A stretch of 64,000 bases of DNA from Bdellovibrio sp. 22V. Its GTDB lineage: Bacteria; Bdellovibrionota; Bdellovibrionia; Bdellovibrionales; Bdellovibrionaceae. The stretch lies in assembly GCF_030169785.1 (NCBI RefSeq), contig NZ_CP125854.1, positions 2,914,001 to 2,978,000 on the forward strand, read 5' to 3'. Each line of letters starts with the position of its first letter. Positions within the stretch are counted from its first letter, which is position 1. Below the pieces are notes generated by a model. It did not search any database. It was given only the letters and a program-made list of their open reading frames with translations, and was not told the origin of the DNA. Shown here piece by piece: positions 1 through 64,000 of the stretch. The position numbers and the translations under genes were made by a program.

Positions 1-246
1 CTGAACACCCACGTCACCCAACTTCAATTCGTCAACGGCACCACGAACTTGGTCGATGGTGACCGGTTGAGCGAACTTCACTTGAATCTCAGTACCACCT
101 TTAAAGTCGATACCGTAAGTGATCCCGTGAACACCCAAGTAAATCAAAGAAGCTACGACCAAAAGCAGTGAAATACCGCCGAAGAACCAAGCTTTACCAA
201 CAAAATCAAAACGGCCAAAAGATTCTACTTTATTATTGTTAGCCAT
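1..246 (-). CDS. secF: Protein translocase subunit SecF (N-terminal part, runs off window)
   Basis: This is the first 82 codons of SecF, the smaller partner of SecD in the inner-membrane SecDF complex that uses the proton gradient to help proteins released from SecYEG across the membrane. Visible are a short polar N-terminus, one membrane segment (around residues 18-38) and the family motif YGIDFKGGTEIQVKF at the start of the periplasmic domain. The ATG at 246 lies 9 bases after the secD stop, so the two are cotranscribed. The rest of the gene lies outside the window. Confidence is high because of both the motif and the secD neighbour. Confidence 0.95.
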   Translation of the reverse strand, partial: MANNNKVESFGRFDFVGKAWFFGGISLLLVVASLIYLGVHGITYGIDFKGGTEIQVKFAQPVTIDQVRGAVDELKLGDVGVQ

Positions 247-255
247 ACTCACCTA

Positions 256-1950
256 CTAAACCGAAAGCTTCTTGAAGTTGAATTTATTCACAAGCGTATC
301 AACGATCACTTTAGATACGAATACGTTCGCGAACATAGAAGTTACGATACCGATCAAAAGAGTCACCGCAAAACCACGCACCGGACCTGTACCGAAGTAC
401 AAAAGAACCACAGCTGTTGCCGCTGTCGTCACGTTGGCATCGATGATCGCAGACATCGCACGATGGTAACCTTCTTTCACAGCCACCTTAATACTATGTC
501 CCAGTCTCAGCTCTTCCTTGATACGCTCATTGATCAGAACGTTCGCATCGACAGCAAAGCCGACAGTCAAAGCGATACCCGCAATACCTGGCAAAGTCAG
601 AGTCGCGCCGAAGCTTGTCAACAAAGCGAAGATTGAAAGGATGTTGATTCCCAACGCCACGCTCGCGATAGCTCCCATAGAACGGTAGTAGATAACCATG
701 AACAAGACGACGATCAAAGCGCCTACATAAGATCCCATCTTCGCTTTATTGATGGCATCCGCACCCAATGTCGGACCCACACGTCTTTCTTCCAATTGCT
801 CCAAAGAAGCAGGCAAAGCACCCGCACGAAGAGCCGTTGAAATCATTTTCGCTTCATCCATCATTTGGTTACGGTCACGATTTCCGCCCAAAGTAACAAC
901 CGCAGAACCACCCGCGATACGATCACGAATGCTTGGCGCTGATTTTACAACTTTATCAAGCACGATGGCCATTTGTTTGCCAACGTTTGCGCCCGTCAAG
1001 TCTGCGAACTTCGCAGCCCCAGCAGCGTTAAAGTTCAAAGAAACTTGCGGCATATTGTATTGGTCGTAACCAACGAAAGCGTCATCAAGTGCGCCACCGC
1101 CAAGATCCGTGTCCGTTTTCAAAAGATAAGGAACTGCGCCTGCTTCCATTGTTGTCGCATTGGCAGACTTCTCGAAATAAACAACCGTTTTTTCCGGCAG
1201 CTTTCCTTTAAGATCTTCGTTCACGCGCGTTACGTAGTCAGAGTACTTCAATGTCTCCATTGAGTAGTTCCCTGCTTTTTCAGCTTCCGCGATCATTGCT
1301 TGAAGTTCTTGCGGAGTTTTTTCCGTAGACACAATCATGAAGTCCAACTTCGCCGTTGTATTGATAAGCTGTTTTGCTTTTTCCGCATCAGCCATACCCG
1401 GAAGCTGAATCAAAATGCGGTTGGCGCCTTGTTGAGAGATAGAAGGCTCCGCCACACCGAATTCGTCGATACGGTTACGGATCGTTTCAATCGCCTGTTG
1501 GATCACGCGATTTTTGTACTCATTCAAGTAAGCATCAAAGTAACGAGCCGTTACAGACGTATCTGTCGTTCCCATCACTTGTAGCACTGTATTGTATTTC
1601 GAAGAAAGGAACTGCTCAATCGCAGCACGATCCGTTGCGTTTGCCACTGTGATCGTCATTTCACCTTGTTCCGGCTTTTCAGACTTGATGTCAGCAAATG
1701 CAACATTTTCCTTTTGCATCTCTGCTTTCATGGAAGTCATCAAACGATTGAGGCTTTCTTTAACAACGCCGTCAACGTCCACGCCCATAACAAGATGCAA
1801 ACCACCTTGGATATCCAAGCCGTAGTTCAATTTTTGCTTAGATGGCCACCAAGATTTTTCACCAAAGTTCACCACGTTTGGCATAACCCAAACTAGGGCT
1901 GCCACAACACCTATAACCGCGAGAGCTGATCTCCAACGAAGTCCTTCCAT
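256..1950 (-). CDS. secD: Protein translocase subunit SecD
   Basis: SecD of the SecDF-YajC complex, an RND-superfamily inner-membrane protein that drives late steps of protein export. The 564 residues show one N-terminal membrane segment (about 8-27), the motif YGLDIQGGLHLVMGVD at the start of the large periplasmic region, and a C-terminal block of five membrane helices from about residue 405. That block contains the conserved GFAVDANVLINERIKEEL stretch with the proton-path Asp. Length is normal for the family. Its ATG overlaps the yajC stop (TAATG), which implies translational coupling, and secF follows directly. Confidence 0.97.
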   Translation of the reverse strand: MEGLRWRSALAVIGVVAALVWVMPNVVNFGEKSWWPSKQKLNYGLDIQGGLHLVMGVDVDGVVKESLNRLMTSMKAEMQKENVAFADIKSEKPEQGEMTITVANATDRAAIEQFLSSKYNTVLQVMGTTDTSVTARYFDAYLNEYKNRVIQQAIETIRNRIDEFGVAEPSISQQGANRILIQLPGMADAEKAKQLINTTAKLDFMIVSTEKTPQELQAMIAEAEKAGNYSMETLKYSDYVTRVNEDLKGKLPEKTVVYFEKSANATTMEAGAVPYLLKTDTDLGGGALDDAFVGYDQYNMPQVSLNFNAAGAAKFADLTGANVGKQMAIVLDKVVKSAPSIRDRIAGGSAVVTLGGNRDRNQMMDEAKMISTALRAGALPASLEQLEERRVGPTLGADAINKAKMGSYVGALIVVLFMVIYYRSMGAIASVALGINILSIFALLTSFGATLTLPGIAGIALTVGFAVDANVLINERIKEELRLGHSIKVAVKEGYHRAMSAIIDANVTTAATAVVLLYFGTGPVRGFAVTLLIGIVTSMFANVFVSKVIVDTLVNKFNFKKLSV

Positions 1951-2288
1951 TATTTCTTTTCCTCTGCTGTTGCTGCTTTCTGAGATGTAGCAATTTGGCT
2001 GCGAAGCATTTTTACTTTAACGCCGTCAGCGATTTCCAAAGTAACAAATTGCTCGTTGATTCCTTCAACACGACCCAAGATACCGGAGGACGTGATCACT
2101 TCGTCACCACGCTTAACTTCGGACAAGAATTTCTGATGTTCCTTTTGTCTTTTCGCTTGAGGGCGGATGATGAGGAAATAGAAAATCACGAAGATAAAGA
2201 TAAAAGGCACAAACATTTCAAAGGCAGAAGGCTGCCCGCCAGGAGCTGTTTGCGCATGAGCTGTCGATACAAGAAGTCCGAATAACAT
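1950..2288 (-). CDS. yajC: Sec translocon accessory subunit YajC
   Basis: YajC is a small single-span protein that associates with SecDF. The product has one hydrophobic helix (FVPFIFIFVIFYFLIIRP, about 25-42) followed by the typical basic stretch and a compact domain containing RGDEVITSSGILGRV. I place the start at the ATG at 2288 because GGAGG lies 6-10 bases upstream; a longer TTG-initiated reading to 2300 would run through this ribosome-binding site. It lies between tgt and secD, in the order seen in many proteobacteria. The N-terminal stretch before the membrane helix looks like a signal peptide ending AHA. Confidence 0.93.
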   Translation of the reverse strand: MLFGLLVSTAHAQTAPGGQPSAFEMFVPFIFIFVIFYFLIIRPQAKRQKEHQKFLSEVKRGDEVITSSGILGRVEGINEQFVTLEIADGVKVKMLRSQIATSQKAATAEEKK

Positions 2289-2354
2289 TGATTCCTCCAA
2301 TTTTTACTGACAGTAAAATTCAGCATTATTCTTAGGAAGAATCAATATTTAAGT

Positions 2355-3494
<1,140 letters not shown>

Positions 3495-3498
3495 TCAC

Positions 3499-4602
3499 TC
3501 ATTTCAATTTGAGAGCTGCTTCAGCTTCCGCGCCTGCAGGCGCTCCAGCACTGCCGGCATCCGCCGAGCCGGCATCCGCGGAGCCCGCCGAGCGGGACCA
3601 GCACGTTAAATCTCCGTAAGAGAAGAGCCGGAACTTTCTCTCAATAGCCCATTGATAGCAAGCTTTAACTCTTTCTAGAGACGAAAATCCCGCCACTAAC
3701 GCCAAGAGCGTTGATTGCGGCTGATGGAAATTCGTCAGGAGATAATCGACGATTTTAAATTTATATCCCGGTTGAATCAGAAGTTTTGTGAAGCCGCGAT
3801 ATCCTTCCGAATCAGATCCGGAAAGAAGCCCCTGCCCCACGCTTTCCAAAGAACGTGTCGAGGTGGTGCCCAGCGCCCACACTTTTTTTCCTGCCGCCCG
3901 CGCGGCTTGAATGGTGTTCCAGGAAGAGGCCGTAACTTCAACATACTCTTCATGCATATCGTGATCGTTCAGATCTTCCGCCGTGACCGGCAAGAAAGTT
4001 CCAAGCCCCACATGCAAAGTGACTTCGCAAATCTGCACGCCTTGGGCGCGCAAGTTCTGCATGTCTTGATCGGAAAAATGCAAACTCGCAGTGGGTGCTG
4101 CAAAACTGCCCGGCGTTTTAGCCCAAGCCGTTTGATACCAGGACTCGTCGGCCTCCACCGTGTGGCGTTGGTCGCGCGCTTTTTGAATATATGGCGGCAG
4201 TGGAAGCTCTGCGATTTTTTGAAAATAATCTTCGCTGACTTCACGGCTCAAACGTACTTTTTGCGGACGGCCTTTTTCAATCAAGGTCATCTGCAACCCC
4301 AAGGGCAGCTCAATCACAGCGCCGGGCTTGAACTTCTTGGAAGGAAATAAAACTTCCCAGTCCGTGGCATTCATTTGTTTCAGAAACAGAATTTCCAGAT
4401 CCCCTGAAAACACACGGCGCTTTAACACCTTCGTATTATTCACGACAAGCACGTCGCCAGCTGGAATACGCTGTACTAACTCTTGCAGAGAGATTTCTTG
4501 CGGACCTGTGACAGCATCCACCCACATCACGCGTGAAGGTCTTTGGGGAGACGTAGCAATCAGCTCCTCAGGAAAAGTGAATTCGAGATCCGTCAGTTTC
4601 AT
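3499..4602 (-). CDS. queA: S-adenosylmethionine:tRNA ribosyltransferase-isomerase QueA
   Basis: QueA adds the ribosyl group of S-adenosylmethionine to preQ1-34 in tRNA, forming epoxyqueuosine; it acts in the cytoplasm after Tgt. Family motifs seen are the N-terminal FPEELIATSPQRPSRVM, VVNNTKVLKRR, TASLHFS, VTLHVGLGTFLPV and the C-terminal LLTNFHQPQSTLLALV. The usual enzyme stops just after a FFSYGD motif; here FSYGDL is followed by about 30 extra residues made of Gly-Ser-Ala-Asp-Ala repeats and an Ala/Glu stretch. The tail is encoded by GC-rich repetitive DNA (about 3510-3600). The start is the ATG at 4602; tgt follows closely. Confidence 0.95.
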   Translation of the reverse strand: MKLTDLEFTFPEELIATSPQRPSRVMWVDAVTGPQEISLQELVQRIPAGDVLVVNNTKVLKRRVFSGDLEILFLKQMNATDWEVLFPSKKFKPGAVIELPLGLQMTLIEKGRPQKVRLSREVSEDYFQKIAELPLPPYIQKARDQRHTVEADESWYQTAWAKTPGSFAAPTASLHFSDQDMQNLRAQGVQICEVTLHVGLGTFLPVTAEDLNDHDMHEEYVEVTASSWNTIQAARAAGKKVWALGTTSTRSLESVGQGLLSGSDSEGYRGFTKLLIQPGYKFKIVDYLLTNFHQPQSTLLALVAGFSSLERVKACYQWAIERKFRLFSYGDLTCWSRSAGSADAGSADAGSAGAPAGAEAEAALKLK

Positions 4603-4684
4603 AGATCCTCTTATTTATCATAAGCGGACCGCAATTTGGCACTTTTTTCTGGCCTCAGAGAGCGAAAAAGCCTACAACGATGAC

Positions 4685-5524
4685 ATGACTTTAGGGCCTC
4701 TTTTGCTTTTATTCTCAGCTTTTCTCCACGCCTCGTGGAATGCCATTGCGAAATCAGCAAAAGACAAGGAAAGCTTTCTTTTCCTCACGATTCTTCTGAG
4801 CGGCCTGATCACCTTAGGCATCGTCCTCACATATGGCGGCTTTCAAATTCCTTCCGGCAAAGTAGGTTGGATCAGCGTTCTTTCGGGCGTTTTCGAGGGG
4901 CTTTACTTTATCACTTTAGCCAAAGCTTTGAAAGAATCCGCACTCGGGAAGGCCTATTCCATTATGCGCGGCGGAGCCATGATCATCGTCTGGCTGGTAT
5001 CGACGATTTTCTTTGCAGAGACTGCGGGCCTTTTTCAGTACTTCGGCGCCTTTCTTATCTTTCTTGGTATTGTCGTGATGAATTTTAAAGGATTTTCGGG
5101 CGGCAATCTTTTAAACGGAAGTTTTTGGTCTGCGATGAGCGCAGTTTTTATCGCCGGGTATCACTTAAGCTATCACCAGGCTTTAGCAGCACAAGCGGAT
5201 CCGCGTTCGTTGTTTTGTATCGCGATGTTAGTCAGTCTGCCGTTTTTATTTTGGAGTTTGCGTGAAGAGCCCATCAAGCGTCTTCGCCACACGCTCACTC
5301 GCCATCCTTGGGCCGTGATGGTGACGGGTTCTGCGGCGACAGGTTCTTTTTTAATTTTTCTTTACGGGCTTCAAGTTTCAGCGCCGGGCTTTGCCATTTC
5401 CCTTCGCAATACCTCGATTTTTTTCGCCGTCTTGTTTTCGTACTTCCTTAAAGAGTCCCTCTCCCGTTTGCAGATTGTCGGCGCCTGCGGCATTGGTCTT
5501 GGCGCCGTTCTGCTAAGTCTGTAG
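4685..5524 (+). CDS. EamA/DMT-family transporter
   Basis: A predicted ten-helix inner-membrane transporter of the drug/metabolite transporter superfamily, with two EamA halves (about residues 2-130 and 145-279). The first half starts with LLFSAFLHASWNAIAK and contains the GLYFITLAKALKESALGKAYSIMRGG stretch reminiscent of metabolite exporters. The start is the ATG at 4685: upstream in-frame codons run through the divergent queA promoter region and read as non-protein. The substrate cannot be told from sequence. It is transcribed divergently from queA and has no obvious partner downstream. Confidence 0.85.
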   Translation: MTLGPLLLLFSAFLHASWNAIAKSAKDKESFLFLTILLSGLITLGIVLTYGGFQIPSGKVGWISVLSGVFEGLYFITLAKALKESALGKAYSIMRGGAMIIVWLVSTIFFAETAGLFQYFGAFLIFLGIVVMNFKGFSGGNLLNGSFWSAMSAVFIAGYHLSYHQALAAQADPRSLFCIAMLVSLPFLFWSLREEPIKRLRHTLTRHPWAVMVTGSAATGSFLIFLYGLQVSAPGFAISLRNTSIFFAVLFSYFLKESLSRLQIVGACGIGLGAVLLSL

Positions 5525-5527
5525 TTG

Positions 5528-6121
5528 TTAAAGTGTCAGAGGAATGCTCACGCTGATCAGACCCACTTTGTTTTTTAAGTCTTCATCAAAAGTTCCCGTG
5601 ACCGGCCCGGCTTCCTGCAATTCAGATTCGTTGTATTGAAGATCCATGTACTCGACATTCAAACTCACGAAGAAAATGCGGAATCCTAAACCGACCTTGG
5701 GACCATGGGCTCCGGTGAACTTCAAATCAACGTCGCCGCTCTTATCGGGATCCAAATCTCCCCCGAAAATATAACCGCCCCATATGCGCAGACCTATTCC
5801 GGGCATTTGCGCTCCGAGGATCGCGCCATAAGTGGTCGACACGGCTTCGGCATCATAGTTCGTTGCCGAGTTGTCAAAATCAGGTTTCGAATAGGAGCCA
5901 TCAAGCCCCATAAAGAATACATCATTGACGTGGATGCCGAGCTTCAGGTTCAAACCAAATCCCGTCTGATTTCCCGTCGAACTGCTTAACGGAGCCGGCC
6001 AATCCAATTCGTTGTCTCCGCGCTCGTAAGTAATTCCGGGCTCGATATAAAACCCGACGGCATGCGCCTGGTTTGACAGCAAGAAGAGTACTAATAGCAG
6101 GCATAGGCCCATGTATTTCAT
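5528..6121 (-). CDS. Outer-membrane beta-barrel-like protein, function unknown
   Basis: A 197-residue exported protein. It has a clear signal peptide (MKYMGLCLLLVLFLLSNQAHA) and then alternating polar/hydrophobic stretches rich in Gly, Asp and aromatic residues, such as GFGLNLKLGIHVNDVFFMGLDGSYS and VGLGFRIFFVSLNVEYMDL, ending in ISVSIPLTL. This looks like a small eight-stranded barrel of the OmpW/OmpX style, but I do not recognise a specific family. The ATG at 6121 is preceded by AAGGAG. A second exported gene lies 22 bases upstream on the same strand, so the two are probably cotranscribed. Confidence 0.8.
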   Translation of the reverse strand: MKYMGLCLLLVLFLLSNQAHAVGFYIEPGITYERGDNELDWPAPLSSSTGNQTGFGLNLKLGIHVNDVFFMGLDGSYSKPDFDNSATNYDAEAVSTTYGAILGAQMPGIGLRIWGGYIFGGDLDPDKSGDVDLKFTGAHGPKVGLGFRIFFVSLNVEYMDLQYNESELQEAGPVTGTFDEDLKNKVGLISVSIPLTL

Positions 6122-6143
6122 GGCGAACTCCTTTCCCAAGTCC

Positions 6144-6689
6144 CTATTCGGTGTAGACCATAATCAAAGCTTTGGAAGCTTTCGCGCGTTGATTGAAAAC
6201 GCCTGCTTCTTTATCCGTTCGCGGAGCCGCTCCGCTGCTTTCCATTTTCTTTTTTAGTTTTGCATCCGGAGTCGACAAAAACTTTTGTAAAGCGTTCGGT
6301 CTTTCACTCATATTAAAGACGTCAACATCCCGCACGGCGGTTTCGCTCTTGATATAACGACGGATGTTGTCTGCTCTTCGCTTTGCTAAGTCGATGTCTT
6401 GATCTGACGCTCGCGTATCCGCCGCTGGATATTCTCGATCCGCCCATACCGCGACTTTGACCTCTTCGATTTTTCCGGAGTTGCCACTCTTCGCGATGAT
6501 GTCTTGAATTTCTTTTTTTGCACGATCGTTAAGATCCGCGCTGCCTTCTTTAAAAGAAATTTCCGTGGCCATAGCAGCTCCCAAAGCGCGCGACGCTTTT
6601 TCGGTGGCAGAATCAATGGCCGCCTCTGCTTGCGATGCCGCTAAACTGAGAATAAAAACAGTCAGGGCAAAAATCAGCTTTGAGTTCAT
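6144..6689 (-). CDS. Periplasmic protein with a partial OmpA-C-like domain
   Basis: A signal peptide (about residues 1-24, ending AEA) precedes a 155-residue domain. The stretch ISFKEGSADLNDRAKKEIQDI followed by VAVWADREYPA and DIDLAKRRADNIRRYIK resembles the OmpA C-terminal peptidoglycan-binding fold, where a strand, a helix and an R-A-x-x-V/I-x-x-Y helix follow in this order. Match is partial and the canonical peptidoglycan-contact residues are not clear. The ATG at 6689 sits 8 bases after an AAGGA; an alternative GTG at 6695 is too close to it. It is probably cotranscribed with the barrel protein downstream. Confidence 0.78.
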   Translation of the reverse strand: MNSKLIFALTVFILSLAASQAEAAIDSATEKASRALGAAMATEISFKEGSADLNDRAKKEIQDIIAKSGNSGKIEEVKVAVWADREYPAADTRASDQDIDLAKRRADNIRRYIKSETAVRDVDVFNMSERPNALQKFLSTPDAKLKKKMESSGAAPRTDKEAGVFNQRAKASKALIMVYTE

Positions 6690-6765
6690 AGACACATCCT
6701 TTCTCTGAAAGTCCCAGCAAGGAACCTCTGAAGCTCCTTGCTGGTTGCAATTTCCTTAATAGAAA

Positions 6766-7461
6766 TTAACTGCGCTTGTCTTGTCTTCCCTGATTCGATG
6801 AGGATCCTCTTTGATCTCCGGAGCTTGGGTTGGATGAACTGGATCGTCCTTGATTTCCGGTTTGTCGCGTTTCTCCCGACGAAGACGACTGTCCTCCTCC
6901 TCGTGAATCTCGTGGTTCTTGCGAACTGCCGCGGGATCCACTGGAATCTCGGGAACCTTGACTGAATTGTTGCGATCCCGACTGGGATCCGGCTTGTTGT
7001 GATCCCGATGTTTGGGATTGGCTGCTTTGACCGCGTTGCTGTTGAGTTGAGCCGCTTTGCATTGATTGGTTCGAGCCCGAACGAGACGCGCCGGAATCTC
7101 CCGTTTGTCTTGATTGTTGCTGACCTGCATTTTTTGATCCTTGTGTAAATTCACCCGAGCTGCGAGAGCTGGATTGTTGTTGCGATTGAGATTGCGAGCC
7201 TCGTGACGAACTCATATTTTGAGAGGACGAACCCGACACAGAGTGGGAGCCCGCCGCCGTTCCACAGCGTTCAATAACTTCATCCAGTTTTTCTTCGGCT
7301 TCATCCGGTTGCAGATTGTATTTTTCCTGCACCAACTCAGAAATGGCTTCAACATCGCCATGGGTATTCTCTAAGTCACTGCTGCTCAGTTTGCTCCACT
7401 GTTTTTGAATTTCGCTTTTGACTTTGCTCCAGTCACCTTGAGGAATGTTTGAGTGAATCAT
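6766..7461 (-). CDS. CsbD-like stress protein with a long Ser/Gly/Gln-rich disordered tail
   Basis: Residues about 7-65 (GDWSKVKSEIQKQWSKLSSSDLENT ... DEAEEKLDEVIERC, interrupted here) resemble the CsbD/YjbJ helical domain found in small general-stress proteins of unknown mechanism. Unlike the usual ~65-residue members, this one carries about 165 further residues made almost only of Ser, Gly, Gln, Asn, Arg and Thr, with many GSQ/SSG/QQS repeats. Such composition predicts an intrinsically disordered, hydrophilic tail. The ATG at 7461 has AAGGAG upstream. There is no signal peptide, so it is cytoplasmic as read. Confidence 0.83.
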   Translation of the reverse strand: MIHSNIPQGDWSKVKSEIQKQWSKLSSSDLENTHGDVEAISELVQEKYNLQPDEAEEKLDEVIERCGTAAGSHSVSGSSSQNMSSSRGSQSQSQQQSSSRSSGEFTQGSKNAGQQQSRQTGDSGASRSGSNQSMQSGSTQQQRGQSSQSQTSGSQQAGSQSGSQQFSQGSRDSSGSRGSSQEPRDSRGGGQSSSSGETRQTGNQGRSSSSNPSSGDQRGSSSNQGRQDKRS

Positions 7462-7619
7462 GACCTTCTCCTTTGCCATTTGTTAATAGTCAGCACGCAA
7501 TCCTGCGCACCCTTTACGAAGCGAAAAGAGGGCCAGAGTAAACAGCGGTCACTGAGGGCTTATTTGCAGAAGAGCGCGCGAAATAACAAAGCAGAGGCGA
7601 CTTGCCCCTAAAGGATTGC

Positions 7620-7642
7620 GCGAATTGCCACTTGCAATTCGC
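7620..7642. repeat. Perfect 9-bp inverted repeat (GCGAATTGC / GCAATTCGC)
   Basis: GCGAATTGC (7620-7628) and GCAATTCGC (7634-7642) are separated by CACTT. It lies between the carbonic anhydrase stop and the CsbD-like gene start, both on the minus strand. No T-run follows on either strand, so it is not a classical terminator; it could be an operator for the CsbD-like gene or an mRNA 3'-end stem. Confidence 0.6.
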
Positions 7643-7699
7643 ACATAGCTAAGACTTAACATGGTACTTTCATCCAGCTTTAGACGAATGAAGTAAATA

Positions 7700-8377
7700 T
7701 TAACGTTGATTTTTTAGAACGGAGAAATCGACTTCTTGGAAAGCGTCGGAAGAGTCGTCATAGTGCCAGAGCTGCCCACTTTCAAGATCGAAATAGACGC
7801 CGAAAAGTTGCAGACCGTTTTTTTGAATCGCTTCTTCAATGAACGGGAACGTGCGAAGATTTTGTAAAGAGATCACAATAGAATCACGCTCGCACTCGCG
7901 GCACAACGTATCCGTGTCCGCATGAGGATTTTTCGTCAAAGATTTTTGTTTCGCATCCTTCGCAATACTCATCCACTGCGCGACGAATCCGCCCTGCTTG
8001 ACGTTTTGTGGTTCAAACAAAGCGCGAATGCCGCCGCACTGACGGTGACCTAATACAACGATGTTCTCAACCTGAAGATTCACAACGGCAAATTCAATCG
8101 CCGCACTCACCCCGTGGAAGCCGCGGTCGGATTCAAACGGAGGAACCAAGTTCGCAACGTTGCGGATAACAAACATTTCACCGGGAGAAGAAGAAAAAAG
8201 AATCGCGGGATCAACACGAGAGTCACTGCAGGCAATCATCAAGGTTTTAGGACGTTGGCCGGAGCTGGCAAGACGGTCGTAAAGCGAATGCTCTTCTTTA
8301 AAAAAGCGATCGCGGAATCTTTTGAATCCGACGACCATACGAAGAATTTCTTTTTTTAGGGTCCACTCTTGATTCAT
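7700..8377 (-). CDS. Beta-class carbonic anhydrase
   Basis: Interconverts CO2 and bicarbonate. The zinc-binding motifs of beta carbonic anhydrases are present: CSDSR (Cys ~49, Asp, Arg) and HRQCGG (His ~109 and Cys ~112), along with VIRNVANLVPP and the GVSAAIEFAV segment. 225 residues is a normal length. There is no signal peptide, so it is cytoplasmic. The start ATG has GAGG upstream. It follows the sulfatase operon on the same strand after a 220-base gap and is likely transcribed separately. Confidence 0.93.
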   Translation of the reverse strand: MNQEWTLKKEILRMVVGFKRFRDRFFKEEHSLYDRLASSGQRPKTLMIACSDSRVDPAILFSSSPGEMFVIRNVANLVPPFESDRGFHGVSAAIEFAVVNLQVENIVVLGHRQCGGIRALFEPQNVKQGGFVAQWMSIAKDAKQKSLTKNPHADTDTLCRECERDSIVISLQNLRTFPFIEEAIQKNGLQLFGVYFDLESGQLWHYDDSSDAFQEVDFSVLKNQR

Positions 8378-8597
8378 ATTTTTCGACCTCGCAAATCACA
8401 AAAAGGCATAATAGAGGTCTTAAATCTTGTCAAACGTGCCGCGTAAAAACTCTGCGCCGCTCATAGTTATGTGGCTTTTTAACGCCGTTAAAACGCCCCT
8501 GCCCGAAAGTTCGACAGCTACTCTCTTGGTATCGCTCTCGAACAGGGGGCTGCATAAAAACAGCAATCTATTTGTAAAAGAATTTTTATTTGCGCTC

Positions 8598-9008
8598 TTA
8601 AGAGAGATTCTTCGAAATATCCGTGGGTTTCAATCGATTCAAAGCCTCGTTTAGATTCGCGTGCAAAAGAACAAAGTTGGGATCATTGTTCAAGTGTGTT
8701 TGGTAGCGATCGTACAAAAACGAGTCTCCGACCGAGCGACGAAGCACGAAGGCGATTTGATCTTTCATACACACCAGATCTTCGTCGGAAACATTTTCTG
8801 ATTCCTCAAGAAACGCGTCGAGTTCAGCGATGAGCGCTGAAAATGGCTGAAGCCATTTAAAGTTTTTGTCGTGTGTAAGAATCTGCAAAAAATCAAAGGG
8901 GCTGATTCTTCTTTCGAAAAACTTTTCCGCGTCCAGCCTTTCAAGTTCCAAAAACCGACGGTGCACTTCTTTCAACATATGCGTAACACGCAAAAGATTT
9001 TCTTTCAT
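8598..9008 (-). CDS. Small helical protein of unknown function, last gene of the sulfatase operon
   Basis: A 136-residue, mainly alpha-helical, charged cytoplasmic protein without motifs I recognise. Segments such as LLRVTHMLKEVHRRFLELERLDAEKF and SPFDFLQILTHDKNFKWLQPFSALIAELD resemble small helical-bundle proteins, but I do not assign a family. The ATG at 9008 follows TAGGAG at proper distance and lies 7 bases after the MarC-type gene stop, so it is the last member of the minus-strand run that begins at 13662. Confidence 0.75.
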   Translation of the reverse strand: MKENLLRVTHMLKEVHRRFLELERLDAEKFFERRISPFDFLQILTHDKNFKWLQPFSALIAELDAFLEESENVSDEDLVCMKDQIAFVLRRSVGDSFLYDRYQTHLNNDPNFVLLHANLNEALNRLKPTDISKNLS

Positions 9009-9015
9009 AACACTC

Positions 9016-9636
9016 CTAAGAGGCTCGCAGGGCCATGAGCCCCACATGAATCATATTCACAGCCAGTGCTGCCTGAAGCACCCCCAGGATTGCACCAAGG
9101 ACCTGCAAGATCACGAGACCGACCTTCCCCATAATCTTCCGAACTAATATCATAGCAAGAAGATTTAGAAGCATGACGAGCCCCAACATAGAAAAAACCG
9201 TCATCGTTCGCGCCCAATCCATACTGATGGCCAAAAAAATAACGAGAACGGCCATGCCAAATGGCGTGATGATCATGGATAAAGCGGTATTGAGAGCGAG
9301 TCCCTCCATCTTGACCTCGGTATTTGAAGTCTCTCCTTTTTCCACTTTGATTTTTAAAATCATCGAGAATGCGACAATCGCGAAAATAAGTCCTGCCGTG
9401 ACTTCAAGAATGGGAATGGGAATCTTCCATTTCTCCAAAAGCGATTTCCCGACAAATCCTCCGAGGACTAACGAGGTCATCGCAATAATCACAGAACGAA
9501 ATGCGACTGTTCGGAGCTGTGCGGGTGCTAATGGCTGTGTCAACTTAAAGAAGGGTCCCAGAACTCGAAACGGGCCAAACATAATAAAGAATAAAGTAAA
9601 TATTTGCGATGCGCTGACAAGATATTCTTTTTCCAT
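9016..9636 (-). CDS. MarC-family integral membrane protein
   Basis: Six hydrophobic segments in about 206 residues and the opening FTLFFIMFGPFRVLGPFF match the MarC/UPF0056 family layout (F..I.DP.G..P.F). The central segment ALNTALSMIITPFGMAVLV corresponds to the family's repeated pore-like P-x-G motif. MarC proteins have no proven substrate. ATG 9636 is used because a GAGG ribosome-binding site precedes it; the upstream GTG is too close. The gene starts 7 bases downstream of the DUF202 gene stop. Confidence 0.82.
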   Translation of the reverse strand: MEKEYLVSASQIFTLFFIMFGPFRVLGPFFKLTQPLAPAQLRTVAFRSVIIAMTSLVLGGFVGKSLLEKWKIPIPILEVTAGLIFAIVAFSMILKIKVEKGETSNTEVKMEGLALNTALSMIITPFGMAVLVIFLAISMDWARTMTVFSMLGLVMLLNLLAMILVRKIMGKVGLVILQVLGAILGVLQAALAVNMIHVGLMALRAS

Positions 9637-9643
9637 TTTCACC

Positions 9644-10114
9644 TCAGCTTAAGATCATCCAGATCGTCGTCACCGCCCCAATACAAATAACAGCCAACGA
9701 GAAAAATATGAGCGACCACTTTGCTGGAACAAAGGAGAGGTTTTCGATGCTCTTCTGAATCTTGATAAAATGACGAATAGACCATGCCAGCAGAATGCTT
9801 CCTAAAAGAACCATACCGATGCCGACATTTTTCAAGTCATGCAAAAACATTTTTCTGTGAAAACGCTCCATCTCTTCGGATTGAAGCAAGTACAAAGCAA
9901 AACGGTTGAGGGTTACACCGAAACTGATTAAGGCGACTCCGGTTCGCAAGTACGAAAGATGCGTTCGCTCATTAGCCAAATGCGAGCGTGCCACCGAAAG
10001 ATCGGTCCGCTCTTCCGACATATCTGTTCGATGAGTCGACATATCGGTTCTTTGGACCGACATTTCTGTTCTTCTTTGTGAAAGCTCGTTCGGATCTATT
10101 TTTTCCGGCTCCAT
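9644..10114 (-). CDS. DUF202 (YidH-like) membrane protein with an N-terminal heptad repeat
   Basis: The C-terminal part (about residues 45-156) is a DUF202 domain: LANERTHLSYLRTGVALISFGV, then two further membrane helices. The function of DUF202 is not known. Unusually, residues about 11-60 are a run of seven seven-residue units of the form (L/M)S-x-x-R-T-(D/E/H), for example MSVQRTD, MSTHRTD, MSEERTD, leading directly into the conserved domain start, which keeps the same register. It starts one base after the formylglycine-generating enzyme stop, so translation is coupled. Confidence 0.85.
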   Translation of the reverse strand: MEPEKIDPNELSQRRTEMSVQRTDMSTHRTDMSEERTDLSVARSHLANERTHLSYLRTGVALISFGVTLNRFALYLLQSEEMERFHRKMFLHDLKNVGIGMVLLGSILLAWSIRHFIKIQKSIENLSFVPAKWSLIFFSLAVICIGAVTTIWMILS

Positions 10115-10115
10115 C

Positions 10116-11117
10116 TTACCTCTTTATTTCAGAGCGCTCCCCGCGAACAACACAGCGAAAGCCCAGATGTGAAGTGGACGTATCAATAGGTTGGGCCATC
10201 CGTGCTGACGGTCGATAGCGACGGCAATAGTTCGGTGCGCACAGATGTGAACCGCCCTTCATCACCTTTCTTGGAATTTTGACATGCGATCGCGGGTCAT
10301 AACTGACTTCTTGAGCGGGACCACGGGGATTTTTAGGTATGCAACAGGCTTTTTGTTTTTCCTCGGGATGACGAGGGGCGTACCAATCCACAGTCCACTC
10401 CCACACATTCCCAATCATATCGTAAAGGCCATAGTCATTCGGCAGATAAGATTGCACCGGCGATGTGCCTTCATAGCCATCCTTCGTTAGGTTCTGCCAT
10501 GGAAACTCCCCTTGCCAAATATTCGCACGATGTTCACCACCCGGTTCGAGTTCACTTCCCCAGGCGTACTCGAGAGACTCATGGCCACCGCGAGCGGCAT
10601 ACTCCCACTCTGCTTCCGTCGGAAGTTTTTTCCCCGCCCATTTTGCGTAAGCTTGCGCATCTTCGAAAGCGATGTGGACGACAGGGTGATCCATGCGATT
10701 CTGAATTGTGCTTCCAGGTCCTTGCGGCTGTTTCCAGTTTGCACCGAAGACGAAACTCCACCATAAATGCGGATTGCGCAGATCGACCTTTTGTGACGGT
10801 TTTACGAAGACGACGGAAGCCGCTTCGAGCATCTCGGGCCTTGCTCCCGGATACTGACTAGCCTCCGGTGCTTTTTCACAAAAGGTGACATATCCGGTTT
10901 CATCAACGAATTTTTTAAACTCGGCATTGGTCACGGGCGACGTATCCATCCAAAACCCGTCGACGATCACTCGATGTACGGGAGCTTCTTCAGGATAATG
11001 GTCGTTGGATCCCATGAGGAAAGTTCCTCCCGGGATCCAAGTCATTTTTGACAAATCAGGTTTGTTTAAGGGTCTCTCGAGTTCAATCTCAGTGATGCGC
11101 GCCACTGGCTGCCTCAT
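10116..11117 (-). CDS. Formylglycine-generating enzyme (sulfatase-activating, SUMF1 type)
   Basis: Oxidises the active-site Cys of type I sulfatases to formylglycine using oxygen and copper. The C-terminal motif GGSHLCAPNYCRRYRPSAR carries both copper/catalytic cysteines (Cys293 and Cys298) at the family spacing and ends LGFRCVVR. Other family blocks are WIPGGTFLMGS (about 26-36), PVTNAEFKKFV, PTEAEWEYAARGG and IGNVWEWTVDWY. There is no signal peptide, so it acts in the cytoplasm on its client. The gene overlaps the end of the sulfatase gene by 29 bases, which makes that sulfatase its obvious substrate. Confidence 0.95.
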   Translation of the reverse strand: MRQPVARITEIELERPLNKPDLSKMTWIPGGTFLMGSNDHYPEEAPVHRVIVDGFWMDTSPVTNAEFKKFVDETGYVTFCEKAPEASQYPGARPEMLEAASVVFVKPSQKVDLRNPHLWWSFVFGANWKQPQGPGSTIQNRMDHPVVHIAFEDAQAYAKWAGKKLPTEAEWEYAARGGHESLEYAWGSELEPGGEHRANIWQGEFPWQNLTKDGYEGTSPVQSYLPNDYGLYDMIGNVWEWTVDWYAPRHPEEKQKACCIPKNPRGPAQEVSYDPRSHVKIPRKVMKGGSHLCAPNYCRRYRPSARMAQPIDTSTSHLGFRCVVRGERSEIKR

Positions 11118-12657
11118 TCATTTTCATCATGGCCTGATCGACGGTGAAGCTTGCAGGTTTTTGTCGCGGCGGAAAGTCTTTCAAACTTTTAGCGAAATCA
11201 GCTGCCACCACCTGTGCTGCTAAGACGATGTAGGCGTGATCCAGCAGCCAATCGTAATAAGTGTTCGAAGTTACGTCGGCTCTTTCAAAAGGATCAGTGC
11301 GCAGATTGTAAAGCTTCGGTAAACGCAACGTCACAAACGGCTCTGCCCAAACTCGGAGTGTTCCGGGCGATCTTTGTTCCATAAATACGAGCTTCCAGTT
11401 ATCGAAGCGTAAGGCCACCATGTCGCCATCGTCGTTGAAATAAATAAATCCTTTCCGAGGACTGTGCTTCTCTTGGCCCAACAGATACGGCAGAAGGTTA
11501 TAGCCATCGATATGCACTTTGAAACTCTTGCCGGCGGCTTTATGGCCTTTCTTGAGTTTCTCAACAATTTGATCATCGCCCGCCATTGCCAAGAAAGTCG
11601 GCAACCAATCATGATGTTGCACAATCTCATTTGAAACGGAACCCGCGGCAATCTTTCCAGGCCAGCGCACCAAAAGAGGAATACGGAACGCTCCCTCCCA
11701 GTTAGTGTTTTTTTCACTTCTAAAAGGCGTCATCGCTCCATCCGGCCAAGAGTTCATATGCGGTCCGTTGTCCGTGGAGTACATGACAAACGTGTCTTCC
11801 GTAATACCCAACTGATCGAGAAGGTTTAGAAGATCCCCGACATTTTTATCATGATCAATCATCGTGTCGTGATAAGGACTTTGCCAACGCCCTGCTTGCC
11901 CGAGGCTTTCGGGCTTTGTGTGCGTGCGGAAGTGCATGTGTGTTGTATTCACCCAGCAAAACCACGGTTTTCCTTCCTGATTTTGTCGAGTGATCCAGTC
12001 TTTGGCAGCAGCGACGAATTCCTCATCGCAAGTTTCCATTCTTTTTTTTGTGAGAGCTCCCGTATCTTCGATTTTCTGTTTTCCCACTTTACCGAAGCGT
12101 GCATCTGAAGCGCTGTCTTCTTTATCTGTCGCTACACAGCGAAGGACACCGCGCGGTCGATAACCTTTGTTAAACTCTGGAAAATCTTTTTGTGGAGGCC
12201 AATCCGGCAACTCGGGTTCTTCTTCCGCATTCAGATGATAGAGATTGCCGAAAAACTCATCGAACCCATGCACAGTGGGCAAATACTCATTGCGATCACC
12301 CAAATGATTTTTTCCAAACTGTCCTGTGGCATAACCATGATCTTTAAGGAGTTCCGCGATTGTCGGATCCGAAGCTTGAAGCCCCACTGTCGCGCCAGGC
12401 ACACCCACTTTCGTTAGACCCGTGCGAATTCCGCTCTGCCCAGTAATGAAGGAGGCTCGGCCTGCCGTGCAACTCTGTTCGCCATAAGAGTCGGTGAACT
12501 TCATTCCTTCCTTCGCAAGACGATCAATGTTGGGGGTGCGGTAACCCAACATGCCGTCGCTGTAACAGCTCAAATTTGAAATCCCGATATCATCCCCCCA
12601 AATCACAAGAATGTTGGGTTTTTTCGTCCCTGTGCCGGTATCCTTCCGAGTCGCCAT
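11089..12657 (-). CDS. Type I (formylglycine) sulfatase
   Basis: Arylsulfatase-superfamily enzyme that hydrolyses sulfate esters. The N-terminal metal site is NILVIWGDDIG, and the maturation motif CTAGRASFITG contains Cys63, the residue converted to formylglycine; CxAxR is accepted by aerobic maturases. YSTDNGPHMNSWPDG supplies further metal ligands and FRIPLLVRWPGK is family-typical. No signal peptide is seen, so the enzyme may be cytoplasmic. ATG 12657 follows AAGGAG; a GTG six bases earlier is less likely. It lies between the secreted HAD phosphatase and its own activating enzyme. The natural substrate is unknown. Confidence 0.94.
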   Translation of the reverse strand: MATRKDTGTGTKKPNILVIWGDDIGISNLSCYSDGMLGYRTPNIDRLAKEGMKFTDSYGEQSCTAGRASFITGQSGIRTGLTKVGVPGATVGLQASDPTIAELLKDHGYATGQFGKNHLGDRNEYLPTVHGFDEFFGNLYHLNAEEEPELPDWPPQKDFPEFNKGYRPRGVLRCVATDKEDSASDARFGKVGKQKIEDTGALTKKRMETCDEEFVAAAKDWITRQNQEGKPWFCWVNTTHMHFRTHTKPESLGQAGRWQSPYHDTMIDHDKNVGDLLNLLDQLGITEDTFVMYSTDNGPHMNSWPDGAMTPFRSEKNTNWEGAFRIPLLVRWPGKIAAGSVSNEIVQHHDWLPTFLAMAGDDQIVEKLKKGHKAAGKSFKVHIDGYNLLPYLLGQEKHSPRKGFIYFNDDGDMVALRFDNWKLVFMEQRSPGTLRVWAEPFVTLRLPKLYNLRTDPFERADVTSNTYYDWLLDHAYIVLAAQVVAADFAKSLKDFPPRQKPASFTVDQAMMKMNEAASGAHH

Positions 12658-12672
12658 AGACACTCCTTTGTC

Positions 12673-13662
12673 TTATTTATTTCTTTTTGCCAGAGGTTGT
12701 TCTGTTGCGAAAACCTGCTTCCAATCGCTTTTCATGCTAACCACTTTCCAGCCAAATTTTTTGGCGGCAGCCAGCGATCTCCCATCCTTTTCCTGGTAGG
12801 CCGCTTCACGATCGACATCGTCATGATTGATCATCAATTGCAGAGTGCGCCCCTGCCCTTCACTCGAATAACGAAGCATTTCCACGTCTCCACCTGAGCG
12901 CACATTGCCCGCAGAGAAAATCGGCCGTTTGCCGATATGACGAACGATACCGACGGGTTTATTCTCTTTATCATTCATCAAACCTAAGTTCGCGGTGCGC
13001 ATAACCTCAAGACGCCCGTTTTTCTCAATCGTCTTGTCGACAAAAAAAGAACCAATGATGTTTTCTGGTGGGATCGAGTAAATATTAAAAGCCACCGCGC
13101 GCATAAACGCGATGTCTCCACCGGAGCTAATGAAAGTTTTAAACCCGTTTTCGCGTAAATAGCTCAATAGCTCGAGCATGGGTTTATAAGTGGTCTGGGT
13201 ATACGGAACCTGCAGCTTCGGATGGCGGGCTGTTTCGAAGAAGCTGCGCACTTGCTCTTCAAACTCTTCTTCGCTCATTCCCGAGTGGGTTCGCGCCATG
13301 ATGTCGAGGATTTGCTTTTGCGAGAGCATCGGAAGTGCCGCCTTGCCTTTCGCCAGAAGAGATTTATAGGGCTCTTTATTCTTCAAAGAAGGATCTTTTT
13401 CTAGAACCTCCTGCAAGCGCACTTTCGTGAACTCGACTTCAACTGTCGGGACTTCACTCCACAAAGTTCCGTCATTGTCGAATGTGGCGATGCGATCTTC
13501 GGGCTTTACAAACGTGGGGCTCCCCGTTCGACTGACATCTTCCACAAATTTGATAATAGACTGTTTAATCTCTCCATTATTCCAGGAAGGCAGAGGATCT
13601 GTCGCAGCAACAGCGGATTGAAGACAGAAAACAACCAAAAGAAAAAAGAAAACATTTTTCAT
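12673..13662 (-). CDS. Exported HAD-superfamily phosphatase
   Basis: A haloacid-dehalogenase fold phosphohydrolase with signal peptide (residues 1-19, ending AVA). Motif I is FDNDGTLW with the nucleophile Asp in DNDGT, motif II is TFISSGGD, and later SAGNVRSGGDVEMLRY supplies the motif III/IV acidic residues. Such secreted enzymes resemble acid phosphatase-like HAD proteins often annotated beside sulfatases. It is the first gene of the minus-strand run, 15 bases before the sulfatase start. The substrate is not known; combined removal of phosphate and sulfate esters is a guess from context. Confidence 0.88.
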   Translation of the reverse strand: MKNVFFFLLVVFCLQSAVAATDPLPSWNNGEIKQSIIKFVEDVSRTGSPTFVKPEDRIATFDNDGTLWSEVPTVEVEFTKVRLQEVLEKDPSLKNKEPYKSLLAKGKAALPMLSQKQILDIMARTHSGMSEEEFEEQVRSFFETARHPKLQVPYTQTTYKPMLELLSYLRENGFKTFISSGGDIAFMRAVAFNIYSIPPENIIGSFFVDKTIEKNGRLEVMRTANLGLMNDKENKPVGIVRHIGKRPIFSAGNVRSGGDVEMLRYSSEGQGRTLQLMINHDDVDREAAYQEKDGRSLAAAKKFGWKVVSMKSDWKQVFATEQPLAKRNK

Positions 13663-13885
13663 ACAGGCCCCCCATCAACTAAAAATGGTTCATGGAGCCG
13701 TCTGAAAAGAAAAGATAATTTCCAAGACTCTGTTAGACTTCAAAGGTGCTCGTGCGTCCTCGCAGAGCCCGCTTACGTCCCAGTTAAATAAATTCCAGTG
13801 ACTTTGCTTCGCGAGCCGTTCAACATATTTTTAGCGGTGTCTCGCCACACAATTCAATTTCGGAGTCCTAACAAGGTGGAACGAT

Positions 13886-14473
13886 ATGAAAGAACGTAAT
13901 TCCCAAGTCGACGCTTTTATTAAGAACGAGAAAAAGTGGAAAGAAGAGATTCAACTCTTAAGAGAAATAGCTTTGGAATGCGACCTGACCGAGGACTTCA
14001 AATGGCGTCTACCGTGTTATACAAATAGCGACCGCAACATCGTCATCATTCAAAACTTTAAAAACTTCTGTGCCTTGATGTTCTTCGACGGCCACCGCCT
14101 GAAGGACCCAAAGCACCTACTCAAAAGCCCGGGAGAAAACTCCCAAACAGCCCGGCGCTTTGAATTTACAAACGTTGCAGAAATTAAGAAAATGAAAGCG
14201 GCAATAAAGTCCTACATCAAAGAAGCCCTAAAAGCCGAAGGAGCGCCCGCAAAAACAGAAAAGAAAAAACCGGCGCTTCCCGCAATCCCGGCCGAACTTC
14301 AAACCAAATTTAAAGAAAACAAAAAACTAAAATCCGCTTTCGAAGCCCTCACCCCAGGCCGTCAAAGACATTACTTAATGCATTTCTCTTCCGCAAAGCA
14401 GGCTGCTACGCGAACTTCACGAATTGAGAAATGCATACCAAGAATTTTAAAAGGCTTAGGACTTAATGATTGA
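13886..14473 (+). CDS. YdeI/OmdA-type DUF1801 protein
   Basis: 195 residues combining a DUF1801-like N-terminal domain (about 1-118, with LTEDFKWRLPCYTNSDRNIVII and CALMFFDGHRLKDP) and a C-terminal bacteriocin-protection YdeI/OmdA region (LPAIPAELQTKFKENKKLKSAFEALTP, here written in part, then GRQRHYLMHFSSAKQAATR). The biochemical role of the family is poorly known. The ATG at 13886 follows AAGGTGG. It is divergent from the sulfatase operon, with a 223-base shared region that may hold both promoters. No signal peptide, so cytoplasmic. Confidence 0.87.
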   Translation: MKERNSQVDAFIKNEKKWKEEIQLLREIALECDLTEDFKWRLPCYTNSDRNIVIIQNFKNFCALMFFDGHRLKDPKHLLKSPGENSQTARRFEFTNVAEIKKMKAAIKSYIKEALKAEGAPAKTEKKKPALPAIPAELQTKFKENKKLKSAFEALTPGRQRHYLMHFSSAKQAATRTSRIEKCIPRILKGLGLND

Positions 14474-14491
14474 CTAAGATCAGTGCTTCAA

Positions 14492-14962
14492 TCACCAAGA
14501 ACGTGCTTCCGGCACATAACCCGTTCTTAGTTCGACTTCTTGTCCGTTGTAATTGAAACGAATACGAAAGTTATTCTTCGTATTTGTCTCTGCATATCCG
14601 CAATTGACAAAAAATCTATCCTCGACAAGCTCTACTTGAGATGACTTCAAGTGCGCCGCCAATTCGTTGAAAGTCATATTCTCTGGAGTCTTTTTGCTGG
14701 AACGCGCCTCATGCCAGTAAAAGAATAGATATTCAGGAACATTCATTTTTTCGCTATAAAAGCTAATACTGGTGTCAGTGATTTTTGCCTGAGCATCTGC
14801 AGAGAGCGACATCGAAAAGTTCTTCACAGCTTCGGCAAACGAAAAGGTTTGCAGGACACGGGTCTCTTCGATGCTGTACTCCGGGCCGCCACAACCTGAA
14901 GCATGGGCAGTTTGCATGTGACCTAAGATGAAAGTGACTAAAACAAGAAATAAATTTTTCAT
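14492..14962 (-). CDS. Exported protein of unknown function
   Basis: A 156-residue protein with signal peptide (MKNLFLVLVTFILGHMQTAHA) and the mature start SGCGGPEYS. Two or three cysteines (CGG near the N-terminus and VNCGYAETN late in the protein) could form a disulfide in the periplasm. No family recognised. It converges with the YdeI-type gene upstream and diverges from the LysR regulator, which might control it: their starts are 91 bases apart. Confidence 0.75.
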   Translation of the reverse strand: MKNLFLVLVTFILGHMQTAHASGCGGPEYSIEETRVLQTFSFAEAVKNFSMSLSADAQAKITDTSISFYSEKMNVPEYLFFYWHEARSSKKTPENMTFNELAAHLKSSQVELVEDRFFVNCGYAETNTKNNFRIRFNYNGQEVELRTGYVPEARSW

Positions 14963-15053
14963 AAATGTCTCCTTTTTCGTATTCTTTTAGGCCGCCAAGA
15001 GATAAAGATAAAATATATAATTCAGATATATTCCATGCCAAAAAGGTATAAAT

Positions 15054-15914
15054 ATGAATCTCCTGCATCTGCAATATTTCTATGTGGTCGCTAAAGAACA
15101 AGGCTTCACGAATGCGTCCAAAGCACTTCGCATTCAACAACCCGCCATCAGCCGCATGGTGAAACTTTTAGAGGACGACATCGGATTTGATCTTTTTGAA
15201 AAAGTCGGTCGCCGTGTGCAATTGACTCCGAAAGGCATGGAGGTGTTTGAACACTGCCAAAGAATTTTCGGCTCTGTCGATGATTTAAAGCAGTCTTTGG
15301 GAAAAATCTCCGGCGAAGTCAAAGGTCCTTTAAAGCTGGCGGCCTCAGAACCCATCGCCAGTCATTTTTTGCCGGAAGTTTTAGAAAAGTATTTAGCGAA
15401 GCACCCTCAAGTGTATCCCAACATTTTCTCCGGCCCAGCTTCGATGCTTCTAGAAAAAATTGAAAACGGCCAGCTTGAACTGGGACTCTTTTTTCACATT
15501 CCCGATCTTTCAGAAAAACTCGAGATTTTTGCGAAAAAAGAAATTCAGTACCACCTTGTCATCCGCAAAGATTTACGAAGAAAGAAAGATGTCCTAGAAA
15601 GTTTTATTGGCTCGCGAGAAATCGACGATTCATCTACTCGCAAATTTCCAACTTTGGAAAAACTTAGAAAGATACATCCAAACGCACAAATCAAAATCTC
15701 AAGCAACAACCTGACAGCCCATAAAGAAATGGTTCTGCGCGGCCTCGGTGTTTCCGTTCTCCCCGAATTCCTCGTCGCCGAAGAACTCAAAGAAGGACTC
15801 TTAAGCGACCTCCTACCAAAAGAAGATCTGCTATTTCACCTCAAATTCATAAAAAGAAAAACCGCCCAACTCTCGACAGCAGCACAAACCTTAATGTACG
15901 AGTGCACAAATTAA
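15054..15914 (+). CDS. LysR-family transcriptional regulator
   Basis: A 286-residue LysR regulator. Residues 1-60 form the winged helix-turn-helix (MNLLHLQYFYVVAKEQGFTN, then ASKALRIQQPAISRMVKLLE), followed by the usual effector-binding domain with KGPLKLAASEPIASHFLP and GLGVSVLPEFLVAEEL. Ligand unknown. Members commonly regulate the divergently transcribed neighbour, here the exported protein ending at 14492. The intergenic AT-rich region (14963-15053) holds overlapping promoter space, but I cannot point to a clear T-N11-A operator. Confidence 0.92.
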   Translation: MNLLHLQYFYVVAKEQGFTNASKALRIQQPAISRMVKLLEDDIGFDLFEKVGRRVQLTPKGMEVFEHCQRIFGSVDDLKQSLGKISGEVKGPLKLAASEPIASHFLPEVLEKYLAKHPQVYPNIFSGPASMLLEKIENGQLELGLFFHIPDLSEKLEIFAKKEIQYHLVIRKDLRRKKDVLESFIGSREIDDSSTRKFPTLEKLRKIHPNAQIKISSNNLTAHKEMVLRGLGVSVLPEFLVAEELKEGLLSDLLPKEDLLFHLKFIKRKTAQLSTAAQTLMYECTN

Positions 15915-15958
15915 TTTCGTGTTTTCGATATACTCCAACCCCAAAGGCGGAGGGGCCG

Positions 15959-16057
15959 ACCAAATCTTCCCCATGCAAATACAAGTTCCGCAGCAGCAGG
16001 CCCAAAGGGCCGCGTCCGCGAGGACTGTTCGAAGGATTTGCATGGGGAAGATTTGGT
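15959..16057. repeat. 22-bp perfect inverted repeat around a 55-base loop, anchored on the tRNA-Leu 3' end
   Basis: The arm at 15959-15980 is the exact reverse complement of the arm at 16036-16057. The right arm starts in the tRNA-Leu 3' ACCA and extends 18 bases beyond it. The 55-base loop has its own hairpin, GGCCC-TTT-GGGCC. Reading with the tRNA (minus strand), the whole would fold into a long nested stem-loop. No T-run follows it, so it is not a simple intrinsic terminator. Confidence 0.9.
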
Positions 16058-16136
16058 GCGCGGGGAGGGACTTGAACCCTCACGCTTGCGCATACGCCCC
16101 TCAAACGTACGTGTCTACCAATTCCACCACCCGCGC
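16054..16136 (-). tRNA. tRNA-Leu (anticodon GAG)
   Basis: On the minus strand the acceptor stem GCGCGGG (5' end at 16136) pairs with CCCGCGC, followed by discriminator A and an encoded CCA ending at 16054. The D-arm TGGTGGAATTGGTAGACAC is leucine-type, the anticodon loop is TTGAGGG on a five-pair stem, a variable arm follows (class II tRNA), and the T-arm is GAGGGTTCAAGTCCCTC. The 83-base length agrees with a leucine isoacceptor that reads CUC and CUU codons. Confidence 0.96.
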
Positions 16137-16312
16137 GCGCACATAAGGAATTGTCCTTTAATTTCAAGGACCGAGGGAAGATTCAAGGTAATCATTTCCC
16201 CTCTCAGAGTCAATAGATTGCAATAGAGAAAAATAAGCCTTCCTGGACCTTTTTGCCCACATTTTTAGCAAAATTCTTTAACCCTAGGCTTACCCTCCCC
16301 AGTCTATATAGC

Positions 16313-16330
16313 AAGAGCATGGATGCTCTT
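16313..16330 (+). promoter_or_regulatory. Palindrome AAGAGCAT-GG-ATGCTCTT behind a TATATAG -10-like box
   Basis: An 8+2+8 perfect inverted repeat begins 5 bases after TCTATATAG, which looks like a sigma-70 -10 element. If transcription starts here the RNA would open with this hairpin, about 75 bases before the ATG of the 42-residue ORF. It may stabilise the 5' end of the transcript or be a repressor site. Confidence 0.5.
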
Positions 16331-16406
16331 AGACGGAAACAAGAAGACGCTAGGATGGCACTTTGAAATTTCCGAGGCCAAGGAAGGCCGAAAAAAGGAG
16401 AAGAAC

Positions 16407-16535
16407 ATGACGGATTTACATGACGTAGCAATGTTCTGCCTCTTCTACTCAGGAGTCGTGATGTACGCTCTGTGGATCACGGTGACCAGAAGACCGGCAA
16501 GAGCAGAAGTAAGGCACAAGAAATTTAATAAGTAG
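16407..16535 (+). CDS. Small single-span membrane protein (42 residues)
   Basis: A short ORF with a strong ribosome-binding site (AAAAAAGGAG, 6-7 bases before ATG). The product starts MTDLHDVAMFCLFYSGVVMY, has one hydrophobic helix (about residues 7-25), and ends in a basic, charged tail with many Arg and Lys. By the positive-inside rule the tail should be cytoplasmic. It lies between a candidate promoter at about 16307 and a strong terminator at 16585-16613, so it has its own transcription unit. No homologue recognised. Confidence 0.7.
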   Translation: MTDLHDVAMFCLFYSGVVMYALWITVTRRPARAEVRHKKFNK

Positions 16536-16584
16536 TTTATGTGGCGACTCTTTGAGGGTTTGGTGGTTCCCCTCACACGAGTCC

Positions 16585-16613
16585 GGGGGAGCGATGAGCT
16601 CCCCCATTTTTTT
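16585..16613 (+). terminator. Intrinsic terminator of the 42-residue protein unit
   Basis: GGGGGAGC and GCTCCCCC form an eight-pair GC-rich stem with loop GATGA, followed by A and seven T on the plus strand. It lies 50 bases after the small-protein stop and before the transglycosylase-like gene. Confidence 0.9.
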
Positions 16614-16647
16614 GTTTCAAGGTCGGCGTTTTGCTTTTTAGAAAGAC

Positions 16648-17827
16648 ATGCTCAGCAAAAACCGCATCGCCTTTTTATTCATTATTAAATCATTCCTGAT
16701 AGTTCTGGCGGGAATCTTGTCTCCCCTGTTTTCATATGCGCAACAATTTGACAGCTGCGTGCAGTTCGCTTTAGAGGAGTCTTTTCCTAAAATCGCCGTC
16801 GGCGAAAAATCAAAATTTTTTGTAAAATGCGTTTCAGAAAAGAGCACTCCGGAAGCCCATCAGCCCCGCCCGCGCTATTCCTCCATGGAAATCAAAGCTT
16901 TGAGCCGCGCTTATCAAGCGATCACGGATTGTTTAGAGATCGAGCCGCAATGGCTTTTTCCGAAATTTATGATGGAGAGCGGATTTCACGTGCAAATCCA
17001 AAATCTCCAATGGAGACGCTGGCATCGGCCAGCTCACAGGAAAAGCTATTGCGGATGTCGATGAAGCGCTTCCTGCGTATAAAAATCTTATCTTCAAGAG
17101 TTCCAAAAAAAGCTGTCAATGGCTTAAGCAAACGACCCAGTACCGCAGTCAGTTCTGGAAACCTGTTGCCGGAGCCAGCAAATGTGCTTTGATGTCTAAA
17201 AACTCCAATCCTCTTCGCAATCTTCTTTACGCGGCGATATTTCATAAACTCAACGAACAATACGTCAGCAAAGAATTCGCGAAAAGAAATATCGCGGAAC
17301 TTCTTGCAGAGGCGGGATATGCTTCCCGCGACCATTCCCGTCTGAAAAAAATCCTCGTGGCTCTTGGTTATAACACCGGTGGCGCTGTCGCGGTAAAAAA
17401 TCTGCAAGAGTATTTATTCAGCCGCATCGACTTCACTCGCCGCAAAAGTCAGGAGTTTAACATCGGCATGTTGGGCGCGCTGACGGCGGCAGACCGTGCA
17501 CACGCGCTTTCTTACGTCACAGAAAAAGATTTTGATTTCACTAGGGGTCTGCAAGAATTTAATGCTCGCAAGAGCGAAATAAAACGATGCCTGCAAGAAG
17601 CCAATCGTCAACTCAGCGACTCGGAGGTGGAACTGGCGGCGCAAAGAGTTTTAAGAAATGTTTCGGCTTCTCTTTACACATTTTCCGAGTGGCTTCGCGT
17701 GTGGCAGAGTCACGGCGGTCCTGGCTACGTTAGCAGTCTTGCGTCTTTTTCAGCGAACCTTGATAAAAAATTTGGCCCCGGAATTTGTTCCAACTCGGGA
17801 CACTATCGAGTGACCGAAAGCGAATAA
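16648..17827 (+). pseudogene. Lytic-transglycosylase-like exported protein broken by one frameshift
   Basis: The first frame opens with a signal peptide (MLSKNRIAFLFIIKSFLIVL...) and reaches FPKFMMESGFHVQIQN by about 17004. Then the frame fails and stops at 17064. Shifting one base between about 16999 and 17008 restores SNGDAGIGQLTGKAIADVDEALPAYKN (partly quoted) and runs open to 17827. MESGF followed by N-GDAGIGQLTG matches the catalytic-Glu and G-x-x-Q-L motifs of SLT lysozyme-like domains (usual form ESGF...GAMGLMQL). The complete protein would have about 392 residues. The C-terminal 210 residues (from 17189) have no family I recognise. This may be a true pseudogene, programmed frameshift or sequencing error. 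Confidence 0.8.
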
Positions 17828-17906
17828 TCCAGTCTAAAATCGCGCTATGTCACACTTTTCTCGATAAAAATTTGCACCTACTGTGTAAATTCCTTTAAGG
17901 TGAATT

Positions 17907-19037
17907 ATGACTTTTTCACCAAAAATTTCCTTCGGGAAATCCGACCTATTCTCATTAGGCGTCGAGGTGGAGCTACAGATTATTCATCCTGAAACACGGG
18001 ACCTCAGCCCGATTTCACCAGACATACTTCAGGATTGGTCGCTCACAAGCCCTCACATTAAACCAGAGCTTTTTCAAAGCATGCTGGAGATCGACACGCC
18101 TATTTGTAAAACGGCTCAAGAAGTGGAAGACGCCCTTTTGTCTTCATCGCGGGAGCTTTCGCGCATTTGCCGTAAACACGGCCGCCGTCTTTCTTCCAAT
18201 GGCACGCATCCTTTTGCAAAATGGCACCACCGCATCTTTTATCCCGCAGATCGCTATCAGTATCTTTTGGAACGCAATCAGCATATCGCCCGGCGCTTGA
18301 TGATTTACGGATTGCATGTCCATATCGGCATGAAGAGCGGCGAGCATTGTATTAAGATGATGAATGAGTTTCTTTATTATCTTCCGCATATGCTGGCAGC
18401 CTCTGCAAGCTCTCCGTTTTGGACAGGTCACGACACTGGGTTGTCATCGTCACGTATTACTGTCTTTGAAGCGCACCCTGCCGGCGGCTCGCCGTGCACG
18501 CTGCAAAGCTGGGAAGATTTCGAGAGCATTGTTGAAAAACTCACGCGCAGTCAATCGATCACAAGTTTCAAGGATATTTGGTGGGATTTGCGTCCGAGTC
18601 CTAACTATGGCACCCTTGAAATCAGAATCTGCGATGGCGTTCCCGGAGTTCGCCGTACCACACGTCTTGTGGCATTCATCCATCTCTTAGCCCTTCTTAT
18701 TCAAAAGCGTTTGGACACGAAAGGATCGCGCCCAACGCCGCCGGATTGGATGGTGCGCGAGAATAAATGGCGCGCGTCCCGCTTCGGAGTGCATGCAGAG
18801 ATTCTTGTGGATTCGGACGGAAATACGAAGCCTCTTCTTCAGGACATCAAAGATCTGGTTTCCGAGATGAAAGAGGATATTCAGACACTGGGCTATGCAA
18901 AATACATTGATGAGTTCGTGGAAAACGATTTGGCAAAACCCAGTTATCAAATACAAAGAGAGCTTTTTGAATCGACAGGATCTTTACCAGCCGTTGTGGA
19001 TTTCCTCTGCGACAGTTTCGAAGACGATCTCAAGTAA
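17907..19037 (+). CDS. Carboxylate-amine ligase, GCS2 (YbdK) family
   Basis: A 376-residue ATP-dependent ligase related to glutamate-cysteine ligase type 2. Family motifs: FSLGVEVELQII (metal/ATP site, residues ~15-26), LFQSMLEIDTPIC, HPFAKW, YGLHVHIGM and YGTLEIRICDGVPGVRR. YbdK-type enzymes have weak glutamate-cysteine ligase activity and their physiological role is uncertain. No signal peptide, so cytoplasmic. The next gene downstream encodes an exported glutamine-amidotransferase-like hydrolase, which could act on gamma-glutamyl compounds; the 134-base gap argues against a single tight operon. Confidence 0.92.
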   Translation: MTFSPKISFGKSDLFSLGVEVELQIIHPETRDLSPISPDILQDWSLTSPHIKPELFQSMLEIDTPICKTAQEVEDALLSSSRELSRICRKHGRRLSSNGTHPFAKWHHRIFYPADRYQYLLERNQHIARRLMIYGLHVHIGMKSGEHCIKMMNEFLYYLPHMLAASASSPFWTGHDTGLSSSRITVFEAHPAGGSPCTLQSWEDFESIVEKLTRSQSITSFKDIWWDLRPSPNYGTLEIRICDGVPGVRRTTRLVAFIHLLALLIQKRLDTKGSRPTPPDWMVRENKWRASRFGVHAEILVDSDGNTKPLLQDIKDLVSEMKEDIQTLGYAKYIDEFVENDLAKPSYQIQRELFESTGSLPAVVDFLCDSFEDDLK

Positions 19038-19073
19038 CTCGTTAGAAAAGTGAACATCACTCTCCTAAAAACG

Positions 19074-19098
19074 GCGCTGTTTCATATTGAGACAGCGC
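19074..19098. repeat. Imperfect 10-bp inverted repeat between the GCS2 and C26-type genes
   Basis: GCGCTGTTTC (19074-19083) and GAGACAGCGC (19089-19098) pair with one mismatch around a five-base loop. No T-run follows it on the plus strand, so termination is not supported; it may be an operator for the downstream gene or a transcript stem. Confidence 0.5.
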
Positions 19099-19171
19099 TG
19101 CTCTTAAGAGCTTCAATATAGCGTCGACCGGGGACCTTCCCTTAGGCATTTCTTTTGAAGAACTCTTCTGT

Positions 19172-20188
19172 ATGAGATTTTCTCTTTGCGCTCTGCTTTT
19201 GTCATTCTTCACTTCGGTGGCCTTCGCTGCGACGGACTCTATTCGTCTTTACGAATGGAACCCTGGAAATACTTTAGCCCCCCTTATACTGCCTGTACGC
19301 GGTAACGAGACGCCCGAGATGGCGGCGAATCGCTATCTGAAAGAACTCAACAAAAATTCAGACTTGATGGAACTTTTTGAAGGTCGCACTCCTGATATTC
19401 GCCTTCAAGGATTTAAACCTCTTCAAGACGGCAATCGCGAAGCCCGCGCTTTGCTCATTGCCAACCTTCCCAAAGACTACACGAAGAACTCACAACGAGT
19501 CGTTAATTTCAAAAAGATCTTTCAGCAGGCCAAACACCAATCTTACATTCTGCCAATCAACGCGAACTTGGGCCTTTCCGCGAAAGAATCCCGCGACCTC
19601 TTTAAACAAATCGGCGAGAAATTTCCGTTCCTTGTCGCCATGGGCGGAGACGACGTTCACACCCAGCTCTATAAACAAGAGAACTTTCATGCGCGCAACA
19701 CCATTCCCGCGCGCGATCAGTTTGAAATCGAGTTGATCAAGTCTTATGTTGCACAAGAAAAAGGTTTTCTTTTCGGAGTCTGCCGTGGCTCGCAAATTTC
19801 CTCGGTCGCATTAGGTTATCGACTTATTCAAGATGTGCCCTTTCATGTCGGCAACGACGTTGCCCACGCAAACGACTGGCATGACATTGACGTCAAAGAC
19901 ACAAAGCATGGCCTCCTCAAAAGCCTGACCGACGGCACGGGCAAACTTTACGTGAACTCTCTGCACCATCAGTCTGTTGTATACACCGAAGGCGGCCCGC
20001 TGCAGATCGCAGCTCGCAGTCATGACGGCGTTACGGAAGCCACGGAGTTCAAAAATGGCCGCGGCCTTTTATTACAATTTCACCCTGAGCTGATGAACAA
20101 CCAACTGGGTTCTAAAATCCTTTGGCGCGTTATTCAGCAAAAAAACGTCGTGATGCCACGAAGATGCTCGCAGATCTTTTCTTTCTGA
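19172..20188 (+). CDS. Exported class I glutamine amidotransferase-like / peptidase C26 hydrolase
   Basis: Signal peptide (1-19, ending AFA) and a class I amidotransferase core: nucleophile Cys in FGVCRGSQ (about residue 209) and the His-Glu pair in QFHPEL near the C-terminus. The arrangement (VAMGGDDV, then GVCRGSQ, NSLHHQ and FHPEL) resembles PuuD-like gamma-glutamyl-gamma-aminobutyrate hydrolases of family C26. These cleave gamma-glutamyl amides in the cytoplasm; an exported version is unusual. Substrate unknown. The GCS2-family ligase lies directly upstream. Confidence 0.85.
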   Translation: MRFSLCALLLSFFTSVAFAATDSIRLYEWNPGNTLAPLILPVRGNETPEMAANRYLKELNKNSDLMELFEGRTPDIRLQGFKPLQDGNREARALLIANLPKDYTKNSQRVVNFKKIFQQAKHQSYILPINANLGLSAKESRDLFKQIGEKFPFLVAMGGDDVHTQLYKQENFHARNTIPARDQFEIELIKSYVAQEKGFLFGVCRGSQISSVALGYRLIQDVPFHVGNDVAHANDWHDIDVKDTKHGLLKSLTDGTGKLYVNSLHHQSVVYTEGGPLQIAARSHDGVTEATEFKNGRGLLLQFHPELMNNQLGSKILWRVIQQKNVVMPRRCSQIFSF

Positions 20189-20251
20189 TGTGCCTTTTGT
20201 CATACCGGAATAAAACCTTGCCTCTTAAAACAAGTGAACTAACATAAATTT

Positions 20252-21655
20252 ATGGTCGAGCAGATTTTTCTTCATCAAAAACAGTTCAGTCTTTTGTTGC
20301 GTAAAGAATCGCTGGCGACAAGGCTGCAGCATCTCTCGGCTCTCGAGAAAATGATCTCCGAAAACACGGAAGCGATTCTTACGGCACTCAGCCAAGACTT
20401 CTCGAAACCTCCTGCGGAAACGCTTCTTTCAGAAATTTATCCGGTTCTTAAAGAAATCCGCGTGGCAAAAAAGAATTTGCGGCAGTGGATGAAACCTCGG
20501 CGTGCTCGCACACCTCTGCTGATTACCGGCACCAAAAGTTACGTTGTCCCCGAACCTAAAGGCGTTTGCCTTATTGTCGGGCCTTGGAACTATCCGTTTC
20601 AACTTTGTCTTTCTCCATTGGTTTCAGCTTTGGCTGCGGGAAACTGTGCGATTATTAAACCTTCCGAGTTCACAACACACACCTCCGCACTTCTTAAAAC
20701 GCTTATTCAAAAAACCTTTAACGAAGAACACGTCACCCTCATCGAGGGCGGCGTAGAGAAAACGCAGGAACTTTTGCAACTGCCTTTCGATCACATTTTC
20801 TTTACAGGAAGTACGCGCGTGGGAAAGATCGTCATGGAGGCGGCCAGCAAACATCTAAGCAGTGTTACTTTAGAGCTCGGTGGAAAATCGCCGACCATCG
20901 TTGACTCTTCCGCAAACTTAGAGATTGCCGCTGAAAAAATCGCCTGGGCGAAGTTCGTGAATGCCGGGCAAACTTGCATCGCTCCAGATTACATTCTTGT
21001 GCAAAGAGACGTTCTGTCACAGTTCAAAACTCTGCTTATGCATAAAATCGATGCGTTTTACGGAAAGTCACCGCTGGAAAAAAAGAACTCGCCGGATTTA
21101 GCACGCGTGATTTCCCCGATGCATACAGCCCGCCTTAAAAACATGCTTGATGAGGCTGTCAGCAAAAACGCTGAAGTCGTGTATGGCGGCGAATGCGACG
21201 TTGACGAAAAATATATGGCCCCGACGCTTTTGGAAAAAGTAGATCTGCATACGAAACTGATGAAAGAAGAAATCTTCGGACCTCTTCTGCCGCTGGTTCC
21301 TTTTAAAGATTTGCACGAAGCCATTCATTTTATCAATGAAAGACCCAAACCTTTGGCTTTGTATCTTTATTCAAACAGCAAAATGAATATCGAAGATGTG
21401 ACTCGAGAAACGAGCTCGGGCGCTTTAGTCATTAACGATTCCGTGATTCACTTTATCAATCCCAACCTGCCCTTTGGCGGCGTCGGCGAAAGCGGAATGG
21501 GAAATTATCACGGGCATTTCGGCTTTAAGGCTTTCTCGCATGAAAAGGCTTTGCTGAAACAGGGGTTCTTGGGAAAGCTGATGCGAATCATCTATCCCCC
21601 GTACACACCTTTCAAATTGAATCTTTTATTTAAATTGATTCGCTGGAAGATTTAA
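20252..21655 (+). CDS. Aldehyde dehydrogenase (class 3-like)
   Basis: A 467-residue NAD(P)-dependent aldehyde dehydrogenase. Seen are the nucleotide-binding stretch VGPWNYPFQL, FTGSTRVGKIV, the general base in VTLELGGKSP (Glu about 208), and the catalytic Cys in NAGQTCIAPDY (about 242). Length and the absence of long extensions match the class 3 fatty-aldehyde group, and the C-terminus is hydrophobic, suggesting membrane association. Its last 26 bases overlap the convergent antiporter gene. The substrate cannot be told from sequence. Confidence 0.93.
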   Translation: MVEQIFLHQKQFSLLLRKESLATRLQHLSALEKMISENTEAILTALSQDFSKPPAETLLSEIYPVLKEIRVAKKNLRQWMKPRRARTPLLITGTKSYVVPEPKGVCLIVGPWNYPFQLCLSPLVSALAAGNCAIIKPSEFTTHTSALLKTLIQKTFNEEHVTLIEGGVEKTQELLQLPFDHIFFTGSTRVGKIVMEAASKHLSSVTLELGGKSPTIVDSSANLEIAAEKIAWAKFVNAGQTCIAPDYILVQRDVLSQFKTLLMHKIDAFYGKSPLEKKNSPDLARVISPMHTARLKNMLDEAVSKNAEVVYGGECDVDEKYMAPTLLEKVDLHTKLMKEEIFGPLLPLVPFKDLHEAIHFINERPKPLALYLYSNSKMNIEDVTRETSSGALVINDSVIHFINPNLPFGGVGESGMGNYHGHFGFKAFSHEKALLKQGFLGKLMRIIYPPYTPFKLNLLFKLIRWKI

Positions 21656-23876
21656 CTTTATCAAGATGTAAGATCTTTTCGCGATCTCCCACGATCCAAA
21701 GAACGTCCCCTTTTTGCAGGACCTCACTGGAGTCGGGATTTAAAATACGGTGACCTTCACGCTCAATACCCACGACCAGCCCCCGCGTCACTTCCCGCAA
21801 ACCACACTCGCGAATATTTTTATGCAGATAAGGCGAGTCCTCATTCAGCTGGTATTGCTCCAAGGAATACTCTGACAAGGAATCCAGCATGGAGATGGTG
21901 TCGCCCTCGCCTTCAATGAAAGTTTTAAACTGAATCAGTTGGTCATCCGTGCCGATGACATGGACATGGTCAAAAGGCATCAGACATTCATTTCTGCCCG
22001 GAGCCGTGATACGCAAGCGACCGCGCTCAATCAAAGCAATCGTTACTCCATACTTTTCGCGAATAGAAAGTTTATGCAAAGGTGTTCCTACGAAGGGTCC
22101 TTCCGGCGGAATAATAAACTCTGTAATGTGCGCATCCCAAGGAGCGAGCGCACGATTGCTTTTCCGGGCGTGCTTTTTTTCAACGTCTTCGTGCAAGTTC
22201 GTAAGAAAGCGGTTTTCAAACCACTGATAGATACTGCGCAGTTTGTGCGACAGAACGTAGCCGACGACAACCACCATCCATAACGTAATACCGACAGCCC
22301 AGGCCAAGGGTACGAATTGCGCGACCATCGCCCCCAATAAACCAACGGCCAACATGATTCGTGAAACCAGGAAAACGTAGTTGTGACTTCCTTTTCCTTG
22401 CTCCATCATGAGCACTTCAAACTGTTTGGTTTTACCGAAAGCCAGAGCCCAAAGAAACGGCGCACTCATGAACAAGGTCGCACTGAGTGAAATAAATTTT
22501 GCAGAACCTTCTTCCATTTGCCTTTCCAGCAAGAACGGCAAAAACACGCGAGCCATAAACAGAAAAATCGCGACGATCACGACAGAGTTCAGAAGAACTT
22601 TCAAGATATAAGCACGCACCTGCTCGCGATACTCTTTATTCCCCGACATCGAAAATGAAATCACACTATAGCTGTCAAGAGCCGCAATAAAGCGCACCGG
22701 GAGAATACGTTCTAAAACACCATACACTTTTTCCGAGGAGCGCAACATATACGGAGTTGTAAACGCCGTGATTACGGAGACCGCAACAGCCAGCGGATAA
22801 AGTTTTTCACTGATGACTTTGAGATTTAAACCTAAAGTCGCGATGATGAAGGAAAACTCCCCGATCTGCGACAACGCCATTCCCGTTTGCACTGAAGACT
22901 TCAAGGTTTGTCCCGCGAGCACCGATCCCAAAGTCACGCTGAAAGTCTTTCCTACTAACACCACGGCCGACAGCAATAAAACCTCGCGCCAATAAAGAGC
23001 AATCACGTGTGGATCAATCAACATCCCAACAGAAATAAAGAAGACGGCCGAAAAAAGATTTTTAATCGGAGCCACCAGATGATGGATACGCTCTCCTTCA
23101 ATCGTTTCCGCCAGAATGGAGCCTGTGATAAACGCACCCAGCGCCGATGAAAAGCCAACGCTGCTGGCAAAAACCACCATAAGAAGACAAAGTCCGACCG
23201 CCACAACTAAAACGGTTTCTTCGGTGAGAAGTTTCTGCGCGCGCTTAAGGAATGAAGGTAAAAGGAAAATACCAGCCACAAACCAGATCGCGAGGAAAAA
23301 TGAAAGCTTCACAATCGCGCCCAGCATCTGGCCACCAGCAAAATCACGGGTCAATGCCACCGTTGTCAGCAATACCATCAGCAAAACGGCGACTAAGTCC
23401 TCAATGACAAGAATACCGAAAACCATGCCGACGAACTTCATGTTCTTAAAACCAAGCTCTTCAATGGTGCGAATGATAATCGAGGTTGATGAGATCGCGA
23501 GAATACCGCCCAGGAACAAACTGTCCATGGTGCTCCAGCCTAAAAGGCGTCCGGTCACGTAGCCAAAGACGATCATCAAAGAAACTTCAAACAAGGCCGT
23601 GAAACTCGCTGTCCCACCAACACGGAAAAGTTTTTTAAAACTAAACTCAAGCCCCAAAGCAAAAAGAAGGAAGATCACACCCACTTCAGCCCACAGGCTG
23701 ATGCTTTCACCACTTACAATCGTAGGAAAGATCGTTGTTTTCGGTCCTACTAGAAAACCCGCCACCAAGTAACCAAGAACAATCGGCTGATTCAGGCGTT
23801 TAAAAATAAGAGTAACAAGCCCTGCCGTACCTAAAATCAGAGCCAAGTCAGAAATCATCGCGGGTAATGTGTGCAT
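21630..23876 (-). CDS. CPA2-family cation/proton antiporter with two TrkA-C domains
   Basis: A 748-residue inner-membrane protein. The N-terminal half (about 1-390) is a Na/H exchanger domain with 12-13 helices, including GYLVAGFLVGP and IVIEDLVAVLLMVLL with the Glu-Asp ion-binding pair. A second helical region follows (about 430-560). The C-terminus holds two TrkA-C/RCK-C regulatory domains (about 595-670 and 680-745), each with strands ending in GTDDQL or VGDREKI, but no TrkA-N nucleotide-binding domain. KefB/RosB-like potassium or sodium efflux is most likely. It overlaps the convergent aldehyde dehydrogenase by 26 bases. Confidence 0.92.
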   Translation of the reverse strand: MHTLPAMISDLALILGTAGLVTLIFKRLNQPIVLGYLVAGFLVGPKTTIFPTIVSGESISLWAEVGVIFLLFALGLEFSFKKLFRVGGTASFTALFEVSLMIVFGYVTGRLLGWSTMDSLFLGGILAISSTSIIIRTIEELGFKNMKFVGMVFGILVIEDLVAVLLMVLLTTVALTRDFAGGQMLGAIVKLSFFLAIWFVAGIFLLPSFLKRAQKLLTEETVLVVAVGLCLLMVVFASSVGFSSALGAFITGSILAETIEGERIHHLVAPIKNLFSAVFFISVGMLIDPHVIALYWREVLLLSAVVLVGKTFSVTLGSVLAGQTLKSSVQTGMALSQIGEFSFIIATLGLNLKVISEKLYPLAVAVSVITAFTTPYMLRSSEKVYGVLERILPVRFIAALDSYSVISFSMSGNKEYREQVRAYILKVLLNSVVIVAIFLFMARVFLPFLLERQMEEGSAKFISLSATLFMSAPFLWALAFGKTKQFEVLMMEQGKGSHNYVFLVSRIMLAVGLLGAMVAQFVPLAWAVGITLWMVVVVGYVLSHKLRSIYQWFENRFLTNLHEDVEKKHARKSNRALAPWDAHITEFIIPPEGPFVGTPLHKLSIREKYGVTIALIERGRLRITAPGRNECLMPFDHVHVIGTDDQLIQFKTFIEGEGDTISMLDSLSEYSLEQYQLNEDSPYLHKNIRECGLREVTRGLVVGIEREGHRILNPDSSEVLQKGDVLWIVGDREKILHLDKVKSSSESI

Positions 23877-23914
23877 GCTTCAAGTATGACAAGACTTGAT
23901 GAAGCCCACAACGC

Positions 23915-23950
23915 AAAAAAAGAAGGCTCCTGAAAGGAGCCTTCTTTTTT
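23915..23950. terminator. Bidirectional-type intrinsic terminator after the subtilase
   Basis: A-run, then AGAAGGCTCC-TGAAA-GGAGCCTTCT and T-run. On the minus strand it follows the subtilase stop at 23975 by 25 bases and precedes the antiporter start, so it separates the two genes. Confidence 0.92.
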
Positions 23951-23974
23951 AGGATTTGGATTTTAAGAATCTAA

Positions 23975-25603
23975 TTACTTCGCTTGAAGAGCTGCGTTAA
24001 CTGCTGCTTCAGCGTTTACAAGACCTGCACCGTATTCGTTAGCAGTGTTTGGTCCCAAAGGTTGAGCTGTTTGCTTCAAGATTGTTTTAACTTGAGCGCC
24101 AGTCAAAGCTTTGTTTGCAGACTTCATCAAAGCGACCACACCAGATACGTGAGGAGTCGCCATTGAAGTACCGTCGAAAGCTGCGTAATCAGTCGCTACA
24201 GTTTGCAAAGTCGCTTTCACTTCTTTACCAGCCGCGATTTGTTTTACGATCTCTTGACCTACAGTTTGTTCGATCATGAATACTGCGATTGGAAGTACAG
24301 AACCGTCTTCAGTCAAAGCACCTTGGATCAAACCAGGAGCGTTGTTGTAGATAACCGCACCCAATGCACCCGCTTTAATAGCGTTTTCTACTTTTTCAGA
24401 GAACTTGATTTCGCCACGAGCGATCAAAGCGTATTTACCTTTAACGTCTACGTTTGCGAAGTCTTCAGCTTTACCAAGACCTGCTGGAACAAGAACGTTT
24501 GTCTCAGGAGTCAATACTTCTCTAGCACCTTGGAAAGTAGAAGAGTTTACTTTTCCTGCTTTCGTGCCGATCGCGATAGTCACAGAAGACTCGCGGCCAG
24601 TACCTTGTGGTACAGAAGAAACAACCGCAACACCTGGAGCTACGATCGCCAATTCAGGACCGTATTGGGAGAAGTCCGCTTTCTTAAGAGTGTTGTCGAT
24701 AGCACCTACTGCGATAACAGTCGGAAGAGCCGCTGGGTAAGAAACTTTACCAGTGCCGTTGTTACCAGAAGCTGCAACTACTGTGATACCTGCTTTGTCC
24801 GCTTTGTTAACAGCGTCTCTTTCAGCAGGAGTCGACCACATACCACCCAATGACATAGAGATAACGTCTACTTTTTCAGAGATACCCCAGTTGATACCTT
24901 GAGCGATCGCGATGTTAGAGCAACCGTTGTCAGAGCATACGCGACCAGCAAGAACTTTTGCTTTAGGCGCAACACCTGTGAAACCAGATCTGTCCATCAC
25001 ACCAGCGATTGTACCTGCAACGTGAGTTCCGTGACCTACTTTATCAGTGTAGTCAGAACCATTGCTGTCACCTGTGAAGTCTTGACCTTTTTCAAAGTTC
25101 GCTTTCAAAGAAGGGTGAGCTTCATCGATACCTGTGTCCAACACAAGAACGCGAGCGCCCTCACCTTTGTTAGAAACAGCCCATGCTTGAGGAGCCTTAA
25201 CAGTGTGGATACCCCATGGAGTTTTTTGACCCAATTTTTGTTGTTTTGTACGAGGGCTTGCCAACATTCCTTTTACCGGACGTGGAGCTTCGTGGAAGAT
25301 TTCTTTTTCTACGTAAGCAACTGCTGGATTCGCTTTCAATTTTTCGATTTCAGCATCGTTCTTAGCGTCGATGATGAGAGTGTTCAAATTTGCAAGTGAG
25401 TCTTCAACTTGACCGTCTACTTGCGCCAAAGCGGAAGAAGATCCCCAAGTAAAGCCCTTAAGCGCATAAGACCCCTTCATCTTATAAGCCATGTGTGCAG
25501 ACTTGAAAGCCTCTTTGTCTTTCATAATAACGATCACGCGCTCTGCTTGAGCTGCCGTCGCAAACAACACCGTAAGGATGATTGCAAACACGTTAAGTTT
25601 CAT
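23975..25603 (-). CDS. Secreted subtilisin-like serine protease with inhibitor-I9 prodomain and PA insert
   Basis: A secreted S8 protease of 542 residues: signal peptide (1-20, ending AQA), an I9-type propeptide (about 21-105), and the catalytic triad Asp156 (VLVLDTGID), His191 (GHGTHVAGT) and Ser480 (DGTSMATPHVSG). Between His and Ser a protease-associated (PA) domain of about 120 residues is inserted (about 340-465). Autoprocessing after export is expected. Ends with a helix and ...NAALQAK. Monocistronic: strong terminator behind it and a 319-base AT-rich region ahead of it. A plausible predatory or nutrient-scavenging protease. Confidence 0.95.
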   Translation of the reverse strand: MKLNVFAIILTVLFATAAQAERVIVIMKDKEAFKSAHMAYKMKGSYALKGFTWGSSSALAQVDGQVEDSLANLNTLIIDAKNDAEIEKLKANPAVAYVEKEIFHEAPRPVKGMLASPRTKQQKLGQKTPWGIHTVKAPQAWAVSNKGEGARVLVLDTGIDEAHPSLKANFEKGQDFTGDSNGSDYTDKVGHGTHVAGTIAGVMDRSGFTGVAPKAKVLAGRVCSDNGCSNIAIAQGINWGISEKVDVISMSLGGMWSTPAERDAVNKADKAGITVVAASGNNGTGKVSYPAALPTVIAVGAIDNTLKKADFSQYGPELAIVAPGVAVVSSVPQGTGRESSVTIAIGTKAGKVNSSTFQGAREVLTPETNVLVPAGLGKAEDFANVDVKGKYALIARGEIKFSEKVENAIKAGALGAVIYNNAPGLIQGALTEDGSVLPIAVFMIEQTVGQEIVKQIAAGKEVKATLQTVATDYAAFDGTSMATPHVSGVVALMKSANKALTGAQVKTILKQTAQPLGPNTANEYGAGLVNAEAAVNAALQAK

Positions 25604-25922
25604 TAAATCCCCCCATATCCATGGACTCCAACTATTGAAGTCCTCTTATGGGGAAGCACTTCATTTCAGGTTGAAAGTTTTATCAAGTACTCTTTTGGAA
25701 CCACTTAAATATTTTTTTAGAGGGAAAAAAGTGAAATTTTCTGTCATGACCACACTAGTTCCAAAGTGGAACCCCAGTTCAATTTTAGGACCACATGAAG
25801 CTAAATTATTAGTAACTCTTATAGTTACCATCATTTTTTTGGTGAAATGATGCTTAATATTAAATCACAGAAAATAACGCCGCGAGTCTCTAAATTGTTG
25901 TTCCAGAACATAAAAGAAGCAG
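25604..25922. other. Intergenic AT-rich region between subtilase and glycosyltransferase
   Basis: No convincing gene; a 90-codon plus-strand frame here lacks a ribosome-binding site and has no recognisable content. It holds an inverted repeat GTTCCA-AAG-TGGAAC (25758-25772), upstream of the subtilase, and a weak stem GTAACT-CTTAT-AGTTAC (25812-25828) followed by a T-run, which could terminate plus-strand RNA. The region should contain the subtilase promoter. Confidence 0.5.
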
Positions 25923-26666
25923 CTACAACCGCCCGTTTCGCAACTCTTGGCGAACACGCCTCTTCATTTTCAATACGGCGATCAGCATTTCCAGACTGTC
26001 TTTTAGAATATGCACATGCGAAGCCTCTTGATGCTGCCAACGAATGGGCACTTCGACGATCTTCTTTTTGTTGTTCATCAAAAACAAAATCACTTCCACG
26101 TCCCAAGCAAATCTCTGCACGCGCAGTTTTGACAAAACTTCCGCGCGAAAGAAACTGTCGTTGCGAAGAAGCTTGAACCCGCATTGCGTATCCTTGAACG
26201 GCAGACCAATGAAGAGCTTAAGAATCTTATTAAAAGTTTTTCCCATGCTCTGACGAAGCCAGTGTTGGCGAACAACGATGTCACTTTGCGGAAGAGCACG
26301 CGAGCCCATCACCAAGTGCGCATCGGAATGCTCTATCCACAACTTTTCAAGCTCCTCCCATGGAGTCGCCATATCCGCGTCAGCTATCAGAACCCAATCG
26401 GACTTGGCCACACGAAGGCCCTCGTGCACGGCCGCTCCCTTTCCGTGATTTTGCGCAAAAGAGTGCAACTGCAAAGCGGTCCAGTTTTTCTGGTGTTGCT
26501 CTACGGTTGCGACGGTCCCGTCGTCGGAACCGTCATTCACGACGATCACTTCGTGGATTTTCCACTCGCGGTGAGGCTGCTCCATATAACGCTGCAAAGC
26601 TTGCAGCGTCTTAGGCAAACGCATTTCTTCGTTATATGCGGGAATCACCACGGAAATAGAAGACAT
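25923..26666 (-). CDS. Family 2 glycosyltransferase (dolichyl/polyprenyl-phosphate sugar type)
   Basis: A 247-residue GT-A glycosyltransferase. It begins ISVVIPAYNEEMRLPKTL, with VIVVNDGSDDGT and the metal-binding DADMATP (Asp ~96-98), then FKDTQCGFKLL and VEVPIRWQHQE. These features match enzymes making dolichyl- or undecaprenyl-phosphate glucose/mannose in the cytoplasmic leaflet. No long C-terminal membrane domain is present. The stop of the upstream Gcr-type gene touches this start (both at 26666), so the two are cotranscribed. Confidence 0.9.
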   Translation of the reverse strand: MSSISVVIPAYNEEMRLPKTLQALQRYMEQPHREWKIHEVIVVNDGSDDGTVATVEQHQKNWTALQLHSFAQNHGKGAAVHEGLRVAKSDWVLIADADMATPWEELEKLWIEHSDAHLVMGSRALPQSDIVVRQHWLRQSMGKTFNKILKLFIGLPFKDTQCGFKLLRNDSFFRAEVLSKLRVQRFAWDVEVILFLMNNKKKIVEVPIRWQHQEASHVHILKDSLEMLIAVLKMKRRVRQELRNGRL

Positions 26667-28753
26667 CAGTGCTTCGATCCTTCAGAGGTCTTTGCCACCG
26701 TGGCTCCCACAGGCAGGAAGAAACTTAAAGGCGACGAGAAGAAACGTCGAACCACCGCGCGACGAATCGCACGACGTTGTGGCGGCTCAATGCTGCGAGC
26801 TTTGATTGCGACCATCAAGGCCAATCCAAAACTCACCAACACGTTAAACGCGCCAATAAAGAAGATACCAATCACGGCGCGCCAGAAATCCCAGGTTTTT
26901 AAAAAGTCCATACCCAGAACCGGTAAAGCGCCGCCCAAGGTTCCTGAAGACAGCGTCACATGGCGAACATCCAGAGGAATGCCCATGAATTTTAAAATCT
27001 CCGGAGTCATTCCCAAGAAAACACCCAGACAGATGTTCCCCGTCAAACCCGACATGTTTTTTTCTAAAAACACGGCGATATTGCGCGCGCCCCGTTTGCC
27101 AAAAATAGTTCGCAACGTCGGGCTGCGAGCTAAAGTCTTGCGTAAGGAGTTGAGCGCAAACCAGTTATCTCCCCAGCCTGCCGCCAAGCTCGAAAGCCAC
27201 AGAAGAATCCCCGTGAAAGCGCCGTATAAAACGGCCGGCCCCAAAATATCCACGGACTTGTAAGCGTAGTGCGCTTTATCCTCACCCATGAGGTGATTTC
27301 CGAAGAGCAGGAAAAAAGCCATATCAATAAGTATCGCACACGGAACAACGAACAAAACGTTTCCTGAAACAGCGGCGACTTGCGAACGGATCAAATGCGT
27401 GATCTCGGTAACAAGATCATCCATCCCTTTATCGCTGGCGACATCTTGCATCTTCTCTGCCAGCGCGGGTGCGGTCATCGCCGGTTGCTTTGTTCCAAGA
27501 GTAAATCCCAACAAATGAATCGCCACGAAACTGATGGCATAGTTCACGGAAGCCAGCATCCCTTCCGCAAAACCGGAGAGTCCCAAAGCCAAAATGCCGA
27601 CTTTTACATAAACCGTCAGCGCCGTCACAGCGCCGCCGCCGCCGGCCGCCTGCACCATGTGGCGATATTGTTCACGCGTGCGCGTGATATAGTGCTCCCC
27701 GGTTTCAGCGGCGCGCTCGACGACTTTCTTCGCAAGCAAGGAAACGTTTTGCGACAATAAAGATTTAATACTGCGCAGATCTTGATTCTCTTCAATCAAC
27801 TTTGAAAGAAAGCTCGTCACTTTGCGATGATCCAGTTTTTCTGTCAGCAGAATTTCAAGCAGACTGTCGATTCGCTGCAAATAAGTGCGCAAAAGCATCA
27901 TCTGGAAAACCAGACTCAGGCTGACACCGTATTCTTCCAAATGTTTGGTCACTTGCTGCAGTTCTCGACGGCACTCCCACACGATCATGCGAAAGCGCGA
28001 CGCTTTCTCAAAGGACTGGTCTTTATCACCTGCGTGATACGCATGCATGAACTCTTCAAGACCGCGCACCAAAGCAAAAAAAGCAGAATCGCGGAAAGTC
28101 GGTTTATCAAGACGATAACGAACGGCCGGCGACAAACCAATCGCCCGCACTTGAATCACAAGATATGTCAGAGCATCCTCGATATCCGTATTCAGGCGGT
28201 TCCAATCTTTTTCATCAGATCCGACTTCATACTGGAAGAGCTCAACTAGTTTTTCAAATGTCGTGTTGTCGATGGAAGCCACCCACAACGGATCGTCTTT
28301 ATCCGGAAAAAGAGCCCAGAACAAATATCCTAATTCATGATCCAACGGCGGCGTTGGCAAGATCTTCATCGCCAAACGATCTGAGAGCTCGCCCCACAAA
28401 CCCATTTCGCGAGGCAGCCCCGTTTCCGTATAAAGTTCAAGTCCGCTCACCTCATGAACTACGGTTCTTAAAATGATCGCGACGTTTTTTTTCCATTCGG
28501 GATTGCGGTCTAAAACGAGCAGCAAAAAGCGCAATCTTGCGACAGGTAAACGACCCGTTTCTTTTTCGAGATGGGAATCGACAGAGCCTTCATAACGAAT
28601 CCATTGCAGGAGTTTCACAAGCCACTGAAGTTTGTCTTCCAAAGCTCTGTTGTCTTTTGCCGTCGACAGCAAGACGTCGAGATCACTATGAACTTTGCCA
28701 CTTTGTTTGTATTGAAGTAGTCGCGCTCGAAACGCTTTTAATTTTCTAAACAT
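26666..28753 (-). CDS. Gcr/SpecificRecomb-family membrane protein
   Basis: Matches the family once named 'site-specific recombinase Gcr', whose members are in fact polytopic membrane proteins. The N-terminal ~380 residues are soluble and helical; then GEHYITRTREQYRHMVQAAG precedes membrane helices including SVNYAISFVAIHLLGFTLGT and KQPAMTAPALAEKM, the family's best-conserved part. There is no recombinase catalytic signature. I place the start at 28753 (MFRKLKAF); an upstream ATG at 28801 would add 16 residues and neither has a clear ribosome-binding site. Cotranscribed with the glycosyltransferase that follows. Function unknown. Confidence 0.82.
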   Translation of the reverse strand: MFRKLKAFRARLLQYKQSGKVHSDLDVLLSTAKDNRALEDKLQWLVKLLQWIRYEGSVDSHLEKETGRLPVARLRFLLLVLDRNPEWKKNVAIILRTVVHEVSGLELYTETGLPREMGLWGELSDRLAMKILPTPPLDHELGYLFWALFPDKDDPLWVASIDNTTFEKLVELFQYEVGSDEKDWNRLNTDIEDALTYLVIQVRAIGLSPAVRYRLDKPTFRDSAFFALVRGLEEFMHAYHAGDKDQSFEKASRFRMIVWECRRELQQVTKHLEEYGVSLSLVFQMMLLRTYLQRIDSLLEILLTEKLDHRKVTSFLSKLIEENQDLRSIKSLLSQNVSLLAKKVVERAAETGEHYITRTREQYRHMVQAAGGGGAVTALTVYVKVGILALGLSGFAEGMLASVNYAISFVAIHLLGFTLGTKQPAMTAPALAEKMQDVASDKGMDDLVTEITHLIRSQVAAVSGNVLFVVPCAILIDMAFFLLFGNHLMGEDKAHYAYKSVDILGPAVLYGAFTGILLWLSSLAAGWGDNWFALNSLRKTLARSPTLRTIFGKRGARNIAVFLEKNMSGLTGNICLGVFLGMTPEILKFMGIPLDVRHVTLSSGTLGGALPVLGMDFLKTWDFWRAVIGIFFIGAFNVLVSFGLALMVAIKARSIEPPQRRAIRRAVVRRFFSSPLSFFLPVGATVAKTSEGSKH

Positions 28754-28836
28754 ACAAAAAATTCTACCGTAATCTCCGATGAGCGCAACAATTTGAGGCA
28801 TTTCATTAAAAGACCCCGCGTGTTAAACCCTCCCTC

Positions 28837-29388
28837 ATGAGACAAATATTTTTATTTCTTTTGCTTATTTTTTCGACATCGTTTGCCTTGGGTGCTGCGC
28901 CCGCTATCAAGGGCTCCGATCTTGTCACAGCCAAAGAAGAAAATTTGCAGTTCCCAACATCGACTCTCGCCACGGTGATTGTTTTTGTTTCCGCCCAATG
29001 TCCCTGCTCTGCCAGTCATGAAGATGTTCTTAGAAACCTAAGCCAAGAGTTTTCAGAAATAAAATTCATCGGAATCCATTCTAATTCAGATGAAACTCCG
29101 GAAATCACGAAAGAGCATTTTACTCAAGCATCCTTACCTTTTTCCATTCTTCAAGATGAAAGAAACAAATGGGCCAATGAACTGGGCGCTCTCAAAACTC
29201 CGCACGTCTTTGTTTTCAGTAAGAACGGCGAGCTTATCTATCAAGGTGGAGTGACCGACAGCCATGTGGGGCCTAGTGCAAAAAAGAATTTTCTGAAAGA
29301 AGTGCTTGATGACATCCGCGCTGGCAAAAAGCCACGCCACAAAGAAGGCCGCGCCTTAGGATGCTATATTCAAAGAGAGGACGACTAA
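28837..29388 (+). CDS. Exported redoxin (thioredoxin-fold, CPCS active site)
   Basis: First gene of a four-gene operon. Signal peptide (1-19, ending ALG) and a thioredoxin/AhpC-TSA-like fold: VIVFVSAQCPCSASHEDVL places a CPCS motif (Cys ~55 and ~57) at the N-terminus of the first active-site helix, followed by FIGIHSN, the cis-Pro strand LKTPHVFVF and GELIYQGGVTDSH. The two cysteines are one residue apart, unlike the CxxC of thioredoxins, so peroxiredoxin-like or thiol-based metal handling is possible. Its stop overlaps the next ATG (TAATG). Located in the periplasm. Confidence 0.86.
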   Translation: MRQIFLFLLLIFSTSFALGAAPAIKGSDLVTAKEENLQFPTSTLATVIVFVSAQCPCSASHEDVLRNLSQEFSEIKFIGIHSNSDETPEITKEHFTQASLPFSILQDERNKWANELGALKTPHVFVFSKNGELIYQGGVTDSHVGPSAKKNFLKEVLDDIRAGKKPRHKEGRALGCYIQREDD

Positions 29389-29804
29389 TGAAAATCTTCT
29401 TTTCACTCGCGGTTCTGCTCCTTGGTGGATGTGCGCGCCCCGATTATGTTTCTAGCGGTGATTTACAAAAGCAAATGGATCCGCACGCAAAACAGCAATC
29501 CATCATGTTCCCGGTTTCGCAAGCACCGGGAACCCTCGAATGGCTGACACCGCCCTCCAGCAGCGAAGCTTCTTCTTTGCTTTTGAGTTTTGCCTCTCCG
29601 TTACCGGCGGAGCTTTCAGCACTTCTATGGATGCCTTCGATGGGCCACGGCTCTGCGCCGGTAAAAATAGAAAAACTCGACGAAACCCATTATCGCATCA
29701 CCAATATCTATTTTATTATGCCTGGCGATTGGGAAGTCCGACTGTATCTAAAGAAAAACAGTCAAACTGTGGATGAACTTTTTATTCCGCTGATGGTACC
29801 ATGA
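29388..29804 (+). CDS. Lipoprotein with a YtkA/FixH-like domain
   Basis: A 138-residue protein with lipobox LLGGC (Cys17), so probably attached to the outer membrane. The domain contains LLWMPSMGHGSAPVKIEKL and YFIMPGDWEVRLYL, the pattern of YtkA/FixH-like beta-sandwiches (a Met/His-Gly loop then a W-x-V/R-x strand). The last gene of the operon encodes a paralogue with the same motif (GHGSSPVKI). ATG 29388 overlaps the redoxin stop; the TGA overlaps the next ATG (ATGA). Possible metal-binding through Met/His; not proven. Confidence 0.83.
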   Translation: MKIFFSLAVLLLGGCARPDYVSSGDLQKQMDPHAKQQSIMFPVSQAPGTLEWLTPPSSSEASSLLLSFASPLPAELSALLWMPSMGHGSAPVKIEKLDETHYRITNIYFIMPGDWEVRLYLKKNSQTVDELFIPLMVP

Positions 29805-30700
29805 GAATATCAATTCTTTTTCTTTTCGCTCTTTCGCCCTCCCTTTCGTTGGCTGCGAGTTGCTGCGGCGGCGGATTTTCTATCCCCGCGTTGATTCTTG
29901 GCGACGATAAAGCACAGGTGACCAGCACTTATTCTTATTCTGAAGTCAGCGACGAAGTGCTCGCAAACGGAAAATGGCTTCGTCGCGATGACGGCAACAA
30001 TTCGCAAACTCTTAAACTTGAAGGCGCCTTGCTTCTTTCGGAGGGACTGCAAACGGGAATTTCTCTTCCGATGATCGCAAAATCTTCGGACTCTTCCGAG
30101 AGAAGCTCCGGCGTCGGTGATGTTTCGATTTATTTGGGACACGAGACCTTTGCGGAAACAACCTATTCTCAATGGAAACCCAAAGGCGTTACGTTTTTAC
30201 AGCTGACCCTACCGACCAGTCCGTCTGTCTATGACGAAGACGCAACGACCGCTAACGAAATTCGCGGACGCGGGTTTTACAGTCTGGGAGCCGGTCTTGC
30301 CTTATTAAAAACTTTGCGCGTTTGGGACTACCACGTGAGCGCCGAAATTCATCGCTCTTTCACGCGAGATGTCTCCAATGAAAACTTCGGAGGAAACGCG
30401 ACGGTGATTCCGGGTTGGGGCACGTCGCAAACTCTCGGGGTGGGATGGAACCGTGGTGATCTTCGCTTGGGAAGTGCGCTGAGTTTTCTTTATGAGGAAG
30501 CGATTTCTATCGACGGTGTCACTCACTCTGAGGGAACTGCGCAAAAAAACTTTACCTGGGGTCTTTCTGGCAGCTACATGTTGAGCTTAGAGTCTGCCAT
30601 CACGGTGAGTTACAACGATCAAACTTTGATCGGGAATCCAATTAATTCAAGTTTAAGTAAAACAATTAATTTAAGCTACCAGCAACGCTGGCCTCGCTAG
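29801..30700 (+). CDS. Outer-membrane beta-barrel-like protein with a mature N-terminal CCGGG motif
   Basis: A 299-residue exported protein. After the signal peptide (about 1-19, ending LAA) the mature protein begins SCCGGGFSIPALI. The rest is rich in alternating strands with Gly, Ser and aromatic residues, for example LQTGISLPMIAKS, GVGDVSIYLGHETF, WDYHVSAEIHRSF and a C-terminal strand TINLSYQQRWPR, consistent with an outer-membrane barrel of 10-12 strands. The vicinal Cys pair is a candidate metal-binding site. It is translationally coupled to the lipoprotein upstream and precedes the second YtkA-like gene by 8 bases. Confidence 0.8.
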   Translation: MRISILFLFALSPSLSLAASCCGGGFSIPALILGDDKAQVTSTYSYSEVSDEVLANGKWLRRDDGNNSQTLKLEGALLLSEGLQTGISLPMIAKSSDSSERSSGVGDVSIYLGHETFAETTYSQWKPKGVTFLQLTLPTSPSVYDEDATTANEIRGRGFYSLGAGLALLKTLRVWDYHVSAEIHRSFTRDVSNENFGGNATVIPGWGTSQTLGVGWNRGDLRLGSALSFLYEEAISIDGVTHSEGTAQKNFTWGLSGSYMLSLESAITVSYNDQTLIGNPINSSLSKTINLSYQQRWPR

Positions 30701-30708
30701 GAGATTTT

Positions 30709-31152
30709 ATGAAAATACTATTTACTTTAATTTCCGCATTTCTCGTCGGTGCTTCTACCGCTTATGCCTGCGCGGAACACGCGACCGAACACACGCAGGT
30801 TGTGCACGAAGACAGTGCTTGTCCAATCTATTTCAAAAACAATCAGCTTTGCGCGGAAATTGAATTTGCAAAAGGGCCTTTTAACGGCGAAGAGTCCCAG
30901 TTTATCGTGAAGTTTTTTGATCATGCCTCTGCTCACGGCGAGCACGTTATGAAAGATCCGGCCCATCTCAAAATAGATTTGTGGATGAATATGGGCCATC
31001 ACGGCCACGGATCTTCACCTGTTAAGATCGTGAAACAGGATCAAGGCGTTTACTTTGTTTCAGAAGCTTATTTTGTCATGGCCGGACGCTGGCAAGTGCG
31101 CTTCTTCGTTAACGGCGAACAAGCGCAGTACAACGTCGACGTAGAACCTTAG
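30709..31152 (+). CDS. Exported YtkA/FixH-like protein (paralogue of the lipoprotein two genes upstream)
   Basis: A 147-residue exported protein, signal peptide 1-19 (ending AYA). The N-terminal part is unusually rich in Cys and His (CAEHATEHTQVVHEDSAC, then CAEIEF), and the domain core WMNMGHHGHGSSPVKIVK followed by YFVMAGRWQVRFFV is homologous to the operon's lipoprotein. The Met-Gly-His-His cluster suggests copper or another soft metal, which is inference. AGGAG precedes ATG. The gene ends 3 bases into the convergent KH-protein gene, so this closes the operon. Confidence 0.85.
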   Translation: MKILFTLISAFLVGASTAYACAEHATEHTQVVHEDSACPIYFKNNQLCAEIEFAKGPFNGEESQFIVKFFDHASAHGEHVMKDPAHLKIDLWMNMGHHGHGSSPVKIVKQDQGVYFVSEAYFVMAGRWQVRFFVNGEQAQYNVDVEP

Positions 31153-31478
31153 ACATCAATGCAGTAATACGGAATCTCAACGACGGCTCGAATCCCCTTG
31201 CGGGCCATCGTTGCAGAAAGCACGGCTCGCACGCCGGAAATATTTTTCCCTTTAGAGCCAATCACTTGCCCTAGGCAACGCTGATCACATTCAACCCTAT
31301 AAACCGTCGTCTTATCGCCGACAGCGTAACTCACCTGAATGGTGTCTGGATAATCCACTAGACCTCGGATCAAACCCTCTAAGAGCTTTCGTCCTTCTTC
31401 GCGCGCGAGATTATCATTTCCTTCAACTGGACTTTCAGGTCTTTTACGGATCACTTTGATCTCTTTCAGGCCAGACAT
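31149..31478 (-). CDS. KH-domain RNA-binding protein (KhpA-like)
   Basis: A 109-residue protein with one type II KH domain near the C-terminus: VECDQRCLGQVIGSKGKNIS (partly quoted) contains the G-x-x-G RNA-binding loop GSKG, followed by GVRAVLSATMARKGIRAVVEI. KhpA partners with KhpB/Jag in many bacteria and binds RNA; the partner is not in the window. About 35 N-terminal residues are charged and precede the domain. It converges with the redoxin/YtkA operon, overlapping by 4 bases. Confidence 0.86.
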   Translation of the reverse strand: MSGLKEIKVIRKRPESPVEGNDNLAREEGRKLLEGLIRGLVDYPDTIQVSYAVGDKTTVYRVECDQRCLGQVIGSKGKNISGVRAVLSATMARKGIRAVVEIPYYCIDV

Positions 31479-31657
31479 TCATTCACCCCGACAATATGGT
31501 ACCTAACCTTTCGGACCTGTAATGTTCTGACTTAAGCAAATTTTCGAACAATCGTACTATTTATCTCTCCTAAATAAACTTCACTCACAAAACAGAAAAT
31601 GTTTAGTCGGGGTTGCCACTGCTCCCCAGGGTTGATACTGTGGAAACAGGAGGAAGA

Positions 31658-32416
31658 ATGAGAGTTCCACTAGTATCTTTTATAGCGGCTCTCTTATTCT
31701 GCAGTTCAATCTCCTTCGCCAAAGAGACTCTCACCTTAGTCACTCACGAATCACCTCCTTACATGTCTGAGACTCTTCCTGACCAAGGCGCTATGTTCTA
31801 TGCGCTTCGCAAGGTCCTCAAAGAAATGGGTTACGATCTGCGCGCTGAATTCGCACCCTCATGGACTCGCACGAAAATGCTTGCAGAGACAGATCCGAAA
31901 ATAGACGGCTATGCTCCCTATCGCGTGCCCGAAAAAGAAGATGTTTTTGTCTTCTCCAATTATCTTTTTGAAAGTCCGTGGATGATCGGCGAAAGAAAAG
32001 ACCACCCGATTCACTGGAAGAGCTTTGACGATCTCACCGCGCATGTTGCCGGCAATCAGCTTGGTGTGGAGTTAAGACCTGGCACAAAAGAACTCGTTGA
32101 ACAAAAAAAGCTCCGAGTGGAAACGACTTCTTCCCAAACTAATAATATCCTGAAGCTTGCGACCAAACGTGTGGACTTTGTTTTTACAGATCCTCTGGTT
32201 TTTCGTTATCTTGTGTCAACGGATCCCACTTTAAGGCCTTACAAAAACAATCTGCAACTCAACCCGAAACCTGTCGTGATTGAGAAGTACGGTATCGCCT
32301 TGAAAAAATCTTTCGCTAATTCGGAACTTTTAAAAACACTGAACAACAAAGCTCCGGAACTGAAGAAGTACGTGGAAGAATATATTGCGAAGATTGAAAG
32401 CCAGAATAAAAAATGA
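31658..32416 (+). CDS. Periplasmic solute-binding protein (SBP family 3)
   Basis: A 252-residue exported protein with signal peptide (1-20) and a periplasmic-binding-protein type 2 fold: ETLTLVTHESPPYMS at the N-terminus, then FAPSWTRTKMLAE and VFTDPLVFRYLV. This is the family of amino-acid ABC binding proteins, but no transporter genes lie nearby, so it may be a sensor or orphan binder. ATG 31658 has AGGAGG upstream; longer in-frame upstream codons are not supported. Transcribed divergently from the KH gene with about 180 bases between. Confidence 0.86.
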   Translation: MRVPLVSFIAALLFCSSISFAKETLTLVTHESPPYMSETLPDQGAMFYALRKVLKEMGYDLRAEFAPSWTRTKMLAETDPKIDGYAPYRVPEKEDVFVFSNYLFESPWMIGERKDHPIHWKSFDDLTAHVAGNQLGVELRPGTKELVEQKKLRVETTSSQTNNILKLATKRVDFVFTDPLVFRYLVSTDPTLRPYKNNLQLNPKPVVIEKYGIALKKSFANSELLKTLNNKAPELKKYVEEYIAKIESQNKK

Positions 32417-32711
32417 TTTCCGATTTTTTTCGTCTCATACTTCGACATTAAATCGAACTTTGAATTCGTGTAATAAACTCGACTCGCTCTTTGCGAGGCA
32501 ATCCTCACCTCTTTATAAACTCTAGAAACCTCATCCGTTTTCGTCGTGCCTATATAAATTCCAATTTATTGATGATTTTCGCTTTTCTCAAACTGACCAC
32601 AACACGGAAATCCAGTTTTGCTTTCTTACACCAATGTGAGTTGAGGTGCTTTTTGTTAGATGAAATACTTCGGAGGTCAAATTAAGCACAACAATCCATG
32701 GAGGATGATGA

Positions 32712-34679
32712 ATGTCTCAAGGTAATGCGTTCAAGAAAATGGTCGCACTTTCTCTGCCCGCTTTTATTACCGCATGTAGCGGGGGTGGCGGCGCCGATCT
32801 TACAAGCAACAGTCTGAATATCAGTGGAATTCTCGGAGGTGCCTCTTTGCAGAGTCTCTCGAAAGTTTCAGCCAAAGCCGGCGACGACGTGTCTTCACAA
32901 GAGGCCGTTTCCGTCAGCGATCTTGAAGTTTATGCCGAGGCATTCACCGCTGATGGTATGAAATCAGCCACCGCCAGCATCGGCGCTGATGGCAGCTTTA
33001 CAATCTCCATTCCCGGCGCAAAGGGCGCCCCTGTCACCGCTATCTTCCGAGATAAAAATACGGAAGCAGAGATTGGCGTTCTCGTTTTTGAAGACTCCGC
33101 GAAAAAAGATTTGAATGGAAATAACTCGCAAAGCTCTTCTGTTGTTCTTGAAGATAGCGTGGCTTTGGGAAGTATTTCACTTTCTTCCGACGGAAAGGTG
33201 AAAGTGCCCGTTGCACAAGTCGCGGATAAGCTGGGTTCTGCAAGCGACGTGAGCTCGGGCAGCGCCTTTGATCCGACCGGAACTTGGTACATGAAACCTT
33301 TCACTGGCACGCTGGCGACAGGCTATCAAACCGTCACAGCGGATTGCAGCCATGGCCCGTGCGTAAACTTCCCTGTCACATTCGTTCGTTATGCCGGAAA
33401 AGAATTTACACCGACAAGCAATTGTTCAGTCACCAACGGATCGCTGAGCGGCGCGTGTGCGTCGTCAGACGGCACCATTGGGAGTGCAGATCGTTACGCG
33501 CTTTCTATTTGGGGTGGCGACTTTTCACAAAGTATCGGAGCTTGCGGATCAAAAGCAGGTTTCTCTGCGGATGAAGCCAGAGCCTTCGGACGAATCCACA
33601 TTCCTTCGTTGCCAACAGTTTCAGGAAACTCGATCACGTTCGGCGATTACATTTTCACGAAAACCGGTTTCGGTGGCGATGCCGCGCCTTTCAATCAAGA
33701 TTGGATGAAAACGGGCGCACAATCGAATCACCCCGTTCACGATTGCCGCCCAATGACGATCAACTCGCTTTATCGCGGCTGGGCTTGTAAATCGAAAGTG
33801 ATGTCAGGTCAGTGGCCGGGAACTCCGACGGGTCAAACAAAATGGATGGTGAATGTTGAAGGTGGAGGTTGCTTTAGCAACGGAAAACCTGTCAACGTTA
33901 CGAACTGGGGCAACATCGGTGGCTCTGCAAGCTGCTCGCAATCCAGCGCAACAGGAACTTACGGCGCTGGCTTTGCTACAAATAATTGCACTTATACCAA
34001 TGCCGACCATGACAATGATTCAAACACAGCTGCAATCACTTTCACATGCGGCGGAACACATGGATTCTTCGATGACAACAGTGGTGCTCCAAACATGGCG
34101 GCTCCTGCGACAATGAACCAAGGCGAATACCTTGGCCAACCAGAAGAACTGGTCGCGCAAGGCCAAGCCTGCTCTTCAATTGGTGACGCCACGGATTCCG
34201 CGAAGCTTGCTGCTTATCGCTGTTACGCGGAAAGCTATTGGAGCAATCAAGCCGGTGCCGGTTCTTGTTCACGCGAGTTCCGCTTCAATTGGGCGGCGAC
34301 AACATCTGCTGAGTTCGTAGTTCAAGACTATCGCGGTAAACCTAAGAATGCGTTTGTGACGAATATCTTAAACTACGCAGCCGACGGACAGTCCGCAACG
34401 TTAGAAGATGAGCAAGAGGAAACTATCACTCTTCCAACGGGATTAAACAGCAGCACATTCTGTAAAGTGGTTCGTCGCACGAATATCACGTTCAAAAAAG
34501 TTTCTGCAACTCGCCTGCTTTTGGATCTCAAAGAGCAAGGCCGTATGGCAAGCACGACAGCCGCCTGCCAAGCCGCGGCTAAGGCTGCTCTGGAGGGCAA
34601 AACGACCGGAGCGAATATGGATTTAGGAGAACATCTTCAACCAATGAGAATGCTTTTCTATCTTGATTCGTCTCTGTAA
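32712..34679 (+). CDS. Large secreted lipoprotein with Cys-rich C-terminal half
   Basis: A 655-residue protein with lipobox FITAC (Cys22) followed by SGGGGAD. The N-terminal ~170 residues contain a beta-sandwich-like region (SVSDLEVYAEAFTADGM ... GSFTISIPG). The C-terminal part carries 20 or more cysteines in motifs such as DCSHGPCVNF, CGGTHGFF and CRPMTINS, indicating several disulfides in the periplasm or on the cell surface. I recognise no catalytic motif. The ATG has GGAGG upstream; a strong terminator follows at 34703. A monocistronic unit of unknown function. Confidence 0.82.
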   Translation: MSQGNAFKKMVALSLPAFITACSGGGGADLTSNSLNISGILGGASLQSLSKVSAKAGDDVSSQEAVSVSDLEVYAEAFTADGMKSATASIGADGSFTISIPGAKGAPVTAIFRDKNTEAEIGVLVFEDSAKKDLNGNNSQSSSVVLEDSVALGSISLSSDGKVKVPVAQVADKLGSASDVSSGSAFDPTGTWYMKPFTGTLATGYQTVTADCSHGPCVNFPVTFVRYAGKEFTPTSNCSVTNGSLSGACASSDGTIGSADRYALSIWGGDFSQSIGACGSKAGFSADEARAFGRIHIPSLPTVSGNSITFGDYIFTKTGFGGDAAPFNQDWMKTGAQSNHPVHDCRPMTINSLYRGWACKSKVMSGQWPGTPTGQTKWMVNVEGGGCFSNGKPVNVTNWGNIGGSASCSQSSATGTYGAGFATNNCTYTNADHDNDSNTAAITFTCGGTHGFFDDNSGAPNMAAPATMNQGEYLGQPEELVAQGQACSSIGDATDSAKLAAYRCYAESYWSNQAGAGSCSREFRFNWAATTSAEFVVQDYRGKPKNAFVTNILNYAADGQSATLEDEQEETITLPTGLNSSTFCKVVRRTNITFKKVSATRLLLDLKEQGRMASTTAACQAAAKAALEGKTTGANMDLGEHLQPMRMLFYLDSSL

Positions 34680-34702
34680 TTTAAGAAGAAATAATTGCAA
34701 CG

Positions 34703-34730
34703 AAAAAGGCCCGGTTCGCCGGGCCTTTTT
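34703..34730. terminator. Bidirectional intrinsic terminator
   Basis: AAAAAGGCCCGG-TTC-GCCGGGCCTTTTT: a strong GC stem with A-run and T-run on each side, between the large lipoprotein gene (plus) and the convergent small gene (minus) starting its stop at 34746. Confidence 0.95.
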
Positions 34731-34745
34731 ACTTGGAAAAGATAA

Positions 34746-35054
34746 CTAAAAATCTTGAAGACCCAAAATCTCTTTACAGATTTCCATTTGACGATCAATT
34801 TCTGCAAGTGCCTTGTCGAGTTTCAACATGTCTCTTTCGTCCACGTCAGCCTCTAGAGCAGCCACGACGATGGGATGCTTTTTCAGCCACTGCCCTTGCC
34901 GAGCAGCATAAGTTTCAGGAATCCCCGATCGCAACGCCGCCATGCGCGCGTTCCCGTCTTTAAAAAATTCGACAATAAACCGCAACGTCTCGAGCGTAAG
35001 AAGTTTTCGGTGAGCTTTCAATCGTGAGGAAAAGGCCATTTGTCTGATTCGCAT
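34746..35054 (-). CDS. Terminase-small-subunit-like HTH protein
   Basis: A 102-residue protein whose core LTLETLRFIVEFFKDGNARM followed by AALRSGIPETYAARQGQWLKKHP (partly quoted) closely follows the phage terminase small-subunit DNA-binding domain, usual form LTPKQ-RFV-EYL-DGNAT-AAIRAGYS---A---G--LL--P. No large terminase or other phage gene is nearby, so this is an orphan, perhaps a domesticated regulator or prophage relic. The start may be the ATG at 35054 or 35039; neither has an ideal ribosome-binding site. Confidence 0.7.
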   Translation of the reverse strand: MRIRQMAFSSRLKAHRKLLTLETLRFIVEFFKDGNARMAALRSGIPETYAARQGQWLKKHPIVVAALEADVDERDMLKLDKALAEIDRQMEICKEILGLQDF

Positions 35055-35151
35055 GACCTCAGTGTAAAGTCAGTTCAGGACTCCGTCTAGGCTGTAATTT
35101 CAAAGAGACCTTTGTCACATATTTCTCTTGAACTCGCGCCAAAAAGCGATC

Positions 35152-35535
35152 TCAATCCGGCTGCGGTGGAGTTACGAATGTAACAGACTGAACATCGATG
35201 CTCTCTGGGAGCGAGCGCTCGGTCGTCACCGTCACAATGGCAAGCAACCTTTCCGAAATCGGATCCAAGCCATCATGAGGGTCCGCCTTGCAATCGGCCG
35301 TTATGGATTTTGCATGCATGGTGTAATCAGACAATGCCGGCTTTAGGTCCACAGAGCCGAATTCGGTAAAACTATGGCACACAAGTGAGCCTCCTCTTTT
35401 TCGATAAGAGGCTTCGATTTTTTTGTAATCACTCGAATTACGAATGGCCGTCTCAAGCCTGGCTATAGATGCCTCGGCAGTTCCAAATCCTAACCCCAGA
35501 ACTCCAAAAAGATATGTCGCAATAATTTTTTTCAT
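35152..35535 (-). CDS. Exported protein of unknown function
   Basis: A 127-residue protein with signal peptide (MKKIIATYLFGVLGLGFGTAEA) and two cysteines (LVCHSFTEFG and ADCKADP), which may bridge. I recognise no family. It lies 36 bases downstream of a small membrane protein gene on the same strand, so the two may be cotranscribed. Confidence 0.65.
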   Translation of the reverse strand: MKKIIATYLFGVLGLGFGTAEASIARLETAIRNSSDYKKIEASYRKRGGSLVCHSFTEFGSVDLKPALSDYTMHAKSITADCKADPHDGLDPISERLLAIVTVTTERSLPESIDVQSVTFVTPPQPD

Positions 35536-35571
35536 CCGCCGAACTTACCCCAGCCCGACGTAAACAGCTCG

Positions 35572-35856
35572 TTAGATTTTTGAAATGGAACTTTTATCTT
35601 CTTGAGCTGGATGCGTTTTCGGAAGCCTCTTATTACTGGCCATCGCCAAAGCTAATAACAAACCGAAAACTGACGAGAGCAAGCCCCCCAGCAGAATAAC
35701 AACAACCCTCTTCTTAAGACGTTTTCGCAGAATATAACTGCCGATAAAGAGAAGTGGCCCCACGACTATTAAAACAACTGCAACATATGCCATAATCACA
35801 CTCGTGTTTATGAAGCTAGCAATTTCTCCTCGAAGGAGCAAACGATAACTAAACAT
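35572..35856 (-). CDS. Small two-helix membrane protein
   Basis: 94 residues with two hydrophobic helices (about 16-42 and 50-72) separated by a short basic loop (RKRLKKR), so both termini probably lie on the same side. The C-terminus is polar. No family recognised. The start at 35856 is GTG or TTG-type and uncertain: it sits next to AT-rich promoter-like DNA. The divergent solute-binding protein gene starts at 36005. Confidence 0.55.
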   Translation of the reverse strand: MFSYRLLLRGEIASFINTSVIMAYVAVVLIVVGPLLFIGSYILRKRLKKRVVVILLGGLLSSVFGLLLALAMASNKRLPKTHPAQEDKSSISKI

Positions 35857-36004
35857 TTTTTATTTACAAAAAGACTTTTGGACCTGGACTTTTTTAAGTT
35901 ACACAAAGGCATTGTTGGTAATTTACCTGTCCTTTGAGGACTTTCTTGCTATCGAACCGCTCAAGGACTAAGGTGAGCCTTAACGAAAGGGGCCCTGGAT
36001 TGCA

Positions 36005-36892
36005 ATGATAAGCTGGCAACAATTTTTATTCGCAGTTGTAATCCTTTTAAGCTTCTTTGTGGCTCTCCCCCGCTCCTTCGCGCAAAACTCTTCTAACAAA
36101 AACCCCAAAGAACTTGTCTGGATTCGCTGGGATGATCCGCCCATATTTATTTTCGAGGGCCCTTTTAAAAATCAGGGGCTTCTTGATGTCGTGGAAAATG
36201 AAATCACAAAAAAACTTCCGCAGTATCAGCACAAACGCCTGGACGCCACCGTTCCGCGCGTTCTGAAAGAAGCGGAGCTTAAATCTCCTATATGCAATGC
36301 GGGTTGGTTGGATACTCCCGAATGGGCCAAACTCTTTTACTTCTCTAAACCTGTTTTCCTAATTCCCACAAACGGGGTTTTAATTAAGAAGAAAAACGTT
36401 TCACAGCTGGCCGACTTGAAGCGCCCTTTTTCTTTACAAACTCTCCTTGATAAAAAACCCCAGTGGAAGTTGGGCATCGGCAGGCTTTATGGCGAAGGCA
36501 TCGACGATGTGCTTAGAAAAAACAACTATCAAAAGAATCCGAAGATCATCACCATCGCAACAAGCCTGCGGGTTCATAAAATGCTTCAAGCGGATCGTAT
36601 TCAATATACTTTGGGATATCCTTTTGAGGCTGTCTATTATAACCAACTTCTAGGACCGCAAAGTGAAACTGTCGTGCACATTCCGCTTGCCGACAATGCT
36701 CCTTTCGTCGAAGTCGTGATCGCCTGTCCCCGAACGGATTGGGGCGCAAAAGTCATTGCCAATGTAAATAAAGCCCTGCACGATAAGAAGACCTTAGATA
36801 ATATTGCTCATGGTGTTGATCGCTGGTTAAGCAGTGACGATAAAAAGCGCTTAGCTCCCGCCAAAAAAGCTTTTTATCAAAAGAACTATTAA
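36005..36892 (+). CDS. Periplasmic solute-binding-like protein
   Basis: A 295-residue exported protein (signal peptide about 1-26, ending SFA) with a type 2 periplasmic-binding fold like family 3 binding proteins: LVWIRWDDPPIFIFEG at the N-terminus, then ICNAGWLDTPEWAKLFYFSKP and WKLGIGRLYGEGIDDVL. Short of the canonical amino-acid-binding Arg-Asp signature, so the ligand is uncertain; such proteins are often called 'TIGR02285' or 'transporter substrate-binding domain'. No permease nearby. It is followed 19 bases later by a second EamA transporter, so the two may form one unit. Confidence 0.8.
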   Translation: MISWQQFLFAVVILLSFFVALPRSFAQNSSNKNPKELVWIRWDDPPIFIFEGPFKNQGLLDVVENEITKKLPQYQHKRLDATVPRVLKEAELKSPICNAGWLDTPEWAKLFYFSKPVFLIPTNGVLIKKKNVSQLADLKRPFSLQTLLDKKPQWKLGIGRLYGEGIDDVLRKNNYQKNPKIITIATSLRVHKMLQADRIQYTLGYPFEAVYYNQLLGPQSETVVHIPLADNAPFVEVVIACPRTDWGAKVIANVNKALHDKKTLDNIAHGVDRWLSSDDKKRLAPAKKAFYQKNY

Positions 36893-36910
36893 GAGTCTTC
36901 GGGAGAAACG

Positions 36911-37840
36911 ATGGAGCACCGTACAGGCATTGATGCCAAAGCCGCTTCAATCATGGTTTTGTTATGTCTGATTTGGGGTGCGCAACAAGTTGCCGTTAAA
37001 CATGTCGCTTCCGATATCTCACCCATGCTTCAGACAGCCATTCGTTGTGGAATCGCGGCTCTTCTTGTTGGCATCGTTATGGTCTTTAAGAAAGAAACCA
37101 TTTCCTTACGCGATGGAACTATAAAAGCAGGTTTGTTGGTCGGCTTTCTCTTTGCCTTAGAGTTTCTCTTTTTAAGTGAAGCTCTTCGACTTACAACGGC
37201 TTCTCATACGTCGGTCTTTTTATATACCGCACCGGCCTTCGCCGCCCTAGGATTGCACTGGAAACTTCCTTCAGAGAGACTTCACAAAGTTCAATGGTTT
37301 GGGTTGTTCTTAGCGTTTGCCGGAGTCGCTTATGCATTTCTTGGTGCCAAACCTCACGCCGCTACGACCTCATCACCAAATATGATATTAGGAGATTTCT
37401 TTGCCGTTCTCGGCGGCCTGGCCTGGGGAGCCACCACTGTCGCCATTCGTTCAAGTCGTTTATCAAATGCTCCCGCATCGCAAACGCTTTTCTATCAACT
37501 CACCGTCGCTTTCTTTCTGCTGCTTTTGGGAAGTTTTGTTTTCAGCCAAAACCATTTCGAACTGACCTCTCGAGCTTTGGCGAGTTTGTTCTTTCAGTCC
37601 ATTATTGTCTCGTTTATAAGCTACTTGATTTGGTTCATGATGCTGCGAAATTACTTGGCGTCCCGCTTGGGAGTTTTATCATTTATGACGCCCTTTTTCG
37701 GAATAGCTCTCGGCGTTCTTTTGTTGAATGAACCTTTAGAATCAAGCTTCGTAATTGGCGCCCTCTTAGTATTTGCCGGAATTTTACTTGTGACAGCCTT
37801 CGGCTGGTTACGGCAGTTTTTATTTAAGCGGTATCGTTAA
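36911..37840 (+). CDS. EamA/DMT-family transporter
   Basis: Ten predicted helices in 309 residues, two EamA halves. The first has LCLIWGAQQVAVKHV, the second GDFFAVLGGLAWGATTVAIRSS, both matching the paired family motif of a conserved W-G-x-x near the start of each half. An exporter of small metabolites is usual for this family; substrate unknown. It starts 19 bases after the solute-binding protein gene, suggesting a shared transcript. It converges with the GNAT gene, leaving five bases between the stops. Confidence 0.87.
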   Translation: MEHRTGIDAKAASIMVLLCLIWGAQQVAVKHVASDISPMLQTAIRCGIAALLVGIVMVFKKETISLRDGTIKAGLLVGFLFALEFLFLSEALRLTTASHTSVFLYTAPAFAALGLHWKLPSERLHKVQWFGLFLAFAGVAYAFLGAKPHAATTSSPNMILGDFFAVLGGLAWGATTVAIRSSRLSNAPASQTLFYQLTVAFFLLLLGSFVFSQNHFELTSRALASLFFQSIIVSFISYLIWFMMLRNYLASRLGVLSFMTPFFGIALGVLLLNEPLESSFVIGALLVFAGILLVTAFGWLRQFLFKRYR

Positions 37841-37845
37841 GTTTT

Positions 37846-38361
37846 TTAAGAAAAACACTTCTCGAACACTAGCGATTCGTAAGTCTTCCCTTGGTGTTGC
37901 GTACCGCCGACAATTTGAAATCCAAGCTCTTGATACCATTTAATGAGATGAACGGCTGATTTTGCCGTGTCCAACTGCAAACTTTCATAGCCTTCATTCT
38001 TCGCGAGATTTTCCGCAAAGTTCATCAACAAACCCCCCAGTCCTTGGCGCTTCAGCCTTGGTAAAATCGCAAGTTTACCGACATACAGGCTTTTGCGATT
38101 CGTGAACCAATTCTCATCCCGCACACTGACTGTACCGATCAGTTCGTCTTCATCGCAAAGAACGAAGACTCTTCTTTCTAGAACCTGTTTTAAAGTGACG
38201 GCTTCGTCTTGATAACTGCCAGTAAAGTTCCAACCTTGATCGGCAAGTTCCTTGTAAGAGATATTCAGCAACAAACGCAACGACGAAACGTCAAGAGCGT
38301 TTGCCCTTCGCAAAAGGAGTTGTTTTGATTTGTGATGTAGTACTATGCGCTCGGTAGCCAA
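37846..38361 (-). CDS. GNAT-family N-acetyltransferase (possible partner of the AbrB-like gene)
   Basis: A 171-residue acetyltransferase with the GNAT core: GTVSVRDENWF, then LYVGKLAILPRLKRQGLGGLLMNFAEN, with the acetyl-CoA loop R-Q-G-L-G-G, and the later strand LQLDTAKSAVHLIKWYQELGFQIVGG. It starts (TTG) two bases after the stop of an AbrB/MazE-like gene, so both are translated from one RNA. This layout resembles GNAT toxin-antitoxin pairs such as TacT or AtaT, but those have RHH antitoxins; pairing with AbrB would be unusual. A metabolic role is equally possible. Confidence 0.85.
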   Translation of the reverse strand: MATERIVLHHKSKQLLLRRANALDVSSLRLLLNISYKELADQGWNFTGSYQDEAVTLKQVLERRVFVLCDEDELIGTVSVRDENWFTNRKSLYVGKLAILPRLKRQGLGGLLMNFAENLAKNEGYESLQLDTAKSAVHLIKWYQELGFQIVGGTQHQGKTYESLVFEKCFS

Positions 38362-38363
38362 GC

Positions 38364-38594
38364 TTACAAACCGGCTTCTTTATCCTCTTCAGGAGACCAT
38401 TCCAAAAGAGACATCTCGGAAGTCTTTGTCCAATCGATATTGACTTTGTTGATGATGCGTATAGAAACCTCATTGCCACTGATCGTCCAGAGCAGAGTGT
38501 CCCCTTTAGAAATCCCTAAAGCTCTTCGCACACGCGCTGGAATTGTAGTTTGATTTTTCTTTGAGGCTTTTGAAGTAGCAGCTGATTTACCCAT
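38364..38594 (-). CDS. AbrB/MazE-type (PrlF-like) DNA-binding protein
   Basis: 76 residues with a swapped-hairpin DNA-binding motif: SKKNQTTIPARVRRALGI, then SKGDTLLWTISGNEVSIRII. It matches the SpoVT-AbrB family, in particular PrlF-like antitoxins (K-x-Q-x-T-I-P). The C-terminal tail (MSLLEWSPEEDKEAG) is acidic and could bind a partner. The downstream GNAT gene begins two bases after it. The region upstream contains a perfect palindrome at 38747-38762 that could be its autoregulatory site. Confidence 0.85.
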   Translation of the reverse strand: MGKSAATSKASKKNQTTIPARVRRALGISKGDTLLWTISGNEVSIRIINKVNIDWTKTSEMSLLEWSPEEDKEAGL

Positions 38595-38746
38595 AGTTGC
38601 TTCGCTCCGTCGCTACACGTTTTATTCAGGATAGGCGCAAAGAGATCCCTTGTCGAATCCGGCTTTCTAAGAGGCTTATCAAACAACCCTTTGTCCAGTA
38701 AGTTACACTCCCCATTTACGGCCTTTCTTGTCGCCACAAATATATT

Positions 38747-38762
38747 GCTGTTTACAAACAGC
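38747..38762. promoter_or_regulatory. Perfect palindrome GCTGTTTACAAACAGC (candidate operator)
   Basis: A seven-pair perfect palindrome with a two-base centre, in the divergent region between the AbrB-like gene (start 38594, minus) and the sterol-desaturase gene (start 38885, plus). It lies about 150 bases upstream of one and 120 of the other. No T-run follows, so a regulator-binding site is more likely than a terminator. Confidence 0.5.
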
Positions 38763-38884
38763 GTGCGATAGAATGACTCAATCTTTTAGAAAACACGGGC
38801 TGGAATAGAAATGAAATCTCCTCCCACTTTTTATTCGACTCATTGACGCTTTAATGATGGGACAAAATATATATGGAGATAGAG

Positions 38885-39613
38885 ATGAACGGCCAAATAT
38901 TACCCTCAATATTATTGCTCGTAAGCACTCTCTTTTTCTTCATCTGGGAACGAGTGTTTCCAGGAAGAGTATTGCCTCATTCTAAAAATTGGTATCTTCG
39001 CGCTATTCTTATAAATCTAGTTCAACTTGCGATGGTTGGCATTGCAGGCTTGACCTGGAATAAATATTTTAGAGAATACACATTATTTCACGTAGGCGGA
39101 TGGCCCTCTCCTGCGTTAGAAGGTTTTTTCTATTGGTTTATCGGCACATTCGTTTTTTATTGGTGGCACAGACTTAGACACACCAATGGCTGGTGGCTCA
39201 TATTTCACCAATTACATCATAGCCCAAGCCGAATCGAAGTTTTGACGTCATTCTATAAACATCCCGTGGAAATTGCAGCGGATTCCATTCTCATCGGTTT
39301 TATTATTTATACAGTGTTTGGCGGATCGGCCGAAGCTGGCGCCTGGTATGCACTCTACGCAGCAACGGGAGAGTACTTTTACCATGCAAATATTAAGACA
39401 CCTCGTTGGTTCGGATACTTCATTCAACGTCCCGAACACCACTCTATTCATCATCAACTAGGGGTTCACAAATATAATTATTCTGACATCACATGGTGGG
39501 ATCGAATTTTTGGAACTTTTAAAGATACTGATGATTTTGCAAGTCGATGCGGCTTTCCAGAAATGAACGAGACGAAAATAAAGGAAATTCTTCTCTTTAA
39601 AGATGTGTACTAA
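38885..39613 (+). CDS. Sterol desaturase / fatty acid hydroxylase family membrane enzyme
   Basis: A di-iron membrane oxidase of 242 residues with four or so helices and the His motifs of the superfamily: HRLRH, HQLHHS and HSIHH, with YHANI between. Such enzymes hydroxylate or desaturate lipids, carotenoids or sterols in the membrane; substrate unknown. ATG 38885 is chosen over the in-frame ATG at 38873 because GGAG lies between them at the right distance from the former. Upstream is AT-rich promoter-like DNA and the palindrome at 38747. Confidence 0.9.
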   Translation: MNGQILPSILLLVSTLFFFIWERVFPGRVLPHSKNWYLRAILINLVQLAMVGIAGLTWNKYFREYTLFHVGGWPSPALEGFFYWFIGTFVFYWWHRLRHTNGWWLIFHQLHHSPSRIEVLTSFYKHPVEIAADSILIGFIIYTVFGGSAEAGAWYALYAATGEYFYHANIKTPRWFGYFIQRPEHHSIHHQLGVHKYNYSDITWWDRIFGTFKDTDDFASRCGFPEMNETKIKEILLFKDVY

Positions 39614-39661
39614 ATGCAAGGAAACTTACTGTCCCGATATCGAGTTTTACTGAGACTCTTT

Positions 39662-40048
39662 TTAACTCACCTGTTTTTTTAAAAAACAAAATAATATATA
39701 TAGCAGCCAAAGACACGTTAGAATTCTAAGAACACCTAAAATAATAATTCTAAAATTCGCGAGGTGAGAGAGGTGAACCTTAGGAATGGTTTCATTTTTC
39801 TCTATTACTTCTCTAAAGGGATTTCCCACTGGAGCATTTTGCAAAACGAGTTGACGAAATCGCGGATAGTCCGACACATGAAGAGGGACCTTCATTGGAA
39901 ACCAAGAATTTTTCCGTTTCACTTCAATATACCAGTGCTTGATTCTTGCAGATTTAATATCTTCCCAGCGGACAAATTCATTCAAGGACTTCAGCCCTTC
40001 CTTTGCCGCAAAAGGTCTCTGCAAAATATCCTCAGGAAGCATCGTCAT
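39662..40048 (-). CDS. Membrane-anchored protein of unknown function
   Basis: 128 residues, soluble and charged for about 90 residues with an amphipathic strand pattern (IKSARIKHWYIEVKRKNSWF), then one long hydrophobic helix (IILGVLRILTCLWLLYILFCFL) near the C-terminus. It would be a tail-anchored membrane protein. No family recognised and no strong ribosome-binding site at 40048, so the start is uncertain. Confidence 0.5.
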   Translation of the reverse strand: MTMLPEDILQRPFAAKEGLKSLNEFVRWEDIKSARIKHWYIEVKRKNSWFPMKVPLHVSDYPRFRQLVLQNAPVGNPFREVIEKNETIPKVHLSHLANFRIIILGVLRILTCLWLLYILFCFLKKQVS

Positions 40049-40116
40049 CAGTTAAATTTCCTCGCAAAAAGATAAAGATCAATACAAATAAAATTGGATC
40101 CCCAACTTCCGAACGA

Positions 40117-40536
40117 TTATAATTTCCTTGTCCTACAATCTTCTTTTTCACAGATAATGATCTTCAGTCGGTCACGGCTCTTTATGACGGCTAAAATTCG
40201 ATAATTATCTTTTGATGTAAAAGGCAGTTCACTCTCTTGGAGCAGAGATCTTATCTCATCAGGAATCTTGGAGGCGCTAAGATAATAGTGAAATCTTTGA
40301 CTCTCTTGAGGCGAAAATCCTATTTTTTCTAAGTTATCTGTATACGTCCTAAACTCGCGATGGAAAGCCTCTAAGGAGGTCTTAATAGAGCCTAATGTAA
40401 TACGGGCTTCTGACTCTTCAGCTCGTTCAAGACTTGCCGTGATGCTTGGAAGAACCAACGCCATGACAGATCCGATAGCTGCCAGCGCGAAGAATAGATA
40501 TCCAGCGTTGAAATGTCGGAAGCCTGTTTTGATCAT
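40117..40536 (-). CDS. Type IV pilin-like protein without the usual prepilin motif
   Basis: A 139-residue protein with an N-terminal hydrophobic helix (AGYLFFALAAIGSVMALVLPS, about 12-32) then a long amphipathic stretch, SEARITLGSIKTSLEAFHREF, leading into RTYTDNLEKIGFSP. The latter resembles pilins of the type seen in Bdellovibrio-like genomes (SEAKVALSAIYTAEKSFTAEF...Y...IGY) but lacks the GFTLVE prepilin cleavage site. Two Cys near the C-terminus (ICEKEDCRT) resemble a pilin D-region disulfide. It may be a pseudopilin-derived membrane protein. Upstream region 40537-40658 is without genes. Confidence 0.65.
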   Translation of the reverse strand: MIKTGFRHFNAGYLFFALAAIGSVMALVLPSITASLERAEESEARITLGSIKTSLEAFHREFRTYTDNLEKIGFSPQESQRFHYYLSASKIPDEIRSLLQESELPFTSKDNYRILAVIKSRDRLKIIICEKEDCRTRKL

Positions 40537-40658
40537 GCTTCAACTCACTTTGCGAAGAAGGAAAATAATAATAAGTTTATAGCCGCCTCGCGTGAAAGTA
40601 AAGAGAGGCTTCACGTAGCTCGATTTTGAAACAGACAATAGCAGTCTGTTTTAGAGAT

Positions 40659-41297
40659 TTATTTGGCGTTAATAGCAAGTTGTGCGGCAAAAGCGCGTTG
40701 ATAAGCTGGCCGTGCTTCGCCGCGAGCGACGTAGGCCGCGAGATTTGAGAATTCGTTGAGAATGCCCGAAGGCTTTAAGCGGAGAAGTACTGAAATCATC
40801 ATCAGATCACCGGCAGTAAATTCATTTTCCAACCATTCGTTATCGCCGAGGCGAGCCGAGAGTTGTTTTAATCGGTCGCGAATACGATCCACCACGAGCG
40901 GCAAGCGCTCTGTGCTCCAGGGCTTATTACCCTCTATAAATTTAGCGGTGACGAGGTCAAGTATCGGTGGCTCTACGGTGTTAACAGCCGCGAACATCCA
41001 CGCTATGGCACGCGCTCGGGCGTTGGCATTACTTGGCAGAAGACCTGGGCGACCTTCAGCAATATGGAAAACAATAGCTCCTGACTCGAACAGGACAAGA
41101 TCACCTTCTTCATACGTTGGAATCTGACCAAAAGGTTGCAGAGCTAAATGCGCAGGCTCCTTCATTGCACTGAACGAAACAAGACGGACTTCGTAAGGCT
41201 GGCCTACTTCTTCAAGAGCCCAACGAACACGAGTATCACGTGCGAGTCCTTTGCCGCCATCAGGTGAACGCTCAAAAGCAGTAATCGTAATAGTCAT
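40659..41297 (-). CDS. Glutathione S-transferase family protein
   Basis: A 212-residue GST: thioredoxin-like N-terminal domain (ITITAFERSPDGGKGLARDTRVRWALEE) with the cis-Pro segment FGQIPTYEEGDLVLFESGAI, and an all-helical C-terminal domain including ENEFTAGDLMMISVLLR with the conserved Asp of the N-capping box. The usual catalytic Ser/Tyr/Cys near the N-terminus is not obvious. Cytoplasmic. Start ATG 41297 has GAGG upstream. Confidence 0.9.
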   Translation of the reverse strand: MTITITAFERSPDGGKGLARDTRVRWALEEVGQPYEVRLVSFSAMKEPAHLALQPFGQIPTYEEGDLVLFESGAIVFHIAEGRPGLLPSNANARARAIAWMFAAVNTVEPPILDLVTAKFIEGNKPWSTERLPLVVDRIRDRLKQLSARLGDNEWLENEFTAGDLMMISVLLRLKPSGILNEFSNLAAYVARGEARPAYQRAFAAQLAINAK

Positions 41298-41397
41298 CGC
41301 GAAGACCCTCTCATTGTTTCTAATAGTAGATTCAACAATGAAACAGAAGCCAAATGCTTTTTAAGACGTATTGTTTTTACTTCGATTGAGAAAAATT

Positions 41398-41471
41398 TGG
41401 AGGTGGCGGCCGGAATTGAACCGGCGTGAGCGGTTTTGCAGACCGCGGCCTAACCACTTGGCTACACCACC
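41398..41471 (-). tRNA. tRNA-Cys (anticodon GCA)
   Basis: On the minus strand the acceptor stem GGTGGTG (5' end at 41471) pairs with CGCCACC with one G-T, then discriminator T and encoded CCA ending at 41398. The anticodon arm is GCGGTCTGCAAAACCGC with anticodon GCA, the T-arm GCCGGTTCAATTCCGGC. 74 bases is a normal length. The gene for the Cys-specific isoacceptor is normally single-copy. Confidence 0.97.
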
Positions 41472-41625
41472 TTAAAAGGAGTCTCAATTTAAGGTCAGAG
41501 CCCGTTTAAGTCAACTTTAAATAGGGCTAGCCTTTTTTAACGAAACCTCGCTTTAACAAAGCCCTCTAATTTCCAATCAGGAAGGTACTCCTGAAGCAGC
41601 ACATATTTTAACCATACAATCAACC

Positions 41626-43071
41626 TTAACAGCCGAGGCGCTTCAAAGACTCGAAAGGTATATAGGTGAACTTCAGAGCTTCTTCGACGTGGGCCGGGAG
41701 GAGTTTTTCGGATTGGTTGAGGTCAGCGATGCTGCGCGCAACGCGAAGAGTCGAAAGGTCACGGCGGCGGGAAATCATCTCTTTGGGGAAAAGCTCGCGC
41801 ATGTAAAATTCCGGCAAGTCGCGAATGAGTTCTTCCCAGGTCCATCTCCCCGCCAATTTCAGAAACCTTGAATCCCGATGACTGATTTCTTTGCGAAAGG
41901 CTCGAACCTTTTCTAGCTTTCGCAAAATTTCTTCGCCAGATACACGCTCGCCCGACTCACTTTTCTGTGTGAAGAACGTCATCTGAAAACGATCCACGAG
42001 CGGTCCCGAGAGTCTTTCCATGTACGACTGACATTTACGAATCGATCTTCCGCAAATCACGCGAGCATTGGGAACCCAGTCGCCGCAAGGGCAAAGATTT
42101 GTTGTGGCAATCACCAGAGTCTCCGCGGGATGCTCATCAACAAACCGTCCTCGTCGCAAACGAATGCGAAACTCTTCCATCGGTTCGCGCAAAGCCTCCT
42201 GTGCGCGCGGATGAAATTCTAAAAGTTCATCTAAAATCAAAACACCTTTGTGTGCCCGCGAGATTTCGCCGCGAGAAACAGGCACACCCCCACCAATCAA
42301 CCCGAGGGGCGATGTCGAGTGATGGGGATGCACCAAAGGACGCCAATTTAATTTTTCCGAACTGCCCTTATTACTTTGATGAATCTCGTGCATGTCTTCT
42401 TGTGAGGGCGCCAACAAAAGAGACGACAACGTTTTTGCGAACGTACTTTTTCCGGAACCCGAGGGCCCCGCCAACAAAAGCGAATGCTCTCCTAAAGCAA
42501 CAAGCTCTAGAATTCGCCCTTGCCGTACGGGAAACTGTAGATCCAAACCAAAGGAAGGACGTTCTATTTTATATTCACGAGCTTGAGCGGGAATCACCTC
42601 AGGCTCAGATAAATCTTTCAACTCTTTCACGCAGGACCGCGCAAAAGGTGATTTTGCATTCTTCGTAACTCCCGTCCATACGGTCACGTCTTCGCCATCA
42701 AAGTCAGTAATAAGATCGTCTGGTTCATACACCTCTCCATTTAAGGCGAGTTCCCCATAAACAAGAGCCGAGGCTTCAGTGGGCTTTTTGACTTGATTAG
42801 TCTCCCACAAAAGCCCCACGGCGACGGCGAGCTCCAAGCCGCGCGAACTCTTTTTAAGATGCGAAGGCCGAAGATTGACCAACACTTGCTGTGCTTTGGG
42901 AAAATCAAAACCTTGCGCGCGAATGGCGCTTTTTATTCGGTGAATACTTTCGCGGATACCCTGATCAGGCAATCCAAGAAACTGAATATTAGGAAGACCT
43001 GGAACGAAGCTCAGCTCTACTTCGACAGGAACAAGACGGTCATTTTCGCGAATAAGGGAATGTATTTTCAT
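41626..43071 (-). CDS. YifB/ComM-family AAA+ ATPase
   Basis: A Mg-chelatase-like AAA+ protein related to ComM (a helicase that helps natural transformation) and E. coli YifB. The N-terminal domain has VEVELSFVPGLPNIQFLGLPD; the ATPase has the Walker A GPSGSGKSTFAK (about residue 210-220), Walker B GVLILDELLEF and the sensor region IATTNLCPCG with the family's Cys. The C-terminal zinc-binding loop is partly present. Two starts are possible: ATG 43071 (used) and TTG 43089, the latter with a better-placed GGGAG. Minus strand, followed by no gene for 150 bases. Confidence 0.9.
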   Translation of the reverse strand: MKIHSLIRENDRLVPVEVELSFVPGLPNIQFLGLPDQGIRESIHRIKSAIRAQGFDFPKAQQVLVNLRPSHLKKSSRGLELAVAVGLLWETNQVKKPTEASALVYGELALNGEVYEPDDLITDFDGEDVTVWTGVTKNAKSPFARSCVKELKDLSEPEVIPAQAREYKIERPSFGLDLQFPVRQGRILELVALGEHSLLLAGPSGSGKSTFAKTLSSLLLAPSQEDMHEIHQSNKGSSEKLNWRPLVHPHHSTSPLGLIGGGVPVSRGEISRAHKGVLILDELLEFHPRAQEALREPMEEFRIRLRRGRFVDEHPAETLVIATTNLCPCGDWVPNARVICGRSIRKCQSYMERLSGPLVDRFQMTFFTQKSESGERVSGEEILRKLEKVRAFRKEISHRDSRFLKLAGRWTWEELIRDLPEFYMRELFPKEMISRRRDLSTLRVARSIADLNQSEKLLPAHVEEALKFTYIPFESLKRLGC

Positions 43072-43110
43072 ACGCTCGCGAGAATGCAAAAAGAATCTCC
43101 CGGCGCCTTA

Positions 43111-43140
43111 AAAACAAAGAGCCTCTCAGCGAGAGGCTCT
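43111..43140 (-). terminator. Intrinsic terminator after the Xer-type gene
   Basis: AGAGCCTCTC and GAGAGGCTCT pair over ten bases with a three-base loop. On the minus strand the T-run TTTGTTTTT follows, 13 bases after the recombinase stop at 43154, separating it from yifB. Confidence 0.93.
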
Positions 43141-43153
43141 TTCGAGGATCGGA

Positions 43154-44032
43154 TTATTTTTCGACTTCGACCATTTGCGAGAGCGGATGATGCTCTTCAA
43201 TAGTTCGAGTCATCGTATTTGTCGTCACATTGGTATAGATCTGTGTCGTCTGGATGCTTGCGTGACCCAGTAGCATTTGGATCGAACGCAGATCCGCGCC
43301 GCTTTCCAACAAAGCTGTGGCACAGCCGTGACGGAAACGATGTGGATTCACAGGCTCTGGAAATCCAGCACGCGCCGACCAAGCTGCCAGCCATCTCCAC
43401 ACATCAACACGCGATGGACGATGACCGCGATCATTGATCAAAATCGCCGGAGTGCTTTCTTTCATCAATTGCGGACGATGATCTTTAAGATAGGTCGTGA
43501 GGTTTTCAGCTAAACGCTCTGTCAAAGGCACCAAACGCTCTTTGCTGCCTTTACCAAGAACTTTGATCCAGCGATCCGTGGCATTGAAGTCAACGACGTT
43601 CAAAGAAATCAACTCAGACACGCGGCAACCCAATCCATAAAGGAAAAGAAGAGTCAGCTGGTTGCGCGCCGTCTTTACCGGATCTTGCACTTCCGCCGCA
43701 TCGAAAAGTTGCTGGAACTCTTGCGGAGTCAGAACTTTCGGCAAACCGACTTTGACTTTCGGCGGACGCAGCTCACGCAGCTCTTCGCATTTCATGCCGC
43801 GTGTTTCGCAGAACTTGAAATAGGTGCGCAACGAAGAGATCACGCGCGCCTGAGAACGTGTCGAGAGTTTATTTTTTTTCATAAACTCATAAAACCCGCT
43901 CACTGATTTATTTGTTTTACGGTATTCAAGATAGAGTTCCAGGTCGCGGCGATAAGCCATCACCGTATTCTGAGAACGTCCTCTTACATTTTGCAGTTCA
44001 TCAAAGAAGTCGATCCAAAGAGGTAATTCCAT
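43154..44032 (-). CDS. Tyrosine recombinase XerC/XerD family
   Basis: A 292-residue tyrosine recombinase of XerCD size. N-terminal SAM-like domain (about 1-90) starting MELPLWIDFFDELQNVRG; catalytic residues Arg in GCRVSELISL, Lys in GKGSKERLVPL, His-x-x-Arg in HRFRHGCATALLE, His in LLGHASIQTTQIY with the nucleophile Tyr. Likely resolves chromosome dimers at dif. ATG 44032 chosen; a longer GTG-initiated reading to 44092 has no additional family features. The terminator at 43111-43140 follows. Confidence 0.93.
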   Translation of the reverse strand: MELPLWIDFFDELQNVRGRSQNTVMAYRRDLELYLEYRKTNKSVSGFYEFMKKNKLSTRSQARVISSLRTYFKFCETRGMKCEELRELRPPKVKVGLPKVLTPQEFQQLFDAAEVQDPVKTARNQLTLLFLYGLGCRVSELISLNVVDFNATDRWIKVLGKGSKERLVPLTERLAENLTTYLKDHRPQLMKESTPAILINDRGHRPSRVDVWRWLAAWSARAGFPEPVNPHRFRHGCATALLESGADLRSIQMLLGHASIQTTQIYTNVTTNTMTRTIEEHHPLSQMVEVEK

Positions 44033-44100
44033 ACAACCATTACACCCAGACTTTATTCCAACGGCAAGGAATATCACCTGATTCTTCTGCACATCATCAT

Positions 44101-44141
44101 GTTCTTTTCACTTTATAAGGCTGCTAAAGTGAACTAAGAAC
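44101..44141 (+). promoter_or_regulatory. Long stem-loop directly upstream of the Cys-rich secreted protein gene
   Basis: TTCACTTTA (44107-44115) is the exact reverse complement of TAAAGTGAA (44125-44133); outside this, GTTCTT (44101-44106) pairs with AAGAAC (44136-44141), across a two-base bulge. The stem of 15 pairs with a nine-base loop ends 10 bases before AGGAG. It could be an mRNA leader hairpin or an operator overlapping a TTTATAAG promoter element. Confidence 0.6.
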
Positions 44142-44158
44142 AAATCAAAGGAGAAAAC

Positions 44159-44500
44159 ATGAAAACACTTCTCTCAATTATCACATTAATTGTATGGACC
44201 GCGTCTTCTGCTTTTGCCTCTTTGATGATCCCAATAAACCCAGCACCTGCACCCATCGTTCATTGCAACCACGTAGGTAACCATATTAGTTGTTCTAACG
44301 GCGTCATGTGCACAATTCAGCCCGGCGCTGGAAGTGCTTTTGTTTCATGTAACAACAGAATGACCTGCACTGTTTGGGAATCCGGGATGGTTTCATGCAA
44401 TAATGGCAACAACTGCCATCAGACAGGAACGAACCTCTATTGCAATCAAGGTCTTCGTTGCATGGCGAACAGCCCCACTCACTTCTCTTGTCATCTTTAA
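44159..44500 (+). CDS. Secreted Cys-repeat protein (113 residues)
   Basis: Signal peptide (about 1-21, ending AFA). The mature ~90 residues contain ten cysteines in an alternating pattern: SCSNGVMC, SCNNRMTC, SCNNGNNC, YCNQGLRC, each pair separated from the next by 8-13 residues rich in Gly, Ser, Thr and aromatics. About four 16-18-residue tandem repeats with paired disulfides are expected, suggesting a small rigid secreted repeat domain. No family recognised. AGGAG precedes ATG and the stem-loop at 44101 lies upstream. A convergent terminator follows. Confidence 0.8.
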   Translation: MKTLLSIITLIVWTASSAFASLMIPINPAPAPIVHCNHVGNHISCSNGVMCTIQPGAGSAFVSCNNRMTCTVWESGMVSCNNGNNCHQTGTNLYCNQGLRCMANSPTHFSCHL

Positions 44501-44505
44501 AAAAG

Positions 44506-44534
44506 AAAAACCCCGAGGAGCACAGTCCCCGGGG
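44506..44534 (-). terminator. Intrinsic terminator for the minus-strand lipoprotein gene
   Basis: CCCCGAGGA (44511-44519) pairs with TCCCCGGGG (44526-44534), one G-T pair, loop GCACAG. The A-run at 44506-44510 is a T-run on the minus strand, after the lipoprotein stop at 44561. No plus-strand T-run, so the Cys-repeat gene ends without its own. Confidence 0.78.
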
Positions 44535-44560
44535 CTTGGTGATTACTTATTTAAGTCTGA

Positions 44561-45187
44561 TTAGTTGAATGTACCGAAGAAATTTGATGAACAAGCAATT
44601 CCGTTGACGCTTGTCACTTTCACGGCAGCATAAAGTCTCGAACCGGATTCAACAAGTCCCATTGGATACGGAGCTTCAACACTCATCGTGATACCGCCAC
44701 CCACTGTTACCAATGATGGAAGCACAATGTTCACGCCATCGTAGTCCATTTGACCTACAGTTGTAGACTGTACTTGATACGTTCCCGCTGGAATAACACA
44801 TCCAGTGATAGGATAATTCGTTCCAGGGTAGTAATCATACTGAGGAGTCGTCACAACCATTGTTCCTTGCACATAAATCGGACCGCGATAATACTTCCAA
44901 GTATTGCCAGTTGCATTAGGCTGGATTCCTGTTGATTGTACAAGAATCTGCATGTTTTGGAAGACCACGTTGCCGTCGGTGCTCTTGGATTGGTAAGTCG
45001 TCAAAACAACCGGTTGAGGAATCACACCCACGCAGTTCGCGCAGTTGTTAATGCCAACACCGATCACAGGACTTCCGCCGCTGTCTTTTTGACAGGCCGC
45101 AAGGGCTAACATAATTCCCAGCGCTGCCAAAACACGAGTGAAAGTCTTTGCTGGAAAACTTAAGTTCTTCTTTTTAAGTGTTTCCAT
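44561..45187 (-). CDS. Lipoprotein of unknown function
   Basis: 208 residues with a long basic N-terminus and a lipobox ALAAC (Cys32), after which the mature protein has CANC and a beta-rich sequence of Val, Thr, Tyr and Gly. Two further Cys (ITGCVIPAG and IACSSNF) could form a disulfide. No family recognised. Its terminator is at 44506-44534. Another lipoprotein gene lies 97 bases upstream on the same strand; the two may be related surface proteins although I see no sequence similarity. Confidence 0.75.
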   Translation of the reverse strand: METLKKKNLSFPAKTFTRVLAALGIMLALAACQKDSGGSPVIGVGINNCANCVGVIPQPVVLTTYQSKSTDGNVVFQNMQILVQSTGIQPNATGNTWKYYRGPIYVQGTMVVTTPQYDYYPGTNYPITGCVIPAGTYQVQSTTVGQMDYDGVNIVLPSLVTVGGGITMSVEAPYPMGLVESGSRLYAAVKVTSVNGIACSSNFFGTFN

Positions 45188-45260
45188 ATTGTTCTCCTAG
45201 TTAATCCTTCTTATTATTCTTCTTAATTAAACGTTTCTAAAACTTTTTTGCTTCTTCCAT

Positions 45261-45280
45261 CAAGGACCTTGCGGTCCTTG
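45261..45280. repeat. 8-bp inverted repeat between two lipoprotein genes
   Basis: CAAGGACC and GGTCCTTG around TTGC, 3 bases before the stop of the upstream minus-strand gene at 45284. It lacks a T-run on the minus strand, so it may be a processing or stabilising stem rather than a terminator. Confidence 0.55.
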
Positions 45281-45283
45281 TTA

Positions 45284-46063
45284 TTATTGTTGTTTGAAAG
45301 CTGCTGACTTAGACAAACCGCTGAATGTGCCAAGCTTTCTGAAACCGTCTCCAGGGTATGGAGTGTTTTTGTTGATCACTGCAGAAGCGCGGCAGTTGTA
45401 GGGACCGTCATAGATGTACCAGCACTTTCTGTAAGGAGATTGCTGAGCGTAAGATTGTGCGAAGTTTTTGTAGTATACCGAACCTGACACGAATCCTGAA
45501 CCTTGCGCATCACCTTGGTTTACATAGTTATCAACCACGAGAACGATCGCACCGTACTGATCTTGGAAGAACGCTGAGAAGTAGTACTTACCGTTGATGA
45601 TGAACCATCTGTTGAATTCCGCTTCCAAAAGACCTGCATCTCTTAATTTGTACATGTCTACGTTCGTACCAGAACCTGCTTCAAAACGACCTTCATAGTT
45701 ATAACCGCTGTCTGTGTAACCGATTTTCACAGAACCTGCGTAGCGACCGTTACCTACGTTTTGCAAATCAACCGTTAACTTGAAGTTTGTTGGGTTGTTC
45801 AACGGATGCATTGCTACGTAAGAGTTCATTTCAGCGATAGATACTGGAACAAAATTCACTGTGTTAGAGCTTGTCGTGCCACCTGTTGAACCACCAGTGC
45901 CTGATCCATCTGGAGCAGTTGGGATTGTGCTAGGTGCGCCGATGCCTGGCTGATATACGTTATCAACTGAGTTCGTTTGGAACGAATTGCTCTTACCGCA
46001 ACCTACGCCCATAAGGGAAATCGCAGCTACTAGGTAGATCAATTTGGAGTTGAATGTTTTCAT
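45284..46063 (-). CDS. Lipoprotein of unknown function, Ser/Thr/Gly-linker type
   Basis: 259 residues: lipobox MGVGC (Cys22), then a disordered linker rich in Ser, Thr, Gly and Pro (about 30-65), then a ~190-residue beta-rich domain with YYFSAFFQDQYGAIVLVVDNYV and a small Cys-containing loop (YRKCWYIYDGPYNCRAS). The linker suggests the domain sits away from the membrane. No family recognised. Start ATG 46063 has AGAGG upstream. Confidence 0.75.
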   Translation of the reverse strand: MKTFNSKLIYLVAAISLMGVGCGKSNSFQTNSVDNVYQPGIGAPSTIPTAPDGSGTGGSTGGTTSSNTVNFVPVSIAEMNSYVAMHPLNNPTNFKLTVDLQNVGNGRYAGSVKIGYTDSGYNYEGRFEAGSGTNVDMYKLRDAGLLEAEFNRWFIINGKYYFSAFFQDQYGAIVLVVDNYVNQGDAQGSGFVSGSVYYKNFAQSYAQQSPYRKCWYIYDGPYNCRASAVINKNTPYPGDGFRKLGTFSGLSKSAAFKQQ

Positions 46064-46356
46064 ATCAGCCTCTCTTAAGAAGTCCGGTTGTTAAAGGACC
46101 TCTCACCCAGACTCTATTGCGATGCCTGTGCCAATGTCTAAGAAGCCGGGCAAGCTACTGAAATCTCGAAGGAATAAAGGGCTTTCTCAGGGTGAAACAA
46201 AGACCCGTTGAGCGTCTAATGTCTGGGGAGGGGGCGCAAAAAGGGCACTCTGTCACATCTTGAGATGGAAAAAAGTTCGACGAAAAAGCAAATATTTAAG
46301 ATTTTTCCTCATCTTACCGAAATGGGATTCGTACATATTTTATAAAGGAATTAGTC

Positions 46357-46434
46357 ATGACAATCACAGCTACAAATGTATTGATCCTCGGTGCAGTCTT
46401 CATGTTCGCTGCGCGAGTTTTTTTGGGATTCTAA
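46357..46434 (+). CDS. Very small hydrophobic membrane peptide (25 residues)
   Basis: MTITATNVLILGAVFMFAAR followed by VFLGF: one membrane helix with almost no flanking residues. It has a good ribosome-binding site (AAAGGA, 7 bases before ATG) and is not antisense to a larger gene; the transglutaminase-barrel gene starts its stop at 46459. Too short to recognise; resembles small bacterial regulatory membrane peptides. Could be a chance ORF, but the Shine-Dalgarno and composition argue for a real one. Confidence 0.5.
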   Translation: MTITATNVLILGAVFMFAARVFLGF

Positions 46435-46458
46435 AAAAACAATTTCTCTAAAGTTTTC

Positions 46459-48285
46459 TTAGAACTTGGCGTGTAGGTAAATCATCCCCTGCACTTTTCT
46501 TTCAGTCGTTCCCATCACCGGTGTAATCGGCCCAATAACTCCAAACGGTGTGATCTGATTTCCCTTTGTGTAAGAAGCGGTTGCACCGATCTCGACAAAG
46601 TTATTCAACTTCTTATTCCAATCCACGGATACGGATGCCGCCGGCACCAAATCATAAAACGGATCTTTGCTTTTATTTGAGACAACGCGCCCCAAATCTG
46701 CGCCCACACTAAATGTCCCTAGTTTTTCTGTTGGAATAACGGCCTTAATAGAATTCTTCAAAGCCACCGCCGAGCTTGTGTTCACACCTTCCAAGAAATA
46801 AACATCCGTACCCACAATCAAGTAAGCTTCTTTTTTACCCGGCTTGCTGGTGTCGTACATGATACCTACACGATCATAAGAAGTGACCATCTCGCCTTTA
46901 TGTTTCTGCTCAATGTCCATCGGCACCCAGCTCCACGTACGATCCGCAGACACGGTCAAATTCAGCGGAGCGATCTCGTGATCGACGCCTGCCTTGATTT
47001 CGTTGCGCATTCCTGATGAGACATTCTTTGATTGTTCTCCGCCTTTTAATCTCGTGTCGAAATTGACGGCGTTGAATTCCAGGCGTCCCGTCGTGTTGTT
47101 GACCCGAGCTGTGCCCTTCAAGTGAGAACCGAAGAACAAAGTGCTGCGCTCGCCTTCTTTAAAAGAGTTCGACATCGCATCAAATCCTGGAGCGGAAATT
47201 CGCAGTGCTCCGCCATAGGCTTCTGCAGAAGCGCGGATTTCATCAACGACCATACCATCCGTTACAATACCCGTGGAGGCTCTTGTCGAAATACCTGCGG
47301 CCTCAAGACGATAAGCGCCTTCATCAGTGACGACTCTTGAGCCGAGCATGAAACCTTTGACGTTGTCGTTTCCCAATTGCATCGCGAGAGTTTGTTCGTG
47401 CTCACCCGCACGCACCGTGAACGTCGACTGATGTGGGCGAAATCTTGCCACACCCTGAATTTGATCCTGCACCCATTGCGCCGTTGCCGGTACGTACTCG
47501 TGCAATTTTCCAGGGCGAGACTCTACGTACTGCGTTCCTGTCAGAACACCAAGAACTTTTGAAGAGACATCCACTGCCGACTGCAAAGATTTTTGTTTCG
47601 TATTGAAAATCTGTGAATAGTTTTGAACGTAGTACTCGCCGGTTTTGGGGTCTCTAAAATGAAGAATCGCGTGTCCACCGGTATCGTCTTTAGAAAGATT
47701 CTGCTGCCACTGCCCGTTGTGACGGCCCACGGCCTCAAAGCCTAAACTTTTCGCTACTTCGCCGAGAAGTTTATGGATGTCTCCGCAAACGCCGCCTTCT
47801 CTGTGAGCCCGAACGGCATTTTGATAAACGGCTTCGAGATTTTTATTCTCCGTACCCGTCGCGCTGTAACCCGCAGACAGACGACTCCCCAGCATACTGA
47901 GAAGAAGCATTTTTTCTTCATGATTCAACTTTGCGCCGGCGGTTTTCGTGTACTTCAAAGCCTCTTGCAGATTCTTCTGTGCTAAGAACGAATTAAAGTC
48001 CGTGTGAACCTTCGTCAAACTGTTTAAGGAAAGCCCGAGGTCTTGGGGATTTTTAAAAACGATATCGAGTTCTTTGCCGACAGGCTTCGTATCCGCAAAG
48101 AAATAGGCATCGACTAAATGTCTTTGGCCGGAGGTCAAAGCTTGCGTGACTTGCTTAATGGTGCTGAGAGACTCCGTCTCTTCACTCGAAGTCGAGCAGT
48201 CTATACAAGGAGGCTGCGCCTCTGTTGCAAAAGAAGAAGAACTCAAGAAGCCCACGAGAACGAACATCAGACTTTGTGTTTTCAT
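46459..48285 (-). CDS. Transglutaminase-like domain fused to an outer-membrane beta-barrel
   Basis: A 608-residue exported protein (signal peptide about 1-20, ending SFA; then CIDC). Residues ~150-230 contain a transglutaminase-like core: Cys167 in GGVCGDIH at the head of a helix, His205 in TGGHAILHF, and the acidic residue in the next strand (FRDPKTGEYYVQNYSQ). From about residue 270 the protein is a sequence of amphipathic strands rich in Gly and charged residues, ending ...VQGMIYLHAKF with a terminal Phe, as for outer-membrane barrels. The catalytic domain is then likely periplasmic. It is transcribed just after the SpoIID-type gene (36 bases). Confidence 0.82.
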   Translation of the reverse strand: MKTQSLMFVLVGFLSSSSFATEAQPPCIDCSTSSEETESLSTIKQVTQALTSGQRHLVDAYFFADTKPVGKELDIVFKNPQDLGLSLNSLTKVHTDFNSFLAQKNLQEALKYTKTAGAKLNHEEKMLLLSMLGSRLSAGYSATGTENKNLEAVYQNAVRAHREGGVCGDIHKLLGEVAKSLGFEAVGRHNGQWQQNLSKDDTGGHAILHFRDPKTGEYYVQNYSQIFNTKQKSLQSAVDVSSKVLGVLTGTQYVESRPGKLHEYVPATAQWVQDQIQGVARFRPHQSTFTVRAGEHEQTLAMQLGNDNVKGFMLGSRVVTDEGAYRLEAAGISTRASTGIVTDGMVVDEIRASAEAYGGALRISAPGFDAMSNSFKEGERSTLFFGSHLKGTARVNNTTGRLEFNAVNFDTRLKGGEQSKNVSSGMRNEIKAGVDHEIAPLNLTVSADRTWSWVPMDIEQKHKGEMVTSYDRVGIMYDTSKPGKKEAYLIVGTDVYFLEGVNTSSAVALKNSIKAVIPTEKLGTFSVGADLGRVVSNKSKDPFYDLVPAASVSVDWNKKLNNFVEIGATASYTKGNQITPFGVIGPITPVMGTTERKVQGMIYLHAKF

Positions 48286-48321
48286 GTTCTTCTTTTCGGG
48301 CGAAGTAAGAGCGAACTAAAA

Positions 48322-49479
48322 CTACTTTAGTCGAGCCAACGGATAATAGTGTTTTAAGATTTTCGTGAAACTCATTCCTTGCTGTCCCAGCGTCCGACTT
48401 CCCCATTGACAAAGTCCCACACCGTGTCCAAATCCCCGACCTTCAAAGAGGTAAGTTTCGCCGATTTTTTTCATTTCAAAAAGAGAACTGCGCAAATCCT
48501 GGAACCCCAGCATTTGCCGGAAGTTATTCGCACTGATGATTTTTTCAGATCCTTGATTCAAAGCGATGCGCACAGCCTTAATTCTTTTCTCTGAAGGCGC
48601 ATGAACAAATTCAAGATGCGCGATTTCAGAAACGCCAAGACGCTTTTGCAACTCTTCTTTTGTCAGTTCTAACTTCCACTGCCCGCGCGGATTCGTAGGG
48701 CACGAGCTGTCGACTGCCACACCCGCATTCACGCCATGGTCCCACACATTGCGTGGAGACGTCGTTCGGCCTCCGCAATCGGAGTGGAAAAAAGCTTTCA
48801 GCACTTCACCGTTCGCAGCGTAGAGACGCAAACCTTTTGTTTCACGCACAGCTTGCAGAGCTTTTTTAATCAATGGACTTGATTCGTCTTCCGCAACCAC
48901 ATGACGAAACACTTGATCAAGAACGTTGCTTTCCAAGTGATAGGCGCGATTTTTTCTTTCACTCTTCACGGCCAGAGCGTACGACCGAGCGGCCACCGCT
49001 TGGGCTTTCAGTGTCTCAAGAGGCCAGGATAATGGCATTTCACTCGCAAGAACGCCCACAATATATTCATCCAAAGGCATGACACCAATGACATCGACTT
49101 TTTGCTTGTTGACGCTGAGAAGAACGCGCGACGGAAGAGTTTGCGCGCCGATACGCAAGCCCTCTCCTTGAATCATTAAAAATTTTTGCGTGAAAAGACG
49201 TTCTGGTTCTTGATTGCCAAGGCGCAAAGCCCAAATATTCTTTCCGTTTTTATTAAGCAAACGGACTTCTGCTTGCGAAGAATTGGGAATAGCCACTTGA
49301 CGGTAGTTCTGATCGATATTCTGAAAACGCAGGCCTATGCCAGAAATTTGGATCTTTTGCGCCACCGAAAGAAGACGCACGCGCACCAGTTCAGGATCTT
49401 GCACCAACGAAGAGTGCGCCTCTGAAATAAAACTGACAAAAACAAAGATGAAACAACACGCTGCCCATACCAGTTTCAC
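48322..49479 (-). CDS. SpoIID/LytB-domain protein
   Basis: Exported protein of 385 residues with signal peptide, then a SpoIID domain. Motifs: DEYIVGVLASEMPLSWPLET, LKAQAVAARSYAL, AFFHSDCGGRTTSP with the conserved Cys, and GRGFGHGVGLCQWGS near the end. SpoIID-type enzymes are lytic transglycosylases that remove stem-peptide-free glycan strands; LytB-like homologues in Gram-negatives likely also act on peptidoglycan. GTG start at 49479 with GGAG upstream. The transglutaminase-barrel gene follows 36 bases later. Confidence 0.92.
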   Translation of the reverse strand: MKLVWAACCFIFVFVSFISEAHSSLVQDPELVRVRLLSVAQKIQISGIGLRFQNIDQNYRQVAIPNSSQAEVRLLNKNGKNIWALRLGNQEPERLFTQKFLMIQGEGLRIGAQTLPSRVLLSVNKQKVDVIGVMPLDEYIVGVLASEMPLSWPLETLKAQAVAARSYALAVKSERKNRAYHLESNVLDQVFRHVVAEDESSPLIKKALQAVRETKGLRLYAANGEVLKAFFHSDCGGRTTSPRNVWDHGVNAGVAVDSSCPTNPRGQWKLELTKEELQKRLGVSEIAHLEFVHAPSEKRIKAVRIALNQGSEKIISANNFRQMLGFQDLRSSLFEMKKIGETYLFEGRGFGHGVGLCQWGSRTLGQQGMSFTKILKHYYPLARLK

Positions 49480-49504
49480 TAGAACTCCATCCGTAGAGAT
49501 CGCA

Positions 49505-49538
49505 CAAATAAGAAAGGATAGAGCTTCTTGCTCTATCC
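49505..49538 (-). terminator. Intrinsic terminator after the slipin gene
   Basis: GGATAGAGC and GCTCTATCC pair around TTCTT (49516-49538); on the minus strand TTTCTTATTT follows. It is 37 bases after the slipin stop at 49576, closing the nfeD-slipin transcript before the SpoIID gene starts at 49479. Confidence 0.9.
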
Positions 49539-49575
49539 CCCCTATTAAACCGCAAACTCTGGCGCGGATGAAAGT

Positions 49576-50325
49576 CTAGTTTTTGTGATTCATCTCTACC
49601 AGTGGCTTAATGATATCCAGCGGCAAAGGGAAAATGATCGTATTGGATTTGTCGCCAGCGATTTCCGTCAATGTTTGCATGTACGCCAACTGCAAAGCGG
49701 AAGGCGATCCAGCGAGAGTCAAAGAAGCTTCTTGTAGCTTTTGCGCTCTTTGCACTTCCCCGTCCGCGCTGATGACCTTCGCACGACGTTCACGCTCTGC
49801 CTCTGCTTCACGCGCCATTGCTCTTTGCATCTCTTTAGGAAGATCAATTTGTTTTACTTCAACCATAGTGACTTTGATGCCCCAGGCTTCCGTATGCTTA
49901 TCAAGAATACCTTGAAGAGCCGCATTGATTTTATCACGGTGTTCGAGAACGTCATCCAAGGGATATTGCCCCATCACGGAACGCAAAGTCGTCTGTGCAA
50001 GCTGGCTTGTTGCGAAGTAGTAGTCCTCGATTTTTGTAATCGCCTCGAGAGGAGAAACCACTTTGAAGTACACCACGGCATTCACCTGCATGCTCACGTT
50101 GTCTTTAGTGATAACATCCTGGGGTTGCACGTCCATTGCCACAGTACGCGTATCAATCTTGATCATTCTTTCGATAAAAGGAATAAGCAAAATCAAACCA
50201 GGTCCGCGCACACCCACGGCTTTACCAAGACGTAAAACCACACCGCGCTCCCAATCATTTAAGATTTTAATCATCGAACTTAAGATGATTCCGCCGATAA
50301 CGACTATCGCTATTAAAAACTCCAT
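49576..50325 (-). CDS. SPFH/band 7 protein, slipin type
   Basis: 249 residues: one N-terminal membrane helix (about 2-20), then an SPFH domain ([22 protein letters not shown] ... [18 protein letters not shown], partly quoted) with coiled-coil-forming helices [25 protein letters not shown] near 180. Slipins assemble into large rings on membranes. The upstream gene, 9 bases away, is its usual partner NfeD, a combination widespread in bacteria and archaea for membrane quality control. Terminator at 49505-49538. Confidence 0.94.
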
Positions 50326-50334
50326 GCTGTCTCC

Positions 50335-51609
50335 TTATTTCACCTTTTTTACATTCACAGTTAAACCTTGGCGGCCCGTCACGCTCACGGTGTCGTTCAC
50401 TCGCAGCGAATCCTCGGAAACAAACTTCCAAGTTTCACCCATAATTAAAATCTGCCCCGAGTGCCCGTTGTTTTCCACGGATGTCACAACGCCGTCCGTC
50501 CTTTTCAGATCGGAATCGACATCACTCGATTTGAAGCGAATGGTCTTCACAGCCAAGTATCCCAATCCCAAAAAGAAGGCCCCGATAAGACCCACAACCG
50601 AAATGATAAGTGGTAACGGCAAAGTATACCCCGTAGACTGAGCATCAAATAAAAACAAACTTCCCACAAAAATGGAAATCAATCCTCCCGCACCTAAAAT
50701 ACCAAAACTAGGAAGGAAGATCTCAAGCACCAAAAAGGCAATTCCCAAAAGAATCAATGCAAGCCCGCCCCAGACAACTTCCAGCTTATGGAAAGCAATC
50801 AAAGACAACACAAGACCGATGCCACCAATCACTCCTGGAGCAATCATGCCAGGATGAGTGATCTCAACATAGAGAAGAGCCAAACTTCCCATGAACAACA
50901 AATAAGCGAATTCGGGATCTGCGACAAAACTTAGAACTTTGTAGCGGAGATCCGGCGCAAACTCTTGCAAGGCATCCACCTTCACGGTGGTTTCTTTACG
51001 CTCTTCCGTCAGAACAACTCGGCCCTGCGCTTGTCGTAAAAAATCCAGTTCATTATTCGCAAGAATATCTAGCGCTTTTTCTTTGTGAGCCTGCTCACTG
51101 CTTAAAGATTTCGCCTCTGTGACGATTTCTTTTGAAAACTCCAAATTGCGACCGCGAAGCTTTGTTACGCCTTCGAGCCAGCTAACGGTATCGTTGACGA
51201 TTTTCTTTCTAAGGTCTTCGGGTGTTTTTTCTCCCGTACCCAGAATCGGAGTCGCCGCGCCAATGTTCGTTGCCACAAGTCCGCCGTTCACGTGGCAAGC
51301 CTGCAAAATAATCGCGCCGGCGCTGCCTGCGTGGCCTCCACTGGGAGTGATCAAACAAAGATAAGGAATTTTCGAAGCCAGGATGCGCTCGACGATCAGG
51401 CGTGTGCTCTGCAGACTTCCGCCCGGTGTGTTCATACGAACGTACAAAGATTCGCACTTGTTTTCTTCCGCTCTTTTTTCCGCTCTTGCCAGATAATCCG
51501 ATGTCGACGCCGTGATGGCTTCGTTGATCGTCACCGCCAAGGTGCACGCGGCTTGCGCCGAAGCGCCCACGGAAAAAAGCAAAAAGAAAATCAGAGCGAG
51601 TTTTTTCAT
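50335..51609 (-). CDS. NfeD-family membrane protein with ClpP-like serine protease domain
   Basis: 424 residues. After a signal peptide (about 1-20) comes a ClpP/crotonase-like domain with YVRMNTPGGSLQSTRLIVE and the catalytic Ser in GGHAGSAGAIILQ (Ser ~99) plus a Lys in a later helix, then four membrane helices (about 230-345) and a C-terminal NfeD OB-fold (KRTDGVVTSVENNGHSGQIL). The long form (protease fused to OB fold) is the type described in thermophiles as STOPP, cleaving hydrophobic stomatin tails. The slipin gene follows 9 bases later. Confidence 0.93.
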   Translation of the reverse strand: MKKLALIFFLLFSVGASAQAACTLAVTINEAITASTSDYLARAEKRAEENKCESLYVRMNTPGGSLQSTRLIVERILASKIPYLCLITPSGGHAGSAGAIILQACHVNGGLVATNIGAATPILGTGEKTPEDLRKKIVNDTVSWLEGVTKLRGRNLEFSKEIVTEAKSLSSEQAHKEKALDILANNELDFLRQAQGRVVLTEERKETTVKVDALQEFAPDLRYKVLSFVADPEFAYLLFMGSLALLYVEITHPGMIAPGVIGGIGLVLSLIAFHKLEVVWGGLALILLGIAFLVLEIFLPSFGILGAGGLISIFVGSLFLFDAQSTGYTLPLPLIISVVGLIGAFFLGLGYLAVKTIRFKSSDVDSDLKRTDGVVTSVENNGHSGQILIMGETWKFVSEDSLRVNDTVSVTGRQGLTVNVKKVK

Positions 51610-52097
51610 AAGCCTAACTCTTTCATCACTTTCTGAAGATCATTCCACACGACTTTTTTAGCTCCAGGATCTTCGATTAAGTAAGCGGGACTGTAAGTCT
51701 CAATCCACTTGCCCGGACCTTTAAGAATCATCTCACCTAAGTCTTTCGGAAAAGAGCTAAAGACCACGACGACTTTGCCTTCACAGATCGCGGCTAATTC
51801 CGAAGGCAGTTGCGAACGATCTTCAACAGTGCAATCAAGCTCAAGCACTTGAAGATTTTTAAGCTTCATCGCCGCTTTCATTTTTTCGAAAAGATCGCGG
51901 GTTTCCGGAAGAAAGAAGCTTTCTTTGGCTTGCGTGAGAATATTTAGAAAAATAAGTTCGAAATAAGGAGACTCCGAAGGTTCAAAAGGGCCTTGCGCGG
52001 TAAAAAAACGCGCCTTCACGGCACCCTCTTCGGAAGCAGGCAGCATCACATTTTGAAGTCCTAGAACGTCCTGCAAGTATTGGATGTAATCTTTCAT
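51606..52097 (-). CDS. Uracil-DNA-glycosylase-fold protein, probably inactive
   Basis: 163 residues. The C-terminal stretch TYSPAYLIEDPGAKKVVWND (partly quoted) closely follows the family 4 uracil-DNA glycosylase end (HPAYLLRNP-AKR-VW-DL--V), and EGKVVVVFSSFPKDL is a degenerate strand. The N-terminal half lacks the iron-sulfur cysteines and the GxPG / GEAPGxxED motifs of that enzyme; the HPSYL catalytic His is replaced by Ser. It is therefore unlikely to remove uracil; a protein-binding or regulatory role is possible. Its start is 4 bases from the nfeD stop region on the opposite reading order, so cotranscription with nfeD is likely. Confidence 0.7.
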   Translation of the reverse strand: MKDYIQYLQDVLGLQNVMLPASEEGAVKARFFTAQGPFEPSESPYFELIFLNILTQAKESFFLPETRDLFEKMKAAMKLKNLQVLELDCTVEDRSQLPSELAAICEGKVVVVFSSFPKDLGEMILKGPGKWIETYSPAYLIEDPGAKKVVWNDLQKVMKELGL

Positions 52098-52238
52098 GGC
52101 AGGATTCTACCTAGACCTAAAGCGAGAGACCAATAAAACCGACCCTAATGCGCCGCTCAATACCCTGTAAAGCCACATTTCCAGTCTCAAGTTGAGACAA
52201 AATCCGCCGATAAGAAAGACATCAACGCAGGAGGTCCC

Positions 52239-52445
52239 ATGGAAGTTTTCAGATTCAACATCATTCCCACTGAAGAATTTAATAAAAGAGAAGACTTCCG
52301 CAAGGCCATCAACAACTGCGAGATCTGCGGCAGCGCTTTGGAGTTCAGCTACCAACAGCTTTCCGAATTCGCCGTTTTAAAAGAAGACGCCCAATGCCCC
52401 TGCTGCGACTTCATCAAAGAAGCCACCAACCACCGCGTACACTGA
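52239..52445 (+). CDS. Small zinc-ribbon protein (68 residues)
   Basis: MEVFRFNIIPTEEFNKREDF is followed by two metal-binding pairs, CEICG and CPCC, separated by 25 residues: a four-Cys zinc ribbon. It may bind nucleic acid or protein. AGGAGG lies 8 bases upstream of ATG. It has its own terminator (52471-52501) and no neighbouring gene on the same strand upstream, so it is a small transcription unit of its own. No family recognised. Confidence 0.75.
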   Translation: MEVFRFNIIPTEEFNKREDFRKAINNCEICGSALEFSYQQLSEFAVLKEDAQCPCCDFIKEATNHRVH

Positions 52446-52470
52446 TAAATACGCTCGCCTTTAATGTTAA

Positions 52471-52501
52471 TGCCTAGCTTGGATCGCTAGGCATTTTTTT
52501 A
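52471..52501 (+). terminator. Intrinsic terminator of the zinc-ribbon gene
   Basis: TGCCTAGC and GCTAGGCA pair around TTGGATC, followed by a run of eight T. 26 bases after the zinc-ribbon stop; separates it from brnT. Confidence 0.93.
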
Positions 52502-52593
52502 TGCGCCTACCGGATTCGTTCTCGTTCAATACCAGCCCTACTGGCTGCACCTATAAATTGCAATAAACACATGCTTTTACCCTCGTATTTATA

Positions 52594-52605
52594 TTGTATT
52601 TACAA
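52594..52605. promoter_or_regulatory. Palindrome TTGTATTTACAA upstream of brnT (candidate operator)
   Basis: A five-pair palindrome with a TT centre, 16 bases before the GTG of brnT, in an AT-rich promoter-like region. BrnA antitoxins repress their own operons, so this could be its site; the short length makes chance occurrence possible. Confidence 0.35.
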
Positions 52606-52620
52606 AGTAAAGGTGATAAT

Positions 52621-52908
52621 GTGTATTTCGAATGGGATAATGACAAGGCGGATTCTAACTTCAAAAAGCATGGTGTTAGATTCTCAGAAGCCTCCAGCGT
52701 TTTTCATGACTTAAATGCATTAGAAATTTTCGATCCCGACAACTCTTCCTCTGAGGAGAGATGGATACGCCTTGGGAGATCTTCAAAGTCGCGACTTATT
52801 GTTGTGGTTTATTGCGAAAGAGCATCTCCTGAGCGAGTTCGCATCATCTCTGCTCGGTTAGCAACAAAAAAGGAAGCGCGATACTACTCGATAAGAGGTG
52901 TTTTATGA
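52621..52908 (+). CDS. brnT: BrnT-family ribonuclease toxin
   Basis: 95 residues matching the BrnT toxin: FEWDNDKADSNFKKHGVRFS, then RWIRLGRSSKSRLIVVVYCER and VRIISARLATKKEARYY, the standard order with the C-terminal R-x-I-S-A-R-x-A-T-x-x-E-x-x-x-Y motif. BrnT cuts RNA and slows growth when free of BrnA. GTG 52621 follows AAGGTG; a TTG upstream at 52594 would add nine residues and is less likely. The stop overlaps the brnA start (ATGA). Confidence 0.92.
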   Translation: MYFEWDNDKADSNFKKHGVRFSEASSVFHDLNALEIFDPDNSSSEERWIRLGRSSKSRLIVVVYCERASPERVRIISARLATKKEARYYSIRGVL

Positions 52909-53147
52909 GAAAAGAGTATGATTTTTCGAAGGCGAAAAAAGCAAAGCCTGTGAAAGAAACAAAAGTCCTTAAAACCATTCGGTTAGATTCAGATGTTTTG
53001 GAGTGGTTGGAGCAAGAAGCAGAAAAGCAAGGAATGGGTTATCAGACTTTCCTCAATTGGTTTTTGCGAAAATCCATGGAACCGCAAAACTCTATCGAAG
53101 AACGTCTCAGCAAATTAGAAAAAGCCGTCTTCTCTAAAAAGGCCTGA
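52905..53147 (+). CDS. brnA: BrnA-family antitoxin
   Basis: 80 residues with an N-terminal basic region (SKAKKAKPVKETKVLKTI) and a ribbon-helix-helix fold: IRLDSDVLEWLEQEAEKQGM, then YQTFLNWFLRKSM. BrnA binds BrnT and represses the operon through its RHH domain. Translationally coupled to brnT by ATGA overlap. It converges with the MFS gene, 9 bases apart. Confidence 0.9.
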   Translation: MRKEYDFSKAKKAKPVKETKVLKTIRLDSDVLEWLEQEAEKQGMGYQTFLNWFLRKSMEPQNSIEERLSKLEKAVFSKKA

Positions 53148-53155
53148 TAAAGTTA

Positions 53156-54349
53156 TTATTTGGAGAATTCTTTGAAGGCTTTGTAGAGGCCGATGAGGCT
53201 GAGGCCGGCAGCGGCCGCAATTAAGGCGTGCGAAGTTTGAGAAAGGCGAGCCAAGGCTCCCCAGCTGACAGCGCCCAAGGCCATTCCGGCGTAGAAGACT
53301 GCGAGAAACACGCCGAGCATCGTGGCTTTTAATTGCGAAGCTCCTGTGATTTGGCGAGAACTCATATTCATCAAAGTGGAAAGCACCAGCCAACCGACAC
53401 CGCCTAAAAACATTCCTGCCGCCATAAAATAGAAATTCGGCGCAAGAGCCAGTAAAAATATTCCGAAAGCATAGACCAAGTAAGATCCCGCCAAAGATTT
53501 TTGCGTATGATGGGGCTGCATGATTCTATCTGAAAGAAAAGCACTTACACATGCGCCTAAACCTAAGCTGCCAAGAAGTCCGCCGTATTGCCACGACGAC
53601 AACGCCAATTCAATACGTCCCCTTGTTGGATACAAGGCCCACAGCGAAGACGCAAAAAACGTGACGCAAAATATTTCCATCCACAGTTTCAAATTGTGCA
53701 AAGAGAAAAGCGGCAGCCAATCTTCCGGTGTTAAACGCAAATGTTTTTTTGCTTCAAGGTTTTCTTGCACCGGCCACTTCCAGAAAAACAAAATGAGACC
53801 TAAGAATGAAATACTGTTCAATAAAAACGCCGTACTAGGACCGAAGGCACTCAAAACTCCACCGCCCACCGTCGGGCCCAACACACGAGTGATGTTGATG
53901 CCCATGTAGTAGACAAGGACGGCTTGCGCATGCATCCCATTGGGAACCAAATCCGTAAGCACGGACTGAAATGCCGGGTTTGTTAGAGCAAAACCGATTC
54001 CCATTAAGAGCGAAAGCAAAAGAAGACTGAGCTCCGTGACTCTTTCTTGCCAAACTAAATAAGCCAAAAGACCCGCGGCAAAAAACATCCCTAATTGCGC
54101 AAAAAGAAGAATCTTACGACGATGTCCCAGATCGGAAAAATATCCCGAAGGAATACTGAAAAAAAGAACCGGCAAACTGCCGGAGAAAGAAAGCAAAGAA
54201 ATAATCAGCGGCGACGTTGAAAGATGTGTCATCACCCAGCTTGCCGCCACATCTTGAATCCAAGTCCCGACATTTGACACAAAAGCACAGATCCAAAAAG
54301 ACCTGTACACAGAGATTTTCATCGGAGACCAAACACCGGCTTCATTCAT
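53156..54349 (-). CDS. Major facilitator superfamily transporter
   Basis: 397 residues with 12 predicted helices. The loop between helices 2 and 3 is GYFSDLGHRRKILL, the usual MFS G-x-x-x-D-R/H-x-G-R-R motif, and LTNPAFQSVLTDLVPNGMHAQAVLVYYMGIN resembles Enterobactin/efflux-type (EntS-like) members. Substrate unknown. Start ATG 54349; it is divergent from the ASH-domain gene. Confidence 0.88.
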   Translation of the reverse strand: MNEAGVWSPMKISVYRSFWICAFVSNVGTWIQDVAASWVMTHLSTSPLIISLLSFSGSLPVLFFSIPSGYFSDLGHRRKILLFAQLGMFFAAGLLAYLVWQERVTELSLLLLSLLMGIGFALTNPAFQSVLTDLVPNGMHAQAVLVYYMGINITRVLGPTVGGGVLSAFGPSTAFLLNSISFLGLILFFWKWPVQENLEAKKHLRLTPEDWLPLFSLHNLKLWMEIFCVTFFASSLWALYPTRGRIELALSSWQYGGLLGSLGLGACVSAFLSDRIMQPHHTQKSLAGSYLVYAFGIFLLALAPNFYFMAAGMFLGGVGWLVLSTLMNMSSRQITGASQLKATMLGVFLAVFYAGMALGAVSWGALARLSQTSHALIAAAAGLSLIGLYKAFKEFSK

Positions 54350-54427
54350 GACAACAGCAGCATACTACGGAAAAACTTTGCGACCAATTTCTTATTACTA
54401 AATACTAAAAATATCAGGAGGTTTATT

Positions 54428-54862
54428 ATGAGAACCTTTCTTGCTTTCTTTTTAGGAACCTTTCTAAGTCTTACCTCTGATGTTTACGCCAAAGATGCTT
54501 CTCCACCCCTTGCTCCTACATCGCCCCTGCAAATTTCCGTAAACAATGAAACCCTGAAAGAAGAATCGAATCAGTATTATTACATTAACTTCGGCAGCGT
54601 AAGGGTTCACTGGAGCCGTTATGAAAACGTCATTCTTAGAAACACAGGGGCCTACCCCGTGGAAATTCGCGGCGTCTTTATCACCGGCTCCGCTTTTTAT
54701 GCCTGGAGCAACTGCCCGCGCTGGTTACAACCTCGAGAAACCTGTGCCACCCGGGTGGAGTTTCGCCCCTGGTACGACGGCCATTTCGCAGGACGACTGC
54801 GCTTCGCATTTTCGTATGACAATATCTACGTGGACCTTTATGGCTGGGGAGTACGCTGGTAG
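54428..54862 (+). CDS. Exported protein with an ASH/choice-of-anchor-like beta-sandwich
   Basis: 144 residues: signal peptide (about 1-20, ending VYA), a Pro-rich spacer and one domain of about 100 residues. The order FGSVRVHWSRYENVILRNTG, then FITGSAFYAWSNCPRWLQP and ETCATRVEFRPWYDGHFAGRLRF follows the ASH/'choice-of-anchor D' pattern (FG-V-VG... V-L-NTG-... N-C---L-PG--C-V-V-F-P---G---G-L). Two cysteines are placed as in that family. Likely surface or periplasmic binding domain. AGGAGG precedes ATG. Confidence 0.75.
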   Translation: MRTFLAFFLGTFLSLTSDVYAKDASPPLAPTSPLQISVNNETLKEESNQYYYINFGSVRVHWSRYENVILRNTGAYPVEIRGVFITGSAFYAWSNCPRWLQPRETCATRVEFRPWYDGHFAGRLRFAFSYDNIYVDLYGWGVRW

Positions 54863-54875
54863 CGTACTCTTAGTT

Positions 54876-56438
54876 CTAGCGGAGGCGTTTCAAGACTTTT
54901 TGCACGAGGCCGTGCGCTTGCTCTACTTTAAATAAAATTCCCAAAGCAAAATACAAAATGCCATAAACCAAGAGCGCCGCAATCGCGTGCCATAAAACGT
55001 GCAAATGCTCTGGGATAATCAAATAATCAAATGCAAAACCACAGCCTGCGCTGATGGTCGCGATAAACCACACTTTAAGCTGAAATTTCCAAGGAAGCCC
55101 CGTCTTACCGATGCGTTTATTCAAAGCTTTGCGCAAGAAATAGAATTCCAACCATCCGGCTAAACCCGCTGCGGCTGTCAATCCCGGAGCCCCCCACTGT
55201 TTTTCAAAACCCAAAGTCTCTGGCAAATAAAACGCAAAAAGAACGCCGATTAACGTGGCAAAAATAATTCGTACAATCGCGAACTGCAAAGGAGTCCGAG
55301 TATCTTTTAAAGAGTAAAAAGTCGAAGAATACAAACGTCCCAGAGTTGAAGCCAAAAGACCGATGGAGTAACCAATCAACACGATCCACACATAGTGCGT
55401 GTTTTCTTTTTGGAACTCACCGGTTTGAAAAACCGCTCCGACGATAAGATCACCCAATAACAAGAAACCGACCACCGAAGGAATAATAAAAAAAGCAATC
55501 TGCTGCAACCCGCGATTCAAGCGCCCTTGCAGATACTCTTTGATTTCATGTTCAGAACCCGTAGCCTGTGACATCGCCGGCAGCTCCGCCACGGAAACAC
55601 TCATACCGAAAAGACTGACTGGAAGAAGATAAAGAGTTTGCGCGTAGGCCAATGCAGAGACCGCGCCTGTTGGCAAAAGACTCGCCAGCATATTGTCAAT
55701 GTAGGCGCTAATCTGCACGACACCCCGGGAAATAACCACCGGCACAAAGTTTTTTGTCACGGTCCGGACACTTGAAAGTTTTAAATCCAAAGACGGTGCG
55801 ATCTTTTTTCCCAAACGCAAAGCCGAGGGCAACTGCACGGCAAACTGCAGGAAACTTCCCGCAACAAGCCCCCAGGCCACGGTTTGCGCGAGTTCAAACT
55901 GTCCTTGCTTGCTTCCCCACATCACAAGCGTTGCAATGATTGCAAGGTTCCAAATAACGGGCGCCACATAAGACAAAAAGAATTTACGGTGCGAGTTTAA
56001 AATACCCAAACACCAAGCCGACATGACAAGGAAGCCCGTGCCGGGAAAAAGAATCTGAACAATTTGAATCGTAAGATCGCGTTTTTCCCCTGTGAAGCCG
56101 GGCGCGATCAGATCAATCATAAAAGGAGTGATAAGCACGCCCACAAGAACCAAAAAAGACGTCAGCAAAAAAAGAAGACTGCCGACAACCGAAGCGACTT
56201 TCGCGGCCTCTTCGTCGTGTTTTTTTGCGAGAAGTTGGGCATACACCGGGATGAAACTTGCGGAAAGAACACCTTCACCGAAAAGGTTCTGCAGAAAGTT
56301 AGGGATTTTTAAAGCCGCTTTAAAAGCGTCACCCGCATCCGAATTTCCGAAGAAGTGGGCGAATACTCTCTCTCGAACAAGTCCGGCGATACGACTTAAA
56401 AAAATTCCCAAACCCACTAAGAGAGCATGACTTTTCAC
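54876..56438 (-). CDS. murJ: Lipid II flippase MurJ
   Basis: 520 residues with 14 predicted helices of the MOP superfamily. The N-terminus has GLGIFLSRIAGLVRERVFAHFFG and AFKAALKIPNFLQNLFGEGVLSASF, matching MurJ, which moves lipid II across the inner membrane for peptidoglycan synthesis; ISRGVVQISAYIDNMLASLLP is also family-typical. It starts at GTG 56438, overlapping the uvrC stop (GTGA), so it is translated from the uvrB-uvrC transcript. Confidence 0.95.
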   Translation of the reverse strand: MKSHALLVGLGIFLSRIAGLVRERVFAHFFGNSDAGDAFKAALKIPNFLQNLFGEGVLSASFIPVYAQLLAKKHDEEAAKVASVVGSLLFLLTSFLVLVGVLITPFMIDLIAPGFTGEKRDLTIQIVQILFPGTGFLVMSAWCLGILNSHRKFFLSYVAPVIWNLAIIATLVMWGSKQGQFELAQTVAWGLVAGSFLQFAVQLPSALRLGKKIAPSLDLKLSSVRTVTKNFVPVVISRGVVQISAYIDNMLASLLPTGAVSALAYAQTLYLLPVSLFGMSVSVAELPAMSQATGSEHEIKEYLQGRLNRGLQQIAFFIIPSVVGFLLLGDLIVGAVFQTGEFQKENTHYVWIVLIGYSIGLLASTLGRLYSSTFYSLKDTRTPLQFAIVRIIFATLIGVLFAFYLPETLGFEKQWGAPGLTAAAGLAGWLEFYFLRKALNKRIGKTGLPWKFQLKVWFIATISAGCGFAFDYLIIPEHLHVLWHAIAALLVYGILYFALGILFKVEQAHGLVQKVLKRLR

Positions 56439-58333
56439 TCTTCAACCTCAGTTTCTTCCTCTTCCGGCTCATTCAACTGTAACAGAATGCGCTCGGCCAG
56501 AACCCGATTGAATCCTTTAAGCTGTGCGATTTCTTCGGGAACGGTCATCTTGATTTCATCAATAGAGTTAAAGTGAGTCAAAAGAGTTTTCTTTCTTTTT
56601 TCACCTAAGCCCACGACGTAATCAAGTTCGCTTTCCAAAGACGTACTTTCACGCAACTTACGATGATAAGTGATCGCGAAACGATGGGCTTCGTCACGAA
56701 TGCCCGTTAAAATATACAAAGCCTCGGCGTTGTTTTTAAAAATCACGGGATTTTGCCGTCCGGGCAGGAAGAAGCGTTCTTCCGTCGACTCGACTTCCTG
56801 TTTTTGGAAGTCGCTTTCCGTTCGCGCCTTAGCCAGACCCACAACCGGAATGTCTTTACGACCGATTTCTTCCAAGATACGCATCGCCTGCGCCAGTTGT
56901 CCTTTACCCCCATCGATGACGATCAGGTTCGGATCTTCGTATTCAGTGTGTTTGAAACGGCGACTTAAAACTTCATACATGGAGGCAAAGTCATTGATAC
57001 CCTCCACCGTTCTGATTTTATAGCGGCGATAGTGTTCTTTCGCCGGCACACCGTCCTCAAAAACCACTTGGGAGGCCACCGTCTCGGCACCTTGGAAAGT
57101 CGAAATATCGTAGCACTCGATGCGGTGAGGAATATCGGGAAGGTTGAACTTTTCTTTGATCTCATCCAAACCACGCAACTTTTCTTCGGATTTGGATACG
57201 TATTTTAAGAAGTGGGCTTTCGCATTTTCGTTGGCCATATCAACCAGATTGCGGCCGCGCTCATCCGTTGCAAAACGCACGGTCACTTTACTGCCCGAGC
57301 GTTCTTTTAAGACTTCCGCCATCAGCTTAGTCAAATCGGCACCGATATCCAACGGCAAAGAAACTTCATCAGGGATAAAGTTGTCTTCGTAATACTGATT
57401 GAGGAAATCCACCATCCACTCGCGCGGATCTTCCGCCGGATCGTTGGGATCAAAATGCGGCAAGAAATGCGGTCTTGTTCCAATCACGCGGCCCGCGCGC
57501 ACGTGAACTGTTTCGACAAGACAACCGCGATGATCGCCATAGAATCCCACCGCATCCTGGTCTTTTTCAGAAGTGTCATTGATGACCGCTTGTTTTTCTA
57601 AAATCGCCTTGATCGCCTGCACGGAATCGCGCAACCGAGCGGCTACTTCGAATTTTTCCTCTTCCGCCGCCGTCATCATTTTTTCGGTCATGGTTTTGAC
57701 GACTTTTTTGTTTTGACCTTTTAAGAAAAGTTTAGCGCCTTCGACCTCAGAACGATAATCCTGCTTTGAGATGTAATTCACACATGGCGCCGTACAACGG
57801 CCAATTTGATAAGTCATACAAGGACGTCGACGTGTTTTAAACATCACATCCGTGCAATCGCGAATTTTAAAAGTCCGGTTCAGAAAACGAATCGTTCCTT
57901 GCACTGCAAAGCCCGAAGTGTACGGGCCAAAGTACAACGAACCATCCTTCTTCACTTTTCTTGCCAAATACAAACGCGGAAAATCGTCGCTCCAGCTTAG
58001 TCGGATGTAAGGATATGCTTTATCATCACGCAAACGGATATTGTATTTAGGACGATGTTTTTTAATCAAAGACGCTTCTAGCAAAAACGCTTCAACTTCG
58101 GTTTTCGTCAGAATGTATTCAACCTCGCAGATGTTCTGCACTAGCAGGCGTGTCTTCGGCGAGTGATCTTTGTTATCCGTGAAATAACTGCGAACGCGGT
58201 TGCGAAGATTTTTGGCTTTTCCGATATAGATGATCTTATCGGTGACGCTCTTCATAAGGTAGACCCCACTCTGCGTGGGGAACTCTTTCACCTTAAGGCG
58301 AACCTCTTCGAACTTGATATTATTTGAGGCCAT
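56435..58333 (-). CDS. uvrC: Excinuclease ABC subunit C
   Basis: UvrC makes both incisions in nucleotide-excision repair. The N-terminal GIY-YIG nuclease domain has [30 protein letters not shown] (partly quoted); the UvrB-binding UVR motif is at about residue 215; the C-terminal RNase H-like nuclease has [20 protein letters not shown] and VIDGGKGQL, and the helix-hairpin-helix closes the protein ([20 protein letters not shown]). Start ATG 58333 has GGAGG 9 bases upstream inside uvrB. Coupled to uvrB and murJ. Confidence 0.97.
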
Positions 58334-60398
58334 CCTTGAGCACCTCCGCACTGTCGGATTCCACTTCACCGCTGCGCAAATTCAATTCAACAATCTGCAA
58401 ACGTTTGATTTCGTCACGAATCTTCGCTGCTTCTTCAAATTCCAGATTCGCCGAAAGCTCTTTCATACGCGCGCGCAGTTTTGCGATTTCGGTCTGCAAC
58501 TTATCCGGCTGATGCGCGAACTTATTAACGATCGCTCCGGTTTTGTTTTCACCTTGCAGCGGAGTCGCTCCGACGGACCCGTCAAAGACTTCGCCAAGAC
58601 CTTCTTTGATTCTTTTACGAATCGACTGCGGAGTAATTCCGTTTGCGGCATTGTATTCTTGTTGAATACGACGGCGACGATCGGTCTCTCCGATGGCTTT
58701 TTGCATACTCTCGGTGATGACATCCCCGTAAAGGATCACGACGCCGTTGACGTTCCTTGCGGCACGGCCGATCGTTTGAATCAGCGAACGCTCCGAGCGC
58801 AAGAAGCCTTCTTTATCCGCATCGGTGATGCCGACAAGGCTGACCTCGGGAATATCCAGACCTTCACGAAGCAAGTTGATCCCGACAAGAACGTCAAAGA
58901 CACCCAAACGAAGGTCACGGATAATTTCCGTTCGTTCCACCGTCGCAATATCACTGTGCAGGTATTTAACTTTGATTCCAAGGTTCTCGTAGTACTCGGT
59001 CAAATCCTCCGCCGAGCGTTTGGTCAACGTTGTGATAAGTACGCGCTCTTTGCGTTTGATACGCTCACGAATTTCTTTGAGCAAGTCATCGACTTGATGT
59101 TTTACGGGCCGCACTTCAACGACAGGATCAATCAATCCCGTTGGACGGATGATCTGCTCGACAATGATACCTTCCGACTTTTGCAGTTCATAGGTGCCTG
59201 GCGTTGCCGATACATACACGACCTTGTCCATCATCGTTTCAAATTCTTGGAAGTTCAGCGGACGGTTGTCCAAGGCCGAAGGTAAACGGAAACCGTGTTC
59301 GACCAGAGTCATTTTTCTTGCGCGGTCGCCACGATACATGCCCCCGATTTGCGGAACTGTGACGTGCGACTCGTCGATAAAAGTGACGAAGTCTTTGGGG
59401 AAGTATTCCAAAAGCGTCGGTGGCGGTTCGCCAGGCCCACGGCCTGTCATATGACGGGAGTAGTTTTCAATTCCCTGACAAAAACCCATTTGCTCCATCA
59501 TCTCGATGTCGTAATAGGTTCTTTGCTCAAGACGTTGCGCTTCGAGAAACTTCATTTCGGTATTGAGTTTACCTAAGTGATCACGCAACTCGTCCTGAAT
59601 GGATTTAATGGCGCGCTTCAGATTGTCATCGCTGGTGACGTGATGGCTTCCCGGATAAATGCCGATCTGATCAAGTTCTTCCAAAACCTGGCCTGTCAAC
59701 GGATCAATCCACGAAAGTCTTTCGATGAAATCACCGAAGAATTCGACGCGAACGGCGCGTTCTTCTTCGTAAGGAGGAAAGATTTCAACATTATCGCCGC
59801 GAACCCGCACGGTCCCGCGCGAGAAATCGACGTTGTTTCGTTGATACTGAATACGGATCAGCTCACGCAGCAAATGATCGCGCTTCATCTCGGTGTTCGA
59901 GACGATTTGAATCATCATGCCTTCATAGGCTTCCGGAGATCCTAAACCGTAAATACAAGAAACCGAACTCACAATGATCACGTCTCGGCGATCAAACAAA
60001 GAGCGCGTTGCCGAGTGGCGCATACGATCGATCTGCTCATTGATCGCAGAGTCTTTTTCGATATACGTGTCTGTCGACGGAATGTAGGCTTCCGGTTGAT
60101 AGTAATCGTAGTAACTGACAAAGTACTCAACCGCGTTGTGGGGGAAAAGTTCTTTGAATTCGGCATAGAGTTGTGCCGCCAAAGTTTTATTCGGCGCCAA
60201 CACCAGCGCCGGTTGATTGAGTTGCGCAATAGTATGCGCCATCGAGAAGGTCTTTCCCGATCCTGTCACGCCAAGCAGAGTTTGATGTTTTAATCCAGCC
60301 TCGAAGTTCTCCAACATCTGTTGAATCGCTTTAGGTTGATCCCCTGAAGGTTTAAACTCCGACACCAGTTGAAAGTTCTTTTTAAAAGCTGAGCCCAT
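58320..60398 (-). CDS. uvrB: Excinuclease ABC subunit B
   Basis: UvrB, the damage-verification helicase of nucleotide-excision repair. The Walker A is [19 protein letters not shown], DExH-type motif II is [19 protein letters not shown] with the beta-hairpin [24 protein letters not shown], motif VI is [12 protein letters not shown], and the C-terminal UVR motif binds UvrC. ATG 60398 gives the standard N-terminus ([20 protein letters not shown]). GGAGGG sits only one base before it; a TTG start at 60452 would add 18 residues and is possible. The stop overlaps uvrC by 14 bases. Confidence 0.97.
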
Positions 60399-60554
60399 CC
60401 CTCCAAGAATACCACTTCCCAAAAAAAGGTGCCTGCTTCTTTTTTCTGGCAATCCCGCGTCAACCCTTCGTCCAGACTCCTCCGAAAACCCCTCAAATCT
60501 TGCACAGTGACATTAACGCTTGCTAAATCGGAAACTCCGTCCGAAATTTGCATT

Positions 60555-62852
60555 ATGAAAATCCTAAAGCGAAGCCTTCTCGGACTCTTGATCCTTTTTA
60601 TTGTCGTCTCTACCGGCTTTTATTTCTTTATGAGAAACTCACTGGCTCCGCTGGATGGGACGCTGGCTTTGCGAGGTCTTTCCGCGCCGGTCACGGTCAC
60701 TCGCGACACTTACGGAATTCCGCATCTTAAAGCGCAAAACAAACTCGACGCTCTTCGTGCACTGGGTTTTGTCATGGCCAGCGAAAGACTTTTTCAGATG
60801 GAGCTTTCTCGCCGCATGGTCCGAGGAGAGCTCAGCGAGGTCTTCGGAAACCTTGCTCTAAAAAGCGATAAACTTTATCGCAGCTTGATGCTCGAAAAAT
60901 CTGTCGAGCGGATGCTGGCTTACGAAAAAGAACAAGGCCGCTTTGATGAAAAAATGTGGACCGAGATGGAAGCTTATTTCGATGGCGTCAATCAATACAT
61001 CGAATCGCAGCCGCGCCCTTTTGAGTTGCAACTTGTCGGAATAAAACCAAAACCATTCACGCCCATGGATGCTTACATTATGACCGGTCACATGGCGTAC
61101 AGTTTCGGAATCGCTTTGAAAGCGGACCCCGTTATGACAAAACTGGCGGGACAGCTTTCCGAGGAAGCATTTCAAGCTTTGCGCAACGATCCTTTAAAAA
61201 GCCCTCTCAAAATCGCGAGCTTAAGTATTCCGCCTTTTGAATTTTCTACGGAAGGCTTATTCGCGCCGGTTTTTGACGGCAGTAACGCTTGGCTGGTAAG
61301 CCCGAAAAGATCGCAGTCGGGAAAAAGTATCTTTGCCAACGATCCGCATATTGGCTACTCGCACCCGGCTGTGTGGATGGAGGCACACATTCAAACTCCA
61401 GAGTTTGAACTTTACGGCCATTATCTCCCGCTTGTGCCTTTCGCAATCCTTGGCCACAGTCGCCAGCTTGCTTGGGGCTTTACGATGTCTTTAGCGGACG
61501 ACATGGATTTGTACCGCGAAATCTTGGACAAGGAAAAGAAGACGGCACTTTTTAAAAACTCGCCAACGCCGTATCAAGAGTGGAAAGAAGTCATCAAAGT
61601 TAAAAATGAAGGCGACGTCGTCCTGAATGTTATCGAGACGTCACACGGGCCTTTGATGGATGAAGTTCTTGAAGAAAAAAATCTTGCTCTTAAGTGGGCC
61701 TTTCATCGCCGCGAAAATAATCCGATGAAAGCCCTTCGCGCGATGGGTGCAGCCAAGAACATCAAAGAGTTTGAAGCTGCTCTTCAATACGGAACCGCGC
61801 CGGGCCTGAACGTCATGTATGCAGATGCTGAAAACATCGCGTGGTGGATGTTCGGAGACGTCGCGATTAAGAAAAACCCGAACTCCGATTTAATATTGAA
61901 CGGTGCTTCCGGAGAGGATGAATACGAGCGAACTCTTGCCTGGCAGGAAAAGCCGCATCTTGTGAATCCTCCAAGTGGTATCATTGTCACGGCAAACTCC
62001 CGTCCGGTGGGTTTGTCAGACACGGTCCGCGGAGACTGGCAATCCGATGACCGCTTTCAAACAATCAGCAAAGCTCTGAACGAAAAAGATCAGTGGAGTG
62101 CTGAAGATTTTAAATTCCTCCAAACTGAGAACTACAATGCGCAAACAAAGGTTCTTCTGGAAAAACTTTTTGATAAACTTCATTTAGACAAAAAGGATGA
62201 AGAAAAATACAGCGAAAGAATTGCAAAGCTCAAAAACTGGAACCTTCGTTCGGAAACACATTCAACAGAAGCGAGCTTCTATCATCAGTGGCACAACGAA
62301 AACATCCTCCTTATGCTAAACGACTGGGATGAAGAAACGAAAAGAGCTTACCTGAACACACCTTACGCTTGGGTGTTTTACGAAAGAGCTTTATTAAACG
62401 AAAACTCCGCGGTCTGGAAGAAGCGCTCTATGGAAAACATTGTGACTGAAGGATTTAAAGCGACCCTTAAAAAATTCCGTCACAATCCCGAGTGGGGCGA
62501 AATTCACACCGTAGAGTACACGCATCCCTTGGGGCGCAGTTTCCCGCTCAATAAAATATTCAACTTAGGTCCCTATCCTATGAGCGGCGCCTACAACGAA
62601 ATAAACAACAATAAAATGCGCGCGCTGGGCGGAGATTTCAAAGTCGTTGCAGGTCCCTCTACCCGCAGAATCGTCGACTTTGCGAATCCTCAAAAAAGCT
62701 GGGGCATAAATCCGATTGGAATTTCGGGTCACCTTTTGTCACCCTTCTATGACAACCAAGTTCAGATGTTCCTTCATGGAAAATACCGAGAGCAATTGAT
62801 GGACGAAAGCGACATCCAGAATGCGAAATCACACGAGCTGATTTTACAATAA
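60555..62852 (+). CDS. Penicillin-acylase (Ntn-hydrolase) family protein
   Basis: 765 residues with one N-terminal membrane helix (about 7-27) and the penicillin amidase layout. Proteins of this family are cleaved in the middle to free a catalytic N-terminal Ser; here the scissile Gly-Ser is DGSNAWLV with Ser243, inside the usual SNAW motif. Also seen: DTYGIPHLKAQNKLDALRALG, GHSRQLAWGFTM and FANDPHIGYSHPAVWMEAH. Other members are quorum-signal acylases, so AHL or peptide-amide hydrolysis is possible; the true substrate is unknown. ATG 60555 is chosen; the divergent uvrB starts near it. No obvious operon partner. Confidence 0.9.
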   Translation: MKILKRSLLGLLILFIVVSTGFYFFMRNSLAPLDGTLALRGLSAPVTVTRDTYGIPHLKAQNKLDALRALGFVMASERLFQMELSRRMVRGELSEVFGNLALKSDKLYRSLMLEKSVERMLAYEKEQGRFDEKMWTEMEAYFDGVNQYIESQPRPFELQLVGIKPKPFTPMDAYIMTGHMAYSFGIALKADPVMTKLAGQLSEEAFQALRNDPLKSPLKIASLSIPPFEFSTEGLFAPVFDGSNAWLVSPKRSQSGKSIFANDPHIGYSHPAVWMEAHIQTPEFELYGHYLPLVPFAILGHSRQLAWGFTMSLADDMDLYREILDKEKKTALFKNSPTPYQEWKEVIKVKNEGDVVLNVIETSHGPLMDEVLEEKNLALKWAFHRRENNPMKALRAMGAAKNIKEFEAALQYGTAPGLNVMYADAENIAWWMFGDVAIKKNPNSDLILNGASGEDEYERTLAWQEKPHLVNPPSGIIVTANSRPVGLSDTVRGDWQSDDRFQTISKALNEKDQWSAEDFKFLQTENYNAQTKVLLEKLFDKLHLDKKDEEKYSERIAKLKNWNLRSETHSTEASFYHQWHNENILLMLNDWDEETKRAYLNTPYAWVFYERALLNENSAVWKKRSMENIVTEGFKATLKKFRHNPEWGEIHTVEYTHPLGRSFPLNKIFNLGPYPMSGAYNEINNNKMRALGGDFKVVAGPSTRRIVDFANPQKSWGINPIGISGHLLSPFYDNQVQMFLHGKYREQLMDESDIQNAKSHELILQ

Positions 62853-62934
62853 TGTATCCTCACAGATGACGAAAAGTTCAGGTCTCCTCGGGGGCGGGCT
62901 GTGCCATCCTCAGTCTTGCAAAGTAGGAGGTCCC

Positions 62935-63426
62935 ATGTTTTCTCGAATGATGATCTTTTCTTTCTCAATTCTATTTGGGAGTACGGTTCTTGCTTACCCT
63001 AATGTCGGAGACAAAGTCAGCTGGACCGGTTCCATCAATCAAGCCGATGGCACCGTTGTTCCGGTAAAGATCACGAAAGAAGTGATCGACTATAATAAAT
63101 CGACGAAAAAATGGTCGGTGAAATACGAAGCGACAATGGGAAAAGAAACTTCAACCCAGCTTCTTGACGTCGACAATCTTTACTCGAAAGAACGCTACAA
63201 AGAAATTATCAGCAAATGCGAATCTCAGGGCGGCAAGATTGAAGTGATCACGACCGACCCAGGAATTTATGAAACCTGCAAAATGACGATCGTGACACCC
63301 GAGGGAGTCGTCGTCGAAAAATGGTGGGGCAATATTCCCTTCGGAGTCGTGAGCAAAAATACGCGTAATGAAAAGCCTTCTAAATACGAAAAACCGGATC
63401 TTGATTCGATTATTGCAGGATTATAG
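62935..63426 (+). CDS. Exported protein of unknown function
   Basis: 163 residues: signal peptide (about 1-22, ending VLA), then a small beta-rich domain (PNVGDKVSWTGSINQADGTV ... KWSVKYEATMGKE, partly quoted) and two Cys in KCESQGGKIEVITTDPGIYETCKM which may form a disulfide. No family recognised. AGGAGG precedes ATG 62935; an in-frame ATG at 62866 has none. It is likely separate from the penicillin-acylase gene, which ends 82 bases upstream. Confidence 0.78.
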   Translation: MFSRMMIFSFSILFGSTVLAYPNVGDKVSWTGSINQADGTVVPVKITKEVIDYNKSTKKWSVKYEATMGKETSTQLLDVDNLYSKERYKEIISKCESQGGKIEVITTDPGIYETCKMTIVTPEGVVVEKWWGNIPFGVVSKNTRNEKPSKYEKPDLDSIIAGL

Positions 63427-63472
63427 TTTTGCCGGCGTTCCAGCTTCTCTCTGCTGGAATGCCTGATCCCAT

Positions 63473-64000
63473 TTACTTCGGCAAAAACACTTTTACGGTG
63501 GTTCCTTCTCCCAAAACGGAATCAATCGACAAACACCCATTCAGTTTTTCGATGAAACCCAACGTAAAACGCATTCCTAAACCATAACCTTCGCCGGCCA
63601 TTTTTCTTTTCGAATGCGGATCCAAGATTTGTTTCGCCGTCTCTTGCGACATGCCCTGCCCTTTGTCGGCAACGAGTATCTCAACTCCTTCCTTGCGCGA
63701 AGTTATGAGAACTCCAATACTGGAGTCAGAAGCGCTATAGCGTACAGCGTTTGAAAGCAGATTTCTAAAAATAGACTCAAGCACAAAGCTCGAAGTATTG
63801 ATCGTAATTCCTTTTTCGGAAATATTCTTTTCAAGGTGAATCGTTTTCTGCAACGCTTGAGGCAGCAATTGCCGCCAAGCCTTATCCAGACAGTTTTCGA
63901 CATCCTGATTGACGGCGTGATCCGCATCCTGAGTCCAGGCCAGAATATTCTGCAGCAATTCAATAGCTCCAAAATTCGCTTGTTGTATTGTTGCGATTTT
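63473..64000 (-). CDS. Sensor histidine kinase (C-terminal part, runs off window)
   Basis: The last 175 codons of a histidine kinase: end of the dimerisation helix (QQANFGAIELLQNILAWTQD), then a HATPase domain with N box FRNLLSNAVRYS, G1 box DKGQGM, F/G2 region GEGYGLGMRFTLGFIEKLNG and the end GEGTTVKVFLPK. The phosphorylated His and the sensor region lie beyond 64000; the frame is open to the edge. Partner response regulator not in the window. Confidence 0.92.
   Translation of the reverse strand, partial: KIATIQQANFGAIELLQNILAWTQDADHAVNQDVENCLDKAWRQLLPQALQKTIHLEKNISEKGITINTSSFVLESIFRNLLSNAVRYSASDSSIGVLITSRKEGVEILVADKGQGMSQETAKQILDPHSKRKMAGEGYGLGMRFTLGFIEKLNGCLSIDSVLGEGTTVKVFLPK

Follow-up and report, generated by a model that had tools for sequence, protein, structure and literature searches.

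A conserved redoxin–YtkA–barrel gene triad in Bdellovibrionota is a candidate module for soft-metal handling at the outer membrane

Four plus-strand genes, here called RDX, YtkA1, BAR, and YtkA2 (Table 1), follow one another almost without gaps in the 64,000-nucleotide stretch of DNA analysed here (the window), which comes from the 3.6-Mb, single-contig genome of Bdellovibrio sp. 22V. At the RDX/YtkA1 junction (GACTAATGAAA), the stop codon TAA (29386–29388) and the start codon ATG (29388–29390) overlap as TAATG. The YtkA1/BAR junction (CCATGAGA) is an ATGA overlap, with the ATG at 29801 and the TGA at 29802–29804, and the BAR stop codon TAG (30698–30700) is followed by eight bases (GAGATTTT) and then by the YtkA2 ATG at 30709. 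We took YtkA1 to start at the overlapping ATG 29388; the ORF list has 29361. These junctions, read directly from the sequence, agree with a preliminary description of the DNA, as does the export of all four proteins, each of which has a signal peptide by inspection. The same description held the two YtkA-like proteins to be paralogues, one a lipoprotein and one soluble. Indeed, they share about 30% identity overall; YtkA1 has the lipobox LLGGC (Cys15), while YtkA2 lacks a conserved lipobox and is rich in His beyond its signal. They are the only two YtkA matches in the whole genome. The CPCS motif of the redoxin and the SCCGGG mature N-terminus of the barrel protein, read here as (A)SCCGGG, were also found as described.

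A motif conserved in a genus-wide alignment, GCAAC(A)ATTTG(T/A)GGC(A/G)TT ... CGTGTTA(G/A)AA, lies just 5′ of the RDX start, and its letters in the window are GCAACAATTTGTGGC...CGTGTTAGAA. The candidate promoter/operator region that contains it also lies upstream of a divergent gene, whose ortholog-supported start at ~28753 defines the left edge of the region. The ORF listed for this divergent PF10136 gene is probably too long at its start (28754–28801); its orthologues begin at an internal ATG (MFRKLKAF).

Table 1. Features of the locus, in window coordinates.
Feature	Position	Strand	Description
Upstream intergenic region	28754..28836	+	Candidate promoter/operator; from alignment of upstream regions
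RDX	28837..29388	+	Peroxiredoxin-like protein of thioredoxin fold (DUF6436/Redoxin), exported; CPCS and C-terminal GC-x-I motifs
CPCS motif of RDX	28999..29010	+	Residues 55–58; CPC conserved
GCYI motif of RDX	29359..29370	+	Residues 175–178; C-terminal
YtkA1	29388..29804	+	Lipoprotein with YtkA-like (PF13115) domain; lipobox by inspection
MPSMGHGS of YtkA1	29631..29654	+	Residues 82–89; predicted metal-site motif
BAR	29801..30700	+	12-stranded, probably outer-membrane β-barrel; COG4313/FapF fold
Cys21-Cys22 of BAR	29861..29866	+	Invariant; mature N-terminus
YtkA2	30709..31152	+	Exported, soluble YtkA-like protein rich in His; fourth, accessory gene
MNMGHHGHGS of YtkA2	30985..31014	+	Residues 93–102; predicted metal-site motif
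MAGRW of YtkA2	31078..31092	+	Residues 124–128; Met aligns with CrdA Met99

RDX matches DUF6436, Redoxin, and AhpC-TSA in Pfam, with no match to the Sco family PF02630 (SCO1-SenC) among Pfam families up to E 1, and its NCBIfam matches are to thiol oxidoreductases only, all below cut-off. It has the fold of the peroxiredoxin-like proteins 2cvb and 2ywi, and shares with them and with DUF6436 the active-site CP and the C-terminal GCxI. However, it differs from these proteins in that CPC (CxC) replaces CPxx, and in that it is nearly always accompanied by YtkA and barrel genes. The residues invariant throughout the family are F50, S52, C55, P56, C57, S58, H61, G175, C176, and I178. A scan for RDX over 84,980 species genomes, built on a subset of the alignment (the broad redoxin alignment being too divergent), gave a list of the best 80 loci, of which 38 are close and 42 more distant. 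Among these listed loci, CPC is found in 38/38 module-type RDX proteins compared to 1/42 homologues outside. The CPC redoxins, including one partnerless Ignavibacteria sequence, form one side of a branch with support 99/97. The CPCS-carrying redoxin from Ignavibacteria (L106:4791-5483) has neither a YtkA nor a barrel gene nearby. The CxC pair and the third conserved cysteine would suit either Cu(I) ligation or thiol oxidoreductase activity.

The curated PF13115 cut-off of 25.9 bits is exceeded by YtkA2 (33.4) and just missed by YtkA1 (24.0). The AF2 model of YtkA2 (pLDDT 85) is an Ig-like sandwich, and its best match in the PDB is CrdA in both the apo and the Ag-bound forms (Z 11.7–11.9, rmsd 2.2–2.3 over 95 residues); the YtkA profile also matches CrdA (9ll2) at E 0.003. 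Methionines 69, 72, and 99 of CrdA belong to a proposed Cu(I) cluster (PMC9182242). In the profile alignment, with CrdA residue numbers converted by a fixed offset of 15 derived in this analysis, the YtkA methionines of LWM (invariant), SMGH, and M-x-G-x-W align on Met69, Met72, and Met99, respectively, and the invariant YtkA histidine aligns beside Met75. M82 and H87 of YtkA1 are invariant in 40 sequences, and the Met/His/Met residues proposed as copper ligands are invariant in 38–40 YtkA sequences. Nearly all members of a broader set of 52 retain them as well, the exceptions being L088:5573-6034 and L091:5511-5972. In these two, M-(S/T)-C-C-G-S stands at the site, with Cys-Cys-Gly in place of Met-Gly-His, and the distal methionine is missing; Cys-Cys instead of Met/His/Met is a swap to another soft-ligand set. 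Together with the sister genes in copper clusters and the Bacillus CtaK precedent described below, these alignments and models give good support to copper as the probable YtkA ligand.

YtkA genes also occur in other settings. In a genome of the same genus (G005, L161:1102-5865), YtkA is clustered with a CsoR-family gene, a multicopper oxidase, CopC, and CopD, and in a genome of the same order (G047, L148:1876-4091), PCuAC, Sco, an unidentified gene, and YtkA stand in a row. The G005 cluster also holds an exported 400-aa protein outside any Pfam family. Solo YtkA genes (L150:3556-4467, L151:3772-4722, L152, L153, and L154) lie beside a conserved small gene (IIEMEISAVVRYLHYALMIKGP...) that looks ferritin-like by eye, at a position shared by several genomes of the genus.

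BAR matches no Pfam family. Its AF2 model, based on 35 sequences (pLDDT 90.2, pTM 0.83), has twelve strands, and its structure matches are led by FapF (Z 27.2) and the COG4313 channel 4rl8 (Z 25.8), with the rest at 19 or below; its sequence profile matches FapF at E 4e-10. In 4rl8, the segment preceding strand 1 folds into the lumen and blocks the channel (PMC4493636). The equivalent segment of BAR opens with the invariant Cys-Cys and has a length that fits a plug, but residues 23–25 have pLDDT <50, a low model confidence that makes the position of Cys21-Cys22 tentative. By analogy with 4rl8, we suggest that the segment may serve as a lumen plug. Signal cleavage of the AxA type, two residues before the first cysteine, would fit the sequence, and lipidation at the Cys-Cys is unlikely, as Pro or Val directly precedes the first cysteine in some members. 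One relative (G011) has a barrel gene with one in-frame TGA (L017:1486-2385), either a pseudogene or a sequence error.

The first three genes form a unit far beyond the window. All 38 close RDX loci among the 80 listed have CPC, and 36 of them hold the barrel, with RDX-YtkA-BAR in this order at every uncut locus (36/36, in Bdellovibrionota-type genomes); at the other two (L074 and L104), the contig ends before the barrel. Some of the 38 records are labelled Deltaproteobacteria or Proteobacteria. The remaining 42 redoxin homologues come from Bacteroidota, Cyanobacteriota, and other phyla, and their flanks, as far as examined, contain no YtkA or barrel gene; it is solely from these flanks that we judge the barrel to be absent outside the phylum. 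The plasmids searched held generic redoxins only and no barrel, and the viral contigs searched gave none. Within the phylum, the barrel is present in 128 of 241 genomes. Among 60 relatives, counting the genome studied here, 39 have it, and the order of the three genes holds at nearly all loci examined in these relatives. The second YtkA gene lies 3′ of the triad in part of the genus, as it does in the window; elsewhere, it is found upstream (often divergent) in some genomes or at a distant site, and in Bacteriovorax-like genomes it lies downstream in a diverged form. Besides this gene, no steady neighbour family was found at the triad loci. Hence, of the four-gene unit put forward in the preliminary description, the triad RDX-YtkA-BAR is what is conserved; the four-gene form is limited to some members of the genus, and the second YtkA is a wandering accessory. 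The PF10136 gene and a KH-domain gene were rejected as parts of the module, as they adjoin the triad within the genus only.

The three genes are also inherited together. When the 60 relatives are treated as independent, the YtkA profile matches 38/39 barrel-positive and 0/21 barrel-negative genomes (Fisher p 3e-15), and RDX, called at E <1e-50 (generic relatives are at 1e-23 or weaker), is present in 37/39 and 1/21, respectively (p 1e-12); both p values are inflated by shared ancestry. The sole barrel-positive genome lacking a YtkA profile match (G058) has a diverged YtkA-like gene adjoining its barrel. RDX is missing from the barrel genomes G024 and G054, the latter with its locus on a short contig, and in G050, the one genome where RDX occurs without a barrel, the contig stops inside the YtkA gene. 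G035 has kept RDX, but ~105 kb from the rest. Joint absence recurs, since G004, G015, and G017, all of the same genus, lack all three genes. The constant order at the uncut loci listed, together with this joint loss, rules out chance adjacency. Scattered homologues without co-occurrence, which the preliminary description had named as evidence against its proposal, are therefore not what is seen; order is kept and co-occurrence is near-perfect. On the other hand, the triad does not co-vary significantly among the 60 relatives with COX2 (36/39 with the barrel, 18/21 without; p 0.65), multicopper oxidase (p 0.14), or PCuAC (p 0.56). Because it tracks neither the CuA oxidase, multicopper oxidase, nor PCuAC, the triad is not simply an oxidase-assembly kit. 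A link to multicopper oxidase was rejected on the same test.

Each component resembles a known system, but none of these systems has the same set of partners. CrdA of Helicobacter pylori (9ll2/9ll4) has, like YtkA, an Ig-like fold (Z 11.9), is exported, and has the methionine positions of the proposed Cu(I) cluster. However, CrdA has no histidine and operates in efflux alongside CrdB and CzcBA (CrdAB-CzcBA), whereas YtkA carries M-x2-M-G-H and is partnered by a redoxin and a COG4313 barrel; no conserved neighbour of the CrdB/CzcBA type occurs at the triad loci. In Bacillus subtilis, YtkA is CtaK, a partner of Sco in assembling the CuA site, and one of its histidines is needed for function (PMC9145763, PMC13344008). 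Both CtaK and the YtkA domain of YcnJ support the copper loading of cytochrome oxidase. As here, these are PF13115 domains with conserved His and Met, and lipoprotein attachment is shared. CtaK is nevertheless a Gram-positive protein with a Sco partner and a CuA oxidase, whereas the triad has no Sco partner, includes an outer-membrane barrel, and has a distribution unlinked to the CuA oxidase. The COG4313 channels (Pput2725, whose structure is 4rl8, and SphA) and FapF have, like BAR, a 12-strand barrel, and the pre-strand-1 segment of BAR would be expected at the lumen as in that fold; BAR differs in its invariant Cys-Cys mature N-terminus, in having no FapF coiled-coil part, and in its lack of a Pfam match. 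No Fap or catabolic genes are conserved beside it, RDX and YtkA being the sole conserved neighbour families. The cop-type copper resistance operon with a CsoR-family regulator holds a YtkA gene in a same-genus genome, but the triad, unlike this operon, is without multicopper oxidase, CopC, and CopD. Literature on 9ll2, on DUF6436, and on redoxins with YtkA contained nothing on this gene set, in keeping with the preliminary description, which knew of no named system with it. The triad is thus a real, conserved module, whose parts are known folds and whose combination is new as far as the searched papers show.

We think it somewhat probable, at little better than even confidence, that the triad is a compact module of the outer membrane and periplasm, working under thiol control as a relay for Cu(I) or for another soft metal like it. 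The YtkA lipoprotein, probably anchored in the outer membrane, and the soluble His-rich YtkA would bind Cu(I), held by a Met/Met/His/Met site on the Ig-like domain as in CrdA and probably CtaK. The N-terminal Cys-Cys segment of the COG4313-type barrel, located at or in the lumen, would act as a metal- or redox-sensitive plug, and the CPC redoxin would maintain the right redox state of the barrel cysteines or of the metal itself. Metal would then be exchanged between the channel and the YtkA carriers, in the direction of either import or export. A metal (perhaps copper) or thiol pathway spanning the periplasm and outer membrane had already been proposed in the preliminary description, and it stands as the best-supported reading, with three genes rather than four. 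It is backed by the match of the YtkA fold to a copper-resistance protein, the retention of the Cu(I)-site methionine positions, the sister YtkA genes in copper clusters, and the invariant cysteines of barrel and redoxin. Weighing against the relay, the loci examined show no gene for a copper regulator or copper enzyme that recurs steadily beside the triad. Also against it, the presumed cargo of the COG4313 channels investigated to date is hydrophobic molecules (in the case of FapF, an amyloid polypeptide) and not metal ions. It is unlikely, in our estimate, that the barrel is a dedicated Cu(I) gate, in which the Cys-Cys plug would bind the metal, the redoxin would open or reset it, and the YtkA lipoprotein would receive the ion; such a gate would be a route for metal of a different kind from the TonB-dependent and RND systems.

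Contained within the soft-metal reading is a more specific one, in which export of Cu(I) across the outer membrane would protect the cell from copper or silver encountered in its surroundings or in its prey. Both CrdA and the CopC-type neighbours are resistance proteins, but the module has no energy source, inner-membrane pump, or efflux adaptor, and we regard this version, too, as unlikely. A rather improbable alternative is an envelope thiol-redox or peroxide defence, where a disulfide relay would run between the CPC redoxin and the Cys-Cys barrel, leaving YtkA a structural or accessory role only. The invariant cysteines in the redoxin (CPC, GCxI) and barrel and the peroxiredoxin-like nature of the redoxin family fit this idea, which nonetheless leaves the strictly kept Met/His/Met site of YtkA unexplained, as well as the presence of its close relatives in copper clusters.

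Slightly less probable again is that the triad assembles the CuA site of cytochrome oxidase, with YtkA in the role of CtaK, the redoxin as a Sco- or TlpA-like partner, and the barrel admitting copper. There is precedent in CtaK and its pairing with Sco, and in the genome studied here COX2 stands next to a Sco-like gene while PCuAC is absent. However, COX2 persists in 18 of the 21 barrel-negative genomes, none of which has a YtkA match; Sco already adjoins COX2, the redoxin has no Sco-family match, and the profile tests for COX2 and PCuAC do not support such a kit. The least probable of the alternatives considered is the uptake or secretion of an organic cargo, either a hydrophobic molecule or a peptide, through the COG4313/FapF channel with the other two proteins as cargo handlers. 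The fold relatives of BAR, namely FapF and the uptake channels of SphA/TcpY type, fit this idea. However, the loci show no recurring partner family of a cargo, catabolic, or Fap kind, and the constant partners are instead a thiol protein and a copper-type domain.

For most Gram-negative bacteria, it is still an open question how copper passes the outer membrane and is handed over in the periplasm. With its strictly co-inherited channel, thiol protein, and copper-type lipoprotein, the triad provides a small, testable candidate for outer-membrane copper handling; the phylum that carries it is known for predators growing within other bacterial cells. The barrel Cys21-Cys22, the redoxin CPC, and the YtkA Met/His/Met residues are targets for point mutation, and the triad supplies a family context for protein groups that now match generic families only or none.
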